A stretch of DNA of 64,000 bases from Geranomyces variabilis (Eukaryota; Chytridiomycota; Chytridiomycetes; Spizellomycetales; Powellomycetaceae): positions 283,156-347,155 of the forward strand of contig JADGJP010000015.1 of the NCBI GenBank assembly GCA_027603065.1, read 5' to 3'. Below the pieces are notes generated by a model. It saw only the letters and a program-made list of their open reading frames with translations. It made no database searches and was not told the DNA's origin. Both the position numbers and the translations under genes were made by a program. Below are positions 1 to 64,000 of the stretch, one piece after another (the stretch's first letter is position 1; the number at the start of each line of letters is the position of its first letter).

Positions 1-1558
1 CCTCGCCGCCCGAACGGGAATCGCCAAAGCTGGAATCTAAAGTCTCTGAGCTAGTCTCACGCATCAACGGCAGCTTTGGCACGCTCGAGTATGCGCCCGT
101 ACACCACTACCACCAACATCTTGACCAGGACGACTACTACGCCCTGCTCAGCGTTGCCGATTTGGGCCTTATCACCGCCGTTCGCGATGGCATGAACACC
201 ACATCGCATGAGTTTGTTGTTTGCCAGCAAGAAAAACGCAGCCCGTTGATTCTCAGCGAGTTTACGGGCACTGCCGGTTCGCTCAGCGCGGCGGCGCTCG
301 TCAATCCTTGGGATTATCAGGGAGTCGCGGTCGCCATCAACGAGGGGCTCATGCTTTCCAAAGAGGAGAAAGCGATCAAACACCAGCAAATGTATGATCA
401 CGTCACCAGCTACACGGCGGCATTCTGGGCCGCGTCGTTTGTGCGTGAGCTTCGCGCGGCGTCGACCAGCCCTGCTGCGACTAGCACGACACCCGTGCTC
501 GACTTTGCATTGGTGACGGAGCGGTACAAGAAGGCTAAGAAGCGCCTGCTTATGTTTGATTACGATGGAACGCTTACGGCGATCCGAAAGACGCCCGGCG
601 CGGCGGTTCCGCCGCCAGAGATGCTTGCGGCGATGCAAACTCTGGTCAATGACCCGAAAAACGTTGTTTTCATTATCTCGGGCCGCGACGAGGCCTGCTT
701 GGACGAGTGGCTGGGTGGTGTGAGCGGGCTGGGCCTGAGGTGAGGCAGCCCTCGAGAGAATGGGTATTTGCAGACGCCGTTCTATTATGGTGCTCATGGA
801 TTATATCTCGTTTCTCTTTTCTCTTTCCCAGTGCCGAACATGGTTGCTTTATCAAGTACCCGCAAGACGGACAATGGATCAACCTTTCTGAAGACATTGA
901 CTTCTCGTGGAAGAACGAAGTCACGGAGATTTTTGACTACTACACAGAGCGCACGCAGGGCTCGTTTGTGGAGCACAAGCGGTGCTCGATAACGTGGCAC
1001 TACCGGTTGGCCGACCCCCAATATGGGTATGTATGGGAGGCGAGTGATTTATGAACCGCGCGGCGGAAGCGTTGAGCTGAAAGTTTTATTTTCGTTTTTT
1101 CTTCACTTTCCATTTCTGAAGACTTTTCCAAGCAAATGAATGCCAGAATCACCTAGAGAATGCCGTTTTGTCGAAACTGCCCATCGAGATTTTGATCGGA
1201 AAGAAAAACCTTGAGGTAATTAGTTCTTTTGAATCTCATGGGGCGTTTTTCTGGATCTCCAGCCGGCTAAACTCCAACTTCTTTTTTTTACGTCCCACAG
1301 GTCCGACCCATCTCTATCAACAAGGGCGAGATTGTCAAGCGGCTGATTTCGCAAAACCCAGATGTTGATTTCCTGTTTTGCGCTGGCGACGACCGGACAG
1401 ACGAAGACATGTTTAAGCAAGTCCGCAAAACGGAGCTGCCAGAAGACGTGCAACACAATGTCACGATTGGCAGCGCGGCAAAGATGACGCATGCGCAGTG
1501 GCATGTGCCTTCGCCCGAGGACATTGTCAAGTTGCTGGTTGAGCTGGCCAAGCAATGA
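1..1558 (+). CDS. TPS2: trehalose-6-phosphate phosphatase (Tps2-like), 5' truncated by window edge
   Basis: This is the C-terminal part of a fungal Tps2-type protein, which removes phosphate from trehalose-6-phosphate in the second step of trehalose synthesis. Exons that keep frame are <3-739, 832-1026, 1122-1215 and 1301-1558. The first exon carries the end of the GT20 synthase-like domain (ITAVRDGMN, SEFTGTAGSL, NPWD). HAD phosphatase motifs follow: FDYDGTLT with the nucleophile Asp, FIISGRDE, and GDDRTDEDMF near the C-terminus. ENAVLSKLPIEILIG and VRPISINKGEI are typical of the phosphatase cap and core. The reading frame is open at base 3, so the start lies to the left of the window. Catalytic Asp residues look intact. 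A TPS1 synthase is less likely because the HAD domain is complete. Confidence 0.93.
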
Positions 1559-1716
1559 ACGAGAAAAACAAAAACACAGTATATAGGAATATTTTTTTGT
1601 TTTATTGTTAGAGACTCTGAATAAACTCTTTTTATTCTCTATTCGTTTTCTTTCCATCAGTATTAGAAAGGAAACACAAAAGAACGAAACTGCATAATTG
1701 GATTTTCCTCGCTTTT

Positions 1717-2337
1717 CTAACAAAATACATTACAGATTATGCACCAGGTCAAAAAAGTCTCCTCCCGCTTGCGCTCGCTCTCCGCCCACTGCTGTCGTTT
1801 TTCCTCTGCCAACGACGACGCGGCGTGAATGGTAGGCTCCAGGGGCACAGCAGGCCCAATCACGTCATTGTGCTTAAGTTCAGCGGACTTGCGCTCCAAT
1901 TGCGCATGCGCGCGAATGGTGACGAGTTGTTGTTGCGTGCCGGCAATCTGCCGAGTAGTCCACTCGACGGGCACGTCAACCGCAAAATCAAACCGATGCA
2001 CGCCGGCGGAAAGCTTTCGGATCGTCGCGTCGTCACCGTCGTCTGACCCCCAACCTTCCGGCTTGACAGAGAGGAGCGTTTCCGCCGATGGTGTCCAACT
2101 GGGAGATGGTGAGAGCACGCGAGTTTTGGGAGCGGGAGCGGGATCTGCTTGCCGTGTGATTTTTAGGTATAGTGCGGATGCGTCGGTGAGAGGCTGCTTG
2201 AGAGAAATCTGGATGTAACCTGTCAGCGTGGCTTTTAGCGGCGACGAGGCGGCTGGAGCGATAGTAGTGATGTGCGTGGTGAACGATGTGATGGACTGGC
2301 CATCGGCGGGGGCGGTGGTAGTAGTAGTTGCAGTCAT
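1717..2337 (-). CDS. hypothetical protein, possible arrestin-like beta-sandwich
   Basis: This single-exon frame encodes 206 residues and lies tail-to-tail with the trehalose phosphatase gene. The N-terminus is Thr/Ala-rich. It is followed by beta-strand-like stretches (LTGYIQISLKQPL, LYLKITRQ) and then by HRFDFAVDVPVEW, a pattern like the N-terminal strands of arrestin/Vps26-like adaptors. The C-terminal third is charged and probably helical (LAEEKRQQWAESERKREE). The arrestin link is a visual impression, not a firm match. The last dozen residues are hydrophobic and Cys-rich and could instead be unspliced intron, so the true 3' end is uncertain. The start Met is the first in frame and sits just downstream of an A/T-rich stretch. 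Confidence 0.55.
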   Translation of the reverse strand: MTATTTTTAPADGQSITSFTTHITTIAPAASSPLKATLTGYIQISLKQPLTDASALYLKITRQADPAPAPKTRVLSPSPSWTPSAETLLSVKPEGWGSDDGDDATIRKLSAGVHRFDFAVDVPVEWTTRQIAGTQQQLVTIRAHAQLERKSAELKHNDVIGPAVPLEPTIHAASSLAEEKRQQWAESERKREETFLTWCIICNVFC

Positions 2338-2984
2338 TGTAGAAGGGCTATGTGAGCAAAGAACTCAAGGAAGGAAGGAGCCGTATATAGGGCGTTCAAT
2401 TTAAATACTTGAACTTTTTTGGAGTTTGAGGTTTTTGACATTTCCACGATGACGCACTCCCGTGACCGTACAGCCCCCCCCCCCCCACTGCCCCGCGGCT
2501 TTGCGCCGTAAAGCCGCTCGTTACACGGCGTAGCTGACCGCTGCCAAGTCAGACACAAATCGCCGGTGCCCCGCTTGATGCTCGTACAGAGCGAAGGCAG
2601 TTAGCTTTAAAGATACGTTTTCCACGGGTCGACATTCCAAATTTTCCAGAAAACCGCATCTGTGCATAAATGGGAGGCGTATAGCTAGATCACTTCGTGG
2701 CCAGCTGTTACTTCCCACTGTACTATTAATGTGGATGAAACTTGATGAGCTCGCCTGGGTTCTCCCTGGATTTGGAGGAAAGAATTGGTGATGGCTTCAT
2801 TTCCCTGCCTTTTCGGCAGCGTATGTTGACCGTGGGCTAAAAGCGCTATCACCTCTCGTGCTCCCTGTGAGACAGAACAGCTGGCAGAAAAGACGAACTA
2901 ACTAGCCTATGTTGCTAATATTTGAAAGCGGGAATTTCGGGTGCCCTTACCACACTGCAAGTAAGAAAAATGAGGGCATCCTAC

Positions 2985-3440
2985 GCGTCGGTTTGGGTAC
3001 TCATGCTGCTACTTTGTGACCAGCGATACGCTAATTTGACCCACGCGGTCATGTAGGTACTCGGAAAAGGTATAGCGAGTCTGTACCGATGGGCAGTGAA
3101 GGGCATCAGTAAAGAAGCGGGTCCTCTCAGCTCATGCTGCCAAACTGCGGTAACGCAGCTTCCGGTGGTATCCTGGAAGTGTCGTACCGAGCCATCATGT
3201 GGACACAATGAGAGAGCACATCTCTATACACCTACTACGGGCAATACACGGCATCAATAAGGATATGCTTAACACTTATAATAAAGCCCCAGCATCAGCA
3301 AAAGGTCGGTTGATGCCTACTCAGCAAATGCTGGCAAACTGAGTCGACGCGCTAATGATTTCTTGGATATAGCAGCAATCGTATAGTAGGTTTACCGATG
3401 TGAAGATTGACGGGTTCGCCTATTACACCTCACGGACGAA
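2985..3440. repeat. diverged repeat unit, copy 1
   Basis: This copy shares several blocks in the same order with the unit at 3520-4200. Shared blocks include TACTCATGCTGCTAC, CCGATGGGCAGTGAA, AATAAAGCCC followed by AGCATCA, and CTGGCAAACTGAGT followed by GACGCGCT. Between the blocks the copies differ by many substitutions and indels. It has no long open frame and its identity is unknown. Confidence 0.6.
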
Positions 3441-3519
3441 GAAAATGATCAGCTCTGGCCGTGCAACAAAAGTGTAAGTTTCGGTGCTCTTACTATTGCA
3501 ATCCAGAAGCATAAACGCG

Positions 3520-4200
3520 TGTTGCACATCGGCTTGGGCACTCATGCTGCTACCTTCTGGCTGGCAACCCGCTAATGCTGAACCAAGCCATCATGTGGGG
3601 CATGGAGAGAGCACAGCGAGTCTCCATGCACCGATGGGCAGTGAATGGATCAACAAGGAAACGGGNNNNNNNNNNNNNNNNNNNNNNNNNNNNNNNNNNN
3701 NNNNNNNNNNNNNNNNNNNNNNNNNNNNNNNNNNNNNNNNNNNNNNNNNNNNNNNNNNNNNNNNNNNNNNNNNNNNNNNNNNNNNNNNNNNNNNNNNNNN
3801 NNNNNNNNNNNNNNNNNNNNNNNNNNNNNNNNNNNNNNNNNNNNNNNNNNNNNNNNNNNNNNNNNNNNNNNNNNNNNNNNNNNNNNNNNNNNNNNNNNNN
3901 NNNNNNNNNNNNNNNNNNNNNNNNNNNNNNNNNNNNNNNNNNNNNNNNNNNNNNNNNNNNNNNNNNNNNNNNNNNNNNNNNNNNNNNNNNNNNNNNNNNN
4001 CAACACGGACAATAAAGCCCTCAGCATCACCGTCAGGTTGGTCACCCTCGGGTCAGTTGACGCCGACTCAGCTCATGCTGGCAAACTGAGTGGACGCGCT
4101 GATGATCCCTTGATGCATTTGCAGCAACCGGAATCTGCTGGTGGAAGCAATTAGTTATAATCGTCCGTAAATTAGAAAGACCGTTTCAGTGCTCTGATCG
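3520..4200. repeat. diverged repeat unit, copy 2, interrupted by N gap
   Basis: This is the second copy of the unit at 2985-3440. The first half (3520-3660) matches 2985-3120 and the second half (4006-4200) matches 3280-3480. The gap falls between the two halves, so extra copies of the unit may be collapsed or missing there. Confidence 0.6.
3666..4000. other. assembly gap (335 N)
   Basis: A run of 335 unknown bases. Its position inside a repeated unit suggests the gap was caused by the repeat. Open frames running across it are artefacts. Confidence 0.99.
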
Positions 4201-4931
4201 TGGCGGTCGAGGGCCGTGAGACTTGCAGTAGCGGTCAAGGGTGACTTGGCGACGCCATTATTATAGTGAGCTGGCACGGACACCGTGCCGGTTGACTATT
4301 CAGACGCGTGCGAAATTGCTCAAGGCACAGGCAGGCCAACCAATCACGTGACCTGCACTTTCAGGCTAGTATAACCAACTTTGCAACAAAGAAGTGCAGT
4401 TCCTCAAGAAAGAGAGTCTACCCCCCGTTTTCTACTATTTATCAGATGCTCTAACCTCAGTAGTCTCATAGTGATGGAAGTGACGCTCAATGCGGTTTGT
4501 GGAGCATTTATCCATCACACCACAGGGCGCACATGCAAGAAGCTGCAACATTTGGTGGACCTTGAACCGGCGAGCGCGGGTTCCACTCTCAACTGTCTCA
4601 TCCCTATATAAACAAGGTGCATTAAGACCTCTCCCCCTTCACCCAAACGGCATTTTCCCCACCGGCCTCACCCCTAAGCTCTCCGCCCTGGGTGCTTCCC
4701 TTGTGTTGCACCAGGCGACCTGGCCCATCGCCGCCCTTCCAATCCTCTCCGCCTTGCTTGTGGAGTTTCGGACACTTTCGGACTTAATCAACGCGCGCCG
4801 GTTTCTCCAAATATACGCTCTCGGCGCGTTACTATCCTCCCCGCATGCATCGACCTCTTCATCTTATTCTCTTTCGTACTCTTTTCTCCGCCTGATTGTC
4901 TCTGCACTACTGGCCCGCGTTCGATTTGTCA

Positions 4932-6823
4932 ATGGAGGCGCAACACTCACGCGCTATTCGCAAAGCGTTGGAATCGACGCGCGGCCTGTCCCCGTTTTGG
5001 TTAAGGCCGCTCGCACAATGGGACCCAGTCGACTTTCTAGTGGAGTCGGGATTGACAGAGGAAAAAGAAGTTAAAGCGGCTCTAAAAGGCCATTACAAGG
5101 CCTTAAGCTTGGCACTCCATTTCAGCCCTGGACCACTCAACGACTGGGTTCAAGCGCGTTTAAAAAAATGGCCAAACGAGGTGGATATGTTAAAATTCTT
5201 ACGCTCTGCGCACGAAAACGACACCTTGACCATTGCAACCCCAGATGAGCAGTGCCAAGGTGTCTCAGTTATTGACAAAAGCCGAGGGGAAGCGAGTCTT
5301 GAAGAAAAGAAAGCTTGTCGTGGACGCAGAACTTGAAATTGCAGAGGTACAGTGTCCCTCTTCATCCTTTTAAAAAAGGACGTTACGCTAATAACGGAAC
5401 AGGAGGAAGAACGGCTGCTCCGACAGAAGGAAGTTAATGCAAGCATTGAAGCCTTTGGCTTGCGCGCCGCTGGCGGCGCCCAACTATTATACCCTGACAG
5501 GCCTGCCGAGGCCCAGAAAGAAAAGTTAGACAAGCCCGTGCCACGGTTTTCGAATGGAGATCTCAATTTAATGAGCGGAAGGGACCCTGTTGAAGTGTTC
5601 CGCATCTGGGCAGCTGAACAGTATGTGTGGCATTGGAACCTCCGCAATGGTCTGCTACTGATATTCGTACGGTTACTAGCAACGAAGCGTGCATTTTGAA
5701 CCCAGACGACCCTTTACTGGATACAGTATTTATCAAGCACGAGCTTTGCGAGTTGACAGCAGCAGGACGGGACTTCCGACAGGTCGTCCTCACCGAGGCG
5801 GACAAGCGGTTTTTCGATTGCTTTATACTCCAAAAAAACAAAACCGCGGGCAAACGCCCACACATATCGCCGCTTGGTTGCAAAGTTGACCTTGCAGTTG
5901 GAGGAAGATGACGACGCTTACGACGAAAAGCTCTGGATACTGAATGCCGTGAATCAATTGTAAGTGTGTTGATGCTTGTCAAGACAACCACAGGCGATGT
6001 TCCCTTCTACTAAGCATACTTGGCCCTTCAAAGCGCGTATTTGACAGACTCTGGAGGCATAAATCATCTTGCAGCACGAACATCGGAGGATTGGGTCTCA
6101 GCCAACTTGATTAACCCAATAGTCGAGAAAGCATTTTTTGCGCTGTCGATTGTCGAAAGGTGCTTCGCGATGCGATTCCGCTTGCCATCACTATATATTA
6201 ACTTCTTTCCAGGAATGTCACTCCCTCCGCTCCTTCCAAAGAGCGACGTGAAAGAGCTTCGGAAAACGAATCCTCGCAGACACATGGGAACAAACCAGAC
6301 TTTCATGTGTTAGAGCCGCCCCTGCTGGCAGGCGAAATCAAGGGGACCAAAAAGTCTACCCGCACCATCACAGAGACAAGGGCAAAGCTCCATCAGGAGA
6401 TGGCCGATGAACTCGAGTATATTTACTCGCGGATGGATAACAAGACGGAGGCGCATCAAGTAGAAAGCTTCGGGTTTATGATTGATGGTATGTGCCGCTC
6501 TTACGTTTTCCCGCGGCATCCAACACAAGACTGACTCACTGCGAGCAGATCGCGAGATCGAGATTTACACAATGCGATTTTTGCGCAAGGGAGTATATCT
6601 CACCACACAGCTTTTTAAAATGAAGCTGCCATCACAACTTAAGGACATTGGGCTGCTGATCTCAGCCTTACGAAAAATTTTGTTGACGAAGCGGCGATTT
6701 GAAGCTTCGGTGCGAATATTCCTCAAAGCAAACACTCAAAATGACGAAGAAGGGCGAAATCCGGTGGTCCCGTTGGTGCGCACAACCTCGCACACACCCC
6801 ACAAAAAGTCCTCCAGTAAATAA
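4932..6823 (+). CDS. PD-(D/E)XK nuclease-like protein of unknown function
   Basis: This is a multi-exon gene. Readable pieces in order are: 4932 onward (SPFWLRPLAQWDPVDFL, then an intron starting GTGGAT), SSAKVSQLLTKAEGKR, EEERLLRQKEVNASIEAFGL, NEACILNPDDPLLDTVF, LEEDDDAYDEKLWIL, TSEDWVSANLINPIVEKAFF, and finally KPDFHVLEPPLLAGEIKG. The last piece has the P-D...E-x-K spacing of restriction-endonuclease-fold enzymes. The end of the protein (REIEIYTMRFLRKGVY, LISALRKILLTKRR) looks like the tail seen in large fungal families of such domains. Some middle splice sites (about 5780-5960) are unresolved. The gene ends 239 bp from the convergent WC-1 gene. Nuclease activity is inferred from the motif only. 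A relative of the C-terminal part lies at 49857-50338. Confidence 0.65.
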
Positions 6824-7061
6824 GCGTCTTCTCTCTACGAGAATTTGTGCTCTCTCTTCCGCGATTGTTACATGCATAGAAGTTACAGTGCTTATAGCCT
6901 TAATCAACAAAATTAAATCACAGTGTATTTACATGAAGGATTTGCGGCTTGCCGAGGCGAGGGTTCGTAGCAAAATAATCGGGCGTACACAAAAAAAGCG
7001 AAGGAGGCGCGGGAAGTGTTTCGTTGCGAAGGAAGTAGTAGATTTGCGCGCTAATATTTAT

Positions 7062-10000
7062 TCACTCTCCGCCCGTTTGCAAGCGCTGAGCTTTCGCATA
7101 GCGGAGACCGCACGCGTTGCACAGTATCCGTCCTACGCCGCCAGGCCCTTTGCGCCATTCAGGGCTCGACTGCGTATGGCACTGTGCGCAAGTGTTGACG
7201 TTGACGACTTCTTCTGACGTCGGTTTCTGTCACAGATAAGAAAGAAAAAAAATACAAAACCTGACGTTAGAAAGGAGGGAGAGCCATAACGTGGGGTTCT
7301 GATGGAGGACAAAGACAGGAAGACGCGAACCCTATCGAATAAACTGTCTTACGCTGTTTCTCGCGCAAAGCTGGCCCAGCTCGTCTCGTATCCGCTTGTT
7401 CTGCATCCGGACCTTATTGATCTCATATGGCAACGACGTCGGTCGCACCTCCCGCATTACGTCAAATAAATTGCCCTCCGCATACATATCGCGATAATCC
7501 GCCAGCGATTTCAAATCCAGCGGGTCAACCCCGCCTTGCTCGATAATCTTGATTTGCGCGTATAGTGACCGCAGCGTACGGCACCCCGTACCAAATAGGC
7601 GGATCACGACGCGGTAAAACCCGTGTTTGCTGATGATTCGACACCGGACGTCTTCGATGGTTTCGCGTGCGACAACGCGTGAGAGAGCGTCGTGGAAGAT
7701 GGCTTGGTCGCTCGCGTCTGGCAAGTGTTCGGAAAAGGAGTGTGAGGCGAGTCTCTGGGGTGTGTCGCCTAGCACGTTGGCGGAATTGGAAAACGCGTAA
7801 AGGATGATCCCGCCGTGAGAGAGTTTGACCCATGTTTCTAGGCTGTCTCGTGCCGGCAGCAGCACGTCGTTGACGTTCAACGTCGAGATTTCCTTTTGCC
7901 GGCCGGTGAGGATAAAGCATTTGGTCCGCTTGCTCTTGTCGCCTTCATAAATCTAAAATAAAATCAACATAAGCACGGTGCGATTTGGGATCAAGCTACA
8001 CAAGCAGGCCGTCAAACACGCTCGCTTACATGGCCATTTATCTCCAAATAAACATATCCAGACCGCTTCCGCCGATACCGCGCCATAATGTTAATATTCG
8101 TTCTAGGCGTCGCGACGCGCAACTCGCGCATCATGGGAACAAAATCCGCCGGGTGAACAAAATCTTGTACATTCCGCCCCATCAGCTCGTCGGCATGGTA
8201 TTCCAAAAGCTGCTTGGTCGATTGCGGCGCGGCATACAAAAATAGACCTCGTAGCGAAACAATGTGGACAAAGTCGCCTAGGTCGTCAAGGAATTCCTCG
8301 GTGATGTCCGAGATGAGGGATTCGGACGAAGAAGAGAATGATCGGCCGGAGAGAGGGGATGCGAGCATGGATTTCCCTTGACGGTAGGCTGCCAGATCTG
8401 ATTCGGCCGCTGGGAAAAAATGAAGTTTTAGCTGTCAATGAATTGCATCACATGCAAAAAATTTTTTAATTCCGTATCCACGGAAACTCACTCGACTTGC
8501 GGATATCGGCCGGGTCCGTTTGATAGCTTATGGTATAAGTGCCATCTGGCAAACTCATTTCAACACGTGCATATTTGCAAGGACAGCAAGTAAGCCCGGG
8601 GCTTCGCATCGTTAACATACCTCGCATGCGGTCCAAAATTGCTTGTGGCTGGTCAACAAGATCTACTTGAAAGCCCACAAAAAAGCTGACTTCTCCGGGC
8701 CGCATCAGTTCACTATGAACGGCAACAAGGGTGAGCATTACACTTCACAAAGCCGACGGCCTGCTTCGATCCAAGGGACCCTGAGCTTACACTGGGATGA
8801 TGGTCAACAAATTGATGAAAGGCTGTGTCAGAAATGGACGGGGAGAAAGTAAGAACCCAATACTTCCGCAAACACGACGCTTAATCCAGAGACGCGCCAT
8901 TACCTCGCCAGTCTTCTTGTAGTTGATAATGGTATACTGGCATTCATCTCCATCCTCAATCTTTTGCCGGATCTGGGAAATCACGCCATGGTCCGTATAC
9001 CGTCGTATGTCACCTTTTTTCTGCTCCCCGTCCGGGGCTATCAAAGATCCTTGTGAGCATCGGGCTCCCGGACGCTGTCCCCGCGCGAGAAATACCGGTA
9101 TTGAAAGGCTTACATTGCAAAAACCTGCAACTCCGTCCAACAATCTCAGATTCCGGATAGCCTGTGAGTCTGAAAACAAGGTGGAAGACTGCTGTGAATA
9201 CGGAGAATTGGACATGGTGGGTCGCAAAGCAAGATCGCAGCCACCACACACATACTTGGAAAAGGTATCGCTCGAATACACGATCTGTGGACAGACACGC
9301 GCAAAACATGAACATTTGAAAGTGCCCATGACACGACCTCATTGCTCCAAGCAACTTGTCTTTTTCACTAACCGGATTGTCGGGCTTTCGCGGATCTGTA
9401 ACCACAAATGAGCAGCTGAGATCCACCGGTCCCATATGGATTTTGGGATTTGGTCGGTGTACGACCCAGCTCAGCATCCCAAGAATATCAAAGCCTACAT
9501 GCAAAGGGCACAACAAGCGCGTCAGGCAAAAATGGATATCGCCGCTAGTACTAGAAATTCGTCTCTTTTGGCCAAACGCACCGGTCGCGGAATATATTCC
9601 CGTAAGACTAATCGACGGCGGAATTTGTGTTGTCGGCCCTGTCATATATCATCACACCGTCAGCACGAGCACCATCTGGTAAGAGATACGGACCACCACG
9701 TGTGTGAGGCGACAAGCCCGCATATGCGTTACCGAGATTGATAGCCCGCGGCTCCATCATTGGCAGCTTGTTGATGTTAAGGCCGGGGCCGCCGTAGTGA
9801 GTCGTTGCGGTGGGATTTTGGGCATTTTGCCTTTCTCGTTCGGGGTCGTCACTTTAAAATGAAATGAAGAGGAAACGAGTGCTTTGTGAGCGCCGCCGTT
9901 GTTTGCCCAGCGCAAAGAAAAGCAGGCCATATCCGACTGGGCGGGCCTTTTGGAAAAACGGCGGACAAAAAGCGGCCACTGCCTTCCTTCTCCGCGGCTA

Positions 10001-10080
10001 CCAGGCGGCCCTCCGCCGATCAAGTCGCAATAGGCGCGGCCACGAGAAGGTTACCTTTGGTGCCGCGAGTCCGGCAGCAT
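7062..10080 (-). CDS. wc-1: white collar-1 blue-light photoreceptor / GATA transcription factor
   Basis: Thirteen exons sum to 1866 nt (621 residues): 10055-10080, 9733-9851, 9582-9638, 9373-9494, 9256-9284, 9114-9169, 8904-9037, 8791-8822, 8621-8712, 8492-8545, 8030-8409, 7353-7952 and 7062-7226. The N-terminal region contains [12 protein letters not shown] and [17 protein letters not shown]. The LOV domain follows: GRSCRFLQ with the photoactive Cys, the flavin-contact Asn residues in [14 protein letters not shown], and Gln in [10 protein letters not shown]. Next are PAS-B ([15 protein letters not shown]) and PAS-C ([11 protein letters not shown]). The last exon encodes a CxxC...CxxC GATA zinc finger ([26 protein letters not shown]). 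WC-1 binds flavin and, with WC-2, drives light-induced transcription. The short first exon, placed by its splice donor, is the least certain part. Confidence 0.9.
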
Positions 10081-10609
10081 TAGGCGTAGCGGCTTATTTT
10101 GCGGTGGGTGGGACTGGGCTTTAGCGGGTTGGAAGTGAATTGACACGCCCAGGGAAAGAATGTTCGTGCCGAGTTGGAAAGGTGCTTTTCCTTGTTCTCT
10201 TCCTGTTCTTTAATGTACGGTTATGAACGCGGCAACGCTGTTTGCTCGGTTGGATAGAGGGTCGACGACGACTCAAGTTTGGAATGTGAAAGTTGGGAAA
10301 GGAAGAGGCGGGACACATTCGTCCGTCCTCGGAGGCTCTGCGGCGAGATGACTCACCCAGGTTTTTCCAACAGAACCATCACCTGCGGCATGGCGCACCA
10401 TCCATCCCACTCCCCTCGCTTCTCTCTGCAAGCCTGACGGCTGACCCCAATTTTTGCAATCAAAAAATTTATTTAACAAGATCCAGACCGCTAGAACCAC
10501 AGCGAGACGGCACCCTTGATTTCATTTTCTATCAACCCATCAGTTTTTTCGGTGTTTTTCTTTTCTCGCTTTAAGAACCTTTTCGTGGTCGGAGTATATG
10601 GCTCGTTTT
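10081..10609. other. intergenic between wc-1 start and Ca2+/H+ exchanger stop
   Basis: Contains the presumed wc-1 promoter and the 3' end of the exchanger gene. No gene-like frame is convincing and no named regulatory element is recognised. Confidence 0.6.
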
Positions 10610-12599
10610 TCATGCTGACGCCGCGGTGTTTGGGAAATACCACGCCGCGACGGCGATAATTATGTACAATGAGATCAGCAAATTGCCTTCCAAGAAATTG
10701 CTCTTGCCGTCGGAAATTAGACCCGCGACAAGCGCGACAGACAGCACGAGCACGATAACTGCGAATGTGTCGAAGAGCAGCGTCATTTCTGTGATTCCTC
10801 CGATCCTGCAAAGACAAAGGAAAAAGGGGTATGTCTTTAGTAAAGTTGTCTGCGCTGAAAGCAATGATCTCTTATGTTCCCCCTATTAGCTTACCAGGCA
10901 ATGACAACAATCAGAGGGATGATAAGCAGCGCGACCTGCAGACTACTGCCGACCGCAACTCCAATCGCAAGATCCATCTTGTCGCGCGCCGCGACTGTCA
11001 CTGCCGTAACGTGCTCCGCGGCGTTGCCCACGATCGGCACTAAAATCAGACCAATGAAGTAGCGACTTATGCCCGTCTTGGTAACCACATCGTCAATAGC
11101 GCTAACGAGGAATTCTGCGCAGATCGCAACAAGCACGGTAGCGCCAAGCAGCAGCACGATCGCGGCAATGACAGAAAGTTCCGGTTCCGGGTGGTCTTCG
11201 TCATCGTCGTTGTTGCCCGCGTTGTTGGTATTGGTAGTGCTCCCACTGTTGTTGTTGTTGTTGGTGTTGTTGCTGTTCACGTCCCGTGCGTTGGTTGTCG
11301 TCGTAGCTCTACTCGAGGCCGACACCTCCTCATGTGCATCCGGGCTAGTGCCGCTATTGTTCTGCCTCGCCTCACGCTCACGCGCCTCTTTCCGCGTCGG
11401 CACTTTTTTCGACTCTTCGTTAAACAGATGCGCGTGACTCTTCAGCTGGAACAGTAGGTATGATGCGTAAACGAGGAGGAGAATGATGGCAGTTGCGCGG
11501 CTGACACCGAGGATGTCTGTGTTGACTGTTTCGGGGATTCCGGTCGCTTTGTCGGACGTCAGCGCGTCGGTTGCGGCCCAGTGGAAGGCAGTAGGGATGA
11601 TGAGCGATGCGACTGCGAGCGCGAGTAGCGATGATGCGGTCTGGGCAACTGTAGTGTTAAAGTACTAAAGAAAGGGCATAAAAGAGTTTAGTGTCTCCTT
11701 TTTTGCCTATTAGACTCGACATGGAAAGCCTGGACGCGCAGCGTACCTGCTCAGAGCGGGTTATTCCACCCGCGAAAAAAGACATGCCAAGAACGAGCAA
11801 CAGGTTGGAGAGGATAGAGCCAATCAGCGATGTCTGCACCACGACGATTTCATTGCTGAACAGCGCAATGATTGACATGATAAGTTCGACAGCGTTTCTA
11901 CAAGCAATCAAAAATGTTAGTATAAATCGCTAACGACACCTTCTTTCCTTTCGAGCGTGCGTGTGCATTTACCCAAAAGACGCGTTCAACAGGCCGCCGA
12001 GCGTCTCGCCAACGCGCAGCGCCAGCTCCTCGGTTGCATAACTCAACATCCCAGCAAGCGGGATGATGGCAATAAAACAGGTGATAAACACCACCAGCGA
12101 CGAAGCCTTGATGAAATGCATGGCAATGCCGATCGGCACAAACACCAACAAAATATTTACATAAGATCCGAACAGCGCGGCGCGGATCTGGCCCCAGAGC
12201 GACAAGTCGTGCTTGTGCGCAGGGTTTTTCTCGTTGTTGTTGTTGTTGTTGTGGGAAGCGGAGTTTATGCTTTCGATGCTAGCAGGGTCTGCATTGTTGG
12301 TTCCCGTTAGAGGGCTTGTGCTGTTGCCAGCGCCTTCCATGTGGATGACGGTGCTGCTGTTGTTGATGCCGTTATTGTTGAGACCAGCTTCGGAGTCTGA
12401 AATGCGACGGCGGGCGGGAGTTGATCTGCTGAATGGCGAGCCGCGGACGTTGCGGGCTTCGTGTTTTGCCCAGGACTGGACCTTGTCTATTGAAGAAGAA
12501 AGAAGAAGGAAGACGGAGAGAGAGACGGTTAGCGGAGTAGAACACACGCCAGACGCGCGTGCCGGGAGCGAGAGCGTGGGCAACGCAATACTCACGCAT
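10610..12599 (-). CDS. vacuolar-type Ca2+/H+ exchanger (CAX/VCX1 family)
   Basis: Five exons sum to 1635 nt (544 residues): 12596-12599 (ATGC only), 11973-12486, 11747-11897, 10895-11664 and 10610-10805. CAX signature segments are present. [33 protein letters not shown] contains the first c-1 repeat, with its Glu and the GNAVE motif. FIGLILVPIVGNAAEHVTAV contains the second, with GNAAEH. Multiple membrane helices are obvious (VNILLVFVPIGIAMHF, VIAAIVLLLGATVLVAI, DTFAVIVLVLSVALVAGL). A long polar Asn/Thr/Asp-rich loop separates the two halves, as is usual for the acidic loop of this family. The N-terminus carries an Asn-rich disordered region. The protein should exchange cytosolic Ca2+ for vacuolar protons. 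The four-base first exon is inferred from its donor (GTGAGT) and the frame. Confidence 0.92.
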
Positions 12600-13403
12600 G
12601 ATTGCTGAAAGACTGAAAGAAACGGAGGGAATGCGCGGGGTCGCGGGTGGGGTGAATGCTTATAAGCAGCTCCCACAGGTCGAGCCGCTGGGCTGTGTAG
12701 CCTGTGTGTGGCCTGCGTGGGCCCTGCGGAGTGTCGATTTCTTGAGTGACGTATCCATTAATCCGAAAGGTTCCACAAACGAGAAAAGAAAAAGGGTTTT
12801 ACGCGCTTAAACTTTGTTGGAATGCTGGAATCCCCCCCCCCCACTCGGAGGCGCCAAGCGGCCAAGGCATACGACGTTTCCATTAGAGCTGACAAGCATG
12901 CTGTCGACTCTTCATCCGTCAAACCAAAACCATATCGCCCATTCCGAAAATTCGCATTTCCTCCAACGAATATTCCCATAACACGCTGGCTATAGCGAAT
13001 CATCGTCCGACGTTCTATTGACTCAACGGCCCCTCCCGGACGCCTGAATCGCTTGTCTGGTTGATTCTCAGCTTAGACGCCATTTGAAAGACCTCGGCCG
13101 CCATCATGTGTGCCTTCCATCTCCAAGGGCTTGTTGCACGGATTTCTCTTGCGCAATTCAGTCATGTGCAAAACAAGAAACCGCCAAATCCTTCTCATTC
13201 AGAATCACTCGGATTAGCAAGGCCAGCCTCTCAATCTGGAACTTCTGCCCTCGCAGCGGGAAGCTTGTCCAGGGATGCAGTCAACGTTGCCGTATCCTTG
13301 AAACACTATAAGAACGTCAACACGCGAATGTTGTACCAGCTTCCCGAGGAGCAAGCATTAAATATACAGCCAGATCGTTGTCATTAACAGCCTTTCGCAA
13401 ATA
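12600..13403. other. intergenic, no clear gene
   Basis: Contains the exchanger promoter and a C-run at about 12832-12842. On the minus strand between 13200 and 13400 there are coding-like fragments (for example TATLTASLDKLPAARAEV) interrupted by stops. They could be decayed sequence or unresolved small exons of the weak gene at 13404-14070. Confidence 0.45.
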
Positions 13404-14070
13404 TCAAAATCCGCTATTCAATCGTCGCGTTCTCCGGCAGCGCGCGGAAAGCGTGTCCACGAATGCAGCCCACGTCGCCTCCTCCTCAGTCCATTCCAAC
13501 GCTTCTTCCTTCACTGCGGGAACCTCAGCGCGCAAATATTGCAGCAGCTTCCTGGGCAGCGTACATTGAAGAGACCGCCAGATCATTTTAATTCAGCGCC
13601 TCTCGCACTGTATGCGTGAGATTATGTGGTGTCAGCAGTGAGATCCGCTATCAACGGAAACCTGTCTCTCTCTCCGTCTCTCGTCCATTCGCCCGGCGCA
13701 CAAAGCTTCCTGGATGATTGCGCGCTTTTTCTGCCAGCGATGAAACTAAAGTTTCCTTCTCTTTCATCCATTTCTCTTCCTTCATTATGGCGGTATCAGC
13801 GCCTAATTGCGTCGCAACTCCCTGGCAAGATTTGTTTTTGCAATCAAACACCTTCAAGGCCCTGACCGTAAAACACTCCTTAAATCCTTCCCACTGCTGA
13901 CATGGCATCGTGCTCGCTGATCCCCGAGTTCTCGAAGGCTGCCTAGTGACTATATACTTATCTTCCGTAACATCCGCCAAAGGCCCGCCGACAAGAACGT
14001 GTAGGAAAATGGGTCTCGCCGCTAACGAGGATGCATTTGACGCCACATGTTTTCGAGAAGTCGCCATCAT
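13404..14070 (-). CDS. hypothetical protein, weakly supported
   Basis: Two minus-strand open stretches look coding-like. 13651-14070 runs from an ATG through CQQWEGFKECFTVRALKVFDC and LGADTAIMKEEKWMKEKE. The piece near 13404-13520 (KLLQYLRAEVPAVKEE, then a Glu/Thr/Ala-rich helix) is preceded by a good acceptor (TGCCCAG). All three frames are closed between the two pieces, so an intron is needed, but I could not fix its donor. It lies divergent to the F-box gene. I recognise no domain. It may be a real small gene, a remnant, or chance. Confidence 0.3.
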
Positions 14071-14394
14071 TTGAAATTATTGCAGGTGAATGGCATTGGC
14101 GAAAGAGGAGAGTTGCAGCTTGTGTGGGGTCATCATCTGAGGATGTCGGCGGTGGAAGGTTTGTGCAAGTCCACGACCGGGGAGGAAGTCAGGGGTCGAG
14201 GCTTGCCGATCGAGTGACAACTTTGAACTCTGACCTTGTCACTTGTCCTCCTGCGCACCTCTCTCGATTTATACGCACGCTCACACAGCTCCCTTTCGCT
14301 ATTCCCCATCACAACTACCGTGCTCTCGTGATCATTCTCATCCCGCTCGCAATACGCCGCCAGCGCCGTGTCTTGACTCGGAGATTTGTTCGTC

Positions 14395-17087
14395 ATGGAA
14401 CGCGCATGTGCCTTGCTCTCTAACCGTCCGCGGGAGGCGCTGACAAGAAGCAGCAGCAGCAACAGCAACGACGATGGCAGCGAGAATAACAATGCTGACG
14501 CTGAGCCGTATCAAGAGGTGCTCGATAGCCTTGTCAGCCACGCTCTTGCGTACTCTAGCTTCAAAGCGTCTGCCTCGCCCGTGGTCACTGCTCGCAAGCA
14601 GGCTTTTAAGGACGAGCTCTGTCGTCTGCTGGATAACGACTACATGAGTCTGCCCAGCAAGATTGACGGCGTCACAGAGTTGACGCAACTTTATCTTGGG
14701 AATAATTGGGAGGAAGAGTGGGATACGCACGCGGCTTATTCGGCTGCTGGAGAACCCTCGAGAGAGGGTGAAAGCCGGAAACGTGCAAGGACCGAGAGCC
14801 TACCAGAGGTAATGTAAATCTCTTATCAACTCTTTCTTTGCAACGTCGCTTGCTAACCAGACAGTCTTAATCTTTTTCTGCAGGTCGCGGGAACCGTTCT
14901 GCAATCACACACGACCGGCTTGCGCACCGCAGTCATATCTGAGCCCACCGCCAGTCCCGGCTCGCGCGGCTTCTTGCAAGCTTGCCCAGAAGATATGCTT
15001 TTGTACATCTTTTCTCACCTCGACGCCCAATCGCTCGCCCACGCCTCACAAGCCTGCCGGTACTGGAACGCGTTGATCGTTTCTGTTGAGAAATCGATAT
15101 GGGCTCGCCTCGCACGCCGGACGTGGGGGATGCGCGAGCCAAGCAGCTTGGGATATACCTGGAAGCAATATTTCATGATGCATTGGAACGTGCAGGTGGG
15201 CAGGCACACGACTCATCGGTTACGAGACATTGACCTCGGCAATGCCCACGCGACGGTCTGGGGCGCTCCCGCGCCGCTGGGCACGCAATATATTGTGCAG
15301 CCTGCTAAAGTTGCGCCGGCAGAAGGGTTGCCGGAGGCTGCGAGCGCGCAGGCGGAACCCGAGGCACCGACAACCCGACGGTCGTACGTTGCGGCGTGGC
15401 CTGCAGATCCGAATCATGCATATATTGTCGCGCTTGACGCAGAGACGGCAAAGCTGGCATGGGTGGAGGCAGACCTCGACCCACTTGTCATCACAGTCGC
15501 AAAACTTGATGACAAGGGCGTTCAGGGTACACCCGAGTACTTGGAGGGTCACGAGAATGCAATTGGCCTGATTCTCTCCAATGACGAGGGAACGCTGGTC
15601 TCGTTTGACGACTCTTCGACGATCATCGTCTGGAACCTCAGGACTATGGAGTTTGAGCGATCGATCAATGCGAACGACGAGCTGGGCTTTATCTTTTCGA
15701 TGAATATCCACAAGCGGCGGATAGTCACCGGCGGCCAGAATGGACGCGTGATTGTGTGGGACGCGGACACGGGAGACACGGTTTGGAGCGTCCAGGTGGA
15801 GGAGAAGTACCTCACGGGCTTGTCGGTGCAAAATCTGCTCAATGTGGCGGTTTGGGAAGACCTTGTCGCGTATGGGATATGGGACGGCGGGTTCTGGGTC
15901 GGCTGTATAAGCGAAAAGCGCGAGATTGCGCGGTTTGATGTGAAGCAGATGAAAAGTGTCACTTCCGCGATGAGGCCGGACAAAGGTGCGGTGGTGAGAT
16001 CCGATCAAGATAGTGCGTCGCCGGCGCTACAGCCGTTGCTGACTGGTCATTCTGTCTCCTCCGCTGAAGAAGGCCTGACACAGGTACGAGGCGCTGAAAA
16101 CTTTGGGAAGGTTTTGTTTCTGACGCAGCCTTAACACTATACTTTTGCGCGCAGGATTATGCCGTCCCATTGGGAAGTAGTCAGGTCCTCGCACATACTC
16201 ACGCACAACTGCAGCATGTGTACGATACTCTCATGGCGGTCTACCCACCGGGGGCGGAACCCAGCTCGTCCAATCCCAATGTCGGCGGACCATCAGAAAA
16301 TGATGATGACGATGACACGCCGCCGCCACAATCGCAATCTCAGCCACAACAACCACACCAGCCACAACCTCAACAGCCGCCACCCGTCACTACGACGCCT
16401 GGCCCGCTATTTCCTTTGCCGCAGACACTATTTCCCATGACGCTGGCGCTCAACGGCCATGTGCTGCTCACCAACGGCCCGAAAAGGCACGAGCTTGCAG
16501 TGTGGGATTTGCGCAACCCGCAAGGCCTCTACACGCTCACGTCAGCACGGAGCAGCGAGCGCACGAGTGTGAAGGGCAATACCACACATGCGATCGCAGC
16601 TACCTTAGCGCCACAACCGCCGGGGGCGACAACAGCGACGACGACAGCAGCGTCCGCGGCGTCGGCAAGACGCTCTCGTCGTCGTAACCGCCGTATGCGC
16701 CGCCGCTTGTTTCGCCCTCCAGGGCCCGACATCAAATTTGCCGAGATCTCGCGCGACGGCTCGATGATCTATGCTTCGATTGGGCCGATGCCGGGCGAGT
16801 CGGGCGAGCATGATGAAGCTGAAGACGAAGACGACCCGTTTGATGCTGCTGACGACGACGGAAATCCCGATGATGATGATGATGATGACGACGATGATGA
16901 TGAAAATGACGAAAACCGAGCCAACCAGCTACTGGTGTGGGATTATCGCAACCGCGAGCATGTCACTCGCACGCGACGGTTTGAGAAGATGCGCGCAGGC
17001 GGGCAGGTTGATGCGAATGAGGATAACGACTGGCTTGAGCCCGAGATTATTGATGTATGGGTTTGCTGGGATGAGGTTCCTCTGTGA
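14395..17087 (+). CDS. F-box protein with WD40-like beta-propeller repeats
   Basis: Three exons (14395-14808, 14884-16083, 16155-17087) give 848 residues. After a Ser/Asn-rich N-terminus comes a clear F-box at about residues 165-210 (CPEDMLLYIFSHLDAQSLAH, then CRYWN). F-boxes recruit targets to SCF ubiquitin ligases through Skp1. WD-like blades follow: LEGHENAIGLILSNDEGTL with TIIVWNL, and RRIVTGGQNGRVIVWDADTG. Near the C-terminus are HELAVWDLRNPQGLY and QLLVWDYRNREHV. Between blades lie Gln/Pro-rich, Arg-rich and Asp-rich low-complexity inserts, including a long GAT/GAC repeat near 16868-16905. An ATG at 14386 is also in frame. The substrate is unknown. Confidence 0.85.
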
Positions 17088-17376
17088 TGCGGAGTGATTC
17101 CCGTCGCAGTTCTCGGATATTCTCGTAATGTGCTTGTATAAAGATCGGCGTGGAGAACAGAAAGCGGCTGATACTGGGAGGAGGCGGGGATGGTGCTGGA
17201 GAGGGTTATGCGTGGTTTTCTTGTTTTTTGGGATGCAGCAGCCTTAATGTGTCGAATACAATTTTTGCAAAGGTCCATACCAAAGCAGTCTCCAACTCGC
17301 TGCGCTAACCGCCAAAAATATATTTGTCGTCTTGTGTGACAATGAGTCACAATATACAATGTTCACAAGAAGTCCT

Positions 17377-17449
17377 GGCTTTATAGCTCAGTTGGGAGAG
17401 CGTTAGACTGAAGATCTAAAGGTCCCCAGTTCAATCCTGGGTGAAGCCA
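17377..17449 (+). tRNA. tRNA-Phe (GAA), intronless
   Basis: 73 nt fold as a full cloverleaf. The acceptor stem GGCTTTA pairs with TGAAGCC (one G-U) plus discriminator A. The D stem is GCTC/GAGC. The anticodon arm TTAGA-CTGAAGA-TCTAA carries anticodon GAA. The T arm is CCCAG-TTCAATC-CTGGG. Internal A and B boxes (TAGCTCAGTTGG, GTTCAATCC) match the polymerase III consensus. There is no intron after the anticodon. A T-run follows within about 15 bases. Confidence 0.96.
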
Positions 17450-18238
17450 AAACATCATCTTTTGCAAGTATTTTTGGATTGCATTTTGTTCCTCTAGGCT
17501 GCCGTCGTAAGGGACGGCTGGGTGGAAAATAATGTAGGTGCGATAACATAAGACTTATCCGCAGTGCTGTCGAACGTAGTTCTAGAGTCTGTGTAGGTCG
17601 GATGGCCTTGTGAGGGTCGAGTCTCCAAGGTAGCGCTCCAGAGCATCGCTTGAGATAACAACGGCATGAACAGAATTATGTACAACTGATGGCCGTGTGT
17701 ACAAGCTCCAGTTGCGATAATTGCACCCGCTGTGGGACATGTCGTTGAGGCTGTGAGGGCAGTAATCGCTGCGGTAATATGATGCCCGGGTCAGCTCTCC
17801 TTGTCCGCCTCCCGGCCTCTTCGTCAGCCGGCGTAAGTAGTAGCACAACTATCAACCTGCTTTCAGCGCGAGCCAGATCCTCCGCCGCTGCTATTTCCTT
17901 GGAAGGCTGTCATCGAGTAGTTTGTCGACAGAATGAAGCGCATGTAAGACTTGGCATGTGTACAGTTGTACACGCTCCCAGTCAGAACGAACACAGGAAC
18001 ATTCCAAGAAAAAATCAGCTGTCAATTTTGTGTTTGCCCAAAGAAGAAACGGCCGGGCGTCATTTTTGTGCGCGGAATCCTCGGCCTTCGCGGCTTGGCC
18101 CGGCGTTCGTGGCAGCGCCGTACTTTGACATATCTGGACCGCGCATCAACACCGGACCACGCACTCGCCCATGTCTCAGCTTTCTTTTCATTGCCGCTTT
18201 GCCAGGCACCTGCGGTGAGCGGTAGGCATTTTCCGACA
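17450..18238. other. intergenic, no clear gene
   Basis: Open frames here are short and lack domain-like content. The right part (about 18060-18238) is probably the promoter and 5' leader of the membrane protein gene starting at 18239. Confidence 0.5.
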
Positions 18239-18908
18239 ATGGCAGCAACATCCCAACTCCCAGAAGCTGCGCGCTCTCCAACAACTTCCAGCCAGCTCCC
18301 GGCATCATCGAGCTACCCCACTGCAACCACTCCCCAGCTGCAGCCTCCGTATTCCTCTATGAAGCCACAGCAAACAGCCCCATCCAACCACCAACGGCAA
18401 AATTACACGGACCCTAGGACAGGTGTCACATATAACAGCACCGGGGACAGTTTTTATGTGAGCTATAGAGGAAAAGTGGGCGGAAACTCTCCACACTTGG
18501 TCGTTAGTTTACCAAATCGCTCTATTTCTTTGCAAAAATAAAAAGACCGACTTCTGCGGTTGCAAGTGCAATGGTAACCTAATTACCCCCTACTTGACCG
18601 ACACCGACGACGAAGATTGGCCTCGTACCCTGTTCTGGGACGGCTGCACGCGCGAGAGCTGTGAATCGTTTTATAACATCTTTGACAGTGCAAGCAATTA
18701 TAAGTGCTCGTCGCCATTAGTCCCCACCACTGACGACCCGCGTATTGCAGCCAGGCGCATCCAGATAGTCGAGATCGTCGCCTTATTTATGGCACTGGGT
18801 GGGATGCTATCGGGAGTCAACGCTGTACTCAACTGGCGATACAACCGGCAACAGCGTCGCCACCAGCGCCGTACGGATGTTGCGATGGAAAACGTTGTTT
18901 CCAAGTAA
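18239..18908 (+). CDS. hypothetical single-pass membrane protein
   Basis: Two exons (18239-18475, 18546-18908) give 199 residues. The N-terminal 70 residues are Ser/Thr/Pro/Gln-rich and probably disordered. Exon 2 opens with a Cys cluster (DFCGCKCNGN). It continues with DEDWPRTLFWDGCTRESC and then a single hydrophobic helix (VEIVALFMALGGMLSGVNAVL). The protein ends in a basic tail (RYNRQQRRHQRR), which suggests a cytosolic C-terminus. The intron has a GTGGGC donor and an acceptor after an A/T-rich stretch. No family recognised. Confidence 0.65.
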
Positions 18909-19218
18909 AATTGCAGGGTAGAATCAGCATCTGTTAGATTGCTGCACAGCAATAGAGTCTTTATACGTGATTAAACATATCTCGTCGGAACTCGTTTCCA
19001 TGCCCGCTTATACGTCACCGCGTCTTCATCCCCAGGCAGATCCACTACCCAGTATCTGGTCACCAGCCGCTGTGGCGCCCAGGCGGACGGCAAAGAAGTC
19101 TTTCTCGAAATGATACACAGTTTGGCTGCGCCGGTGTAAACATGTTCAGTCGGGAACAAGATATAATCCGTACTATTTAGAAATAAGTAGTTTTCATAAT
19201 TTTATAATTCAGACAGGT

Positions 19219-21532
19219 TGGACTATTTACCAAGGGAAGTCGAAGAAGCCGACGCGCTACACGTCAACGCCTCCTTTTTTTCGCATCAACACACCCAATC
19301 TGTCCCCACCGTAATTCTCTGCCCCCAATGTCATTCTCCCTGCCTTCTCTCTGCCGAAGGTTAATAGCCTCATTGCTAATGGAAAGACGTACCAGGAGTT
19401 CGTAGACGCGCTGGTCGCATATGCGCAGCAGTTGGACGCCCTGGACGCCATGAAGCACGATTTTACCGACAACCAGCGAGAGCTACTGGAACAGCGAAAG
19501 CGTGGTTTCCAGACGGCGTTGGCAATTGTAAGTGATACTGGGCGAGGTGGCGCGAGGGGCACAGTGCTTGTATATACAGACAGTACTTGAGCGGGCGCCT
19601 GATAGGGAAAGGCTATCTTATTCTCACAGTGCTATACCTTGACCCAGAGTTTGCTTGATTAGTAGGGAGTCCAAAACTACGAAGAAAAAGCGAAGAAAGC
19701 GCGACAGGCGCAGGTGAACAAAGGAGCTTTTAGTTTCACCACACTGTACAAACGTCGAACACGCGTATCCCAGCAAGTCGTCCGAGGAACAGACAATACC
19801 ACGTCCGCAACCGCAAGTGTCGCTAGCGACGCATTTGAATGTACTGTGTCGACAGCCGCAAGTATTGCTTGCGATGCATTTGCGACACTAAGCACAGCCA
19901 CCAATGCATTTGCCAGCGTCGATGGCAATGCGAGCCATGATTTTGAGGTGGCAATGGCGTCGCAGCAGCAAGTGACTGTTGAAGACGTTGATGCCAACGA
20001 CGAGGATTACACGTCGGACGTGGACGACAGCTTGCCGGAGTGCAGGGAAATCCTGGAATACCGTGCAAAGCTCGCAGACATGGCAAAGAGCCCGTGCGCT
20101 GTAGTCCAGCAAACGGCTCGCCACTCCGAACTCTTGCGCAAGAGGTGGAACGTCTACAATGCGGCGATTCTTGGACTGCCCAAGTCCAAAAGCCTTGAAA
20201 TGCCGGCAACCGTTGTCATCAGCCGCGATACCGATGCCTGCCTGGCTAAAATGCCAGGCCTCCAAGCCTCGCGGACGGCCTTGCACGAACTTCGTGAAAA
20301 TGGAGAGGTTGAGACGTCGCGCAGCTGGTACGACTGGCCGCCCTTCCGCACGAGCGCGGCTGCCGTTACGCCCGAAATGGTGGTTATGCTAATGGGTGCG
20401 CTGGCAGTTGACGCCACAACGTCCGCTTTGAGCCGCGTCGAGGCAACAGCTAAGCTACTGGTTTCCGGCGTTATCACCACAGTTGTGGCTATGATGGCGC
20501 CCTCCCTGCAAGTCCACCACGAGTTTGTGCATGAGTTCGGCGGCACGGCGTCAGACGGCTCGGGTCGCAGCGACGTCTCAATTACGGGACCCTCACGCCG
20601 CGAAGCGGTAGGCGTTTTGGAGGTCGCACTTTGGGAAAGATTTTATCCACATTCGAGAGATAGATGAAGCGCGTGTGGCTGAGCTGCTGTAAGTAGATTT
20701 GGGTGCCGTTGTTCCGTTGTACCATTTTTCATGTCAGCGTCTCACATCTTTGCCTGCAAAATTTAGCGCAAAGATCTCCGAAACGGGCACGTATGATAAC
20801 ACCAAGGCCATAATTGTGGCGCGAAACCCGGCTGACGCGCAGTCCAACTTTTCGATCCTCGATGGCGCCCACCGGGTCGAGGCGGTGACTCGTTTTAATG
20901 CGGCCCAAACCGAGGACGCCAACAAAATTACCGTGCTCCCGGCAATTGTTCTGCGCGCAAACATGCCTGAAATGGAGCGAGCAATGCTCGCCGTATCGCT
21001 GAACTCAGTCACACAGACTGTTACCGCGGATCGCTTTACCAACCAACTCAGCGCCATCCATACTCTTAAGACCCTGTACGCGCGAGAGCACGACCACGTG
21101 CCAGGCACGGCGGACGGAAGAAACCCGCAATGCGGAAATCAACGTTGCTTTGGTGGGCGGCGCGGTTGCTGAGTTTGCTGTCGTCAGCCCCAAGGTTTTC
21201 AATGGCCGTACATTCTGGATTTTCGCCGAGGTCCTGTCTTCGACCTACAGCCAGTGGACAAACGTCGGAGACCCCCGTAAACTTTTCACAGGAAGAGTGC
21301 ATTGCGCGGCGGCTGTGAAAGGGTCTCCGACTTTTGTCCACTGGCTGCAGGCAATGGCATCTTTTCCAAGCGGGTGCTGGAGGGCCTTCGAATGATGGCA
21401 TATTTGGCCAGCGTGGCTGTCCCAGCTGCGCTTCGAACGCGGGCCGAGGTTCCACTGCCGAGCACGCGCAGGGTTGCTCCCAATAACCGAACGTCGCGAG
21501 CGCCGATTCCGCCTGACGCCAGGCGCAAGTAA
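19219..21532 (+). CDS. ParB/sulfiredoxin-fold domain protein, possibly frameshifted
   Basis: Readable exons in order: about 19219-19312 (DRLDYLPREVEEADALHV), about 19366-19527 (TYQEFVDALVAYAQQLDAL), about 19667-20568 (long exon, Ala/Ser-rich then acidic DVDANDEDYTSDVDD), about 20645-20688, 20766-21100, 21100-21272 and 21351-21532. The domain core reads IHIREIDEARVAELLAKI, then FSILDGAHRVEAVTRFN, then ITVLPAIVL. This is the order seen in ParB-like N-terminal domains, where the DG-HR motif binds nucleotide or phosphate. ParB domains are mainly bacterial; a few eukaryotic proteins use the fold as sulfiredoxin. The frame jumps by one base near 21090-21100 with no credible intron, so the copy may be damaged or contain a sequence error. 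Upstream exons before 19219 are not resolved. Substrate and role are unknown. Confidence 0.6.
21245..21350. repeat. inverted repeat spanning the last intron of the ParB-like gene
   Basis: Left arm 21245-21291 and right arm 21313-21350 are reverse complements, apart from two mismatches and a 9-base gap, around a loop of about 21 bases. The left arm covers the end of an exon and the donor (GTAAAC at 21273). The right arm ends exactly at the acceptor CTGCAG. The pre-mRNA would therefore fold with both splice sites in one stem. Confidence 0.85.
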
Positions 21533-21911
21533 CTAATCAAGGAGGCGGAGGCGCGAGGGTTGTCTGTATGTCTGCGAGGTTGTTGGAGCATGTACTTGTA
21601 GTAAAGAATTGTAATTTTGTTGTTGACGGGGAAAGGCAGGTGACCCATGCTGTCCAAAATGCCAATCACGCATTTTGTATACAAAGTCCACCAGGGCTAC
21701 GCTACTCGCGCCCGTTGTGGTACCTTCGATTCTTTCAGCGTCTGTGGGTGTCCTATTGTACAGAGCGGCGCTCTTTTCTGTATTTTGAAGTTCGCTATAT
21801 ACAGAAGACATGGGTATATATTTCTACAACTTACCCCTCCGAACCATGTTGTCTTTAATTCCTCCTCCTCAACCTCTGTCATTACGCCGACTGAGAGATT
21901 CATTCAGGTCT

Positions 21912-23224
21912 TCACGGCTTGGTTGCCAGGTATGACTGCCGATACATGTTGTCCAGATGATCTCCGAACCGTATGGGCAAAAACTGTTTTCCTTCGCTGC
22001 CGATCCACGGGTCTAGCACATCGACAACAGTATCCGCAGCCGGCTCGTAAAAAAACACCAAGCTATGGCGGACTTTTCCCGGCCGCGACCGGTCCTCCTG
22101 ATCCTCCTTGTCGTTGTCAGTCACGTTTAGCACCCTGTGAACGGTCGATACGAACGAGCCGTTGGTCCAGCGGGACAAGATATCACCGATGTTGACGATG
22201 AGCGTGTCGGGAATGTGTGGTACGCGCAGCCAGGAGTCGCGCTTGTGGTCGAACAATTGCAGGCCTGGCGCGTCTTGGGCTGGAGTTTTGGTGGTTTCGT
22301 GGGTTGGGTTCGTCAGAGTGCGAGAGGTCTTTCTCCAACATTCGCGCATTTCCCGCAGCTTCATCCCTTCATACCTAGAATGGCAAAGGCCCCATAGTCG
22401 GTGTGTGCGCCTGCAAAGTGTTAGCGCCAATGGTTCCATGATGTGATATCGCGGTGATGTTCGCAGCGCTTCTTACCGCATCCCAGCTGGGAGAGCGAGA
22501 TGGGCGGCACTGAAGGATGATATCGAAGGCACCGCAACATGGTCATTGGCTCTGCAAAAAAAGGCGCTAATGTGCCCACTGGCTTGGGTTTGAGAGATCA
22601 GAATGGGCAGTGAGTTCTCAATGCACATTGCCAACGGTCACCGCCACCTCTCGCTTATACAGCACTCACGATTCCCAAGGCGTGCTCGAACACAGAGAGC
22701 AGTGTGTTCCCAAGCTCGGTCGCGCTCTCAAAGTACTGTAACATGATTCGCTTCATCGGAAGGGAATCACTCGCGTAGTTTGGATCCTCCGGCCCAAGCT
22801 GACGATTGAGATCATAGCCTTCTTTGAAATCGCCTTTGGGTTGATTCTGCGGATCAAGGTTTTCTTCGCCGATACCGAAGTAACCCGTGTTCACGCCTTT
22901 GGTCATATCCTTCGCAAACGCTGCCTTTTCCGCCGGCGAGAGATCAAAAAACCGCCCTGCGTGCTCAAAGACGGTTGCGAACACTGATGCGCTGATGCCG
23001 TGGCCCTGGACCATGAAGAATCCCGTGTCGAGACATGCCGAGCGAACCTGGGCTCCCACGGTGGCGAGCGCGGCGGCGCGGTCACGCTCATTCTGCAGAA
23101 CGGGGGCGAGATTAATGATTGGGAGGTCTGCGAGCGGCAGGTCGGCGACTTTGAGCAGCGAGGCGCTGGCCGTGGTGCTGCCGAGGCCCATCCTGGCAGG
23201 TTGGGACGGGGGGAGAGGGGGCAA
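21912..23224 (-). CDS. 2-oxoglutarate/Fe(II)-dependent oxygenase (isopenicillin-N-synthase-like)
   Basis: Four exons (22670-23224, 22477-22549, 22375-22410, 21912-22279) sum to 1032 nt (343 residues). The N-terminal domain has the DIOX_N pattern (LPIINLAPVL, GFFMVQGHGISASV, FFDLSPAEKAAFA). The catalytic domain has the iron site HTD in GAHTDYGAFAIL and the distal His in STVHRVLN. The co-substrate-binding Arg is expected in SRPGKVRHSLVFFYEP, an RxS motif. LQLFDHKRDSWL and DTLIVNIGDILSRWTNG match the family core. Members hydroxylate or desaturate small molecules. The substrate cannot be told from sequence, and no biosynthetic cluster is visible nearby. The exon 2 acceptor is set at ...CAGAG because the frame is otherwise closed. 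Confidence 0.9.
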
Positions 23225-24757
23225 GGAGTGCGAGAGAAGATGCGAGATAAACTCGAACGCGCATGGGCCTTCTTCACCGACAAGACATTCTGCACCCAGA
23301 CTTAATCAAGCACTCTTAACCATGTGGTGGTTCATCCCATATGGTACCGCATATCTCCATGACGTATATATTCCACTGTAGCAATATGGCCGGGCTTTAA
23401 TTCACCTTATCTGCGACTGGCCGCTTGCTTTGTCATACAGTAGTTCGGAAGCCACGGATACTGTAATGCAAGGTGATAGAATTCACTGGAAGCAATTCGT
23501 GCTCGAAGCGAGAAGGGGTGAAGACAAATCTATTGAATAAGACAACCACAAAGCATACAGCAAAAAGTATATCTCTATGCTGAAAACTACTTCTGTCTCG
23601 GCGTTCACGCTCAAACTCGGTCTATCAACCAAATCTCAAAAGCAATAGAAAGAACAGGGAGCCGAGCAAAGCCCCCAGAGTTTGTCAGTACAGAGGGCAA
23701 TTTGACCCTTTCAATTTCTCGGCAACCATCAGCCAATACTTGCCTGCGTTTGGCGAGCCTGTACTTTCCTCCAGGCTTTCCCACTATGGCTGGGGAGTGG
23801 TGAGTAACTAAATGGGTCGTTCGTGGTAGGTTGCCCCAATAGATTGGGATACTTGCAAGATGTATTTCGTTATCCGATGTGTTTTAACAAAGGGAGGGCC
23901 GAGAGCACGCAACCCCCATTTTCTAGTTCTTTCCAGACCTCGCTTCAGGCCGAATTCGCACGCGCACGGCCAGAGTGTGTGCGGATTGCGCAATTTTTCT
24001 AGAAAGGTGTATGGAAAACCAACAAAAGATAACACAAAGTCCACGATTTGCGTTCTGGGTCGGCGGGAAGGGGTCAGCAGGACTGAGCCAAGATAGCGGG
24101 AGACGAGCGGTGGATATGGGGGGGTGGGGGAGACGGTAAGGGGTGGTTGGAATGGAAATGATTGGTGCACAAAGTAATAAGCGTATGTTAATCGCGAGTG
24201 GGGGCTGTCGAAAATCGCCGCGTGACGCGCCGCCCAGCTCTACTTTGCGCTGCCCCCCCGCGTGAACCGTGAACGGGCATGCGGAAAATAAAAACAGAGG
24301 AGCCGTTGATATAAAGCTCTTCGAGTACATCACCGTCCCAACTCATTTCGACTCATCTCGACTAGTCTCTCAACCTGCAGCTTTTGCCGTCACATCTCCT
24401 TTTTCTCGCTCGCCAATTCTCCGGAAAGGTGAGTGTTCCTCCCCTGCCCTCTCGCCCTCCCGCGTTCATGAAAGGCCGGCACGCCCCGGCCCTTAATGAC
24501 CTGTTTTCTCCACCGCATCCTCAATTGCAGCACCCGACTCTCCTTACTCGTTATACAACGCCCGAAGCCCCTACTCTCAAAGCGCTCCGCCTTCCACTAC
24601 TTTAAGCCGTCGACGTATACTCCTGCGAGCGGCCCTTTTAGCGAGCAACAACCACTGGGTGTTGCACAATACAAGCACCGTTATCAACGACCTTTGATTC
24701 CGGTCGACCTCACCGCGCATTTTCTTTCTTTTCCGACCACCGGCGCTTCTACTCGTC
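23225..24757. other. intergenic plus 5' leader of the small gene at 24758
   Basis: No coding region is convincing between 23300 and 24290. From about 24310 the sequence is a CT-rich leader for the gene at 24758, with a likely spliced 5'-UTR intron at 24429-24530 (GTGAGT donor, TTGCAG acceptor). Confidence 0.55.
24310..24315 (+). promoter_or_regulatory. possible TATA box
   Basis: TATAAA in the context GTTGATATAAAGCTC, about 115 bases upstream of the 5'-UTR intron of the small gene at 24758. Confidence 0.4.
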
Positions 24758-25036
24758 ATGGCTGGACCTACGGCACCGTTCATCGCAGCTGCTACCGTCG
24801 TCGGCGCCTGCGCCGCGCTGATGCTAAACAATAACCGCAAGAACACGTCATCCTCGTCGTCGTCAACGACCGGCCTCAAGCTCGTTGACCACTCTGGTTC
24901 AAGCGGAACTGGAGGCATTCCAGTCAGGCCGGTCGCCTACCGACACGTCCACTCGGATGCTATTTCGGCTCCGTACGGGGAGGAGACGAAATGGGCACGA
25001 AAGGGACTCGCGGCTGGAGCTTGGAAATACGTGTAG
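24758..25036 (+). CDS. small hypothetical protein with N-terminal hydrophobic helix (92 aa)
   Basis: A single coding exon of 92 residues. The N-terminus APFIAAATVVGACAALML is a predicted membrane or import helix, followed by a Ser-rich linker. The second half (IPVRPVAYRHVHSDAISAPY) is more ordered-looking and ends in ARKGLAAGAWKYV. The long CT-rich leader with a spliced intron (24429-24530) and a TATA-like box argue for a genuine, perhaps highly expressed transcript. It may be a small mitochondrial or ER membrane protein. No family recognised. Confidence 0.6.
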   Translation: MAGPTAPFIAAATVVGACAALMLNNNRKNTSSSSSSTTGLKLVDHSGSSGTGGIPVRPVAYRHVHSDAISAPYGEETKWARKGLAAGAWKYV

Positions 25037-25804
25037 TAAAAACGCAAAAAAAAAAAAGTCATTGGGGCAAGCAACTTGCATAGTCGCATTCTCGTCTCGT
25101 CGGAGTTACGGAAAATTTATATGGGGGGGCCGAAAGCCAGAGGACATCCGCTTACGCCGTTTCCGGAGCGTTTGGCACGCTAGTGCCCACCCTTTGTATA
25201 TACCCCTTTTCGCGCGATCAAGTACCGTCGATTATGGAGGATTAGGTTTATTTGGGAGCTCCCGCCACCTTCGGTTTGTGCTTTGTCTCTTTATTTGTGT
25301 ATGGTGGGGGTTCTTTTTGCGTGCCTGTCTTTTGTAAGAGATGTCCTCGAAAAAATGTAACAAAAAATAATAAAAAGCCTTAAAAATCTTTAGCGATCTT
25401 GTACTTGGTTGCGCCCGGGACGATGGCCTACATGTCTACTCGTACGCCCTATATGCTCGTAACAGGGAGGGGACGCAATGCGCCCGGGGGACGATGGCCT
25501 ACATGTCTACTCGTACGCCCTATATGCTCGTAACAGGGAGGGGACGCAATGCGCCCGCAACGATACAGAGGGCCGCGATAGCTGAACAAGAATGAGTTGG
25601 CGAGTATGCATACGCACATATACGTTGGCTGCCGTGGACAGGTTTGTCCTTGGTGGATCAAAGGATAAGAGTCTCTCGACAAAATTTTGAGGGCGCCGAA
25701 ATCGGGACAAAAACGCTGTTCTAAATATCTTGTTATTAAAAAAAAACAGGTGGTGACGCCAACTTCAGACTACGCCCGACCATTCTAGAATTCATGATCT
25801 CTCC
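25037..25804. other. intergenic with a perfect-looking tandem repeat
   Basis: Contains the 3' end of the small gene, the tandem repeat at 25411-25550 and the downstream region of the nitronate monooxygenase. No further gene is seen. Confidence 0.6.
25411..25550. repeat. tandem direct repeat, two copies of about 70 bp
   Basis: Copies at 25411-25479 and 25480-25550 are identical except for two extra G in the CCCGGG run of the second copy. The unit starts GCGCCCGGG, includes ATGGCCTACATGTC, and ends CAGGGAGGGGACGCAAT. A third partial start (GCGCCCG) follows at 25551. Confidence 0.95.
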
Positions 25805-27299
<1,495 letters not shown>

Positions 27300-27512
27300 T
27301 TATTTTGTTGTTGAGACGCCCCGCACGCCCCGCCTCCGCCCCCAACGGAACTCTCCGCCCGGCCCCTGGCTCATCCCGTCCGTCGTCGTCTTTTTTCGAC
27401 AGCTACACCCCCCCCAAAATAGAATTCGATTTTGGTGTCGATCGCTCGGTCTTCCAGCCTTCCTTCTTTTCCCCATAACAAAGAGAGAGCTGCAAAGCAC
27501 TCACTACCAGCT

Positions 27513-29499
27513 ATGAGTACAGAAGGCCCTGCTCATCTCCCCGCGGTCGACACCAGTCGCCTCGTGCCAGACTCCACCGACCCTGCTGCTATCCCGACGA
27601 CGACGACGACGCAATTGTTAAACACTGACGACGCAAATGCCAATATCATCAATGACGGTGACGGCGCGCCACAAATAACAGCAGACCCAAGCCCAGGCGG
27701 CGGCGACGAGGAAAGTTCACCACCACTTGCTACTACCGTGGCTGATATCGACATTACTGCTGTTCGCGTTGTGGAACTCGTTCAAGCCGCACTGGCACTT
27801 GCGGCACGGAATGACATCGCAAATGAACAACCTCAAAATGATGATGCAGGACTCGGCATACAGGTTGAGGAAGTTCAATTAACTGGAGACTACTCTCTGG
27901 CAGGGCAGGAGGAAGAGGAATCAGCAACTCAAGTGGACAATGTCCAAACGTCGATGCCAGATTCATCTTCATCAGCACCACCACCAGCTCAGGACCCTTC
28001 GTGGCCGCAGAACGCCGCTGGCATCCTTCCACGCGGAACACAGCAAAGCTTCTTACCCCGGCATGTGTCTCGACAATCCAGCACCGCGGCGACAATGACT
28101 ACGACAACAACAACAACCCGCCGCACTTCGCCCGAGAATGGACGCCCGACACGCGGTGCCGTTGCCACTCCCGAACCGCCTGTCGCAGCAGCAGCGGACG
28201 GAAATGATGATGATGACAACAACACCCACCGTGCAGCGTCAACAATAGCGCCGTCGTCACGGGCCACGACGGCGCGATCGACGCGGCAGTCATCGGGACG
28301 GCGGATGCCGGCACGAAAGCCAGGAACGCCAATGACCGTTTTCACTAGCGCCGGACTCGCATTCGAAGGTATAGTTTTCTCTCTCTCTCTCTTTTCTAGT
28401 GTAATTCTGCCCATCAATTAGGGGGGGTATATGTATTTGCTCCCGATATATAAGAAGGAAAAAAGAAAAAAAAAACCCGGGCCCAAGAAAAATTCTAAAG
28501 AGAAAAGCACATTCCTTTTCCTCCCCCCCCTCCTCTCTCGCAACAGTGCGCCCCGATCGCCACGCAGGCAGCCACGCCGACTCTCTCCGCGCAGTCCTCG
28601 CCTCAAATACGCACCACACGCCCGACACCACGCCACCAAAAGGGCCCGAACTCCCGTCCATCGACACGCGGCCTCAACCATCATGGTTCCGCACGCGGTA
28701 CGCACCGCCACGACGACGACAGCGAACCGCCGGCGCATCGCCATCACCATCATCCTGCACCGCCGCCGCCGCCGCCGACGATGGTAATGGCGACAATCAC
28801 GAGTGTTTCTCCGTCTACAGCGTGCCGCTACCGCTCACGCGCGCGTCGTCCGCGCCCGTAGCTGTGACGTCGTCTTCCGCTTCGTCGTGCTCGTTGTTGA
28901 CGACCATGGTGTCTGAACACCAGCAGCGGCAACAGCGGCGCCACCGCCTGTTGCGCGCGCTACGCGCACGCCGAGACGCAGAGCTGCAGGAAGAGTATCT
29001 CGGGTTTCCGGGCGTCGAGGCCCGCGAGTTTGTCACGCGGCGTATACGACTAGTGATGATGGCTGCTGCGGCCGCGGCGGCCACGGCCACTAACACGACA
29101 CTCTCAACACCCGGTGGGGGTGGTAGTGATGGTGGTGGGTTTTACCACGACGCGGTAGCAATTACCGCCGACGCACAAGCGTTAGCTCCCACAGTCAACA
29201 TCTCGCACCCATGCGCGCAGACATTCGGACAGCTAGGGCGGGTCCACTGGCGTGAGGTGGACGCTTCCGCCCCGCGTTGTCATTCGCCGCAGTATTTCTG
29301 TGCGGAGAAGGAGAAGGACACGGGAAGGCGGCGTCGGAAAGCGGAGAAAGAGGAAGCAGATAGAAAGAAGCAGCGGGTCCCACCGCCGCCGACGCTGATG
29401 GATCTGGTCCCGGGACTCCGCAAAGCGCCCAAAATGTTTCCGCATCAGCTGAAGCGTGTAACGCAGAGCAAATACGTCATTCCGCCGACGGACGAGTAG
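27513..29499 (+). CDS. hypothetical protein, low-complexity, 602 aa
   Basis: Two exons (27513-28368, 28547-29499) sum to 1809 nt. The first exon is rich in Ser, Thr, Asp, Pro and Ala, with one helical stretch (ITAVRVVELVQAALALAAR). The second has an Arg/Gln-rich helix (HQQRQQRRHRLLRALRAR), then GFPGVEAREFVTRRIRL, an Ala run, and a Lys/Arg-rich segment near the end followed by PPTLMDLVPGLRKAPKMFP. The GTATAG donor and CAACAG acceptor keep frame. No recognised domain. The basic C-terminus could be a nuclear or nucleic-acid-binding tail, which is a guess. Confidence 0.6.
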
Positions 29500-29694
29500 A
29501 AGAGAGAACAACACAGGTTGAGGCTGGGTACGGCATATTGTTAGTGCCGGGGATGAGTTGATAACAGAGCTTTTTAAGCTTTTTCTTCGTGAAAGACCAT
29601 GAGCTTTGTCTCCCTGCTTGAAGAACTTTGGTGGAAAGCGAAGGCCTGGTGCGGTGGGTCCTAGGTTGCACGCTGCAAGTGATGCGGGCATATT

Positions 29695-32251
29695 CTATGC
29701 GTCGTGATTTGATAGTCCGTTCGCCGCCGCGCGAATCACGTCCAAATCGGAATCAATCTCGGATGGGCGCAAGCCGCGGCACAGCATTGGGGGTATTATC
29801 TGCGGATCACAATAAAAACCATCTTAAGCAAATAGACAAAACTCACGAAACTGGGTAATTGTTCTTTTATCTCTCTCTCTTACCACTGGCCCGCCATTCC
29901 TGCGGTTATCCGCCAGCATATCCCGATAATGCTGTGGGAACTCGCTCACATATGGTGGGACGCCTGTCGCCGACCGCCGCAGCTCCTCAATCTCCACCAG
30001 CCGACGCCGTGCGCGTGTCTCGACACTGAGATCTGCGAAAGAACAATAAATGGCGCCATAACAGCAGGGCTGTCAGTAAAAGCGAAAAACGGAAACCCAA
30101 AAACGCGGGCCGTGGAGTTGAGAAAACTTACCGCTCTGCCACCGCGCATCATCCTCCAAAACTCTCTTCTCGTCCTTCAGTTTCCATATCTGTTCTTGGT
30201 AACTTCGTATCAGACTCCGCCGTTTATCCCCTCGTCGGACCTTGAAAACAGCATCACAACAAAGAGAAAATTCCCGGCGTGTTTGGTGAGCGCCTCCATC
30301 ATAAAAAGAGCCACACACCAGTTCAATACAAAACACCCGTTATATAGGCAAAAACTTACAATGAAATTGCAATCCGCCTGCGCAATAGCGGCATCACACG
30401 CCGTGTCATACCATTCCAGTTTGTGACGTTTCGTGTTTTCGTTTATCGCAAGCCGATTCTCAAGCCTCTCTTCTAATTCGCCAAAGCATGGATGTGTGCC
30501 TAAGGACACGGGGTCCACTTAGTATTTGCATCCCAAAACGCGGGCGTCAGTGTTCGTATCCGTTTTCCATACCATCAGTTATCGCCTTTTCCTCAATTTC
30601 AAAAACTTCTATTGCGAGCTTGCTACACCTGCGAAACGCGACGGGTGTTGCGTGTTCAGCAAAGAGCCTTATGCTCCAAAGCACGAAAAGCGCCCACTTT
30701 TCAACATTTGGGTTTTCACTTACCGAGCTTTCATCTTTAACTTGTCAGTCGTGAGGAACACAGGGTCAGCCTGTGCCTTTCTAATTAGCGCTTTCTTTGC
30801 ATTTAACAGCGCGTTGTCGTCAGGCCGGGCCGATGAATCGTAAGCGAGCACTGTGAACGGAAAGCAGGAGATATACACAGCATTAGACAATCGGTAACAC
30901 GTTGAAACGGAAATAGAAAGCACCACTCACAATCAGTCACAGCATCTTGTATCGACTTGCTGGCTCTCCGCTTGCTCTCTTCCGTTTCCACGGGTTTACT
31001 CGCCGCGGCCTTCCGACCCCCCGTTTTACGTCCCCCAACACCCGCTGCTGGTGAAGACGGCTGTGATTCCGGCGGCTCCTGCGCTACCAGCGCACCAGCG
31101 GAGGAGGACGCAGCGGCGCCGGCGCCGGTGGTGGAGGGAGCTGCGATGGGGAAAGATGATGATGTATGCGCAGGCGTTGTTTTGCCGCGCTTGCGAGTGT
31201 CGTGCTCGTGTGCGACTGAGCTGTCGACTTCTGCTAACGGTCGTTTTGCCCGCGCTGGGAAGATTGGTGAACATCAAATTGGTTATAAAATGTGCTCTTG
31301 CATATTTACACCGAAGAATTGGGGAGCAACGCCCTGACGTACCTGATGACCGTGTTGAGATTTTCGCCGCGGCCTCTTTCTTTAATGCAGTAGCTCGCTT
31401 GGTTGCCTCCGTTTCAACTGTATCGGTAGCAAGAAGGAAACCAGGTCAGGAATGAGGTGAGTCCTCCAAATTTCCAAAGTTCCAACCGGTCCACAAAAGG
31501 AAGTTCGCGCATGCCACTCGCCAAGCACCATACCTTTGTCCGACCCAACGGCATCGTCACTATTACTTGGCGTACCGGCTTCCTGCCCATTCACCGCAGC
31601 GCGATGCGGCGGCTGAGCCGCCATTGCTGTCGACGAGGGCGTTCGTGGCGAACTCGGCCGCAAAGAAGACGATGCAGACCCTCGCCGCGTATCGACACTT
31701 CCACCACCCTCTGGAACGCTACTTCGTGCTCGCCGCGCAGGTTGTAATGGCGACGCGGCACCACTCTCGTCTTCAGACGCCACAGCAGCCGACATTGATC
31801 TCCGCGCCCGCTTGAGTTTGACTTCCGCATCCATTAACCCAACGCTGTTTCTACCACTACCGCCAGCAGCACGGTTGCCACCATTGCTGTTATTACTGTC
31901 CAATGGCGCACCCGCGCCGTCGTCCGAATCAAACAGCTGTCCAGCTTTACGCTTCTGCCCTGCGGTTGCGGCAGCAGCGGACGAGCCTGTCGAGCTGGGC
32001 CGGCGATCGGACGACGCCGCGTGTCGTGGTGGGTCTATTATCGTTGTCGGTGTTAGTGTTATTGTTGACGCTGGAGCCACTGCTGATGGAGTTGTAGGTG
32101 AGGGATGGCTGGTGCGTCGTGCGGAACTCGCGGTCGCGCTGCCTGGCGCGGAGGTAGAGCTCGCTCTGCTAGAGCGGGAGCTTGGGACTGCTGACGACCC
32201 ACCGCCGGGCGGGAAGCTAAAGACATCATCAACGTTGCCGCTCGTCGCCAT
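29695..32251 (-). CDS. Sds3-like subunit of a Sin3/Rpd3 histone deacetylase complex
   Basis: Nine exons sum to 1803 nt (600 residues): 31534-32251, 31343-31417, 30931-31254, 30724-30850, 30573-30628, 30360-30499, 30132-30240, 29884-30032 and 29695-29799. Every join keeps frame. The N-terminal 370 residues are Ser/Thr/Ala-rich with basic patches (KRKAGQLF, KLKRARRS, GGRKTGGRK). The conserved part begins at LTTDKLKMKARCSKLAIEVF. Then come DGTHPCFGELEERLENRLAI, DTACDAAIAQADCNF, KRRSLIRSYQEQIWKLKDEK and a short C-terminal RPSEIDSDLDVIRAA. The order (helix, GTHP turn, long coiled coil, terminal 'E-I..D...I' strand) is that of Sds3/BRMS1 proteins, which scaffold the deacetylase complex. The exact paralogue (Sds3 or Dep1) cannot be told. 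Confidence 0.78.
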
Positions 32252-33579
32252 TTTTGTTTTGTGTGGGGTGCAGCAATTCAAACAGTTTTGGATAGAAAAC
32301 GACTGCTCTTTGTCGACGCTAAGCCGCGGTCCAGGCAACCGAAATTTTATGCAGCCCAAAAATGGGGACAATGATTACTGACAGCAGCGATTCAGTGAAA
32401 CCGGTAGTGAGGAAGTCTGCACAAAAAATATCGTATAAGGGGGGATGTCAGCTAAGTGAGTTTGGGCAACAGGAAGCTGAGCAAAAAGTGGTATAAAGTA
32501 ATGCATGGATTTCTTGATGTTTTTTGTGGCGCGCGAGATGGCGCGCGGAGACATACCGTCTTGGGCCCGCAGCACACGCGTAAGAGACAAGCAGAGGGGA
32601 GCAGGAGAGCGACGAGGAGAGGATGCGAGTGAAGAGCTGCGAGGGGTTGGCTGCGAGCGGTTGTGTGGATGCTGTAATTGAGGGTGGTCTTCCTGGGATG
32701 GGGGTAAAGGGAATGAGCGAGCAACCGACAACTGACGGCGGACACCGCGACGCTTGCGCTTTCTCCGACCAAACCCACTGACCGGCAAGCCGCCCCCGCG
32801 CCACACCCCTTTTCCACTACACATGCACTTCCACTGCATAGGTGCACGCAGGAAACGCTGCAGATTCTTTTTATGGCAACATGGTTCCAGCAACCCCTCA
32901 GCGGCTCCCCATGTTGCGTAATATACATGATATCCTCAACAACCTACGTCAATCACATGCAGGTCTGAGTCAGCCTCCTTTTCGACAGGCACCCTGCGTA
33001 TAGAAATCTTGACCATAATGAGCCATTTTGCCGAGGTTGGGGCTCTAATAGCAGAGGGAAGGGGATTTCACGATGGAAAGAATCCTTGCAGAGCCCGCAG
33101 CCACCGGTAGAGGCCTGTGATATATGTCAAGCGGCAGCCATTGACTGGGCCTGCCACAAAAATTATTATGCTGTTGTTGTCTTACACTATCGGCTTGCCC
33201 GAATGTAGTTAACATATACATGGTGCTTTGGCCAACTCTGTTTCCTCGGGTTATTCTTGCTGCGCAGTGACGAAGCCTACGGGCCAACGTTACACGGCGC
33301 CGTTATAAATCAATTGCATTTGTCTCTCAAGTGACAATGCGTTTTCCGATGGACATTTTTATATCCCGGGCAAAGCCTTGTCGAGGGCAAGCTCGTAGTA
33401 GAAAACGGAACAACACAGCAGCGGTTCGCCCCGCCGGCTGTCGGATGTTGACATCGCGGCTATTGTATCGCAAGCCACACCGCGCCACACGTCCCGCGAA
33501 CCCGGCAATCATCATCACTCACTCACTCACTCCTCGCTCTTGCCCCGGCACCTTGGAGGCAGCCGTCAGTATACACGCA
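32252..33579. other. intergenic, no clear gene
   Basis: Lies between two divergent starts (Sds3-like and Sam50). Minus-strand open frames around 32375-32900 overlap in several frames without domain content. I read them as chance. Confidence 0.6.
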
Positions 33580-35776
33580 ATGGACTCGCGACCGCCACTG
33601 CCACAGCAGCATCAACCACCGCCGTCCGCATCTGCAAGCATCATCGATGATGGCGCAGATTTCCGCCAAAAAGAGACTCGCCGCCTCACCGATCTGATCA
33701 CGTCCTCCCAATCCCGCCCCCTCCACGTCCACTCCATCCGCATCGACGGCATAACCCACACCCGCTCCACGCTCGTCGAACAACTCGTCTCTCCCATCTT
33801 ACAATCCGAGACGCTCGGCGACGTTATCGCCGAGTCGCGCGAAGCGTGCCAGCGATTAAACCGCTTGGGCGTGTTTCGCGACGTTGCTGTAACGCTGGAT
33901 ACGCCGCCGCGGGGTGTTGAAGCTGGTGGCGGTGTGGGGAAGGAGCTGGTGGATGTGGTGTTGACGGTGAAGGAAGGACCGAGGTTTTATGCGAGGACCG
34001 GTGCGGATTTTTCGAACTACGATACGACGACGGTAAGCGGCCGTAACGCACGGGACAAAGGAGTTTGCAATCAAGGGCGCTGATGTTCTCTCTCTCTCTC
34101 TCTATTGTTTTTTCTTGTCTCAAAAGAACATCACGACAAAAGTTTCCAACGCGCTCGGCGGAGGCGAGTATCTCGAAGCCAACGCATCGTACGCCGTCCA
34201 GCCCAGCGTCGCGCTCAACGAGTCTGCGGCCGCGTTCGCCAGCGAGACCGGAAGCTACTTCCAGGTAAAACAAACGCGCTGCCTACAAATTCCACGCGTG
34301 GTGTATGTTCGCGCTGAGATTTTTTGTAAATATTTTACTTCTTTTTTGGTTCCGAATAGATTCTTGCAAGCAAGCCATTGCTCCCTACTCCGAGGTTCCG
34401 CCGCGCCAACCGCGCAGACCCGGAAGCGCGCATCGAGGTCGCGGCATACAACACGAACCGCAATGCCCAGCTGCACCAGTCGCATGACGAACAGACCAAA
34501 GGCCTTGCGGTGCGATATAAGGTATGTAGTCAAAGGTCTTAATTTGTGCGCGGAAAACTGATATCACCTGCTCACTCTCGTCTTGCTCGCTCGCGCGCTC
34601 GCAGACCGCCGATCCATATTACGGCAACCACGAGTTTGCATACGATGTCGCCTGGCGGCATCTGCACAACATTGCGCCAGATGCTTCGTGGAGGTAAAAC
34701 TTCGAAAACATGGGAAACAAGTCGTAAACGTTCTTCCATGGTCTGAACCCGTGGGTTTTGCTTAGCATCAGGAAAGACGCCGGTCACACGCTCAAATCCG
34801 CGCTCAGCCACTCGTTTACGCGCGACCACCGCGACGACCCGATGCTGCCGACGCGGGGCACGTATGTGCGCGTTCGTGAGGTAAAGAAACCGCACGAATA
34901 GGGGGGTATGTGTTGCCCGTTTGACTTACTCTTTGTGCCTCCCCCTTGCAGGAACTCGCGGGTCTCGGCGGCGACGTGCAGTTCGCGAAAGGCGAGGCGG
35001 AGGGCCAGTATATCCGGAATCTCGGGCACGGATTCGTAAGTCCCATTTTGCGTTTTTCGGAAGCACATCACCCCACTGTCTCCGCTTTCTTTCCCCTTTG
35101 TCTAAACCATGTTTCTTGTGTGTTTTCTCTCTCTATTCCCAGACCCTCTCGTCAACACTGCGCGCGGGCTTGACGATGCCGCTCCCCAATTCCACAAAGC
35201 CCATCCGCGTAAACGACCGTTTTGTCCTCGGTGGACCGAATTCCGTCCGCGGGTTTGCGCAAAGCGGCGTTGGGCCCGTTGATAAAAGTAAGAGAAAAAA
35301 AAGCAAAAAAAAAAAAAAACACACCCGCAAAATCATCAGAAAACGAGCAAAACACATTACCGATGTTTTTATACTAAACCTTTTTTTTCTGCCTTTTATT
35401 TTCTTTTTTAGAGGACTCACTCGGCGGCACAGCGTACTACGCACTCGGCCTCAGTCTCTTTGCACCATTACCCCGCCTCGCAGATAAACCCATCAAAGCG
35501 CATTTCTTTGCCAACGCTGGGTCGTTACTACCAACCACAACGACAAGTGCACCCACATCCACAACAGCTTCAACAACGACCATCAGCAGCAGCAGCAACA
35601 ACTCGTTACCAGCGATGCTGTTGAGCTCGCCGCCGTCAGTGTCTGCAGGCTTGGGCCTCGCGGTACGGTTCAGTATCTTGCGGCTAGAGCTGAATTATTG
35701 CTTGCCGCTGGTTGCGCGGTTGGGCGATCGGATGGCGGGAGGGTTACAGTTTGGGGTTGGGGTGTCGTATATGTGA
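33580..35776 (+). CDS. SAM50: Sam50/Tob55, mitochondrial outer-membrane beta-barrel assembly protein
   Basis: Eight exons (33580-34032, 34127-34264, 34360-34521, 34605-34693, 34766-34880, 34952-35035, 35143-35287, 35412-35776) sum to 1551 nt (516 residues). An N-terminal POTRA-like domain is seen (LHVHSIRIDGITHTRSTL, EACQRLNRLGVFRDV). The Omp85 barrel follows, with typical segments (NITTKVSNALGGGEYLEA, LGGPNSVRGFAQSGVGP). The conserved VRGF motif of loop 6 is present. The C-terminal strand MAGGLQFGVGVSYM is a good beta-signal. Sam50 inserts barrel proteins into the outer membrane. A Thr/Ser-rich insert near residues 435-470 is unusual. Intron 7 contains an A-run. Confidence 0.94.
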
Positions 35777-36123
35777 TTTAGTCGAACCCCGAGCGGGGAA
35801 TTGGGGGCGATTACTGGCAAATAGACCCATGACTGGACAACGCCTGGGGCAGATGTGCCAAAGCACTTTGTATGGGGCAGGCGGCTACTTTTTACATATT
35901 CTGATCCTGTGAAACACATGTTTTTTGGACACTGCTTTTTTGGACACCGTGCCCAGGAAGGTCAAAAGCCGCTCCTGAAAGGTTCTGGCCTCCAAACCAT
36001 TCCACCTGCATCGCGTTCTGTGCAGGGCGAGCGACATGCAAGCTACAATCCCATCTTTTCTTTCGCAAACTCCCAGAGAAGCAGTCAGTGTATTTATGAA
36101 CAATATGGCCACACATGAAAGCT

Positions 36124-37045
36124 TTAAACGAGGGCTATGGAGTACGAAAAAAAGGAGAGCGAGGAAGAAGAAAACAGTGTGGACGGTCAGCAAAGGTGGA
36201 TAACCAGCAAGTTTGCACGTCTGTCTTTCTTTTTGCTTACCTTCGTATGCGACGGGGGTGATGGTAGTCGGGCGGTTGTCCTTGGTCGAGACGTGGTGGG
36301 CCTTGACGGGGCCGACGGGCTGACGCTTAAGGTTGAACGAGACTAAGCGACAGAGCAAAAAAAAGAAAAGCATGAGCCATTCGCCATTCGCCATTCCCCA
36401 TTTCTCAAGTCCTCCAATGCCTTTCGGCCTCATTTTCCAACTTACCGCCCTTCTCCTTGGCCTCCTTCTTCGCGGCGGCGTTGGCCTTGACACGGCGGAG
36501 GAAGTCCAGACGGCAGTTGGAGTGCTTGATGTGCTCGACACGAATGTTGACACGCTTCTCCATGTACCGGTTGCCGACCTGCTTGTGCACAATGATACCG
36601 ACGGCCGACTTGGTCACGTTGTAGATGATGCCGGTCTTGCCGTGGTAGAACTTGTGCGGCATGCCTGTGTGCGGGGGCGGGGAGAGATTTTTAGGAATTT
36701 CGCTCTCCTCCTACAGTGTGGCTTGTGCGCTTGTTTTTTTCCATGCAGCGGTTCCCCCATGACATTTGACCCCCCTCGTCGACAAGACACCCGCAGCCGG
36801 CTAGGCCACATACATACCCTTGTGGACGGCACCGTTGGCCTTGATGTCGACGATGTCTCCGACCTTGTAGGTCCTGAGGTACGTCGAGAGGGGGATGGAT
36901 CCCGACTCGCGGAAGTTCCGCGCGAAGAGGTGGCGAGTGCGGGCCCTGGCACCTGGAGAGAGAGAGGGGAGGGGTTAGGGGCGAGCGAGGGTGTTGAGTG
37001 TTGAGTGTTGAGTGGGGGTGGGTGTGTACCGAACGAGTGAGGCAT
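36124..37045 (-). CDS. RPL21: 60S ribosomal protein eL21
   Basis: Five exons (37030-37045, 36818-36952, 36446-36664, 36241-36342, 36124-36134) sum to 483 nt, giving 160 residues, the usual length of this family. The protein starts [19 protein letters not shown]. It continues with [37 protein letters not shown] and [18 protein letters not shown], all strongly conserved in eL21. It ends VAYEALV, where many relatives end in a similar short YE(T/A) tail. The first exon is 16 nt and the last only 11 nt including the stop. It is divergently arranged with the gene at 37773 over a CT-rich region. Confidence 0.96.
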
Positions 37046-37772
37046 TGCTAGATAGTAATGTCCGCCGTGGAGATGAGGGAAATGAGGGAGAGAGAAGGAA
37101 GCGCAAACGCACGGGGGGGGGGGGAAGAAAGGGGCGGTTCAGTGGCTGCTGCGCAAAAGACAAGAGACGGACGGGGACTCCCCTCAGACAGACGAACGAG
37201 CCGAGCCGATTTTTTTTCTTGCGAGCTGTGGAGTGTGTGGTTCCAGCCAGCCATTGCGCGCGCCCTAGATCTGGCATGTGCTAGATCTAAGACAGCGTAG
37301 CACACGCACGCACAAGGAACGCAGAGAGAGAGAGAGACACACAGACTCACAGACTCAGGGACGAGGACAGCGGCTCGCTCCACCTCGTCCTTGTGTGCGT
37401 CCGTCGCTCGCCCCGTTGCTGCCCGTTGCCCGCCCCGCCCCGCCCGCGCCCTCTGTCCCTCGCTGCCTCCTTTCGTCCGAGTTCCCTTCGTCTCCTTTTT
37501 CTTTCCTCCCTCCCCCTTTCCCTTTCCCTTACCTCCCCTTCCTCAAGTTGTCTGTGTGCGTATGCGTGTGTGTGCTTTCACGCCGCTTTAAAGTTGTCAC
37601 GCCCTACTCCCCGCCCGCCCGCTCTCGCGCGCTTTCTTTTCGCTTCCCGCGCGCACGGCTGGCTGTCTTAGAGACACCTAGACCCGCTACCACCCCCCTT
37701 TTTTGCTATCATTATTCAGTCATCACCATCATCATCACTCCATTCATCATTTTGCATTCATCCTAAAAAATC
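37046..37772. other. divergent promoter region between eL21 and the gene at 37773
   Basis: Contains G-runs near the eL21 start and a long C/T-rich tract from about 37380 to 37530 and beyond, typical of strong fungal promoters and leaders. Open frames across the pyrimidine tract are low-complexity and not believed. Confidence 0.55.
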
Positions 37773-38898
37773 ATGGTTCATCACATCCAAGACTCGTCCA
37801 CCGTGACTCCGCCCGCCGTTGCCGCCGCCGCCGCCGCCGCGAGCTCGTCAACTTCAACCACGCCGCGCCAACTCGGCGTTCTCCGCGATGGGAACTTTCC
37901 AATGTCGCTCAGACGCAGCTCCGCGCCAGGATACTCGGCTGCTAGCTTTTCCTCGTTCTCGTCGTCGTCCTCTTCCTCCACCTCGCGTTCTACCGCTGTC
38001 GGCGCGTCAGCGTCGGCGTCTGCATCGGCGGCTTCATGGAAGCGTCGTTCCGACGGAGATGGTAAAAACGGAACTACATGTTGACTGTGATCTTGGCGAA
38101 AAAGTCTTCTTAACGCTATGTCTATCTTCAGCCCACTTGCAGCGCTCGTTTGCCACGCACACGCCAGAAGCCTCGCTCGAGTTTCTCGACCATCTCCAGT
38201 CGCTCATCATTGCCCGACCATCTCTCGCTGGCTCCTCCTCTGCGACACGCCGCTCGGCGCCGCCAATGATCAAACGCCCGCGCCGCTCGTCCTCCGCCTC
38301 CCGCCTATCGCTCTCCGCTTTACACGCTGCAAACAACTCTTCGGCCTCCTCAGCTTCGCATAACAACCACGCGCGGTCAGAGTCGGCGCAGTTTGTTGAC
38401 TCTTGGCTCAAGACGCTTGATGCGTCTGCTGCCGCGGCGGCGATGGGATCTACCACCACCCCACGCGCTGGTAGCGTTGTTCCTGCGGGCGAGAAGAACA
38501 CGGGCGTGTTGGGTTTGCTGGATTCGCGGATTGCGGAATTGACGATGGAGATTGAGAATTTGCGCATGAAACCGCTATTGCGTTCCGCGCCAACGCCACC
38601 GCCGACCCCAGCGCCGACACGACCGAAAGGAACACCTCGGCAGCTTACCGACAAGTCTGCCAGCCACCAGGCGCCGTCTCCGCCGACGGCTGCAGCTGTC
38701 GCAAACCCGTTCCAGTCCCTTGTCGACCATCTCGACACGCTCTCGCTTGCGTCAGCGCCGCGCCTCGCCGGCACCCCGCCATCATCTTCCGCACCTTTAC
38801 CGCCGACGACACCCCCGCCGCATGCACCACCATCTCCGACGCCGACGGCGCCGACGACGCCGACACCAGAACCGGCGAGACAGTCCGCCGCAGCTTGA
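37773..38898 (+). CDS. hypothetical Ser/Ala/Pro-rich protein, 351 aa
   Basis: Two exons (37773-38061, 38132-38898) sum to 1056 nt. The N-terminus is Ala/Ser-rich and ends SWKRRSDGD before the intron. Exon 2 has a probably helical core (SLEFLDHLQSLIIARP), a basic patch (MIKRPRRSSSASRLSL), SAQFVDSWLKTLDA, and a coiled-coil-like stretch (LGLLDSRIAELTMEIENLRM). A long Pro/Thr/Ala tail follows. The coiled coil suggests dimerisation. No family recognised. Confidence 0.6.
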
Positions 38899-39398
38899 TC
38901 CCTTTTTTCCTCCTTTTCTTTTTGCAACCTGCATCAAACCCACTCAACCTCACCGCGAGAGCATGTTCAACGTTTTCCGCACCCTGCATACCGCATTCCT
39001 GACGCACCCACACTCTTTTCCACAAACCACTCTCGCATTCACTCACGAAACCTCTTTTTTCTTGTAAATGTTTTTCTCCCTTTTTGTTGACCCCTTGACG
39101 GAAACTGGCTTTCCCTCGCACATTTCACATGTAGTCTTGGACTTTTTTTTTAACTACCTAGTTGTGTTGTGTTTCCTTTCCACCCCTTTTTTTGTACATT
39201 TTGTTTTACCCCCCCCCCCCCCCACTTTATACGTCGCGCAACCTTCCTGATACTGTTAATCCACTTCTTACGTTTTTTCTTTTCTTACAATAAATTGCTG
39301 GCGGGCTGGACCCCCTGACATATTCTACTTTCCATTTTCTTGTTTCTATCGCATCACTTTATTTACTTTTTTTTTTTTAATGTATAGAATCCGCCTCG
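38899..39398. other. convergent 3' region
   Basis: Lies between the convergent stops of the gene at 37773 and the Rrp3 gene. It holds T-runs, a run of about 16 C at 39210-39226 and AATAAA at 39289-39294, a plausible polyadenylation signal for the plus-strand gene. No coding region. Confidence 0.6.
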
Positions 39399-40231
39399 TC
39401 ACTTGCGGCCACCTCGCCCACCGCCGCCTCGTCCACCACCTCGCGAACCGCCACCACCACCCCTCGGGGCTTTACCTCTAACCAGCCTGCCCGCCGCACT
39501 CTCCTCATCATCCTTCTCGGCCGCATCCTCACCCACCCCACCAGTCCGTTTCCGCTTGCCCACACCACCAGCCTTCGCATTCGCAAGCTCATCCTTCAAC
39601 TGCATATGCGCAAACCTCGTCGCTTCCGCCACGCGTTCCTGCAAAAGCAGCACCGCAGCGCGGTCTTTGCCCAAAGCAGGATACTCATCCAGTTTCCGAC
39701 CCATGGAATGCTCGATCCGCTGAAACCACTCAACATCATACTGGGTGACGAGCGTCACGCTCTTTCCGGCGCGGCCCGCACGCGCGGTGCGCCCCACACG
39801 ATGGATGTAGTCTTTGCTGCTCTGCGGGACATCGTAGTTGATTACGGCGTCGACGCCTGCGATGTCCAGCCCGCGGGACGCGACGTCGGTGGCGATTAGG
39901 ATTGAGCGCCCGCCGGATTTGAATTTCGTGAGTGCGCCGAGACGTTTTGGTTGGGACATTTGGCCGTGCAGGCAGACGGCGTCGAAGCCGAGGTTGCGGA
40001 GCATGAGGGCGAGTTTTTGGGTGGAGGCGCAGGTTAGGGTGAAGACGATGCAGGTTTGGCCGGCGAGTTCGTTGAGGAGGTAGGTGAGGTAGCATTCCTT
40101 GTGTTTGAAGGGGAAAAAGACGTAGTATTGGAGGAGGGTTGCGACTGTCGAGTATCTAGCATTGGGGAAAGAGGAAGTGGAGAGATAAAGGAGATCAGTA
40201 ATTACGAAGCATTCACAAAGCACACGCTCAC

Positions 40232-40270
<39 letters not shown>

Positions 40271-41021
40271 GTCGCCCATACTCACTTGGTTGCAACCTCA
40301 ACTTTGACCGGATTAACCAGCGACGCACGCTGCAGCTTTTCGACTTTACTCGTCATTGTTGCCGAAAACAAAAACGTATTCCTCTCTCTCGGAATAACCT
40401 TCAACAACTTTTCAATCTCTGCGCCAAAATCCAAATCCAGCAAGCGATCGGCCTCGTCCATCACAAGATACTTCAACTGCTTCAGATTGAACCCTTTTGT
40501 GTTTTCCAAATGGTCAATCAACCGGCCAGGCGTGGCAATCACGACATGCGGTTTCTTGCTCAGCGCGATCGCCTGCGACATCATATCCATTCCACCAACG
40601 ACAACCGCGCATCGCACGCCGATCGTCGAGCCGAGCGCTTCGAACTGCTCCGAGATTTGGAACGCGAGTTCGCGTGTAGGGGCCAGAACGCATGCGTACA
40701 GCGGTTGTGGCGATGCGAACAGCCGTTGGAGGATTGGTAATGCGAAAGCCGCGGTTTTGCCAGAGCCCGTTTGGGCGAGGCCGATGATGTCGCGGCCTTC
40801 GAGGGCTTGTGGGATGGATGCGGCTTGGATGTCAGACGGGGTTGTGAAGCCGAGTTTTGTGCATGCTTCAATGAGTTGCGGGATTAAACCCTGCGGTAGA
40901 GAGAATGGGGCAGAAAGAAGGGCGTTGAGGGCGTTGCCTCGGTCGGCTCTCCTTTGCAAGGACCACGTACCAGTGACTCGAATGAGACGGGCGGATCTGT
41001 AGGTTTAAGTTCTTCTGCCAT
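39399..41021 (-). CDS. RRP3: DEAD-box RNA helicase, Rrp3/DDX47-type
   Basis: Three exons (40971-41021, 40286-40890, 39399-40155) sum to 1413 nt (470 residues). All helicase motifs are present: Q-motif region ([18 protein letters not shown]), [61 protein letters not shown]. The stretch [13 protein letters not shown] after motif VI is typical of Rrp3/DDX47, which acts in early 18S pre-rRNA processing in the nucleolus. The C-terminus has an RGG-like Gly/Arg tail. Intron 2 carries a CA microsatellite at about 40215-40272. The start [12 protein letters not shown] follows a possible 5'-UTR intron. Confidence 0.92.
40215..40272. repeat. CA-rich microsatellite inside an intron
   Basis: About 58 bases of mostly (CA)n with scattered CATA interruptions. 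They lie within intron 2 of the Rrp3 gene (40156-40285). Confidence 0.95.
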
Positions 41022-41112
41022 TGCGGATGCGTCAATAAATGTTGCTGGTCTGTCGTCTGCAAAAAACAAAAAAGAAAAGCGACGCAAAGGAAAGAAATAA
41101 AGAGGCATGGCT

Positions 41113-41189
41113 GCGCCGCTCTCCGTGCGCATGCCAAGCCCCCTCCGCCTCCTCCGCCCCCTCCGCCGCTCAGTTGCTGCGCGATTTCA
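41113..41189. repeat. dispersed duplicate segment, copy A
   Basis: About 75 bases (CCGCTCTCCGTGCGC ... CCGCTCAGTTGCTGCGCGAT) recur at 47690-47766 in the same orientation with only a few differences. This copy covers the stop codon (41170-41172) and last codons of the oxidoreductase gene. Confidence 0.9.
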
Positions 41190-43754
41190 GACGTTCGGGA
41201 CTCATTTCATAAGCCCTCTTTAACCGCTCCCTCAAGCCAGGAAGGATCCTTCCAGCAGCAACCCGAGCTCCCATCAGGTTCGGCTCACCAGGTCCCACCT
41301 CCAAAGCTGCCAAAGGACTCATGACAAAGAGGTCCAAGCAATTGTGAGACCAGGTTCAGCGCGTTGGGACCAAGCTCCAATACAGCATACCTTCCCATGA
41401 TGTAGAGGGGTGCTGCTCTGGTGTATTTTACACAGCAGCGGGTCCTTCGCGGCATTCATCTCACTGTCCATGCACAACTCAAACATCAGCGCTTTTCGGC
41501 CTCGTCTTTCGAGTAGGCAGGTTCGTCTTTCGAGTAGGCAGGTCTGCTCCTCACCTTCCAGTAGCCATCCAAATGGAGTGTACGGACTCGACGGTACCGT
41601 CGCTCAACTCCACATTCCAATGTCCTCTTTCCGTCGCCTCGCTGGCACTTTCATCATCCCAGGTGGCACTGACGACTGTGGTACCCTGCCTAATCTCCAA
41701 AACACCTGCTCCACGCACAAATTCCAATTTCTCCCACATGGACGGGGTGATGCTGCCCCCTTCGCGTGCTCTGCGGATGATGCCAAGCCGCGCTGGTAGA
41801 TGGAATCTCCCTCGTCAGCACAAACACATATACAGTACCGCTACACATTTCTTTAAAGCGGTGTTACCATTCATCCGCATGTGAGATCGGGTTACCAGGA
41901 GCACCTGTACGACAGGCAAGGGGTTAGCAACTGTGCCATGTACCGCATTGTTTCCACCCCGTACTTTATTGAACCAACGCAAGCCCTGCATTACCAGGTG
42001 AGCCGCGGTGAGCCCGCCCCCGACGATCACCAATAAATCCTCCTTCCGTCCACGCTCCAGTCTCAGTCGCAAAGACAGTGAGGCACTGGAGACGCACTGT
42101 TCACAGTCGCCCCGAAGTCCGCTTTGGACCACCTCAGCTGAATGCAACAGTCGCTCCCTTGGCCAAGCTGCTGCAGAGCCTTGATGTTTGCAGAGGTGCA
42201 ACCATTTATATATTTAACAACATAGAACGTGAAACTCTTGGCTTTTGCCGCAGTTAGAGTGGTAAGCCTTCCTGCGGGCAATTGCCGAGGAGGGGCGACG
42301 CCAGGCTTGCGCGGCGCACAGAACAAGAAAAAACATCAAGGAAGAGGGGAGGCTTCTACGGTGGGTGTGACGTTGCGTGGGGAGCGGCTCCTCGTTCTTC
42401 TTGGCCGAGTTTCGTATCTCTTGCTTGCTTGTATGCTTGCTTGCCTGCATGCACATGGTGGTCCCGAAGAGGCGAGCTGTAACTGGAAGGCCTCCCCGCC
42501 AGGACTGCAACGGCGGACCCGGTCCGAAACCCCAACTTCTGCAAAGCAATAGAAAAAAAAGGGAATTAAGTGTCATGGCGTGCAACAAAAGGGAAAAGAA
42601 TAAAGCAGAAGCTTACCTTTCCAGCAATGTGCATGGGAACAAACTTGGGAATTGGCAGGGTGCGGCGGCAGTGGGGAAAAAGCAGGTGGGGGAGGCGAGC
42701 GCGGGGTCTCCTTTTATGCTGTTTGCTGAGCACCGCCATGAAATGGGCACTGCCTTTTTTTTTTTTTATAGAACATGCATTGCACGCTATCCTTGAGCGT
42801 GGCCTTGTGCGGTCTTCTCAGTGTCTGATATTCTGACGATACAAAAGGCTTGTGTTGTCCATGTCCGTCGCACCTTAAAAAACTAGATCCCCGCAGGTTG
42901 AGAATCTGAGCAGGCTGGACAAACCTTGAAGGCGGTCAACCTCCCGCAACAAACCTGCGAATGGCGGCGCCAGCTTTGATCCACCTGGAAGGGCAGCTTG
43001 CCCTCATGTGGAGAGACTGCCTTGTCATCCGTTCGTTTTGTGGAGTCTATTCGCAGTCTTCCTCCTTTGTTCCCAGCTCCACAATTCCATTGTCATTCCC
43101 GTTGCCACTGCCAAGTCATGCCCCGAGAAAGATTTTTGCTACCGACTGCTGAGCACTCAGACTATGATGATTCAGCACCTGAACAGCAGCAGGACCGGAG
43201 GTGCCGTAGTTGGTACAGAAAACTTTGAACTGCTTCCAAACGGTCGATACTGCCGTCGGCCTTGCGGTGCGGTTATTGCGTGACTGACCCAGTATTACGT
43301 CCAACGCCATTATCCCGCGCGAGATCGACCTAGCTGCTACGGTTGAACAGTGGTTCGCGGATGAGGCGAATCGCGCTGCAGAGTTCCCCGACAATTAGGT
43401 CCTTTCGGAACAGCACGCAGCAGGGTCTGATGCCGAATTGGTGCCTCAGTCGATTTAGGACAACTCTGCATCCTCGCTCGTTCCTTCAAACGTACGTGTC
43501 CGGGTTAATGTCCTCAACCATTCGATCCCATACCCGGAAAAAAGTTTCGACCATCTTCCCAACCATTGATTGCTTTCGTCAATCACAAGATATTTTCTTT
43601 CTTCCGGCCTTGCGTTCCGCGAAGCATGCTCCACTTGGTACTTGTGATTATCGCACCACTCGGTCGTGCTCCAAACCTTGGGCGGGTTGCGAAGACGTAA
43701 CATAACCGGTGAGTGCCTCTTTTGCGCGTTAATGACACAGATCACGCCATTCAT
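41170..43754 (-). CDS. FAD/NAD(P)-binding oxidoreductase, N-terminal half unresolved
   Basis: Pieces of one flavoprotein appear in order on the minus strand: KYLVIDESNQWLGRWSKLF and GYGIEWLRT (43455-43722); PKFVPMHIAGK (near 42620); FRTGSAVAVL (near 42510); then LLVIVGGGLTAAHLV, a clear dinucleotide-binding GxGxxxA strand (41880-42190). These are followed by IIRRAREGGSITPSMWEKL (41551-41768), and LYIMG spliced to AALEVGPGEPNLMGARVAA before the stop at 41170. Similar proteins are FAD-dependent oxidoreductases of unknown substrate related to L-lysine/ornithine N-hydroxylases. Compared with my memory of the family, about 35 residues seem missing between VTRSHMRM and ARLGII. Exons between 42750 and 43450 are not defined. 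The gene could be intact or decaying. Confidence 0.55.
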
Positions 43755-43931
43755 TATTTAAATTGATTACTGCGCCACTAACCCGTAAGGCACTCTCACC
43801 CAGACTCTCGCCCATAAAAGGGCGAACGAGAACAAAGTTCCCTGCGAGCAGATCTACTCCGTACATGGTAAAACCTTGCGCTGTGCCTTTCCCCTTATCA
43901 CTTGTGGCCGCCACTCGCAAACTCGAACAAG

Positions 43932-46809
43932 ATGGTGACCATCGACCGCATCACCCTTGGTTGCTCCATTGACAACCTCGTGGCAAAAGTCACAAGTGTG
44001 CGCAAAGACGGCAACGCGCAAAACACTTCTGGAAAAGAGAAGACCCAGAAAGCAACAACGACCAGAGGCAGGACGCTGATTGTAGCAGAGCTGGCGGACC
44101 CCACAGGACGGGTTTCCCTCCTATGTTCAGAGAGTAAGGCGTGCTATTTTTTTTCTCTCTGCTGCAGCGTTTTTGTTCGTACCATCGGTTAAACAAATGT
44201 GCTGCGGACTACTAGGTTACTCGGCGGTGGTGAAACCGGGCCGTGTCCTCCACATATGCGGACGGGCGACCTGTTACGCTGGCCGATTGCAAGTGCAGGG
44301 TGGGTGACCTAGTCATATCGCTGAGTACATACTTTTCGTCGCCCCTCACACGTTCTTAACAGTGGGCGACAAATGGGGATCAATCCGAAAGGCTGTTGGA
44401 AACGAGGGCTTTGGGTCCCTCGACTTTTCCGCCATGAATCACCTATCAGAATCTGTATGTTCTCTGCTGCTTGGGCATGTCGAAAGCGCATCGGCGGCGC
44501 GGACACCTTGACTGATCTGATCATGTGTAACCACCGTTTTAGACCCGTCGTTACGGTGTGCTGCTAGTCAGGAAAGATTGTGATGGTGTGGTGGAATATC
44601 TCCTGGCCGAGGACGACCACGATCACCATGAGGACCACGACCACCATGGGCAAACGCTCTTTAGCGTCCCGACCGAGTTCCCTTCGCTCAGGGATACCGA
44701 AAAAGATGCAGGTAGGGGCTTCTTAGCGCAAAGAAAGGGATTCGGTCAGCTCCCTTCCGCACTATTAAACGTCTCTGCTGCTGCCTTTCCCACGACAGCG
44801 ACTCGAGCCCTGATTAACGCAACATCCATCACCGAGTATGATTTCGTCCTCCTTCATCAGATTCCGCCCATTCTAATCCCATCGCGGTCGGAGGGGCCAG
44901 CACGTTACGTCTACGTCGGCTTCCCCAACCCGGGTCATGCGGCTCTGGAATCCAATGCAGTTTGGGCTGATTTGGAGAAGATCAAGAAGGGTCAAATGCA
45001 CGTCCATCCGTGGGTGCAAGGGCTACTCGATTCCGTCGCTGCGTTGCCCAGTATCGGAGACGTTGCGGCAACCCAGCCTCCGGCGGCGGCGCCTGCCAAG
45101 AAAAAGGTTGACAAGCTTCCTGTAACCGTACTTTCTGGTTTCCTTGGAGGTATGTGGACCGAGGATACGCCCTTTTACTGCCGCTTTTCGCTTGTTATCC
45201 GAAATCTTTTCTCAAAGTGGCATTTCCATTTGAGCTAGCTGGTAAGACTACGCTCCTCAACTCGATCCTGAACAACACGCAAAACCTTCGTATATGCGTG
45301 ATTGTGAACGACATGGGCGAAGTGAACATTGACTTCAAACTGATTGAAAATGATGGATTCACAAGAGTGGACGAAAAGTTGGTCGAACTGACGAACGGAT
45401 GTATATGGTGAGTTGCGGGTCGTCCCCAACTTGATCAGAGTGTATTCCAGTCCAAGTCATTAATGCCTACCCCCCCTTTAACTTCAGCTGCACCCTCCGA
45501 GAAGATCTCCTCGAACAAGTCGCCCAACTGGCATCAGCAAATAAGTTCGATTACCTCCTCATCGAATCCTCCGGTACGTGAAGGCCACCTCACTACCAAC
45601 TCACGCTATGCCCGTGTTAGTAAATGATCGTTTCATGCAGGCATCAGTGAACCCCTCCCGGTCGCGGAAACTTTCGAATTCACGACCGATCTCCCAGGAC
45701 ACCGCACCCTCATGGAGGTGGCCAGGTTGGACACGATGGTGACGCTAGTTGACTCGGTAAGATATTCAGTACCTGCCGTTTCCACTCGGGGCCGTAATCT
45801 CTGACATTGTCTCCTAGGTGAACTTCTTGCGCGATTTCTGGACGTCAGACACGTTGCGGAAGCGAGACCTCAATGCCACGCCAACGGACGCTCGTCACGT
45901 TGTTGACCTCCTGCGAGATCAAGTCGAGTTTGCAAACGGTAAACTTCCAAATGTCTCGTCCCGTTCCTACTTATCGCTCTACTCCAGAAAGCCAGAAACA
46001 ATTACTCACTTCCGCGTTTATCCTTTTGTTTTCGATCTCACAGTCCTTGTAATGACAAAAACGGATCTTGTCCCCGAACACGGCCTGCGTAAACTCGAAG
46101 CTATACTGACAAGCCTGAACCCAACCGCCAAGATCCTCTCATCCTCTCGCGGGGATTTAGATCCCAGTACCATTTTGAATACGGGCTTCTTTTCCCTTGA
46201 AAAAGCCAGAATGAACAAGGACTGGTTGGTTGAACCCCGGTACGTAAGGCTAGGCACATTTTCATGGTTCAAAGGAATCATGTCCTCACATATTCCATTC
46301 GCCAGAGGAACGCACGTCCCCGAAACCCTCGAATATAACATCAGCCACACCACCTTCACATCGCGCACTCCCTTCCACCCTCTCCGATTATGGAATCTCG
46401 TACATCGGTCCACCTCCGACCTTTTTCAGAACGTTCTTCGATCAAAAGGGTTCGTCTATATAGCGACGCAGCCAAAGTACCCCATTACATGGTCCCAGGC
46501 CGGGAGCATCAGTGAGTTTAGGGTCGGGCCGGTGCCTTGGGAGGAGAGTGATCCTGGGCAATGTTTAGTTTTTATCGGGGTGGGGTTGGATAAGGACAAG
46601 GTTCGTTCTTTGGTTTACCAAGCGCACATGGCACTCTTTTTTCGACGATGACATGCCGCCTGACTCGCATTCCTCGCTCTCACGCACAGATCCACAAAGA
46701 ACTTTCCAAATGCTTGCTCAAACGTAAGGAACTTGGGATGGGCTTCAAGTTCTGGGCGAGGGAATTTGGTGATCCGTTCCATGATGTTTTGAAAGGCTCG
46801 AAACGATGA
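43932..46809 (+). CDS. OB-fold (SOSS-B-like) / Nudix-like / CobW-family GTPase, in-frame chain
   Basis: Twelve exons stay in frame over 2001 nt (666 residues): 43932-44133, 44216-44299, 44363-44454, 44543-44711, 44799-45149, 45239-45407, 45488-45573, 45641-45756, 45818-45938, 46044-46239, 46306-46600 and 46690-46809. Residues 1-126 resemble the SOSS-B single-strand DNA-binding OB fold (LIVAELADPTGRVSLL, VVKPGRVLHICGRA). Residues about 128-290 look like a degenerate Nudix fold (YGVLLVRKDCDGVVEYLL; SVPTEF...AATRALINATSI at the Nudix-box position, without the catalytic Glu pattern) with a His-rich insert (DDHDHHEDHDHH). The rest is a COG0523/CobW metallochaperone GTPase: LSGFLGAGKTTLLN, the metal-site NGCICCTLREDL, ESSGISEPLPV, VMTKTDLV. 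Alternatively the GTPase starts at an ATG in exon 3 (44434) and the OB-fold is a separate gene ending about 44511. Confidence 0.8.
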
Positions 46810-46910
46810 AGGGAATGGGCTAGGTGGTGTCAAACATCATGATATTCTTGCCTTTGTTTGATTTTCAATAGTATACTTTTGTACGAGCGAATCTCAGAGG
46901 GATAGTTGCC

Positions 46911-47890
46911 CTAGTATAAGCCCTCGTCACGATTTGTTAACCTTCGAGGTGCGGCGGGAATGGGCGAAGGTGTTTTGATGGGAGTAGTCGCCCGGTAATG
47001 GCGTGCGCGCAATACGCGGACGGTCGAGAACGCCATGTTGATTTCTTGCTCCCTTTGTTTTCGAAAAAGCAGATGATGTGTGCACAAGTCAGTTCATGAA
47101 ACATGCCAAGAAAAGGGGGAGAGCTTCCTAATTGATGACTTACTCTTCAACAGATATAGGGCCCCTAGGTTGATGATGCTGGTTCCTTCCCTTTCCGACG
47201 CCTCCCACAAGACCTTTGCCTACAGACCCATACTGATGTTGCGATCCCACCGGTGCTGCAGCGCTACTCGGAATGGACGCCGTGCTTCCATGGCTGAAAT
47301 CTCTCGTACCGCGCTTCTGTTTCGCGTTGCTGTTGGGTTGTGGGCGGATGCCGGTACAGTTGCGGGGTAGTCGGCCTCGTTAGCGTCGCGATGGTGTGCG
47401 CGGGCCCAATGGCGCTGGCCGTGGATTGCATGCTTATGCTTCTTTGCTGATGGGACTGGGAAGGTTTCCGCTGATCAGATTTGGCGTATGTGGATGGGGT
47501 GCGGAGGATGTAGGCGTTTAGTACATTGGCGGGGTCCGTGGTTGTGTCGTCGGATGATTGCGCGGGGTGGAGGTCAGGGTTGAGATTGAGGTCCTCCGAG
47601 TCTTCCTCTTCTTCGTCTTGGTCAAAGTCGATCTGCCCAACCAATTGCTCATCCTCCGATTCACGCATGTACTTGAGCATATCTTCCATGCCGCTCTCCG
47701 TGCGCGTGCCCAGCCCCCCTCCGCGCCCTCCGCCCCCTCCGCCGCTCAGTTGCTGCGCGATTTCTCGGCGTCCGTCCGGGGGATCCGCCCCGTCTTTCAT
47801 TGCGGCCGCCGAGTCCCGACGGCCAACGGCGACACATCTTGCTTGGCAAGGCGAAAAACCATGTCGCTTCAGCCATGGCTCCTCCTTCAC
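46911..47890 (-). CDS. hypothetical acidic low-complexity protein
   Basis: Three exons (47310-47890, 47144-47263, 46911-47052) sum to 843 nt. The start may be at 47890 (280 residues) or at the ATG at 47800 (250 residues). It has a Gly run (QLSGGGGGGRGGG), MEDMLKYMRESEDEQLVG, an acidic stretch (FDQDEEEEDSEDL), Gln/Thr-rich linkers, QYGSVGKGLVGGVGKG and a basic C-terminus (VRVLRARHYRATTP). The Gly-run codons lie in copy B of the 75-bp duplicated segment (47690-47766). No family recognised. Divergent from the TMEM184-type gene by only 67 bp if the upstream start is used. Confidence 0.6.
47690..47766. repeat. dispersed duplicate segment, copy B
   Basis: Near-identical to 41113-41189, same orientation. 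Here the sequence is read on the minus strand in a different frame from copy A and encodes the REIAQQLSGG... Gly-rich part of the hypothetical protein. Confidence 0.9.
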
Positions 47891-47957
47891 TACATAACAG
47901 GACCGTCCATGGCCCTGCGTCCGCCTTCTGTACTCTCTTTAACAACCTCTATTCGAA

Positions 47958-49425
47958 ATGTTCTTGTCTCCGCCGCCAACCTTCCACCTCGCGGCTCGCG
48001 AGGCAGCCAGCACAAACATGACTATAGCGCCCGAAGACGACTGCGCACCGCTAGTGGGACCGAACTTTGACCCCGCAAACCCAGAGTTCCAGCGTCTGGT
48101 CATTGCTTTACAGATCACCGTCGTTCTCGCCGCCATCTCTATCAGTGCCAGCTTCTATTTAATCGTAAGTTTTGAAATGTGTGAGGTTGACAGCGAGAAA
48201 ACCCGCCGACTTCCCTCTTTTTCTGGATTTTACAGTTTCGACACTTGAAGAACTACACGCAACCCCAATATCAACGCTGGATCGTCCGCATCCTGCTAAT
48301 GGTGCCCCTTTACGCATTTTCCTCATGCCTCACCTTTCGGTTTTACTGGCTCGCCCCATACATTGACGTTGTGCGGGACTCGTACGAGGCGTTCGCGTTG
48401 TATAGTTTCCACCGCTTGCTGCTGCTCTACCTTGGGCCGGACCTTGAGGCGCAGCATGCACGCATGCAAGGGAAGAAAATCAAGCGGTTTCCGCTGCCGT
48501 TTTGTTGTTGGTGGTATAATCCCGCGGGCTACGCGTATTTGCTTAATACGCGGTATTTGGTGCTGCAGTATGTAGTTGTTAGGTATGTTTCGCGCCGTGC
48601 GCAGGATGGGCAATAAAAGAGGGGGATCTAATTCTTTTTTCTCCTTTCGGTGCGTATAGACCCCTGACAACCTTTATGGCGCTCATCTTTTGGGGATTTG
48701 GCGTTCTGTGCCCCAACTCAAACTCCCCTACCCACGGCCAATTCTGGGTCACGTCCCTGAATCTCCTGAGCAGCACGCTGGCCGTGTACGGTCTCTTCAC
48801 CTTCTACCTCGACATCAGCGCCGACATCCGCGAACACAAACCGCTATGGAAAGTCATCGCCGTAAAATTCATCGTGTTTATGTGCTTCTGGGGCTCCCTT
48901 ATCCTGTCGGCCCTCGTGAAATTCAACGTCATCAAATCGACACAATACTATTCCGCGGAAGCCGCAAGCGATATGCTGAACGCGTTTATCATCTGCGTTG
49001 AGATGCTGATTGCGGCTGCGTTGCATGTGAAAGCGTTTCCGTATACGGATTTCACGCAACTGCGTGCGGGTGCGGCGCCGACGATGAGGTTCTGGCCCGC
49101 GGTGCGGGATTCCCTTTCGCCGAGAGTGTTTTGGAGGGATGTGAAGGACGCGCCAAAGGAAATGAGAGAGCAGCGGCATCGGAGGAAGGAGAGGAGGGAG
49201 AAGAGGTCGGAGTTGGCGAATAGTCTTGGTCGGGACGTTATGATGCCGCCGCCGAGAGTGGCCAGTTTGAAGGAAGCGCAGTTTGTGCGGCCGCCGATGC
49301 GGACGCGGTGGGATGCTGAAGCCGGCAGCGAGGATGATGATGATGATGCGAGCAGTACTAGCAGCGGGCATTCTATGACCTCGGTCGGGAATTTTGCAAA
49401 AAGCGGGAGGCCATTGTATAAATAA
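47958..49425 (+). CDS. TMEM184/DUF300 (Ost-alpha-like) seven-helix membrane protein
   Basis: Three exons (47958-48164, 48236-48582, 48660-49425) sum to 1320 nt (439 residues). An alternative ATG lies at 48018. Family features seen: HLKNYTQPQYQRWIVRILLM, a conserved loop plus helix; DSYEAFALYSFHRLLLLYLG, the YEA(F/L)xxY motif; and a later YLDISADIREHKPLWKV with KFIVFMCFWGS. Seven hydrophobic segments can be placed. The C-terminal 110 residues are charged and probably cytosolic (KERREKRSEL, an Asp run). Relatives are endomembrane or vacuolar proteins related to organic solute transporter alpha. The function in fungi is not settled. Confidence 0.9.
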
Positions 49426-49856
49426 GAAAACAATGTACATAATAACACAAAACCTACCCGGCGCCGCTGTCGACCCCGCAATATTTTCTTCGCTTTACCC
49501 CTTCGAGCATGGATGTGAGTCGACGCGACGACAACGAAATCTAGCCCCGAGCCAGAAGACACACAGTCAGAGCTCACTCAAGCGCTGAAGCACAAAGCGA
49601 CTGTGGTTACAAAATGATCAGACTGCCCCCTGCGGGCAAAATAGGCTTAACCACAGTTAGAATATCTAGCTAGCATCAAGAGGGCTGGCGGGAGGGTGGT
49701 TGATGGTTATGCCGTTCCACGTTTCTGATTTGGGACGCGAAGAGAGAAATTGCTCGTGGTATATGCAATCGACGGCCTAAGTTTTTTTGTTATAACTACC
49801 TTTGTGATATATAATAATGATAATGATCCGGCACTACATGCAACGACCCTCAGATT
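49426..49856. other. convergent 3' region, no gene seen
   Basis: Lies between the stop of the TMEM184-type gene and the stop of the gene fragment on the minus strand. A/T-rich, with no supported coding region. Confidence 0.6.
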
Positions 49857-50338
49857 TTACTCATCGCTAGATGCATCTTTGGCTCCTTTAGCTGCATTCT
49901 TTGGCGGAGTTTTGACCGCATCTAGGAGTTTCTTCCGAGGGGGCGTCAAAGTGATGCGAGGGGCCCTCTTGGTGCGTCCCCTGTTAATTGCGTGGGCAGT
50001 GGTTGCCAGAATATCCTTGAACATGAGAAATGCTTCCACCATTTCCAGCACCGAGAGAATATCGAAATCATTTGTCGGAAATGCCACCTCATGGAAGCGA
50101 TGCATTGCAAACAAGTCCTGCGCAAAAGCAAATTCGATGTAGAAGGTAGCCTTCCCGTCCAGGACGTGAAAAAATGGTACAACAACATTCCGGCAATTTG
50201 GCGATTTGGCACTTAGTTCCAAGATTTGCGAGCGAGCGGTCTTGGCAAGATGGACGAGATTTTCCTTTGCGTGGAGCTCGTGTCGCTTGCAATAAGGTCC
50301 AGAGTTTTCGGCGACACCAATCTCCCGTTCCTCAATCT
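49857..50338 (-). CDS. C-terminal fragment of a PD-(D/E)XK-family relative
   Basis: One open exon after an acceptor (TGATTTCAG) encodes about 160 residues: ENSGPYCKRHELHAKENLVH, then NVVVPFFHVLDGKATFYIEF, VAFPTNDFDILSVLEMVEAF and a basic tail (RAPRITLTPPRKKLLDA). The layout (helix, strand pair, 'F-Y-I' strand, then two helices) parallels the C-terminus of the nuclease-like gene at 4932-6823 (VESFGFMID, EIEIYTMRF, LKDIGLLISALRKIL). No upstream exon with the P-D...E-x-K motif was found before 50338. It may be a truncated copy, or its other exons are unrecognised. Confidence 0.45.
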
Positions 50339-51190
50339 GAAATCAAGTGCGGACCATACAATCAACATTAGCTAAGGATAACCTTTCCTACCCACGGTAT
50401 CATTGCTCAGCACGTGGCTGGAACTGTGGCCACCGCATGTGTAAAGCCCTTGTGTCTTTCCCGCCCGAGACATGAGTTTCTTCACATTTTTGAGGGCCAA
50501 TCCACACCAGAATTTCCCGTGTATTAGTCGCAATGACTCATGACCCTGTCATTTTGTTCTCAAGTCCAAAAATTGTGGTTCTCGCCCCGACCTTTCCTTT
50601 CTTGCAGTCATGAGAAGAGGTATTCTGGAAGCCGGTACGTGCCGCCACACCATGTCTCATGTCTCAACAGTCGACACTTTCACAGCTGAACGCTTCGCCA
50701 AGCTATTCTTTGCCTCCGGGTTGAAGAAATTGCCCACTCGCTCACACCCGTTCTCTAGGACGTTTGCCCGAAATTCGCCTGCATGGCTGGACACGCTGCC
50801 GGTCTGAAAGACCTGGATCTCCCCAAGATATCACTATCATGGCTGGACGCTCCGCTGATTGCGCGTTAAGAGCTCAACTTAAAGGACTCGCCAACATGCG
50901 CAAACTTCTCACTCAGGATCTTTGCCACGGCAAGTTTCTTTCCGTGCTTGGGCACTTGCTCCCTTTCCACGTCCCCCACGTCTCCTCACGAGGTTTTGCA
51001 GCTTAAGCGGCCGGCTTACCTGGTATAAATAATCCACAAGCTTTCCCTTCTTCTTCTCGTTGTTGCACCGGCATTGTTTTTCTCTCTGGTCCGTGATGGA
51101 CATGAGCTCGCCACTTTAATTCAAGGGACAAGAAAAGATGAGTTATATGTTGCGTTACTTGATGCCCAAACCGACTCCGTGATCAACGTA
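50339..51190. other. no clear gene
   Basis: Short frames on both strands only. A plus-strand stretch at 50610-50807 (TFTAERFAKLFFASGLKKLP) looks mildly coding-like after a TTGCAG acceptor but has no partner exons I can place. Confidence 0.4.
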
Positions 51191-52338
51191 CTAAAAGAGA
51201 AGCGGCTCTCCAGGCAGTTTCGCAAACGACGCCACTGCGTGCATATCCATGGTCCGCTCATTCCTGAGGTTGCGGTGGGCGTACTTGCCAATGTACGCGG
51301 CCATGTCTTGGAAGCAACGGCCAAGGTAGGCTACCTCTTCGTCCTGCAAATCGCAAACAAAGCAAAAATATTGATGCTCCCAGTCATCGTTTTGGGTGCT
51401 ACCTTCCAACATCCCGTACCTCGCAAACTGCCTCGACCTCGCTCTCGTCGCCTTTCAGTTCTTGCCAGAGCTGACGCAGGCCACCGCTGGTTATGGACTT
51501 GGCGATGGCATGAATGGAGCCGTGGTGGCTCCAGGTTTCCGCCTCCAACAAGTACGCCATGCGCGGGCCCCGGCCGATTTGCATCGCCGCTTCAACCGTT
51601 CCCTTAATCTGGCGCTTTATTTCGTCGGAGATTAGATCCATCCGACGAGCATCGTCGGTGTCGAGCACCCCCCAGAACAGCACCCCGGACTCAATGAACT
51701 CAGCGTTCTTCTTCGTGTGCAGCTGTCGAATCTCTGCCACCAGGCTCTCCACCCCCGGCGAAGCGTGCAAATTCACTTCCGGGGCAGTTACACCATCGAC
51801 CACACTCTCTTCCGCCCTTGCCCGCTTCTTGTTGATGCTGCTCGGCTTGATCAACTTGGTGACCAGTTCTGCAGTCGTGTTGGCGTGGACATTGTTTGCT
51901 TCGCTTTGTGCCTTGTTGGCTTCGCCTTGCAGGTGAGTGATTCTCAATAGTTTTTCGTTCACATTTTGCGTCAACCTCTCAAACAACTCCTTGCTCTATT
52001 CTCATTTTATTAATATACATTACGCACAAGCGCCAATACGGCTTTACGGCGCGAAGTACGTCGCGAGACACACAGATTATCGTACACAACGCATCAATGA
52101 TGATTGAGGGAAAACACTGTGTGTCAGTAGCGCTAAACGACTTTTTTTGCTTTGCACTTACTGTTAGAAACCAAGCGAGTCGTTCAGCGCGTCGCTGCTG
52201 CTGCTTGTTGCGGTTTTCCGGCAGCGGCAAAGCCTGTTCCTCGTCACGCCACATTGCCGACAGCTCCTCCCATGACTTATCGTCATTATCGGCTACGGCA
52301 CTTTCAAAGGCGAGGTGGTGCGCTTGTTTCTGGGTCAT
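51191..52338 (-). CDS. hypothetical protein with coiled coil, 301 aa
   Basis: Three exons (52162-52338, 51420-51995, 51191-51343) sum to 906 nt, all joins in phase. The protein starts MTQKQAHHLAFESAVADNDD and has SWEELSAMWRDEEQAL. A helical, probably coiled-coil part follows (ELFERLTQNVNEKLLRI, HLQGEANKAQSEANN), then a basic nuclear-signal-like patch (SSINKKRARAEE). The second half contains FIESGVLFWGVLDTDDARRM, ISDEIKRQIKGTVEAAMQIG and DEEVAYLGRCFQDMAAYIGK. I recognise no domain. It sits in a repeat-rich accessory stretch beside another orphan gene. Confidence 0.6.
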
Positions 52339-52502
52339 TGTGGGATTCGATTGGTGAGCGATGGTGCTGGGATCTCGCGAAACCGCCCTGGGATCGACGG
52401 GCTGCGCGCACGCGTATAGCGCGTCCAGGCGAGGGTACCGGTACCTCAATCCTGGTTCCAGCCGCCCTCCCGAGCACAATTAGACGCGCGTCCCTCACCC
52501 AG

Positions 52503-52632
52503 AGCGTCCCTCCCCATCATCGGTGCCTACCATCTTTCTTACCTCCTCGCATCTCTTTGCAACCAACAGAGCGTCCCTCCCATCATCGGTGCCTACCATC
52601 TTTCTTACCTCCTCGCATCTCTTTGCAACCAA
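52503..52632. repeat. tandem direct repeat, two copies of about 65 bp
   Basis: Copies at 52503-52569 and 52570-52632 (unit begins AGCGTCCCTCC, contains CATCATCGGTGCCTACC, ends CTCTTTGCAACCAA) are almost identical. Confidence 0.95.
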
Positions 52633-52737
52633 TCAATCCCGGTGACATCCGTCTCCTCGCAACAACGCATTCGCCGGTAAGTCCTTGGCCCTACCCTGCT
52701 ACCATTATTTCCCTCTTTGACGGTTATGGCACTGGCT

Positions 52738-53022
52738 GCGAAGGCAGTGCGGGAGACAACACCTTGTTTGAAATGCGCAAGATGCTTCTTCCTGGCTTGG
52801 AGGCCATTTAAGTTTGACCTACCTGTCTGCCGGCAATTTGATTTAAGTTGAGAAAGGCCGGTTAACCGTTAAAGCTGCGCTTTCGGACGATGGTTTCTGC
52901 GAAAGCAGTGCGGGAGACAGCACCTTGTTCGTAATGCACAAGATGCTTCTTCCTGGCTTGGAGGCCATTTAAGTTTGACCTACCTGTCCGCCAGCAATTT
53001 GATTTAAGTTGAGAAAGGCTGG
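52738..53022. repeat. direct repeat, two copies of about 125 bp, period 161 bp
   Basis: Copies at 52738-52862 and 52899-53022 share GCAGTGCGGGAGACA, AAGATGCTTCTTCCTGGCTT, GGAGGCCATTTAAGTTTGAC and AATTTGATTTAAGTTGAGAA with a few substitutions. They are separated by about 36 unique bases. No open frame is preserved. Confidence 0.93.
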
Positions 53023-53184
53023 TTCGCCCGAAAGAGTCAGTGCATTACGTGCACTGGCTGAAAGCTTTTGCAGTCGATTGCTTTATGTTCAGTATGCTTG
53101 TTTGGTTACCAGCTACTGACCGCCCGTCTCCTTTCTCTTTGGTTTCTGTTTCTGCAAGTGCTATCGCCCTCCAAAACCTGAATT

Positions 53185-53735
53185 TCAAGTACCTTTGAAT
53201 ATCATCAACGTTTCCCACTCCAGTGGTGGGACGTTGTGGTCCATACTCTGCCGTAAGTCTTTGATGTCCTTGATAAATTGAGACAAATTTTGCTTACCGT
53301 GAATGGTATTGATTTCGTGTCCCTGCTGCGCAGTCTGCATAATTGCGCCGGTTCGACAAACAACCCGCTGATACTTCGCTTCGTGGCCGCTTGAATGCAA
53401 TTGGACAGCGCACAGTACATAACCGCCTGCGCCATTTGAGAAAAAGAATACGACGGTCTAAGCTAAGACCGTATATGCGGCAGGTAGGTGAAAATCAAAT
53501 AAACGTCTGCGCTCCAGCCCATTTTTATGCACTAACGCAAAGTGTGGCGCGCGGCCTGCCATTTTCTGAACAGGAATCGAGCAGAAGCGTGCTGCTGCGA
53601 GACATTGGCGAGCGTTGGATACTCAATAGTAGCAAGATACCGGTAACCCTCGCCGCGCCCACCCGGGCGGAGTAGGTCCGCGCGAAGTAATGCTTCTTGG
53701 TCGTCGTCCCATGTTTGCGAGAGAGATTTGTACAA
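53185..53735 (-). CDS. weak hypothetical coding fragments
   Basis: Two minus-strand stretches have coding-like composition: 53532-53735 (SLSQTWDDDQEALLRADLL, YLATIEYPTLANVSQQHASA) and 53185-53400 (QTAQQGHEINTIH, DLRQSMDHNVPPLEWETLM). I could not connect them by convincing splice sites and recognise no domain. They could be exons of one orphan gene or decayed sequence. Confidence 0.25.
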
Positions 53736-55282
53736 TGATCGAAGTGAGATTTTGCAAGCAAATTTCTGTGCATATTTATGAAGGGGTACAAACTATCCAA
53801 TTTTTGTTGCAAATATCACACGAAGCAAGAGGCATTTATCGCTTGATTCGGCACCTAGCCCTCATCTGATCAATATCAGGTTTCTGGGATAGGGCCACAG
53901 CGATAGGAAGCCAAGATGCCGCGCCGCAATTTCCTGGAGACTCCGGGAGACGTTTAGCCGCCATGGTTTCCCTTAGTAGGGTTCTCAGTATCCTAACTAG
54001 ATGCTGAGAATTTCCAACTCCTCGGGTGAAGGGGACCATTGCGTATGCTTCGAACCGATGGTCTTCTGCTGGGTTGCGCCGTCATTATGGCCTGAAACTG
54101 ATACTAGTATTCCTTATCCTCTCATCCTCATCCAAGGGATTTCGTCTGTCAGCATCGACCCGCATTTTGACATCGTCATCCGCATAAAAACGCTTTGTCG
54201 TCCTCGTGTCCCGCTTGCAAAGATCGCTAGTTGGCCTGACCGGCGAAGTTAATGTCCTCGTTGGCGCGCACAGAGCCAGATCAAAGGCGTAGACTGGTCT
54301 TTTTGTGATAAATGTGTCATCTTCGACTGCGGCAAAGAAGTCGACCCAGCAACACGCTTCGCGCAGGTCGTCCGTGCCCGCTTACGGGATCGTCAACTCA
54401 TATTGTTGTGCATTGGTTTCTTTTCCAAATGTCGAAAGGGCGACGTCTCTTTCCGCAGGCCTGCAGCACGTTGAGGGCGCGCATTTCTGCATGGCGCACG
54501 GGGTTGTTGGCTGTTTGCGACCGATGTATCGATTTTACTTCCACCACTGTGAGGAGTCTGTGTTCCCCTAACCTCCCCATCCCCTGTTGATACTGCTGAG
54601 ATCATGACACCGCGAACACTTGTTTTCCAGTCAGGACTCCATTGACGTCAAAAGGTCAATAGAAAAAGTGAACTGAGTAGGGCTTTCTATGGACGCTCGT
54701 GCTTTTGTAATTCGCCCACCGCGCCTATTTGATGCGGTTGTAAGGAGTCGAAACGTAGTCTCCAGCAAAGCTGGAAACGCCACTGACCATTTCGCGCAAA
54801 TTTTGCGAGGTACCCGGTTCATCCGATGGAAAAGGAGCCAATATCAATTGAAAGCTTCGATATAAACTCATATGACTGTATAGAAGGGTCATAGAGTCGC
54901 TTGACTTGGGTTTTGGGCAGTTCCATTGGTTGTGAGTCATTGCGCGTCGGATGAGTCACACTTGTCTATATGTGGCCTCTCCCAATTCGCGCGGCCTTTT
55001 CGCCTTTCCCTGTGGTAGTGGGCAAGTCGCTTCTCACACAAGACTTCGCACGCAAAGTTCCCCGCTCCCTTGCCCACACAACGACATCTCTGTATTTAAG
55101 GACTCGTCTCCGCGCACCAGCAGCGCCTGCTTTCCAATATCTCTCTGTATTTAAGGACTCGTCCCCGCGTACCAGCAGCGCCTGCTTTCCATATCACTGT
55201 CTCCTCAAAGCCCTCATTCAGCTGGAATAAGGCTTCGCCTCCCAGTTTCCCACCAAACAAGTGGTCCCCCACCTCGTGCAGA
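53736..55282. other. accessory intergenic, no supported gene
   Basis: Only short frames. A minus-strand stretch near 54400-54580 contains NNPVRHAEMRALNVLQAC, faintly like a deaminase H-A-E motif, but no PCxxC partner was found. The right part (55086-55196) carries a tandem repeat and then the promoter of the VWA gene. Confidence 0.45.
55086..55196. repeat. tandem direct repeat, two copies of about 55 bp upstream of the VWA gene
   Basis: Unit CTCTGTATTTAAGGACTCG ... CAGCAGCGCCTGCTTTCC occurs at about 55086-55140 and 55143-55193 with a few substitutions. It ends about 90 bp before the VWA start codon, so it may influence its promoter. Confidence 0.9.
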
Positions 55283-58200
55283 ATGCTACGATTAAAGCCA
55301 GAATCGCCAGTGTGTCACGTCTCCCGCACCTATCAGGGATATGTTGCTCGAATTAGGCTGCCTGACGACGTTGCGCTCACGAACGAGAAAATGAGCGGCA
55401 AAACTGCCGTGCTTCCCACGCCGGTTCTCGTCGTGGACGTCTCTGGTAAATTGTTGTTGTCCCAACGTTTAACATCATTAGCGAGCGTGGTCCTAAATAT
55501 GTTTTGTTCTAGGCTCCATGGGTCAATACGCCAATCGCCTCATACAATCCTTACTTCCCAACGCGCTGGAGAGCCTGCACTACCCGGCCGACACACGGGT
55601 TCACATTGTCACTTTCGAGGCCAACACCGTCCACGACACCGTTACTATTACAGGCCTGCGCAACTACAAAAACTACACTCAAGGCGGAACCCAGATGAGC
55701 GGCGTTCCCAAGATTCTGCGAGGCATCTTGGAGTCCGGCGAGTCTGGATACCTCCTTGTCGCTGTCTCGGACGGCGAGGTATGGGACCAGACTGAAACGC
55801 AGGCGGCTGCTGCAGTCACAGCCGAGGCCATTGCAGCTACAACCGCTTCAATCAGCTCGCACGCGATCAGGTTTAACACGGGCGGCCAGTCTGACACACG
55901 GGCGCTGTCGTCGCTTCTTCAACTCGACAATACGGGACTCGTTACTTCGTTGACGGAGATTGACGCATCGTGGCCCGCTGACAGGGTCTTACTCGAGCTC
56001 GAGAAGGCCATCTCGCGCGACGGACAGCTGTCGGTCCCCACCGTTTCTATAGAGATTACCGGTGCAAACGTGCGCAAGTTTCCTTGGGGCGAAGCCGCTG
56101 CGACAACGGCTTCGTCAGTGATTCCTGTTGGCGACAATGGAGAACACACCATTTGGCTAGACGCCATTCCGGACAAGGTTATCGTCGGCGGAATTTCGGT
56201 TCCTATTAACGTGAACGACTCGTTTATGAACCGCGGTACTTACCAGCAGACTCTTGGGAAGGACGTTGAGGGCTTCTTACAGCGTGCCAAAATCCTTAAG
56301 GTCGTCGACACGGATGCTTCGCAAAAGCAGTTAGACTGCATGATGAGCTACTTTGATGGAGTCGAAAATTCCTTTGGGGCTGAGGACGAGGAAAACGCAG
56401 AGGAGAAGGAGAACGGACAACCAAATCTCCGCGCCCGCTCTGACCGACTGCGACGAATGGTACGCAAAGCAACCGGCTCGATTAAAACCCGCCTCTTGTC
56501 AATTGTAAACGACACGCGCGTTGGCACAATGAATGCGTCGCAGCAGGCAGACTACTTACGAACTGTAGACGTCAACAAAACTTCGAAGGCCTTGGCGAAG
56601 CGAGCAGCCGCGTCGGCCGATGCGCTTGATTTCGACGCAGCAATGCGGCGAGAGGTTCGTAACATGCGAAATAACCTTTCGGAGCTGAAGGACGTGGATG
56701 ACTCCAAGCACATGGTATCGTTCTATTCTCGTGCGACGACTCTGGATGGCATCAAGACGGTGTGCGAACTTGCAGACGATGGAACGCTGGAAAATATCAA
56801 TGTCGCGCAAGTCATCGAGCTTTTCAACATTGTCGGCGTTCCCTGTGATGCACCTGTTGGCGATTATCCCGATCCCATGACGTACTGCCTCAACGAGGTC
56901 TTTCCAGTTTGCAATGTTAGCTTGGCTGATGTTCTCGTCCACACTGTCGACTCTGGGGGCCGGGCCCTCAAGACCCCCGCCACTGATCGTGAAATAATCA
57001 ATGTGGTCCCGATTTTTGAGGATGACCGCATCGTGCGCTTCCTTCAAAGACATGCCCCTACGCTTCTCGAGTACGTCGCCAGTGTCGGAATGCGGAGAAT
57101 GATCGTCGCTGTCCCTAAAACGATGGGCTATACGATGCTAGCGGGGGTCTGGAAGATGATGGAGACGGTCGCAAAAGAACCTTCCGAAATTGCCATCCGG
57201 ACGTTCCTGTATCTGGTTGAGCAGCTCCCCGCCACTGTCGGAAACGCCTTTGCGCACACGCTGGCGCTGATCGACAACAAGAACGACGACCCACATCTAT
57301 CTTTTTCCCTCGCGTACAATGGCGTGATTAACATGTTGGTGGCGTTACTACACGGCATACGCGAGAAGAAAGAGTTTGACATGGCAAAGTTGCTCCGCGC
57401 GCTCTACTCGTTTGAGGTCTGGCAGGCGGTCAGAAAGCTGTATCGACCTATCGACGGGGAGGTGGAGCGGATGATTCAGCGGTTGTTTAATGTGGACTTT
57501 GACACTTGGCGCATCCCCGTTACGCCGTTGTTTGACGAGGATGTCGCTCCGGAAGATGTGAAGTCTACCTGGCCGGCGGTTCTCGACGAAACTTACAGGA
57601 AGACCTTATACAAGTCATGCTGGTACGTCGACTTCATGACCTACATTCCCAGCATGTTCGGCATCGCGGCTTCCAGGGTCGACATGGACGAAAAGATTGG
57701 CCAGTTCAAAAACCTGCCGGTATTCGACGACACCTACAAGGCCGCGATTCTCGGCGTTCCGGATCTTTGCAAGTTTCAAGAGACAGTCTTACTTCAGGCG
57801 CTCGTCTACACGACGAAAAAGAGCCGAGTGGACGAAGAGACCAATCGTCCAATCTTGCCGGATCCAGGGGACGCGGACTCGAATTCGCTGGGTCAGCGTG
57901 CGCTGCGTGACATCTACATACGGCGATACCACGCGGATCTGGGGAAGAAAGCTGCGGAGGAGGACGCCATCCTTGTCCAGGAACTTGTCACTGGCTTGCT
58001 CGCTGCCCCAGACATGACAGCCTTCTTACAGCTCATCGAGTCGGGAGTCACGCGCGGTTGCCGAACAATGACCCTCGCAACGCCGTCCAGCCAAGCGTTT
58101 GTCGCCCTCAAGCCTGCAATTTTCACAGCGACACCCAGCCAAGAAATCCCTCACCACGCCGCAAAACTTGCGTTCCTCATCGCCGGCACTACCGCACCTG

Positions 58201-58541
58201 ATGAATCATCGACAACCACATGGAACAACGGCAACATGCTCCTCCCCTTCCGCACGTCCTGGTCCCGGATTTTCGAGGCTCTGGACGGAGGCGAGAAGCT
58301 CTGGCGGTGGTTGCGCAAGCTGCAGCGGAAGCGCGTGCATCGGTACCGGGAGGGAGACGGCAACCGCCACGGACACTCGAATGAGCTGGTCAGCTACTGG
58401 GCGATGGGATATCCCACTATTGCTGTCATGAGAGCTGATGTGTCTGATGCGAAGTGGGATGAGTACCGTAAAGCTCACCAAAACTGCTGCGGGTTCATCA
58501 ATGGTGCGTACTCAGGACCCTTGAATGAGACAAAGGCCTGA
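55283..58541 (+). CDS. large VWA-domain protein of unknown function, 1063 aa
   Basis: Two exons (55283-55445, 55513-58541) sum to 3192 nt. The intron splits the metal-ion-dependent adhesion site, which reads DVSGSMG once spliced. Other VWA features are VHIVTFEAN, the MIDAS Thr in YTQGGTQMSG, and LLVAVSDGE (about residues 45-160). A beta-rich part follows (TVSIEITGANVRKFPWGE; HTIWLDAIPDKVIVGGIS). After it come an acidic linker (AEDEENAEEKENG) and a long helical region to the C-terminus (EFDMAKLLRALYSFEVW, IGQFKNLPVFDDTYKAAI) that I do not recognise. No signal peptide or membrane helix is evident, so it is probably intracellular. The single intron and 3 kb exon contrast with neighbouring intron-rich genes. 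Confidence 0.85.
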
Positions 58542-59323
58542 TGGATGTGCGTGTTAATTGTAGTTCTAGCATCTATTTATCTATTTTCATGTAAATACAC
58601 GTTGCTTTTACTTGCTGAGGTTGGAAGGTGGTGGGTCGCTGCGGGATGCTGTTTGTGTTTGTGGTGGTTGCGCTATATGCTTTTTAGACCGGCAGTGCTA
58701 GCAGTGCTATTGCTCGCATAGTGAAACCCATTATCTTCTAACCAGATTCTTAAGCGCACGAAGTAAGGGATGCGTTGCTGCGGTGGGAGCAAAATATTCG
58801 ACAGCTGAGGTGGCGGTGCATGAACTGTTTTGTTCATTTAACTGCGCGCGCTCCTTTCAAGTTCCCCCTTTCTGTCCTTCCCTTAATAAAATGAAATACC
58901 CAAACCCTCTTTTGTTCCTTTTTTTTTGTACTTGATGGTTTTTTGTCCTTGATGAATAGTGTTTGGCTAAAAGTGGTGGCCTTCCCCAAGGCCAAAACCA
59001 GCTGCCCAGCGGTAAAGGGGGCATACCCAATCTGACAGGTTTCCAAAAAGTTAGTGAAGTTGGCATGAGAGCGGTCTACTACGACAAGAATGATAATTAA
59101 TGTACATTGACTACACCCGCCTTCCTATGAAGCAAATACTATGCATGTTTGCAAGGGCGTGCAGCGCCAGCAATCGTGGATGCGTGGGGATGAGAAGGAG
59201 GGGGTGCGAAAAGCCTCAAGTCTCGCGCGTGGCGGGCGTCAAGGGCGGGAGGGCAAAGGGCCGGTAACAGTTGGATGGAAGGAGACCAAGTCGGACTACG
59301 TGTGTGATCGTCTGATTCCTTTT
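58542..59323. other. convergent 3' region, no gene seen
   Basis: Lies between the VWA stop and the eIF2-alpha stop. Open frames at 58834-59066 and 59141-59437 overlap in several frames and carry no recognisable content. Confidence 0.6.
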
Positions 59324-60787
59324 TTACTCATCGTCAACAGCAGCCTTCTCGTTATCACTCTCATCCTCATCGCCCGAAATCTCCGCGTTCTCGCGCTCAA
59401 CTTGCGCCAACAGTTTGGCGAGTTCCGCATCATCTGACGCGGAGACAACTTTAGGCTTCATCCGAATGCGCAGCTCGCCGGCGTTCTTGGTAATGCTCTC
59501 TTCGATTGCCACTAGCGCCTTTTCCATCTGCTCGATGCCGCTTGTTTTGTCAAGCGAGTTGGTCATGACAAAGTACATGGGCGGCGCAACGAGCTTGACT
59601 TTGATGGGTACGTCTTCTGTGGAGCAGGCCTCGCCGGCTTGAAGCGCGGTCTTGATGGCGTCAATTCCTTCGTATCCGTAGCATGTCACTTCCACGTCTG
59701 AGAGACGAGAAGGGTAAGGAATGTTAGAAAGTCTGCCCTAAATTGTAAATATTTCCGAGTGTGCTGGCCCCCCACCTGCGCGGATCTTGACAGGCTGTGG
59801 TGTAAGCCGGCGGCGGATGTTGCTCACAAGCGTCTTCTTGATGTCTTCCGGAATGTCCAGACCGCCAAACACAGCTTCCGGGTCACTGGGTGAAGAGAAG
59901 AGACAATGATTTGTGAGCCCCAAGACTCAACTTCGCCATTATGTCCCGCCATGTGCTTTGTCGTTACTCACTTGATAGCAATTTTGAATGCATCGTAGGC
60001 ATGGTTGTACTTTTGGTACAGCGGCCAGCAGTACTTTTCCAGCAAATCCTCGAGATCCGCATCAACCTTTTCCGCAACGTGCCTCATGATAGAGTGCACA
60101 GCCTTGGACTTGTTGAACTTTTCCTCGCACTTTGCAACATCCTCAGCACTGACCCGACGCTTCGACAAGTCGATGTAACCCTTCTCGCGATCCACCCTCA
60201 ATACAACTACAACCTCGTTCCTCCCAACACGGATCAGCTTCTGGATCGATCGTATCCGTCTACGCGAGAGCTCCGACAGCAAGATCATGCCCTCAATGTT
60301 GTTGTACTCGAGCAGCTGGACATATGCGCCCATGTCGGCAATTTGACGCACATTTGCCATGACGAGCTGATCGACTTCGGGAAACTTCTGCTCATACATG
60401 CGGCATTGCAAACGGGATTGGCGCTCGTCGAGGGCGGCGGCAGCGGAAGGGGTGAATGTTGCGCGGACGAAATCGCCTTCATTGTCGTCGCCGTGGTCAA
60501 TGATCTCGTCGTTGCCGAGGTTTGGACCGGAGGACGGGGTTTTTGGCTGAGTGGGACTGGTTTCGGGCGCGGAGTCCTCGCCGGAATCGGATTCGAGATC
60601 GGATGGCATTGCCTTGGGTGGAGTTATGGGGGATGCGGGTGGAAAGCGAACGACGGGGCAACGTGGAGAAGGTCGAAATGTCAAAAAGTGGACGAGGTGC
60701 GAGTGCAAAGCGTCAATTCAATTTTTGTTGTCATGGCAACAACTTGCCGTGTTCACGAAACTCACGGTGACTCACCTTGAGTGACAT
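59324..60787 (-). CDS. SUI2: translation initiation factor eIF2 subunit alpha
   Basis: Exons 59972-60609, 59776-59885 and 59324-59697 sum to 1122 nt (373 residues) from the ATG at 60609. The S1 domain has [20 protein letters not shown] and [20 protein letters not shown], which contains the regulatory Ser phosphorylated by eIF2 kinases. It continues with [14 protein letters not shown]. The helical and C-terminal domains follow ([54 protein letters not shown]), with an acidic tail. The family normally begins a few residues before [12 protein letters not shown]. Here an acidic extension of about 65 residues precedes it. Alternatively, a 12-nt exon ATGTCACTCAAG (60776-60787) with a GTGAGT donor could splice to CGCCAATCC and give a normal short N-terminus. 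Confidence 0.93.
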
Positions 60788-61542
60788 GATCCACCAGGAG
60801 GCAGCGAACTACGTCGCTAAAACCATGCGAGCCCGTGCTCCCCGTGGCGAAAGGCTGCCACCCGGCCCACTTGCCAACTGGAAAGGCATGTGTCCTGCTG
60901 GCGGGATTGTATGACAGACTCTGCAATGCGGGACCTCCTCCCTCGCCACGCCAGTGAGGTCCGTTCACCGCGAAAACCGAATCGCATTCCCTCCTCTCCT
61001 TCTCCCTCCTCTCGCGCAATTAGAATAAGAAAATAAGAGAGAGTCGCTTACCATTTCACACGGCAGCAGCATCTGCATGATGACCGCCAAAGGAAACCAA
61101 AAAAAAGGTCCCAGTTTCCGGTAGCTATCGGATTTTCCCACGTGCATACAACTCCCGTAACCTCCCTTGCACAGCATCCCGACAGCGCGCTCGGCATGGC
61201 CGACCCGACACGGCGCTCGGCATGACCCTGTCGGGATGCTGGGCAAGGGATGTTATATGGGGAGTTGTATGCACGTGGGAATATTCGATAGCTGCTGCGC
61301 ATTGCTGCTTTCTTGCTTACTCGCAGAGCAATCCTGACGCTGCATGCCTAGAATGTTCTGGGCTCGAGGGATGTGGCTGCACTTCAGTCATGCCGAACGC
61401 AAGGGATGGCGTCAGTCAGGCCGACCGCATGGGAGGTGGGAGGCGCGCGTTTCCCTTGGGCCTGGGCGTGAGGGAGGAAAAGAGAAACAGATAATATAGC
61501 GGATTAATCACCCCTCAATTTTGTATCCACGGAAATTGCGCC
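60788..61542. other. intergenic with foldback repeat
   Basis: No gene supported. Contains the long inverted repeat at 61121-61295. Confidence 0.6.
61121..61295. repeat. foldback element: inverted repeat with 65-68 bp arms
   Basis: Left arm 61121-61185 and right arm 61228-61295 are reverse complements with about 85-90% identity (shared: CCCACGTGCATACAACTCCC and CAGCATCCCGACAG). The 42-base centre contains GCGCTCGGCATG twice as a direct repeat. No open frame. The shape fits a foldback or MITE-like element. Confidence 0.9.
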
Positions 61543-61633
61543 GTCAGGATCGCTCTGCCAAGCACAGCCCTATAAAAGACGGCTGCTCTCGAGCCTCCCC
61601 ACTCCTCTTTCCTCCTCGCTCTCTCCCACCGCC

Positions 61634-61670
<37 letters not shown>

Positions 61671-61833
61671 TCTCGTTCTCCCTCTCCCTCTCTCTCTCTC
61701 TCGTCTCAATGTCGTTCTCCTTTACCCCGGGACCACCGCCGTTGTTGTTTTTCTGGTAAGTCGCCTGAACTTTTTTTTTTCCCACGTGCGTCACCGCCGT
61801 CAGTACACTCACATCTGTTAACCCTGCATGCAG
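61543..61833 (+). repeat. duplicated promoter / first-exon unit, copy 1
   Basis: Shares ordered blocks with 62395-62659: TCGCTCTGCCAAGCACAGC, a TATA box (TATAAAAG), CTCTCGAGCCTCCCC, a CT tract (61634-61700), GTAAGTCGCC as a splice donor, CACCGCCGTCAGTACACTCA, and TGTTAACCCTGCAT before an acceptor CAG at 61833. It looks like core promoter, leader, donor and acceptor of a small intron. After the acceptor, coding is uncertain (GRCRRAAYAAATAAQQQP; later LALQELIEQTRHEAQAQ). Confidence 0.85.
61634..61700. repeat. CT microsatellite
   Basis: Almost pure (CT)n with few interruptions, inside the leader of the duplicated unit. Confidence 0.97.
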
Positions 61834-62390
61834 ACGGCCGATGCCGCCGTGCCGCCTATGCTGCCGCCACGGCCGCACAGCAACAGCCCTGCGCTGACGA
61901 GGAGCACGCTGTGCAGATAACTCCCGCTACCGCTGGTCAAAAGCGAGTAGTCGATATCACCGAGTAATGTCTTATCGCGACCCCAGAGTCTGTTGGATGA
62001 ACAAGAAAACTCATCATCATTTTGTTGCCTTATGACAGTGATCTTGCCCTGCAAGAACTCATCGAGCAAACACGTCATGAAGCGCAAGCGCAGCGCTGGC
62101 CACGCGAAGGCCTATGACGAGGCGGAGGATCGAATGCTTGGATACCTCCGAATGGCGCTCGTGGAGCGCGACGCAATGGCCGTCATGGAAGACGAGCCCG
62201 TGGAGCAGGAAGTCGCCGAGGATGCGCCTTCCGTCGTGGATGCCATAATGGCAGAATTGCGCGGCAAGATTGAAGCCATGGTGAGGGAGTCGGTCGGTGG
62301 CCAGATCCTTCATGAGCGGTCTTCCGGTGCGGAGAGCTGCCAATCTTGGCGACGTCGAGGCCGCCAGCACAGGTTGCTATGCCATCGGAG
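61834..62390 (+). CDS. possible short gene downstream of duplicated promoter copy 1
   Basis: Two frames look coding-like. One runs QQQPCADEEHAVQITPA and, after an apparent intron ending TTATGACAG (about 61972-62039), continues LALQELIEQTRHEAQAQRW to a stop near 62116. The other runs KRKRSAGHAKAYDEAEDRML, RMALVERDAMAVMEDEP and VVDAIMAELRGKIEAMV. Both follow the same acceptor, so I cannot say which is used. No domain is recognised. Being downstream of a TATA box and a spliced leader makes transcription plausible. Confidence 0.35.
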
Positions 62391-62394
62391 ATTA

Positions 62395-62659
62395 ATCAGG
62401 GTCGCTCTGCCAAGCACAGCACTATAAGAGACGCTCTGCTCTCGAGCCTCCCCGGCTCCTCTTTCCTCATCTCGCTCGAGACCTCGCTCGCTCGCTCTCT
62501 CCCGCTCGGCCGATCTCCTCTCTCTCCTCTCTCTCTCTCTCTCTCTGTCTCAATTTCGTTCAAACTTGCCATTACTATCGAGTTTGTAAGTCGCCGGAAG
62601 TTTTTTCCCACATGTGTCACCGCCGTCAGTACACTCACGTCTGTTAACCCTGCATACAG
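62395..62659 (+). repeat. duplicated promoter / first-exon unit, copy 2
   Basis: Second copy of the unit at 61543-61833: TATAAGAG in place of TATAAAAG, the same CTCGAGCCTCCCC block, shorter CT tract, donor GTAAGTCGCC at about 62586, and the same CCGTCAGTACACTCACGTCTG block before an acceptor at 62659. Confidence 0.85.
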
Positions 62660-63353
62660 ATGGGCAACGCTCCCACCGCCGCTACTGCGTCCTGCCGATG
62701 AAACCACCACCAACAAGCAGTTCGGCTGGCATTGCCGGCCCTTACGGTTCATCTATGCCTAGCACCACGACCGGAACTTCCGACTCTGCGCTCTCGGCTC
62801 AATGCCGCCCCCTCCTCACGCTCTGTCGGCCACCCACACCCCCGACCACTCGACCGCTGCGCCCACCGCCACCAGCACTGCCGACGCCGCAACAGCAACC
62901 GACGCTGCTGCTGCTACTGCGACTGCGGGAGACCGTACTTCGGACTCTGCGCTCTCTGCTGTGTTCTTGCCCTCGGACCAGCCTACGCCGGCTCAACAGG
63001 CGGCAATCGACGAGGCCTCGACTGTTACTACCAGCGGAGCTACCAAAACGCGAACCCAGTCCCCTTTGACGAGCAGGTCCCCCCCGCCGTCCTGGCCAAG
63101 CGCACCACATACCGCATCCCCCGCGCGGCGCCTCTGCCTCCGCCGCTGCCGTTGCCGCCGCCTCCGCCGCTGCCGGTGCCGCCACCGCGTGTCCCACACT
63201 TTCGCTTCCTCGGGTTCGCGGTGGTGGGCTCGGTCCACGGTAGCGGCGGCGCCGGCGGCAACGGTAGTGGCAGAGGCGGCTGCAACGGCAGCGGCGGGTT
63301 GTCAGGGAGGGTCGTTGCAAAGCCAGTGTCGTGATGGTGAATTTCTGTATTAA
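62660..63353 (+). CDS. possible Ala/Thr/Pro-rich protein downstream of promoter copy 2
   Basis: The best frame in the second half (62802-63353) reads ATHTPDHSTAAPTATST, then TSDSALSAVFLPSDQPTPAQ and AAIDEASTVTTSGATKT. The same words TSDSALSA also occur about 170 bases earlier in another frame, so an internal repeat and an intron or frameshift lie between. Past 63110 the frame becomes Arg/Cys-rich and less believable. No family recognised. Confidence 0.35.
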
Positions 63354-63632
63354 TCGTAAATGAGAATTGTAATCCTTCATTCTATTCGTGACTTTTTATT
63401 CTTCGCTTTTCAACTCCATCAAGTAATATAAAGCCTCATGCAATAAAAAGCCTTCCTCGATGTGGGGGACTCAATTGTACTGAGAATTCAAATAATGGTC
63501 GCGTAATTGTTGGTGCACAACATATTTGGGCATCGATGAGACCGAATAAAAATAATTGTGGAGTTCAGGCGTCATCATTGTGTTTGCATGCCTATAGCTA
63601 CTGTACGTTCAGATCTAGCGTGCACAGCTATT

Positions 63633-64000
63633 TCACCATATTTTGGGCAGCCACTTTAACGCGTTGTCCAAAGCCCGTGCGAAAACGGCCACCAGCTCGT
63701 CGACGTTCTCCAGCCCAACACTAACCCTCACCAGCTGCCGCAGCACGCCAAACCTTTCCGCCCACTCCATCTCGCCGTAATGCGCCAGCACCGGGCATTT
63801 GGGGGGGAGGTATAGGACGGACTCAGCCAGGCCAGCGACCGAGGTCGCCGCCGCCGCCGCCGCCGCTGGATGGATACCCGCAAGCATGCAGCGATGCAGC
63901 GGTTTAGCTAATACGCTCTGCGATGGAGACGTGTCGGACAAAGGATGGGAAGTGCACCCTGCGAGAGTCTCCTTTAAATGTCCGACTCAAGAAAATGACC
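63633..64000 (-). CDS. C-terminal part of a Cys/Met-metabolism PLP-dependent enzyme, truncated by window edge
   Basis: The last exon, probably beginning near 63870-63875 after a CATCCAG acceptor, encodes ATSVAGLAESVLYLPP and GVLRQLVRVSVGLENVDELV and ends with a helix (FARALDNALKWL) before TGA at 63633. The 'G-G/A-x-E-S' turn and 'LVR(L/V)SVG(L/I)E...(D/E)L' ending are typical of cystathionine gamma-synthase/lyase-type enzymes. The catalytic Lys domain lies beyond the right edge, so the exact reaction is unknown. A (GCG)n run encodes Ala residues at the acceptor side. Confidence 0.65.

Follow-up and report, generated by a model that had tools for sequence, protein, structure and literature searches.

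A predicted ZigA-type COG0523 GTPase of the chytrid Geranomyces variabilis with a putative OB-fold and His/Asp-rich N-terminal extension

We analysed a window of 64,000 nucleotides from contig JADGJP010000015.1 of the chytrid Geranomyces variabilis. A single gene in this window is predicted to encode a 666-residue Zn-dependent COG0523 GTPase of the ZigA/MchC type. Ahead of the GTPase, at the N-terminus, a lineage-specific extension would comprise an OB fold (aa ~5-120), followed by a compact region of the alpha/beta type (aa ~127-270) that may be a dead Nudix domain and that carries a His/Asp-rich loop. Taken as a whole, this reading of one gene and one product has, in our judgement, an even chance of being correct; its parts differ in strength, as described below.

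Gene model and GTPase half

The initial annotation had proposed twelve exons in a single 2001-nt frame over positions 43932-46809. Rebuilding the exons from the sequence gave the same result: 2001 nt in one frame, 666 codons and a stop (TGA, 46807-46809), with introns of the GT..AG type and 61-105 nt in length. The features of the gene are as follows.

43932-44133, + strand: exon 1, start ATG and N-terminal part of the likely OB fold (aa 1-67); gene model, PF01336 match at aa 41-97
44216-44299, + strand: exon 2, likely OB fold; gene model, alignment to solved SSBs
44363-44454, + strand: exon 3, end of the likely OB fold (to aa 126), containing the in-frame ATG 44434; gene model
44455-44542, + strand: intron 3, 88 nt; GTATGT donor, TTTTAG acceptor
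44543-44711, + strand: exon 4, first half of the Nudix-like region and His tract; gene model
44612-44647, + strand: His/Asp tract DDHDHHEDHDHH, aa 150-161; sequence
44712-44798, + strand: intron 4, 87 nt, in frame and stop-free, interrupting the putative degenerate Nudix box; gene model
44799-45149, + strand: exon 5, remaining half of the Nudix-like region, a linker of Ala and Pro (aa 272-285), start of Walker A, and ATG 44996; gene model
45239-46239, + strand: exons 6-10, COG0523 GTPase domain (GCICC, Walker B, TKTD); PF02492, E 5.2e-52
46306-46809, + strand: exons 11-12, CobW_C domain and stop TGA; PF07683, E 4.2e-22

Three in-frame ATGs lie 5' of the GTPase, at 43932 (exon 1), 44434 (exon 3) and 44996 (exon 5). 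The last of these is codon 249, 47 codons ahead of Walker A, and a start there loses most of the middle region. The ATG in exon 3 had been described as the only one visible for the GTPase. It is indeed in frame, but the description is inexact because ATG 44996 is in frame as well. Retention of the stop-free intron 4 would insert 29 residues midway in the Nudix-like region.

The GTPase half matches both Pfam domains given above and contains Walker A (aa 296-304), the GCxCC site as GCICC (aa 353-357), the Walker B region (aa 381-388) and the [NT]KxD motif as TKTD (aa 468-471), which together with the CobW_C domain are the features that define COG0523 (CobW) proteins. The best NCBIfam model is that of ZigA (NF038288; E 1e-133), at 446.1 bits against a curated cut-off of 600 bits for this equivalog, which is not reached. 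Its domains and motifs make the GTPase half a complete, ZigA-type COG0523 protein, in agreement with the earlier description of a complete COG0523 GTPase with a CxCC site. For the ZigA of S. aureus, the available text of PMC13339975 reports Zn-dependent GTPase activity and a link to survival of DNA damage.

A scan of a prokaryote genome collection gave 542 pattern matches and 531 confirmed relatives, the best 80 of which were kept; 76 of these loci have one long open frame with Walker A, and L002, L039, L068 and L074 were dropped. The window protein is 47-53% identical to the 76 relatives over ~370 residues. It shares with them the GTPase motifs, including GCICC, which is present in 76/76 bacterial rows; at the G4 motif, where the window has TKTD, the first residue in the bacterial rows is N in 65, T in 8 and S in 3. 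In contrast, no front part comparable to that of the window protein was seen among these 76 relatives, drawn from the best 80 of 531. With the exception of locus L001 (298 residues), none of them has more than 112 residues of open frame before the Walker search motif, and by eye none of the longest or near-longest fronts (L001, L032, L055, L065 and L075) resembles that of the window. We considered the 699-residue open frame of L001 as a fusion and rejected it: it has no upstream ATG until 19 residues before the Walker search motif, and the part upstream looks by eye like GC-rich read-through (ATG starts being weighed here, not GTG or TTG). A ZigA-family search of 101 genomes of the L001 phylum gave matches in 27, of which 7 were above the cut-off. 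The viral collection, queried with the 547-residue part of the protein that begins at ATG 44434, returned 7 pattern matches and no confirmed relative. In a quick tree, for which the careful search is unfinished, the window row has an end branch of 1.91 and falls outside every starred bacterial group. Thus, no donor is suggested, and a recent bacterial transfer of the GTPase was set aside, the placement of such a long row being unsure.

Several other features of the window were recorded. Upstream on the opposite strand lies a DEAD-box helicase (39399-40959, − strand), whose nearest solved structure is DDX47 (3ber, E 5.1e-92), and downstream on the same strand an Ostalpha/TMEM184-type transporter (48676-49425, + strand; PF03619, E 1.3e-35). 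An intronless open frame of 1007 residues (55518-58541, + strand) has no Pfam match at E<=0.01 and weak PDB matches to 12 sequences, the best to citrate synthases (E 0.31); its start looks von Willebrand A-type by eye. A run of N at about 3666-4001, within two long open frames, is an assembly gap or a masked stretch.

The N-terminal extension

Exon 5 runs unbroken from the end of the middle region, through the Ala/Pro-rich linker, to the start of Walker A. The unspliced frame from 44543 continues through intron 4 to a TAG at 45236, leaving 231 codons open, which is attained by 4 of 20000 order-1 random stretches. On the strength of these 231 open codons and of the unbroken exon 5, the join between the middle region and the GTPase is well supported at the sequence level, and the region ahead of the GTPase very probably codes for protein and forms one chain with it.

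The beginning of the extension likely adopts an OB fold. At aa 41-97 there is a match to PF01336 (E 6.7e-5, 23.2 bits, cut-off 27), PF21473 scores 17.9 bits (cut-off 24), and four NCBIfam models of single-stranded DNA-binding proteins give E 0.0013-0.0075, far under their cut-offs. Among solved structures, three SSB entries, which we take to be Sulfolobus proteins, match best (E 0.0025-0.0033); SOSS-B1 (hSSB1) follows at E 0.48-0.6. The OB fold can be aligned with Sulfolobus SSB and hSSB1 over aa 35-105 of the window protein. Counted along the alignment, W56, W75 and F79 of SsoSSB, presumably its stacking residues, face S66, a gap and Y88. The base-stacking residues of hSSB1 on ssDNA are W55, Y74, F78 and Y85, according to the available text of PMC6451162. 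By the same counting these face S66, R84, Y88 and Q95, hence three of the four aromatics (W55, Y74 and Y85) are replaced in the window and the position of F78 alone is aromatic. Binding of ssDNA in the manner of hSSB1 is not likely on this alignment. Of the SOSS-B-like, ssDNA-binding OB fold that had been proposed, the fold is retained and the ssDNA binding appears overstated.

The tract DDHDHHEDHDHH holds the only HxHxHxH-type motif of the protein (aa 152-161). Such a motif is found in 0/76 bacterial rows, which were cut to start 8 residues before the Walker search motif. The initial annotation considered this an unusual place for a His-rich loop in a COG0523 protein, and the literature agrees. 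A survey of 887 COG0523 proteins describes His-rich regions in about 40%, commonly near the C-terminus (available text of PMC2770081), and in A. fumigatus they are placed in the C-terminal half of MchB and at the C-terminal end of MchC (available text of PMC12584730). A His-rich store ahead of a G3E GTPase is not new in principle, because N-terminal His stretches are described for HypB and UreG, in HypB and most listed UreG proteins at the end ahead of the GTPase (available text of PMC2770081). These proteins belong to other G3E families, however, serve Ni rather than Zn and carry their His stretches at the ends, whereas that of the window lies inside a folded-looking region, which is unusual.

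The middle region had been called a Nudix-like fold lacking the catalytic Glu pattern, and a degenerate Nudix fold is, in our estimate, about equally likely to be right or wrong. The catalytic Nudix box is GX5EX7REUXEEXGU. At aa 165-196 the protein has RALINATSI in place of REUXEEXGU, with neither the Gly of the box nor the catalytic Glu, and the order of strands and helices in the Nudix reading was assigned by eye. The case for a Nudix relationship comes from an ungapped profile of the box, for which aa 165-196 rank 1 of 635 positions in the whole protein. The score at this site is equalled by 8/1000 shuffles of the middle region. In natural open-frame chunks, from which 15 open frames with the canonical RE.xEE pattern had been excluded, it is reached by 13/637 (12/591 unique chunks, about 2%), or by 9/591 with the catalytic columns masked. 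Among loci L001-L110, 11/582 chunks reach it, two of which (L090 and L110) are Nudix by eye, and among the open-frame chunks of the window, 0/97.

These scores argue against the alternative that aa 127-270 form an unrelated alpha/beta domain, or a lineage-specific extension around the His loop, to which we assign the same even probability. This alternative concerns the identity of the domain alone and is compatible with any gene structure proposed here. In its favour, no match is listed for the middle region up to E 10 in Pfam (including PF00293), NCBIfam or PHROGs, where the HMMER filters drop most matches above about 0.1. The PDB gave chance matches to 16 sequences (best E 0.26), many of them through His tags. 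Chance also accounts for 3 plasmid records (E 3-8) and for short pieces in 15 of 301 genomes of the L001 phylum (E<=0.1, best 0.0028). We built a Nudix profile from 20 segments of bacterial Nudix proteins, selected by motif in 30 loci, and the whole-domain comparisons made with it likewise do not favour a Nudix fold. The score of the local HMMER profile is reached by 151/2000 shuffles, and in semi-global alignment 45/300 shuffles are as good as a copy lacking the His tract, which scored lower than the copy that has it; the 300 shuffles were made for the former. A single-sequence AlphaFold2 model of 44543-45148, with intron 4 kept, was unusable (pLDDT 35) and its fold uninformative. The earlier Nudix call is a weak one: a degenerate box fits and the catalytic Glu is gone as described, while the lack of any family match and two negative whole-domain tests count against the fold itself.

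Intron 3 and the number of products

The join between the OB fold and the middle region rests on intron 3, and there is no linker at this junction. Phase alone would bring the two in frame in one case out of three. Codon usage does not discriminate between the frames. A small splice model was trained on introns 5-11 of the same gene and is biased towards them. In this model, every donor of introns 1-4 scored below all training donors, and the acceptor of intron 3 stood at the 36th percentile of AGs. Intron 3 contains two CTGAT motifs, which tell little because five of the seven training introns have none (such a motif occurs in 2/7). A search for starts covered single-exon leaders within 400 nt. 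It found four in phase into 44543, with donors 50-400 nt upstream and donor scores >0. The best is ATG 44434 with the donor of exon 3, but each of the remaining three likewise draws on the OB exons or the sequence next to them.

The locus could make two products that share exon 3, either as two overlapping genes or as one gene that is alternatively spliced, an arrangement we consider possible yet clearly less probable than even. When intron 3 is kept, the OB frame stops at TGA 44509-44511 and gives a 144-residue OB protein; the second product would be a Nudix-like GTPase of 547 residues that starts at ATG 44434 and lacks the OB fold. The length of intron 3, which is not a multiple of three, and its in-frame stop are consistent with such an arrangement, as is the rank of ATG 44434 as the top-scoring single-exon start for the middle region. 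Moreover, 144 residues is near the 144-151 positions of the weakly matching NCBIfam models named 'single-stranded DNA-binding protein', and the end of exon 3 falls by eye near that of the SOSS-B core. However, leaky scanning or a promoter located within the OB exons would be required, the tail added by the retained intron (VCSLLLGHVESASAARTP) is not known to resemble any described sequence, and the GTATGT donor of intron 3 speaks for splicing. Another view is that two separate genes lie side by side and join in frame by chance, as one in three would by phase, the GTPase starting at ATG 44996 or from an unseen 5' exon and intron 3 not being used as drawn. The bacterial relatives, judged by open frames and ATGs, do start not far before Walker A, and in the Mch proteins of A. 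fumigatus the GTPase motifs lie in the N-terminal half (available text of PMC12584730). Against this stand the 151 further open codons upstream of 44996, back to 44543, and the failure to find a single-exon start with a better donor within 400 nt. We hold separate neighbours to be improbable, and less likely than either one fusion or two products sharing exon 3.

Known systems and proposed working

The window protein is probably kin to A. fumigatus MchC, a kinship suggested by the closeness of both to ZigA. MchC is far closer than MchA to ZigA/ZagA, has the GxxGxGK[ST], GChCC and Walker B motifs of this type of fungal COG0523 GTPase, and probably supplies Zn to GTP cyclohydrolase I (available text of PMC12584730). 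The two proteins differ in layout. In MchC the GTPase motifs occupy the N-terminal half and the C-terminal end is His-rich, whereas in the window protein the GTPase follows a front of ~290 residues that contains the His tract (Walker A at aa 296, His motif at aa 152-161). Added domains do occur in eukaryotic COG0523 proteins, as in the Chlamydomonas CobW/WW protein CBP1, although its added domain is a C-terminal WW and CBP1 is nuclear and binds CCM1 (available text of PMC12891040). ZNG3, in the available text of PMC13368412, is probably the same protein as CBP1. Among the open-licence papers listed in a literature search, no OB-Nudix-CobW fusion is reported, and the titles and starts of abstracts show no fusion of COG0523 with Nudix.

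We propose the following working for the single 666-residue protein. The His/Asp loop would hold Zn2+ and raise its local concentration near GCICC. Following the general model for the family, binding of GTP would place Zn at GCICC and hydrolysis of GTP would pass it to a client. If A. fumigatus MchC is a guide, the client would most likely be a Zn enzyme, for instance GTP cyclohydrolase I, and the OB and Nudix-like parts may dock this client or read a nucleotide signal. These parts are unlikely to work as a hydrolase of the Nudix type or to bind ssDNA in the classical way, because the catalytic residues and most of the stacking residues are gone. A bolder version, which we regard as a long shot, would have the OB fold and a dead Nudix domain, acting as a nucleotide sensor (for ZTP or dihydroneopterin triphosphate, for example), gate the Zn delivery of the ZigA-type GTPase by a folate-pathway or DNA-damage signal, with splicing or retention of intron 3 switching between the fusion and a free OB protein. 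This version leans on two points: ZagA is reportedly tied to the alarmone ZTP, and a Nudix enzyme acts on dihydroneopterin triphosphate in folate synthesis.

The field has yet to explain how COG0523 GTPases pick their clients and load Zn. If the proposed working is correct, a built-in Zn store together with folded, sensor-like domains would give a direct handle on the recognition of client or signal. The protein would join the algal CobW/WW protein as a eukaryotic member of COG0523 that carries extra domains, and a Zn chaperone tied to an OB fold would be of interest given the link of S. aureus ZigA to DNA-damage survival (available text of PMC13339975).
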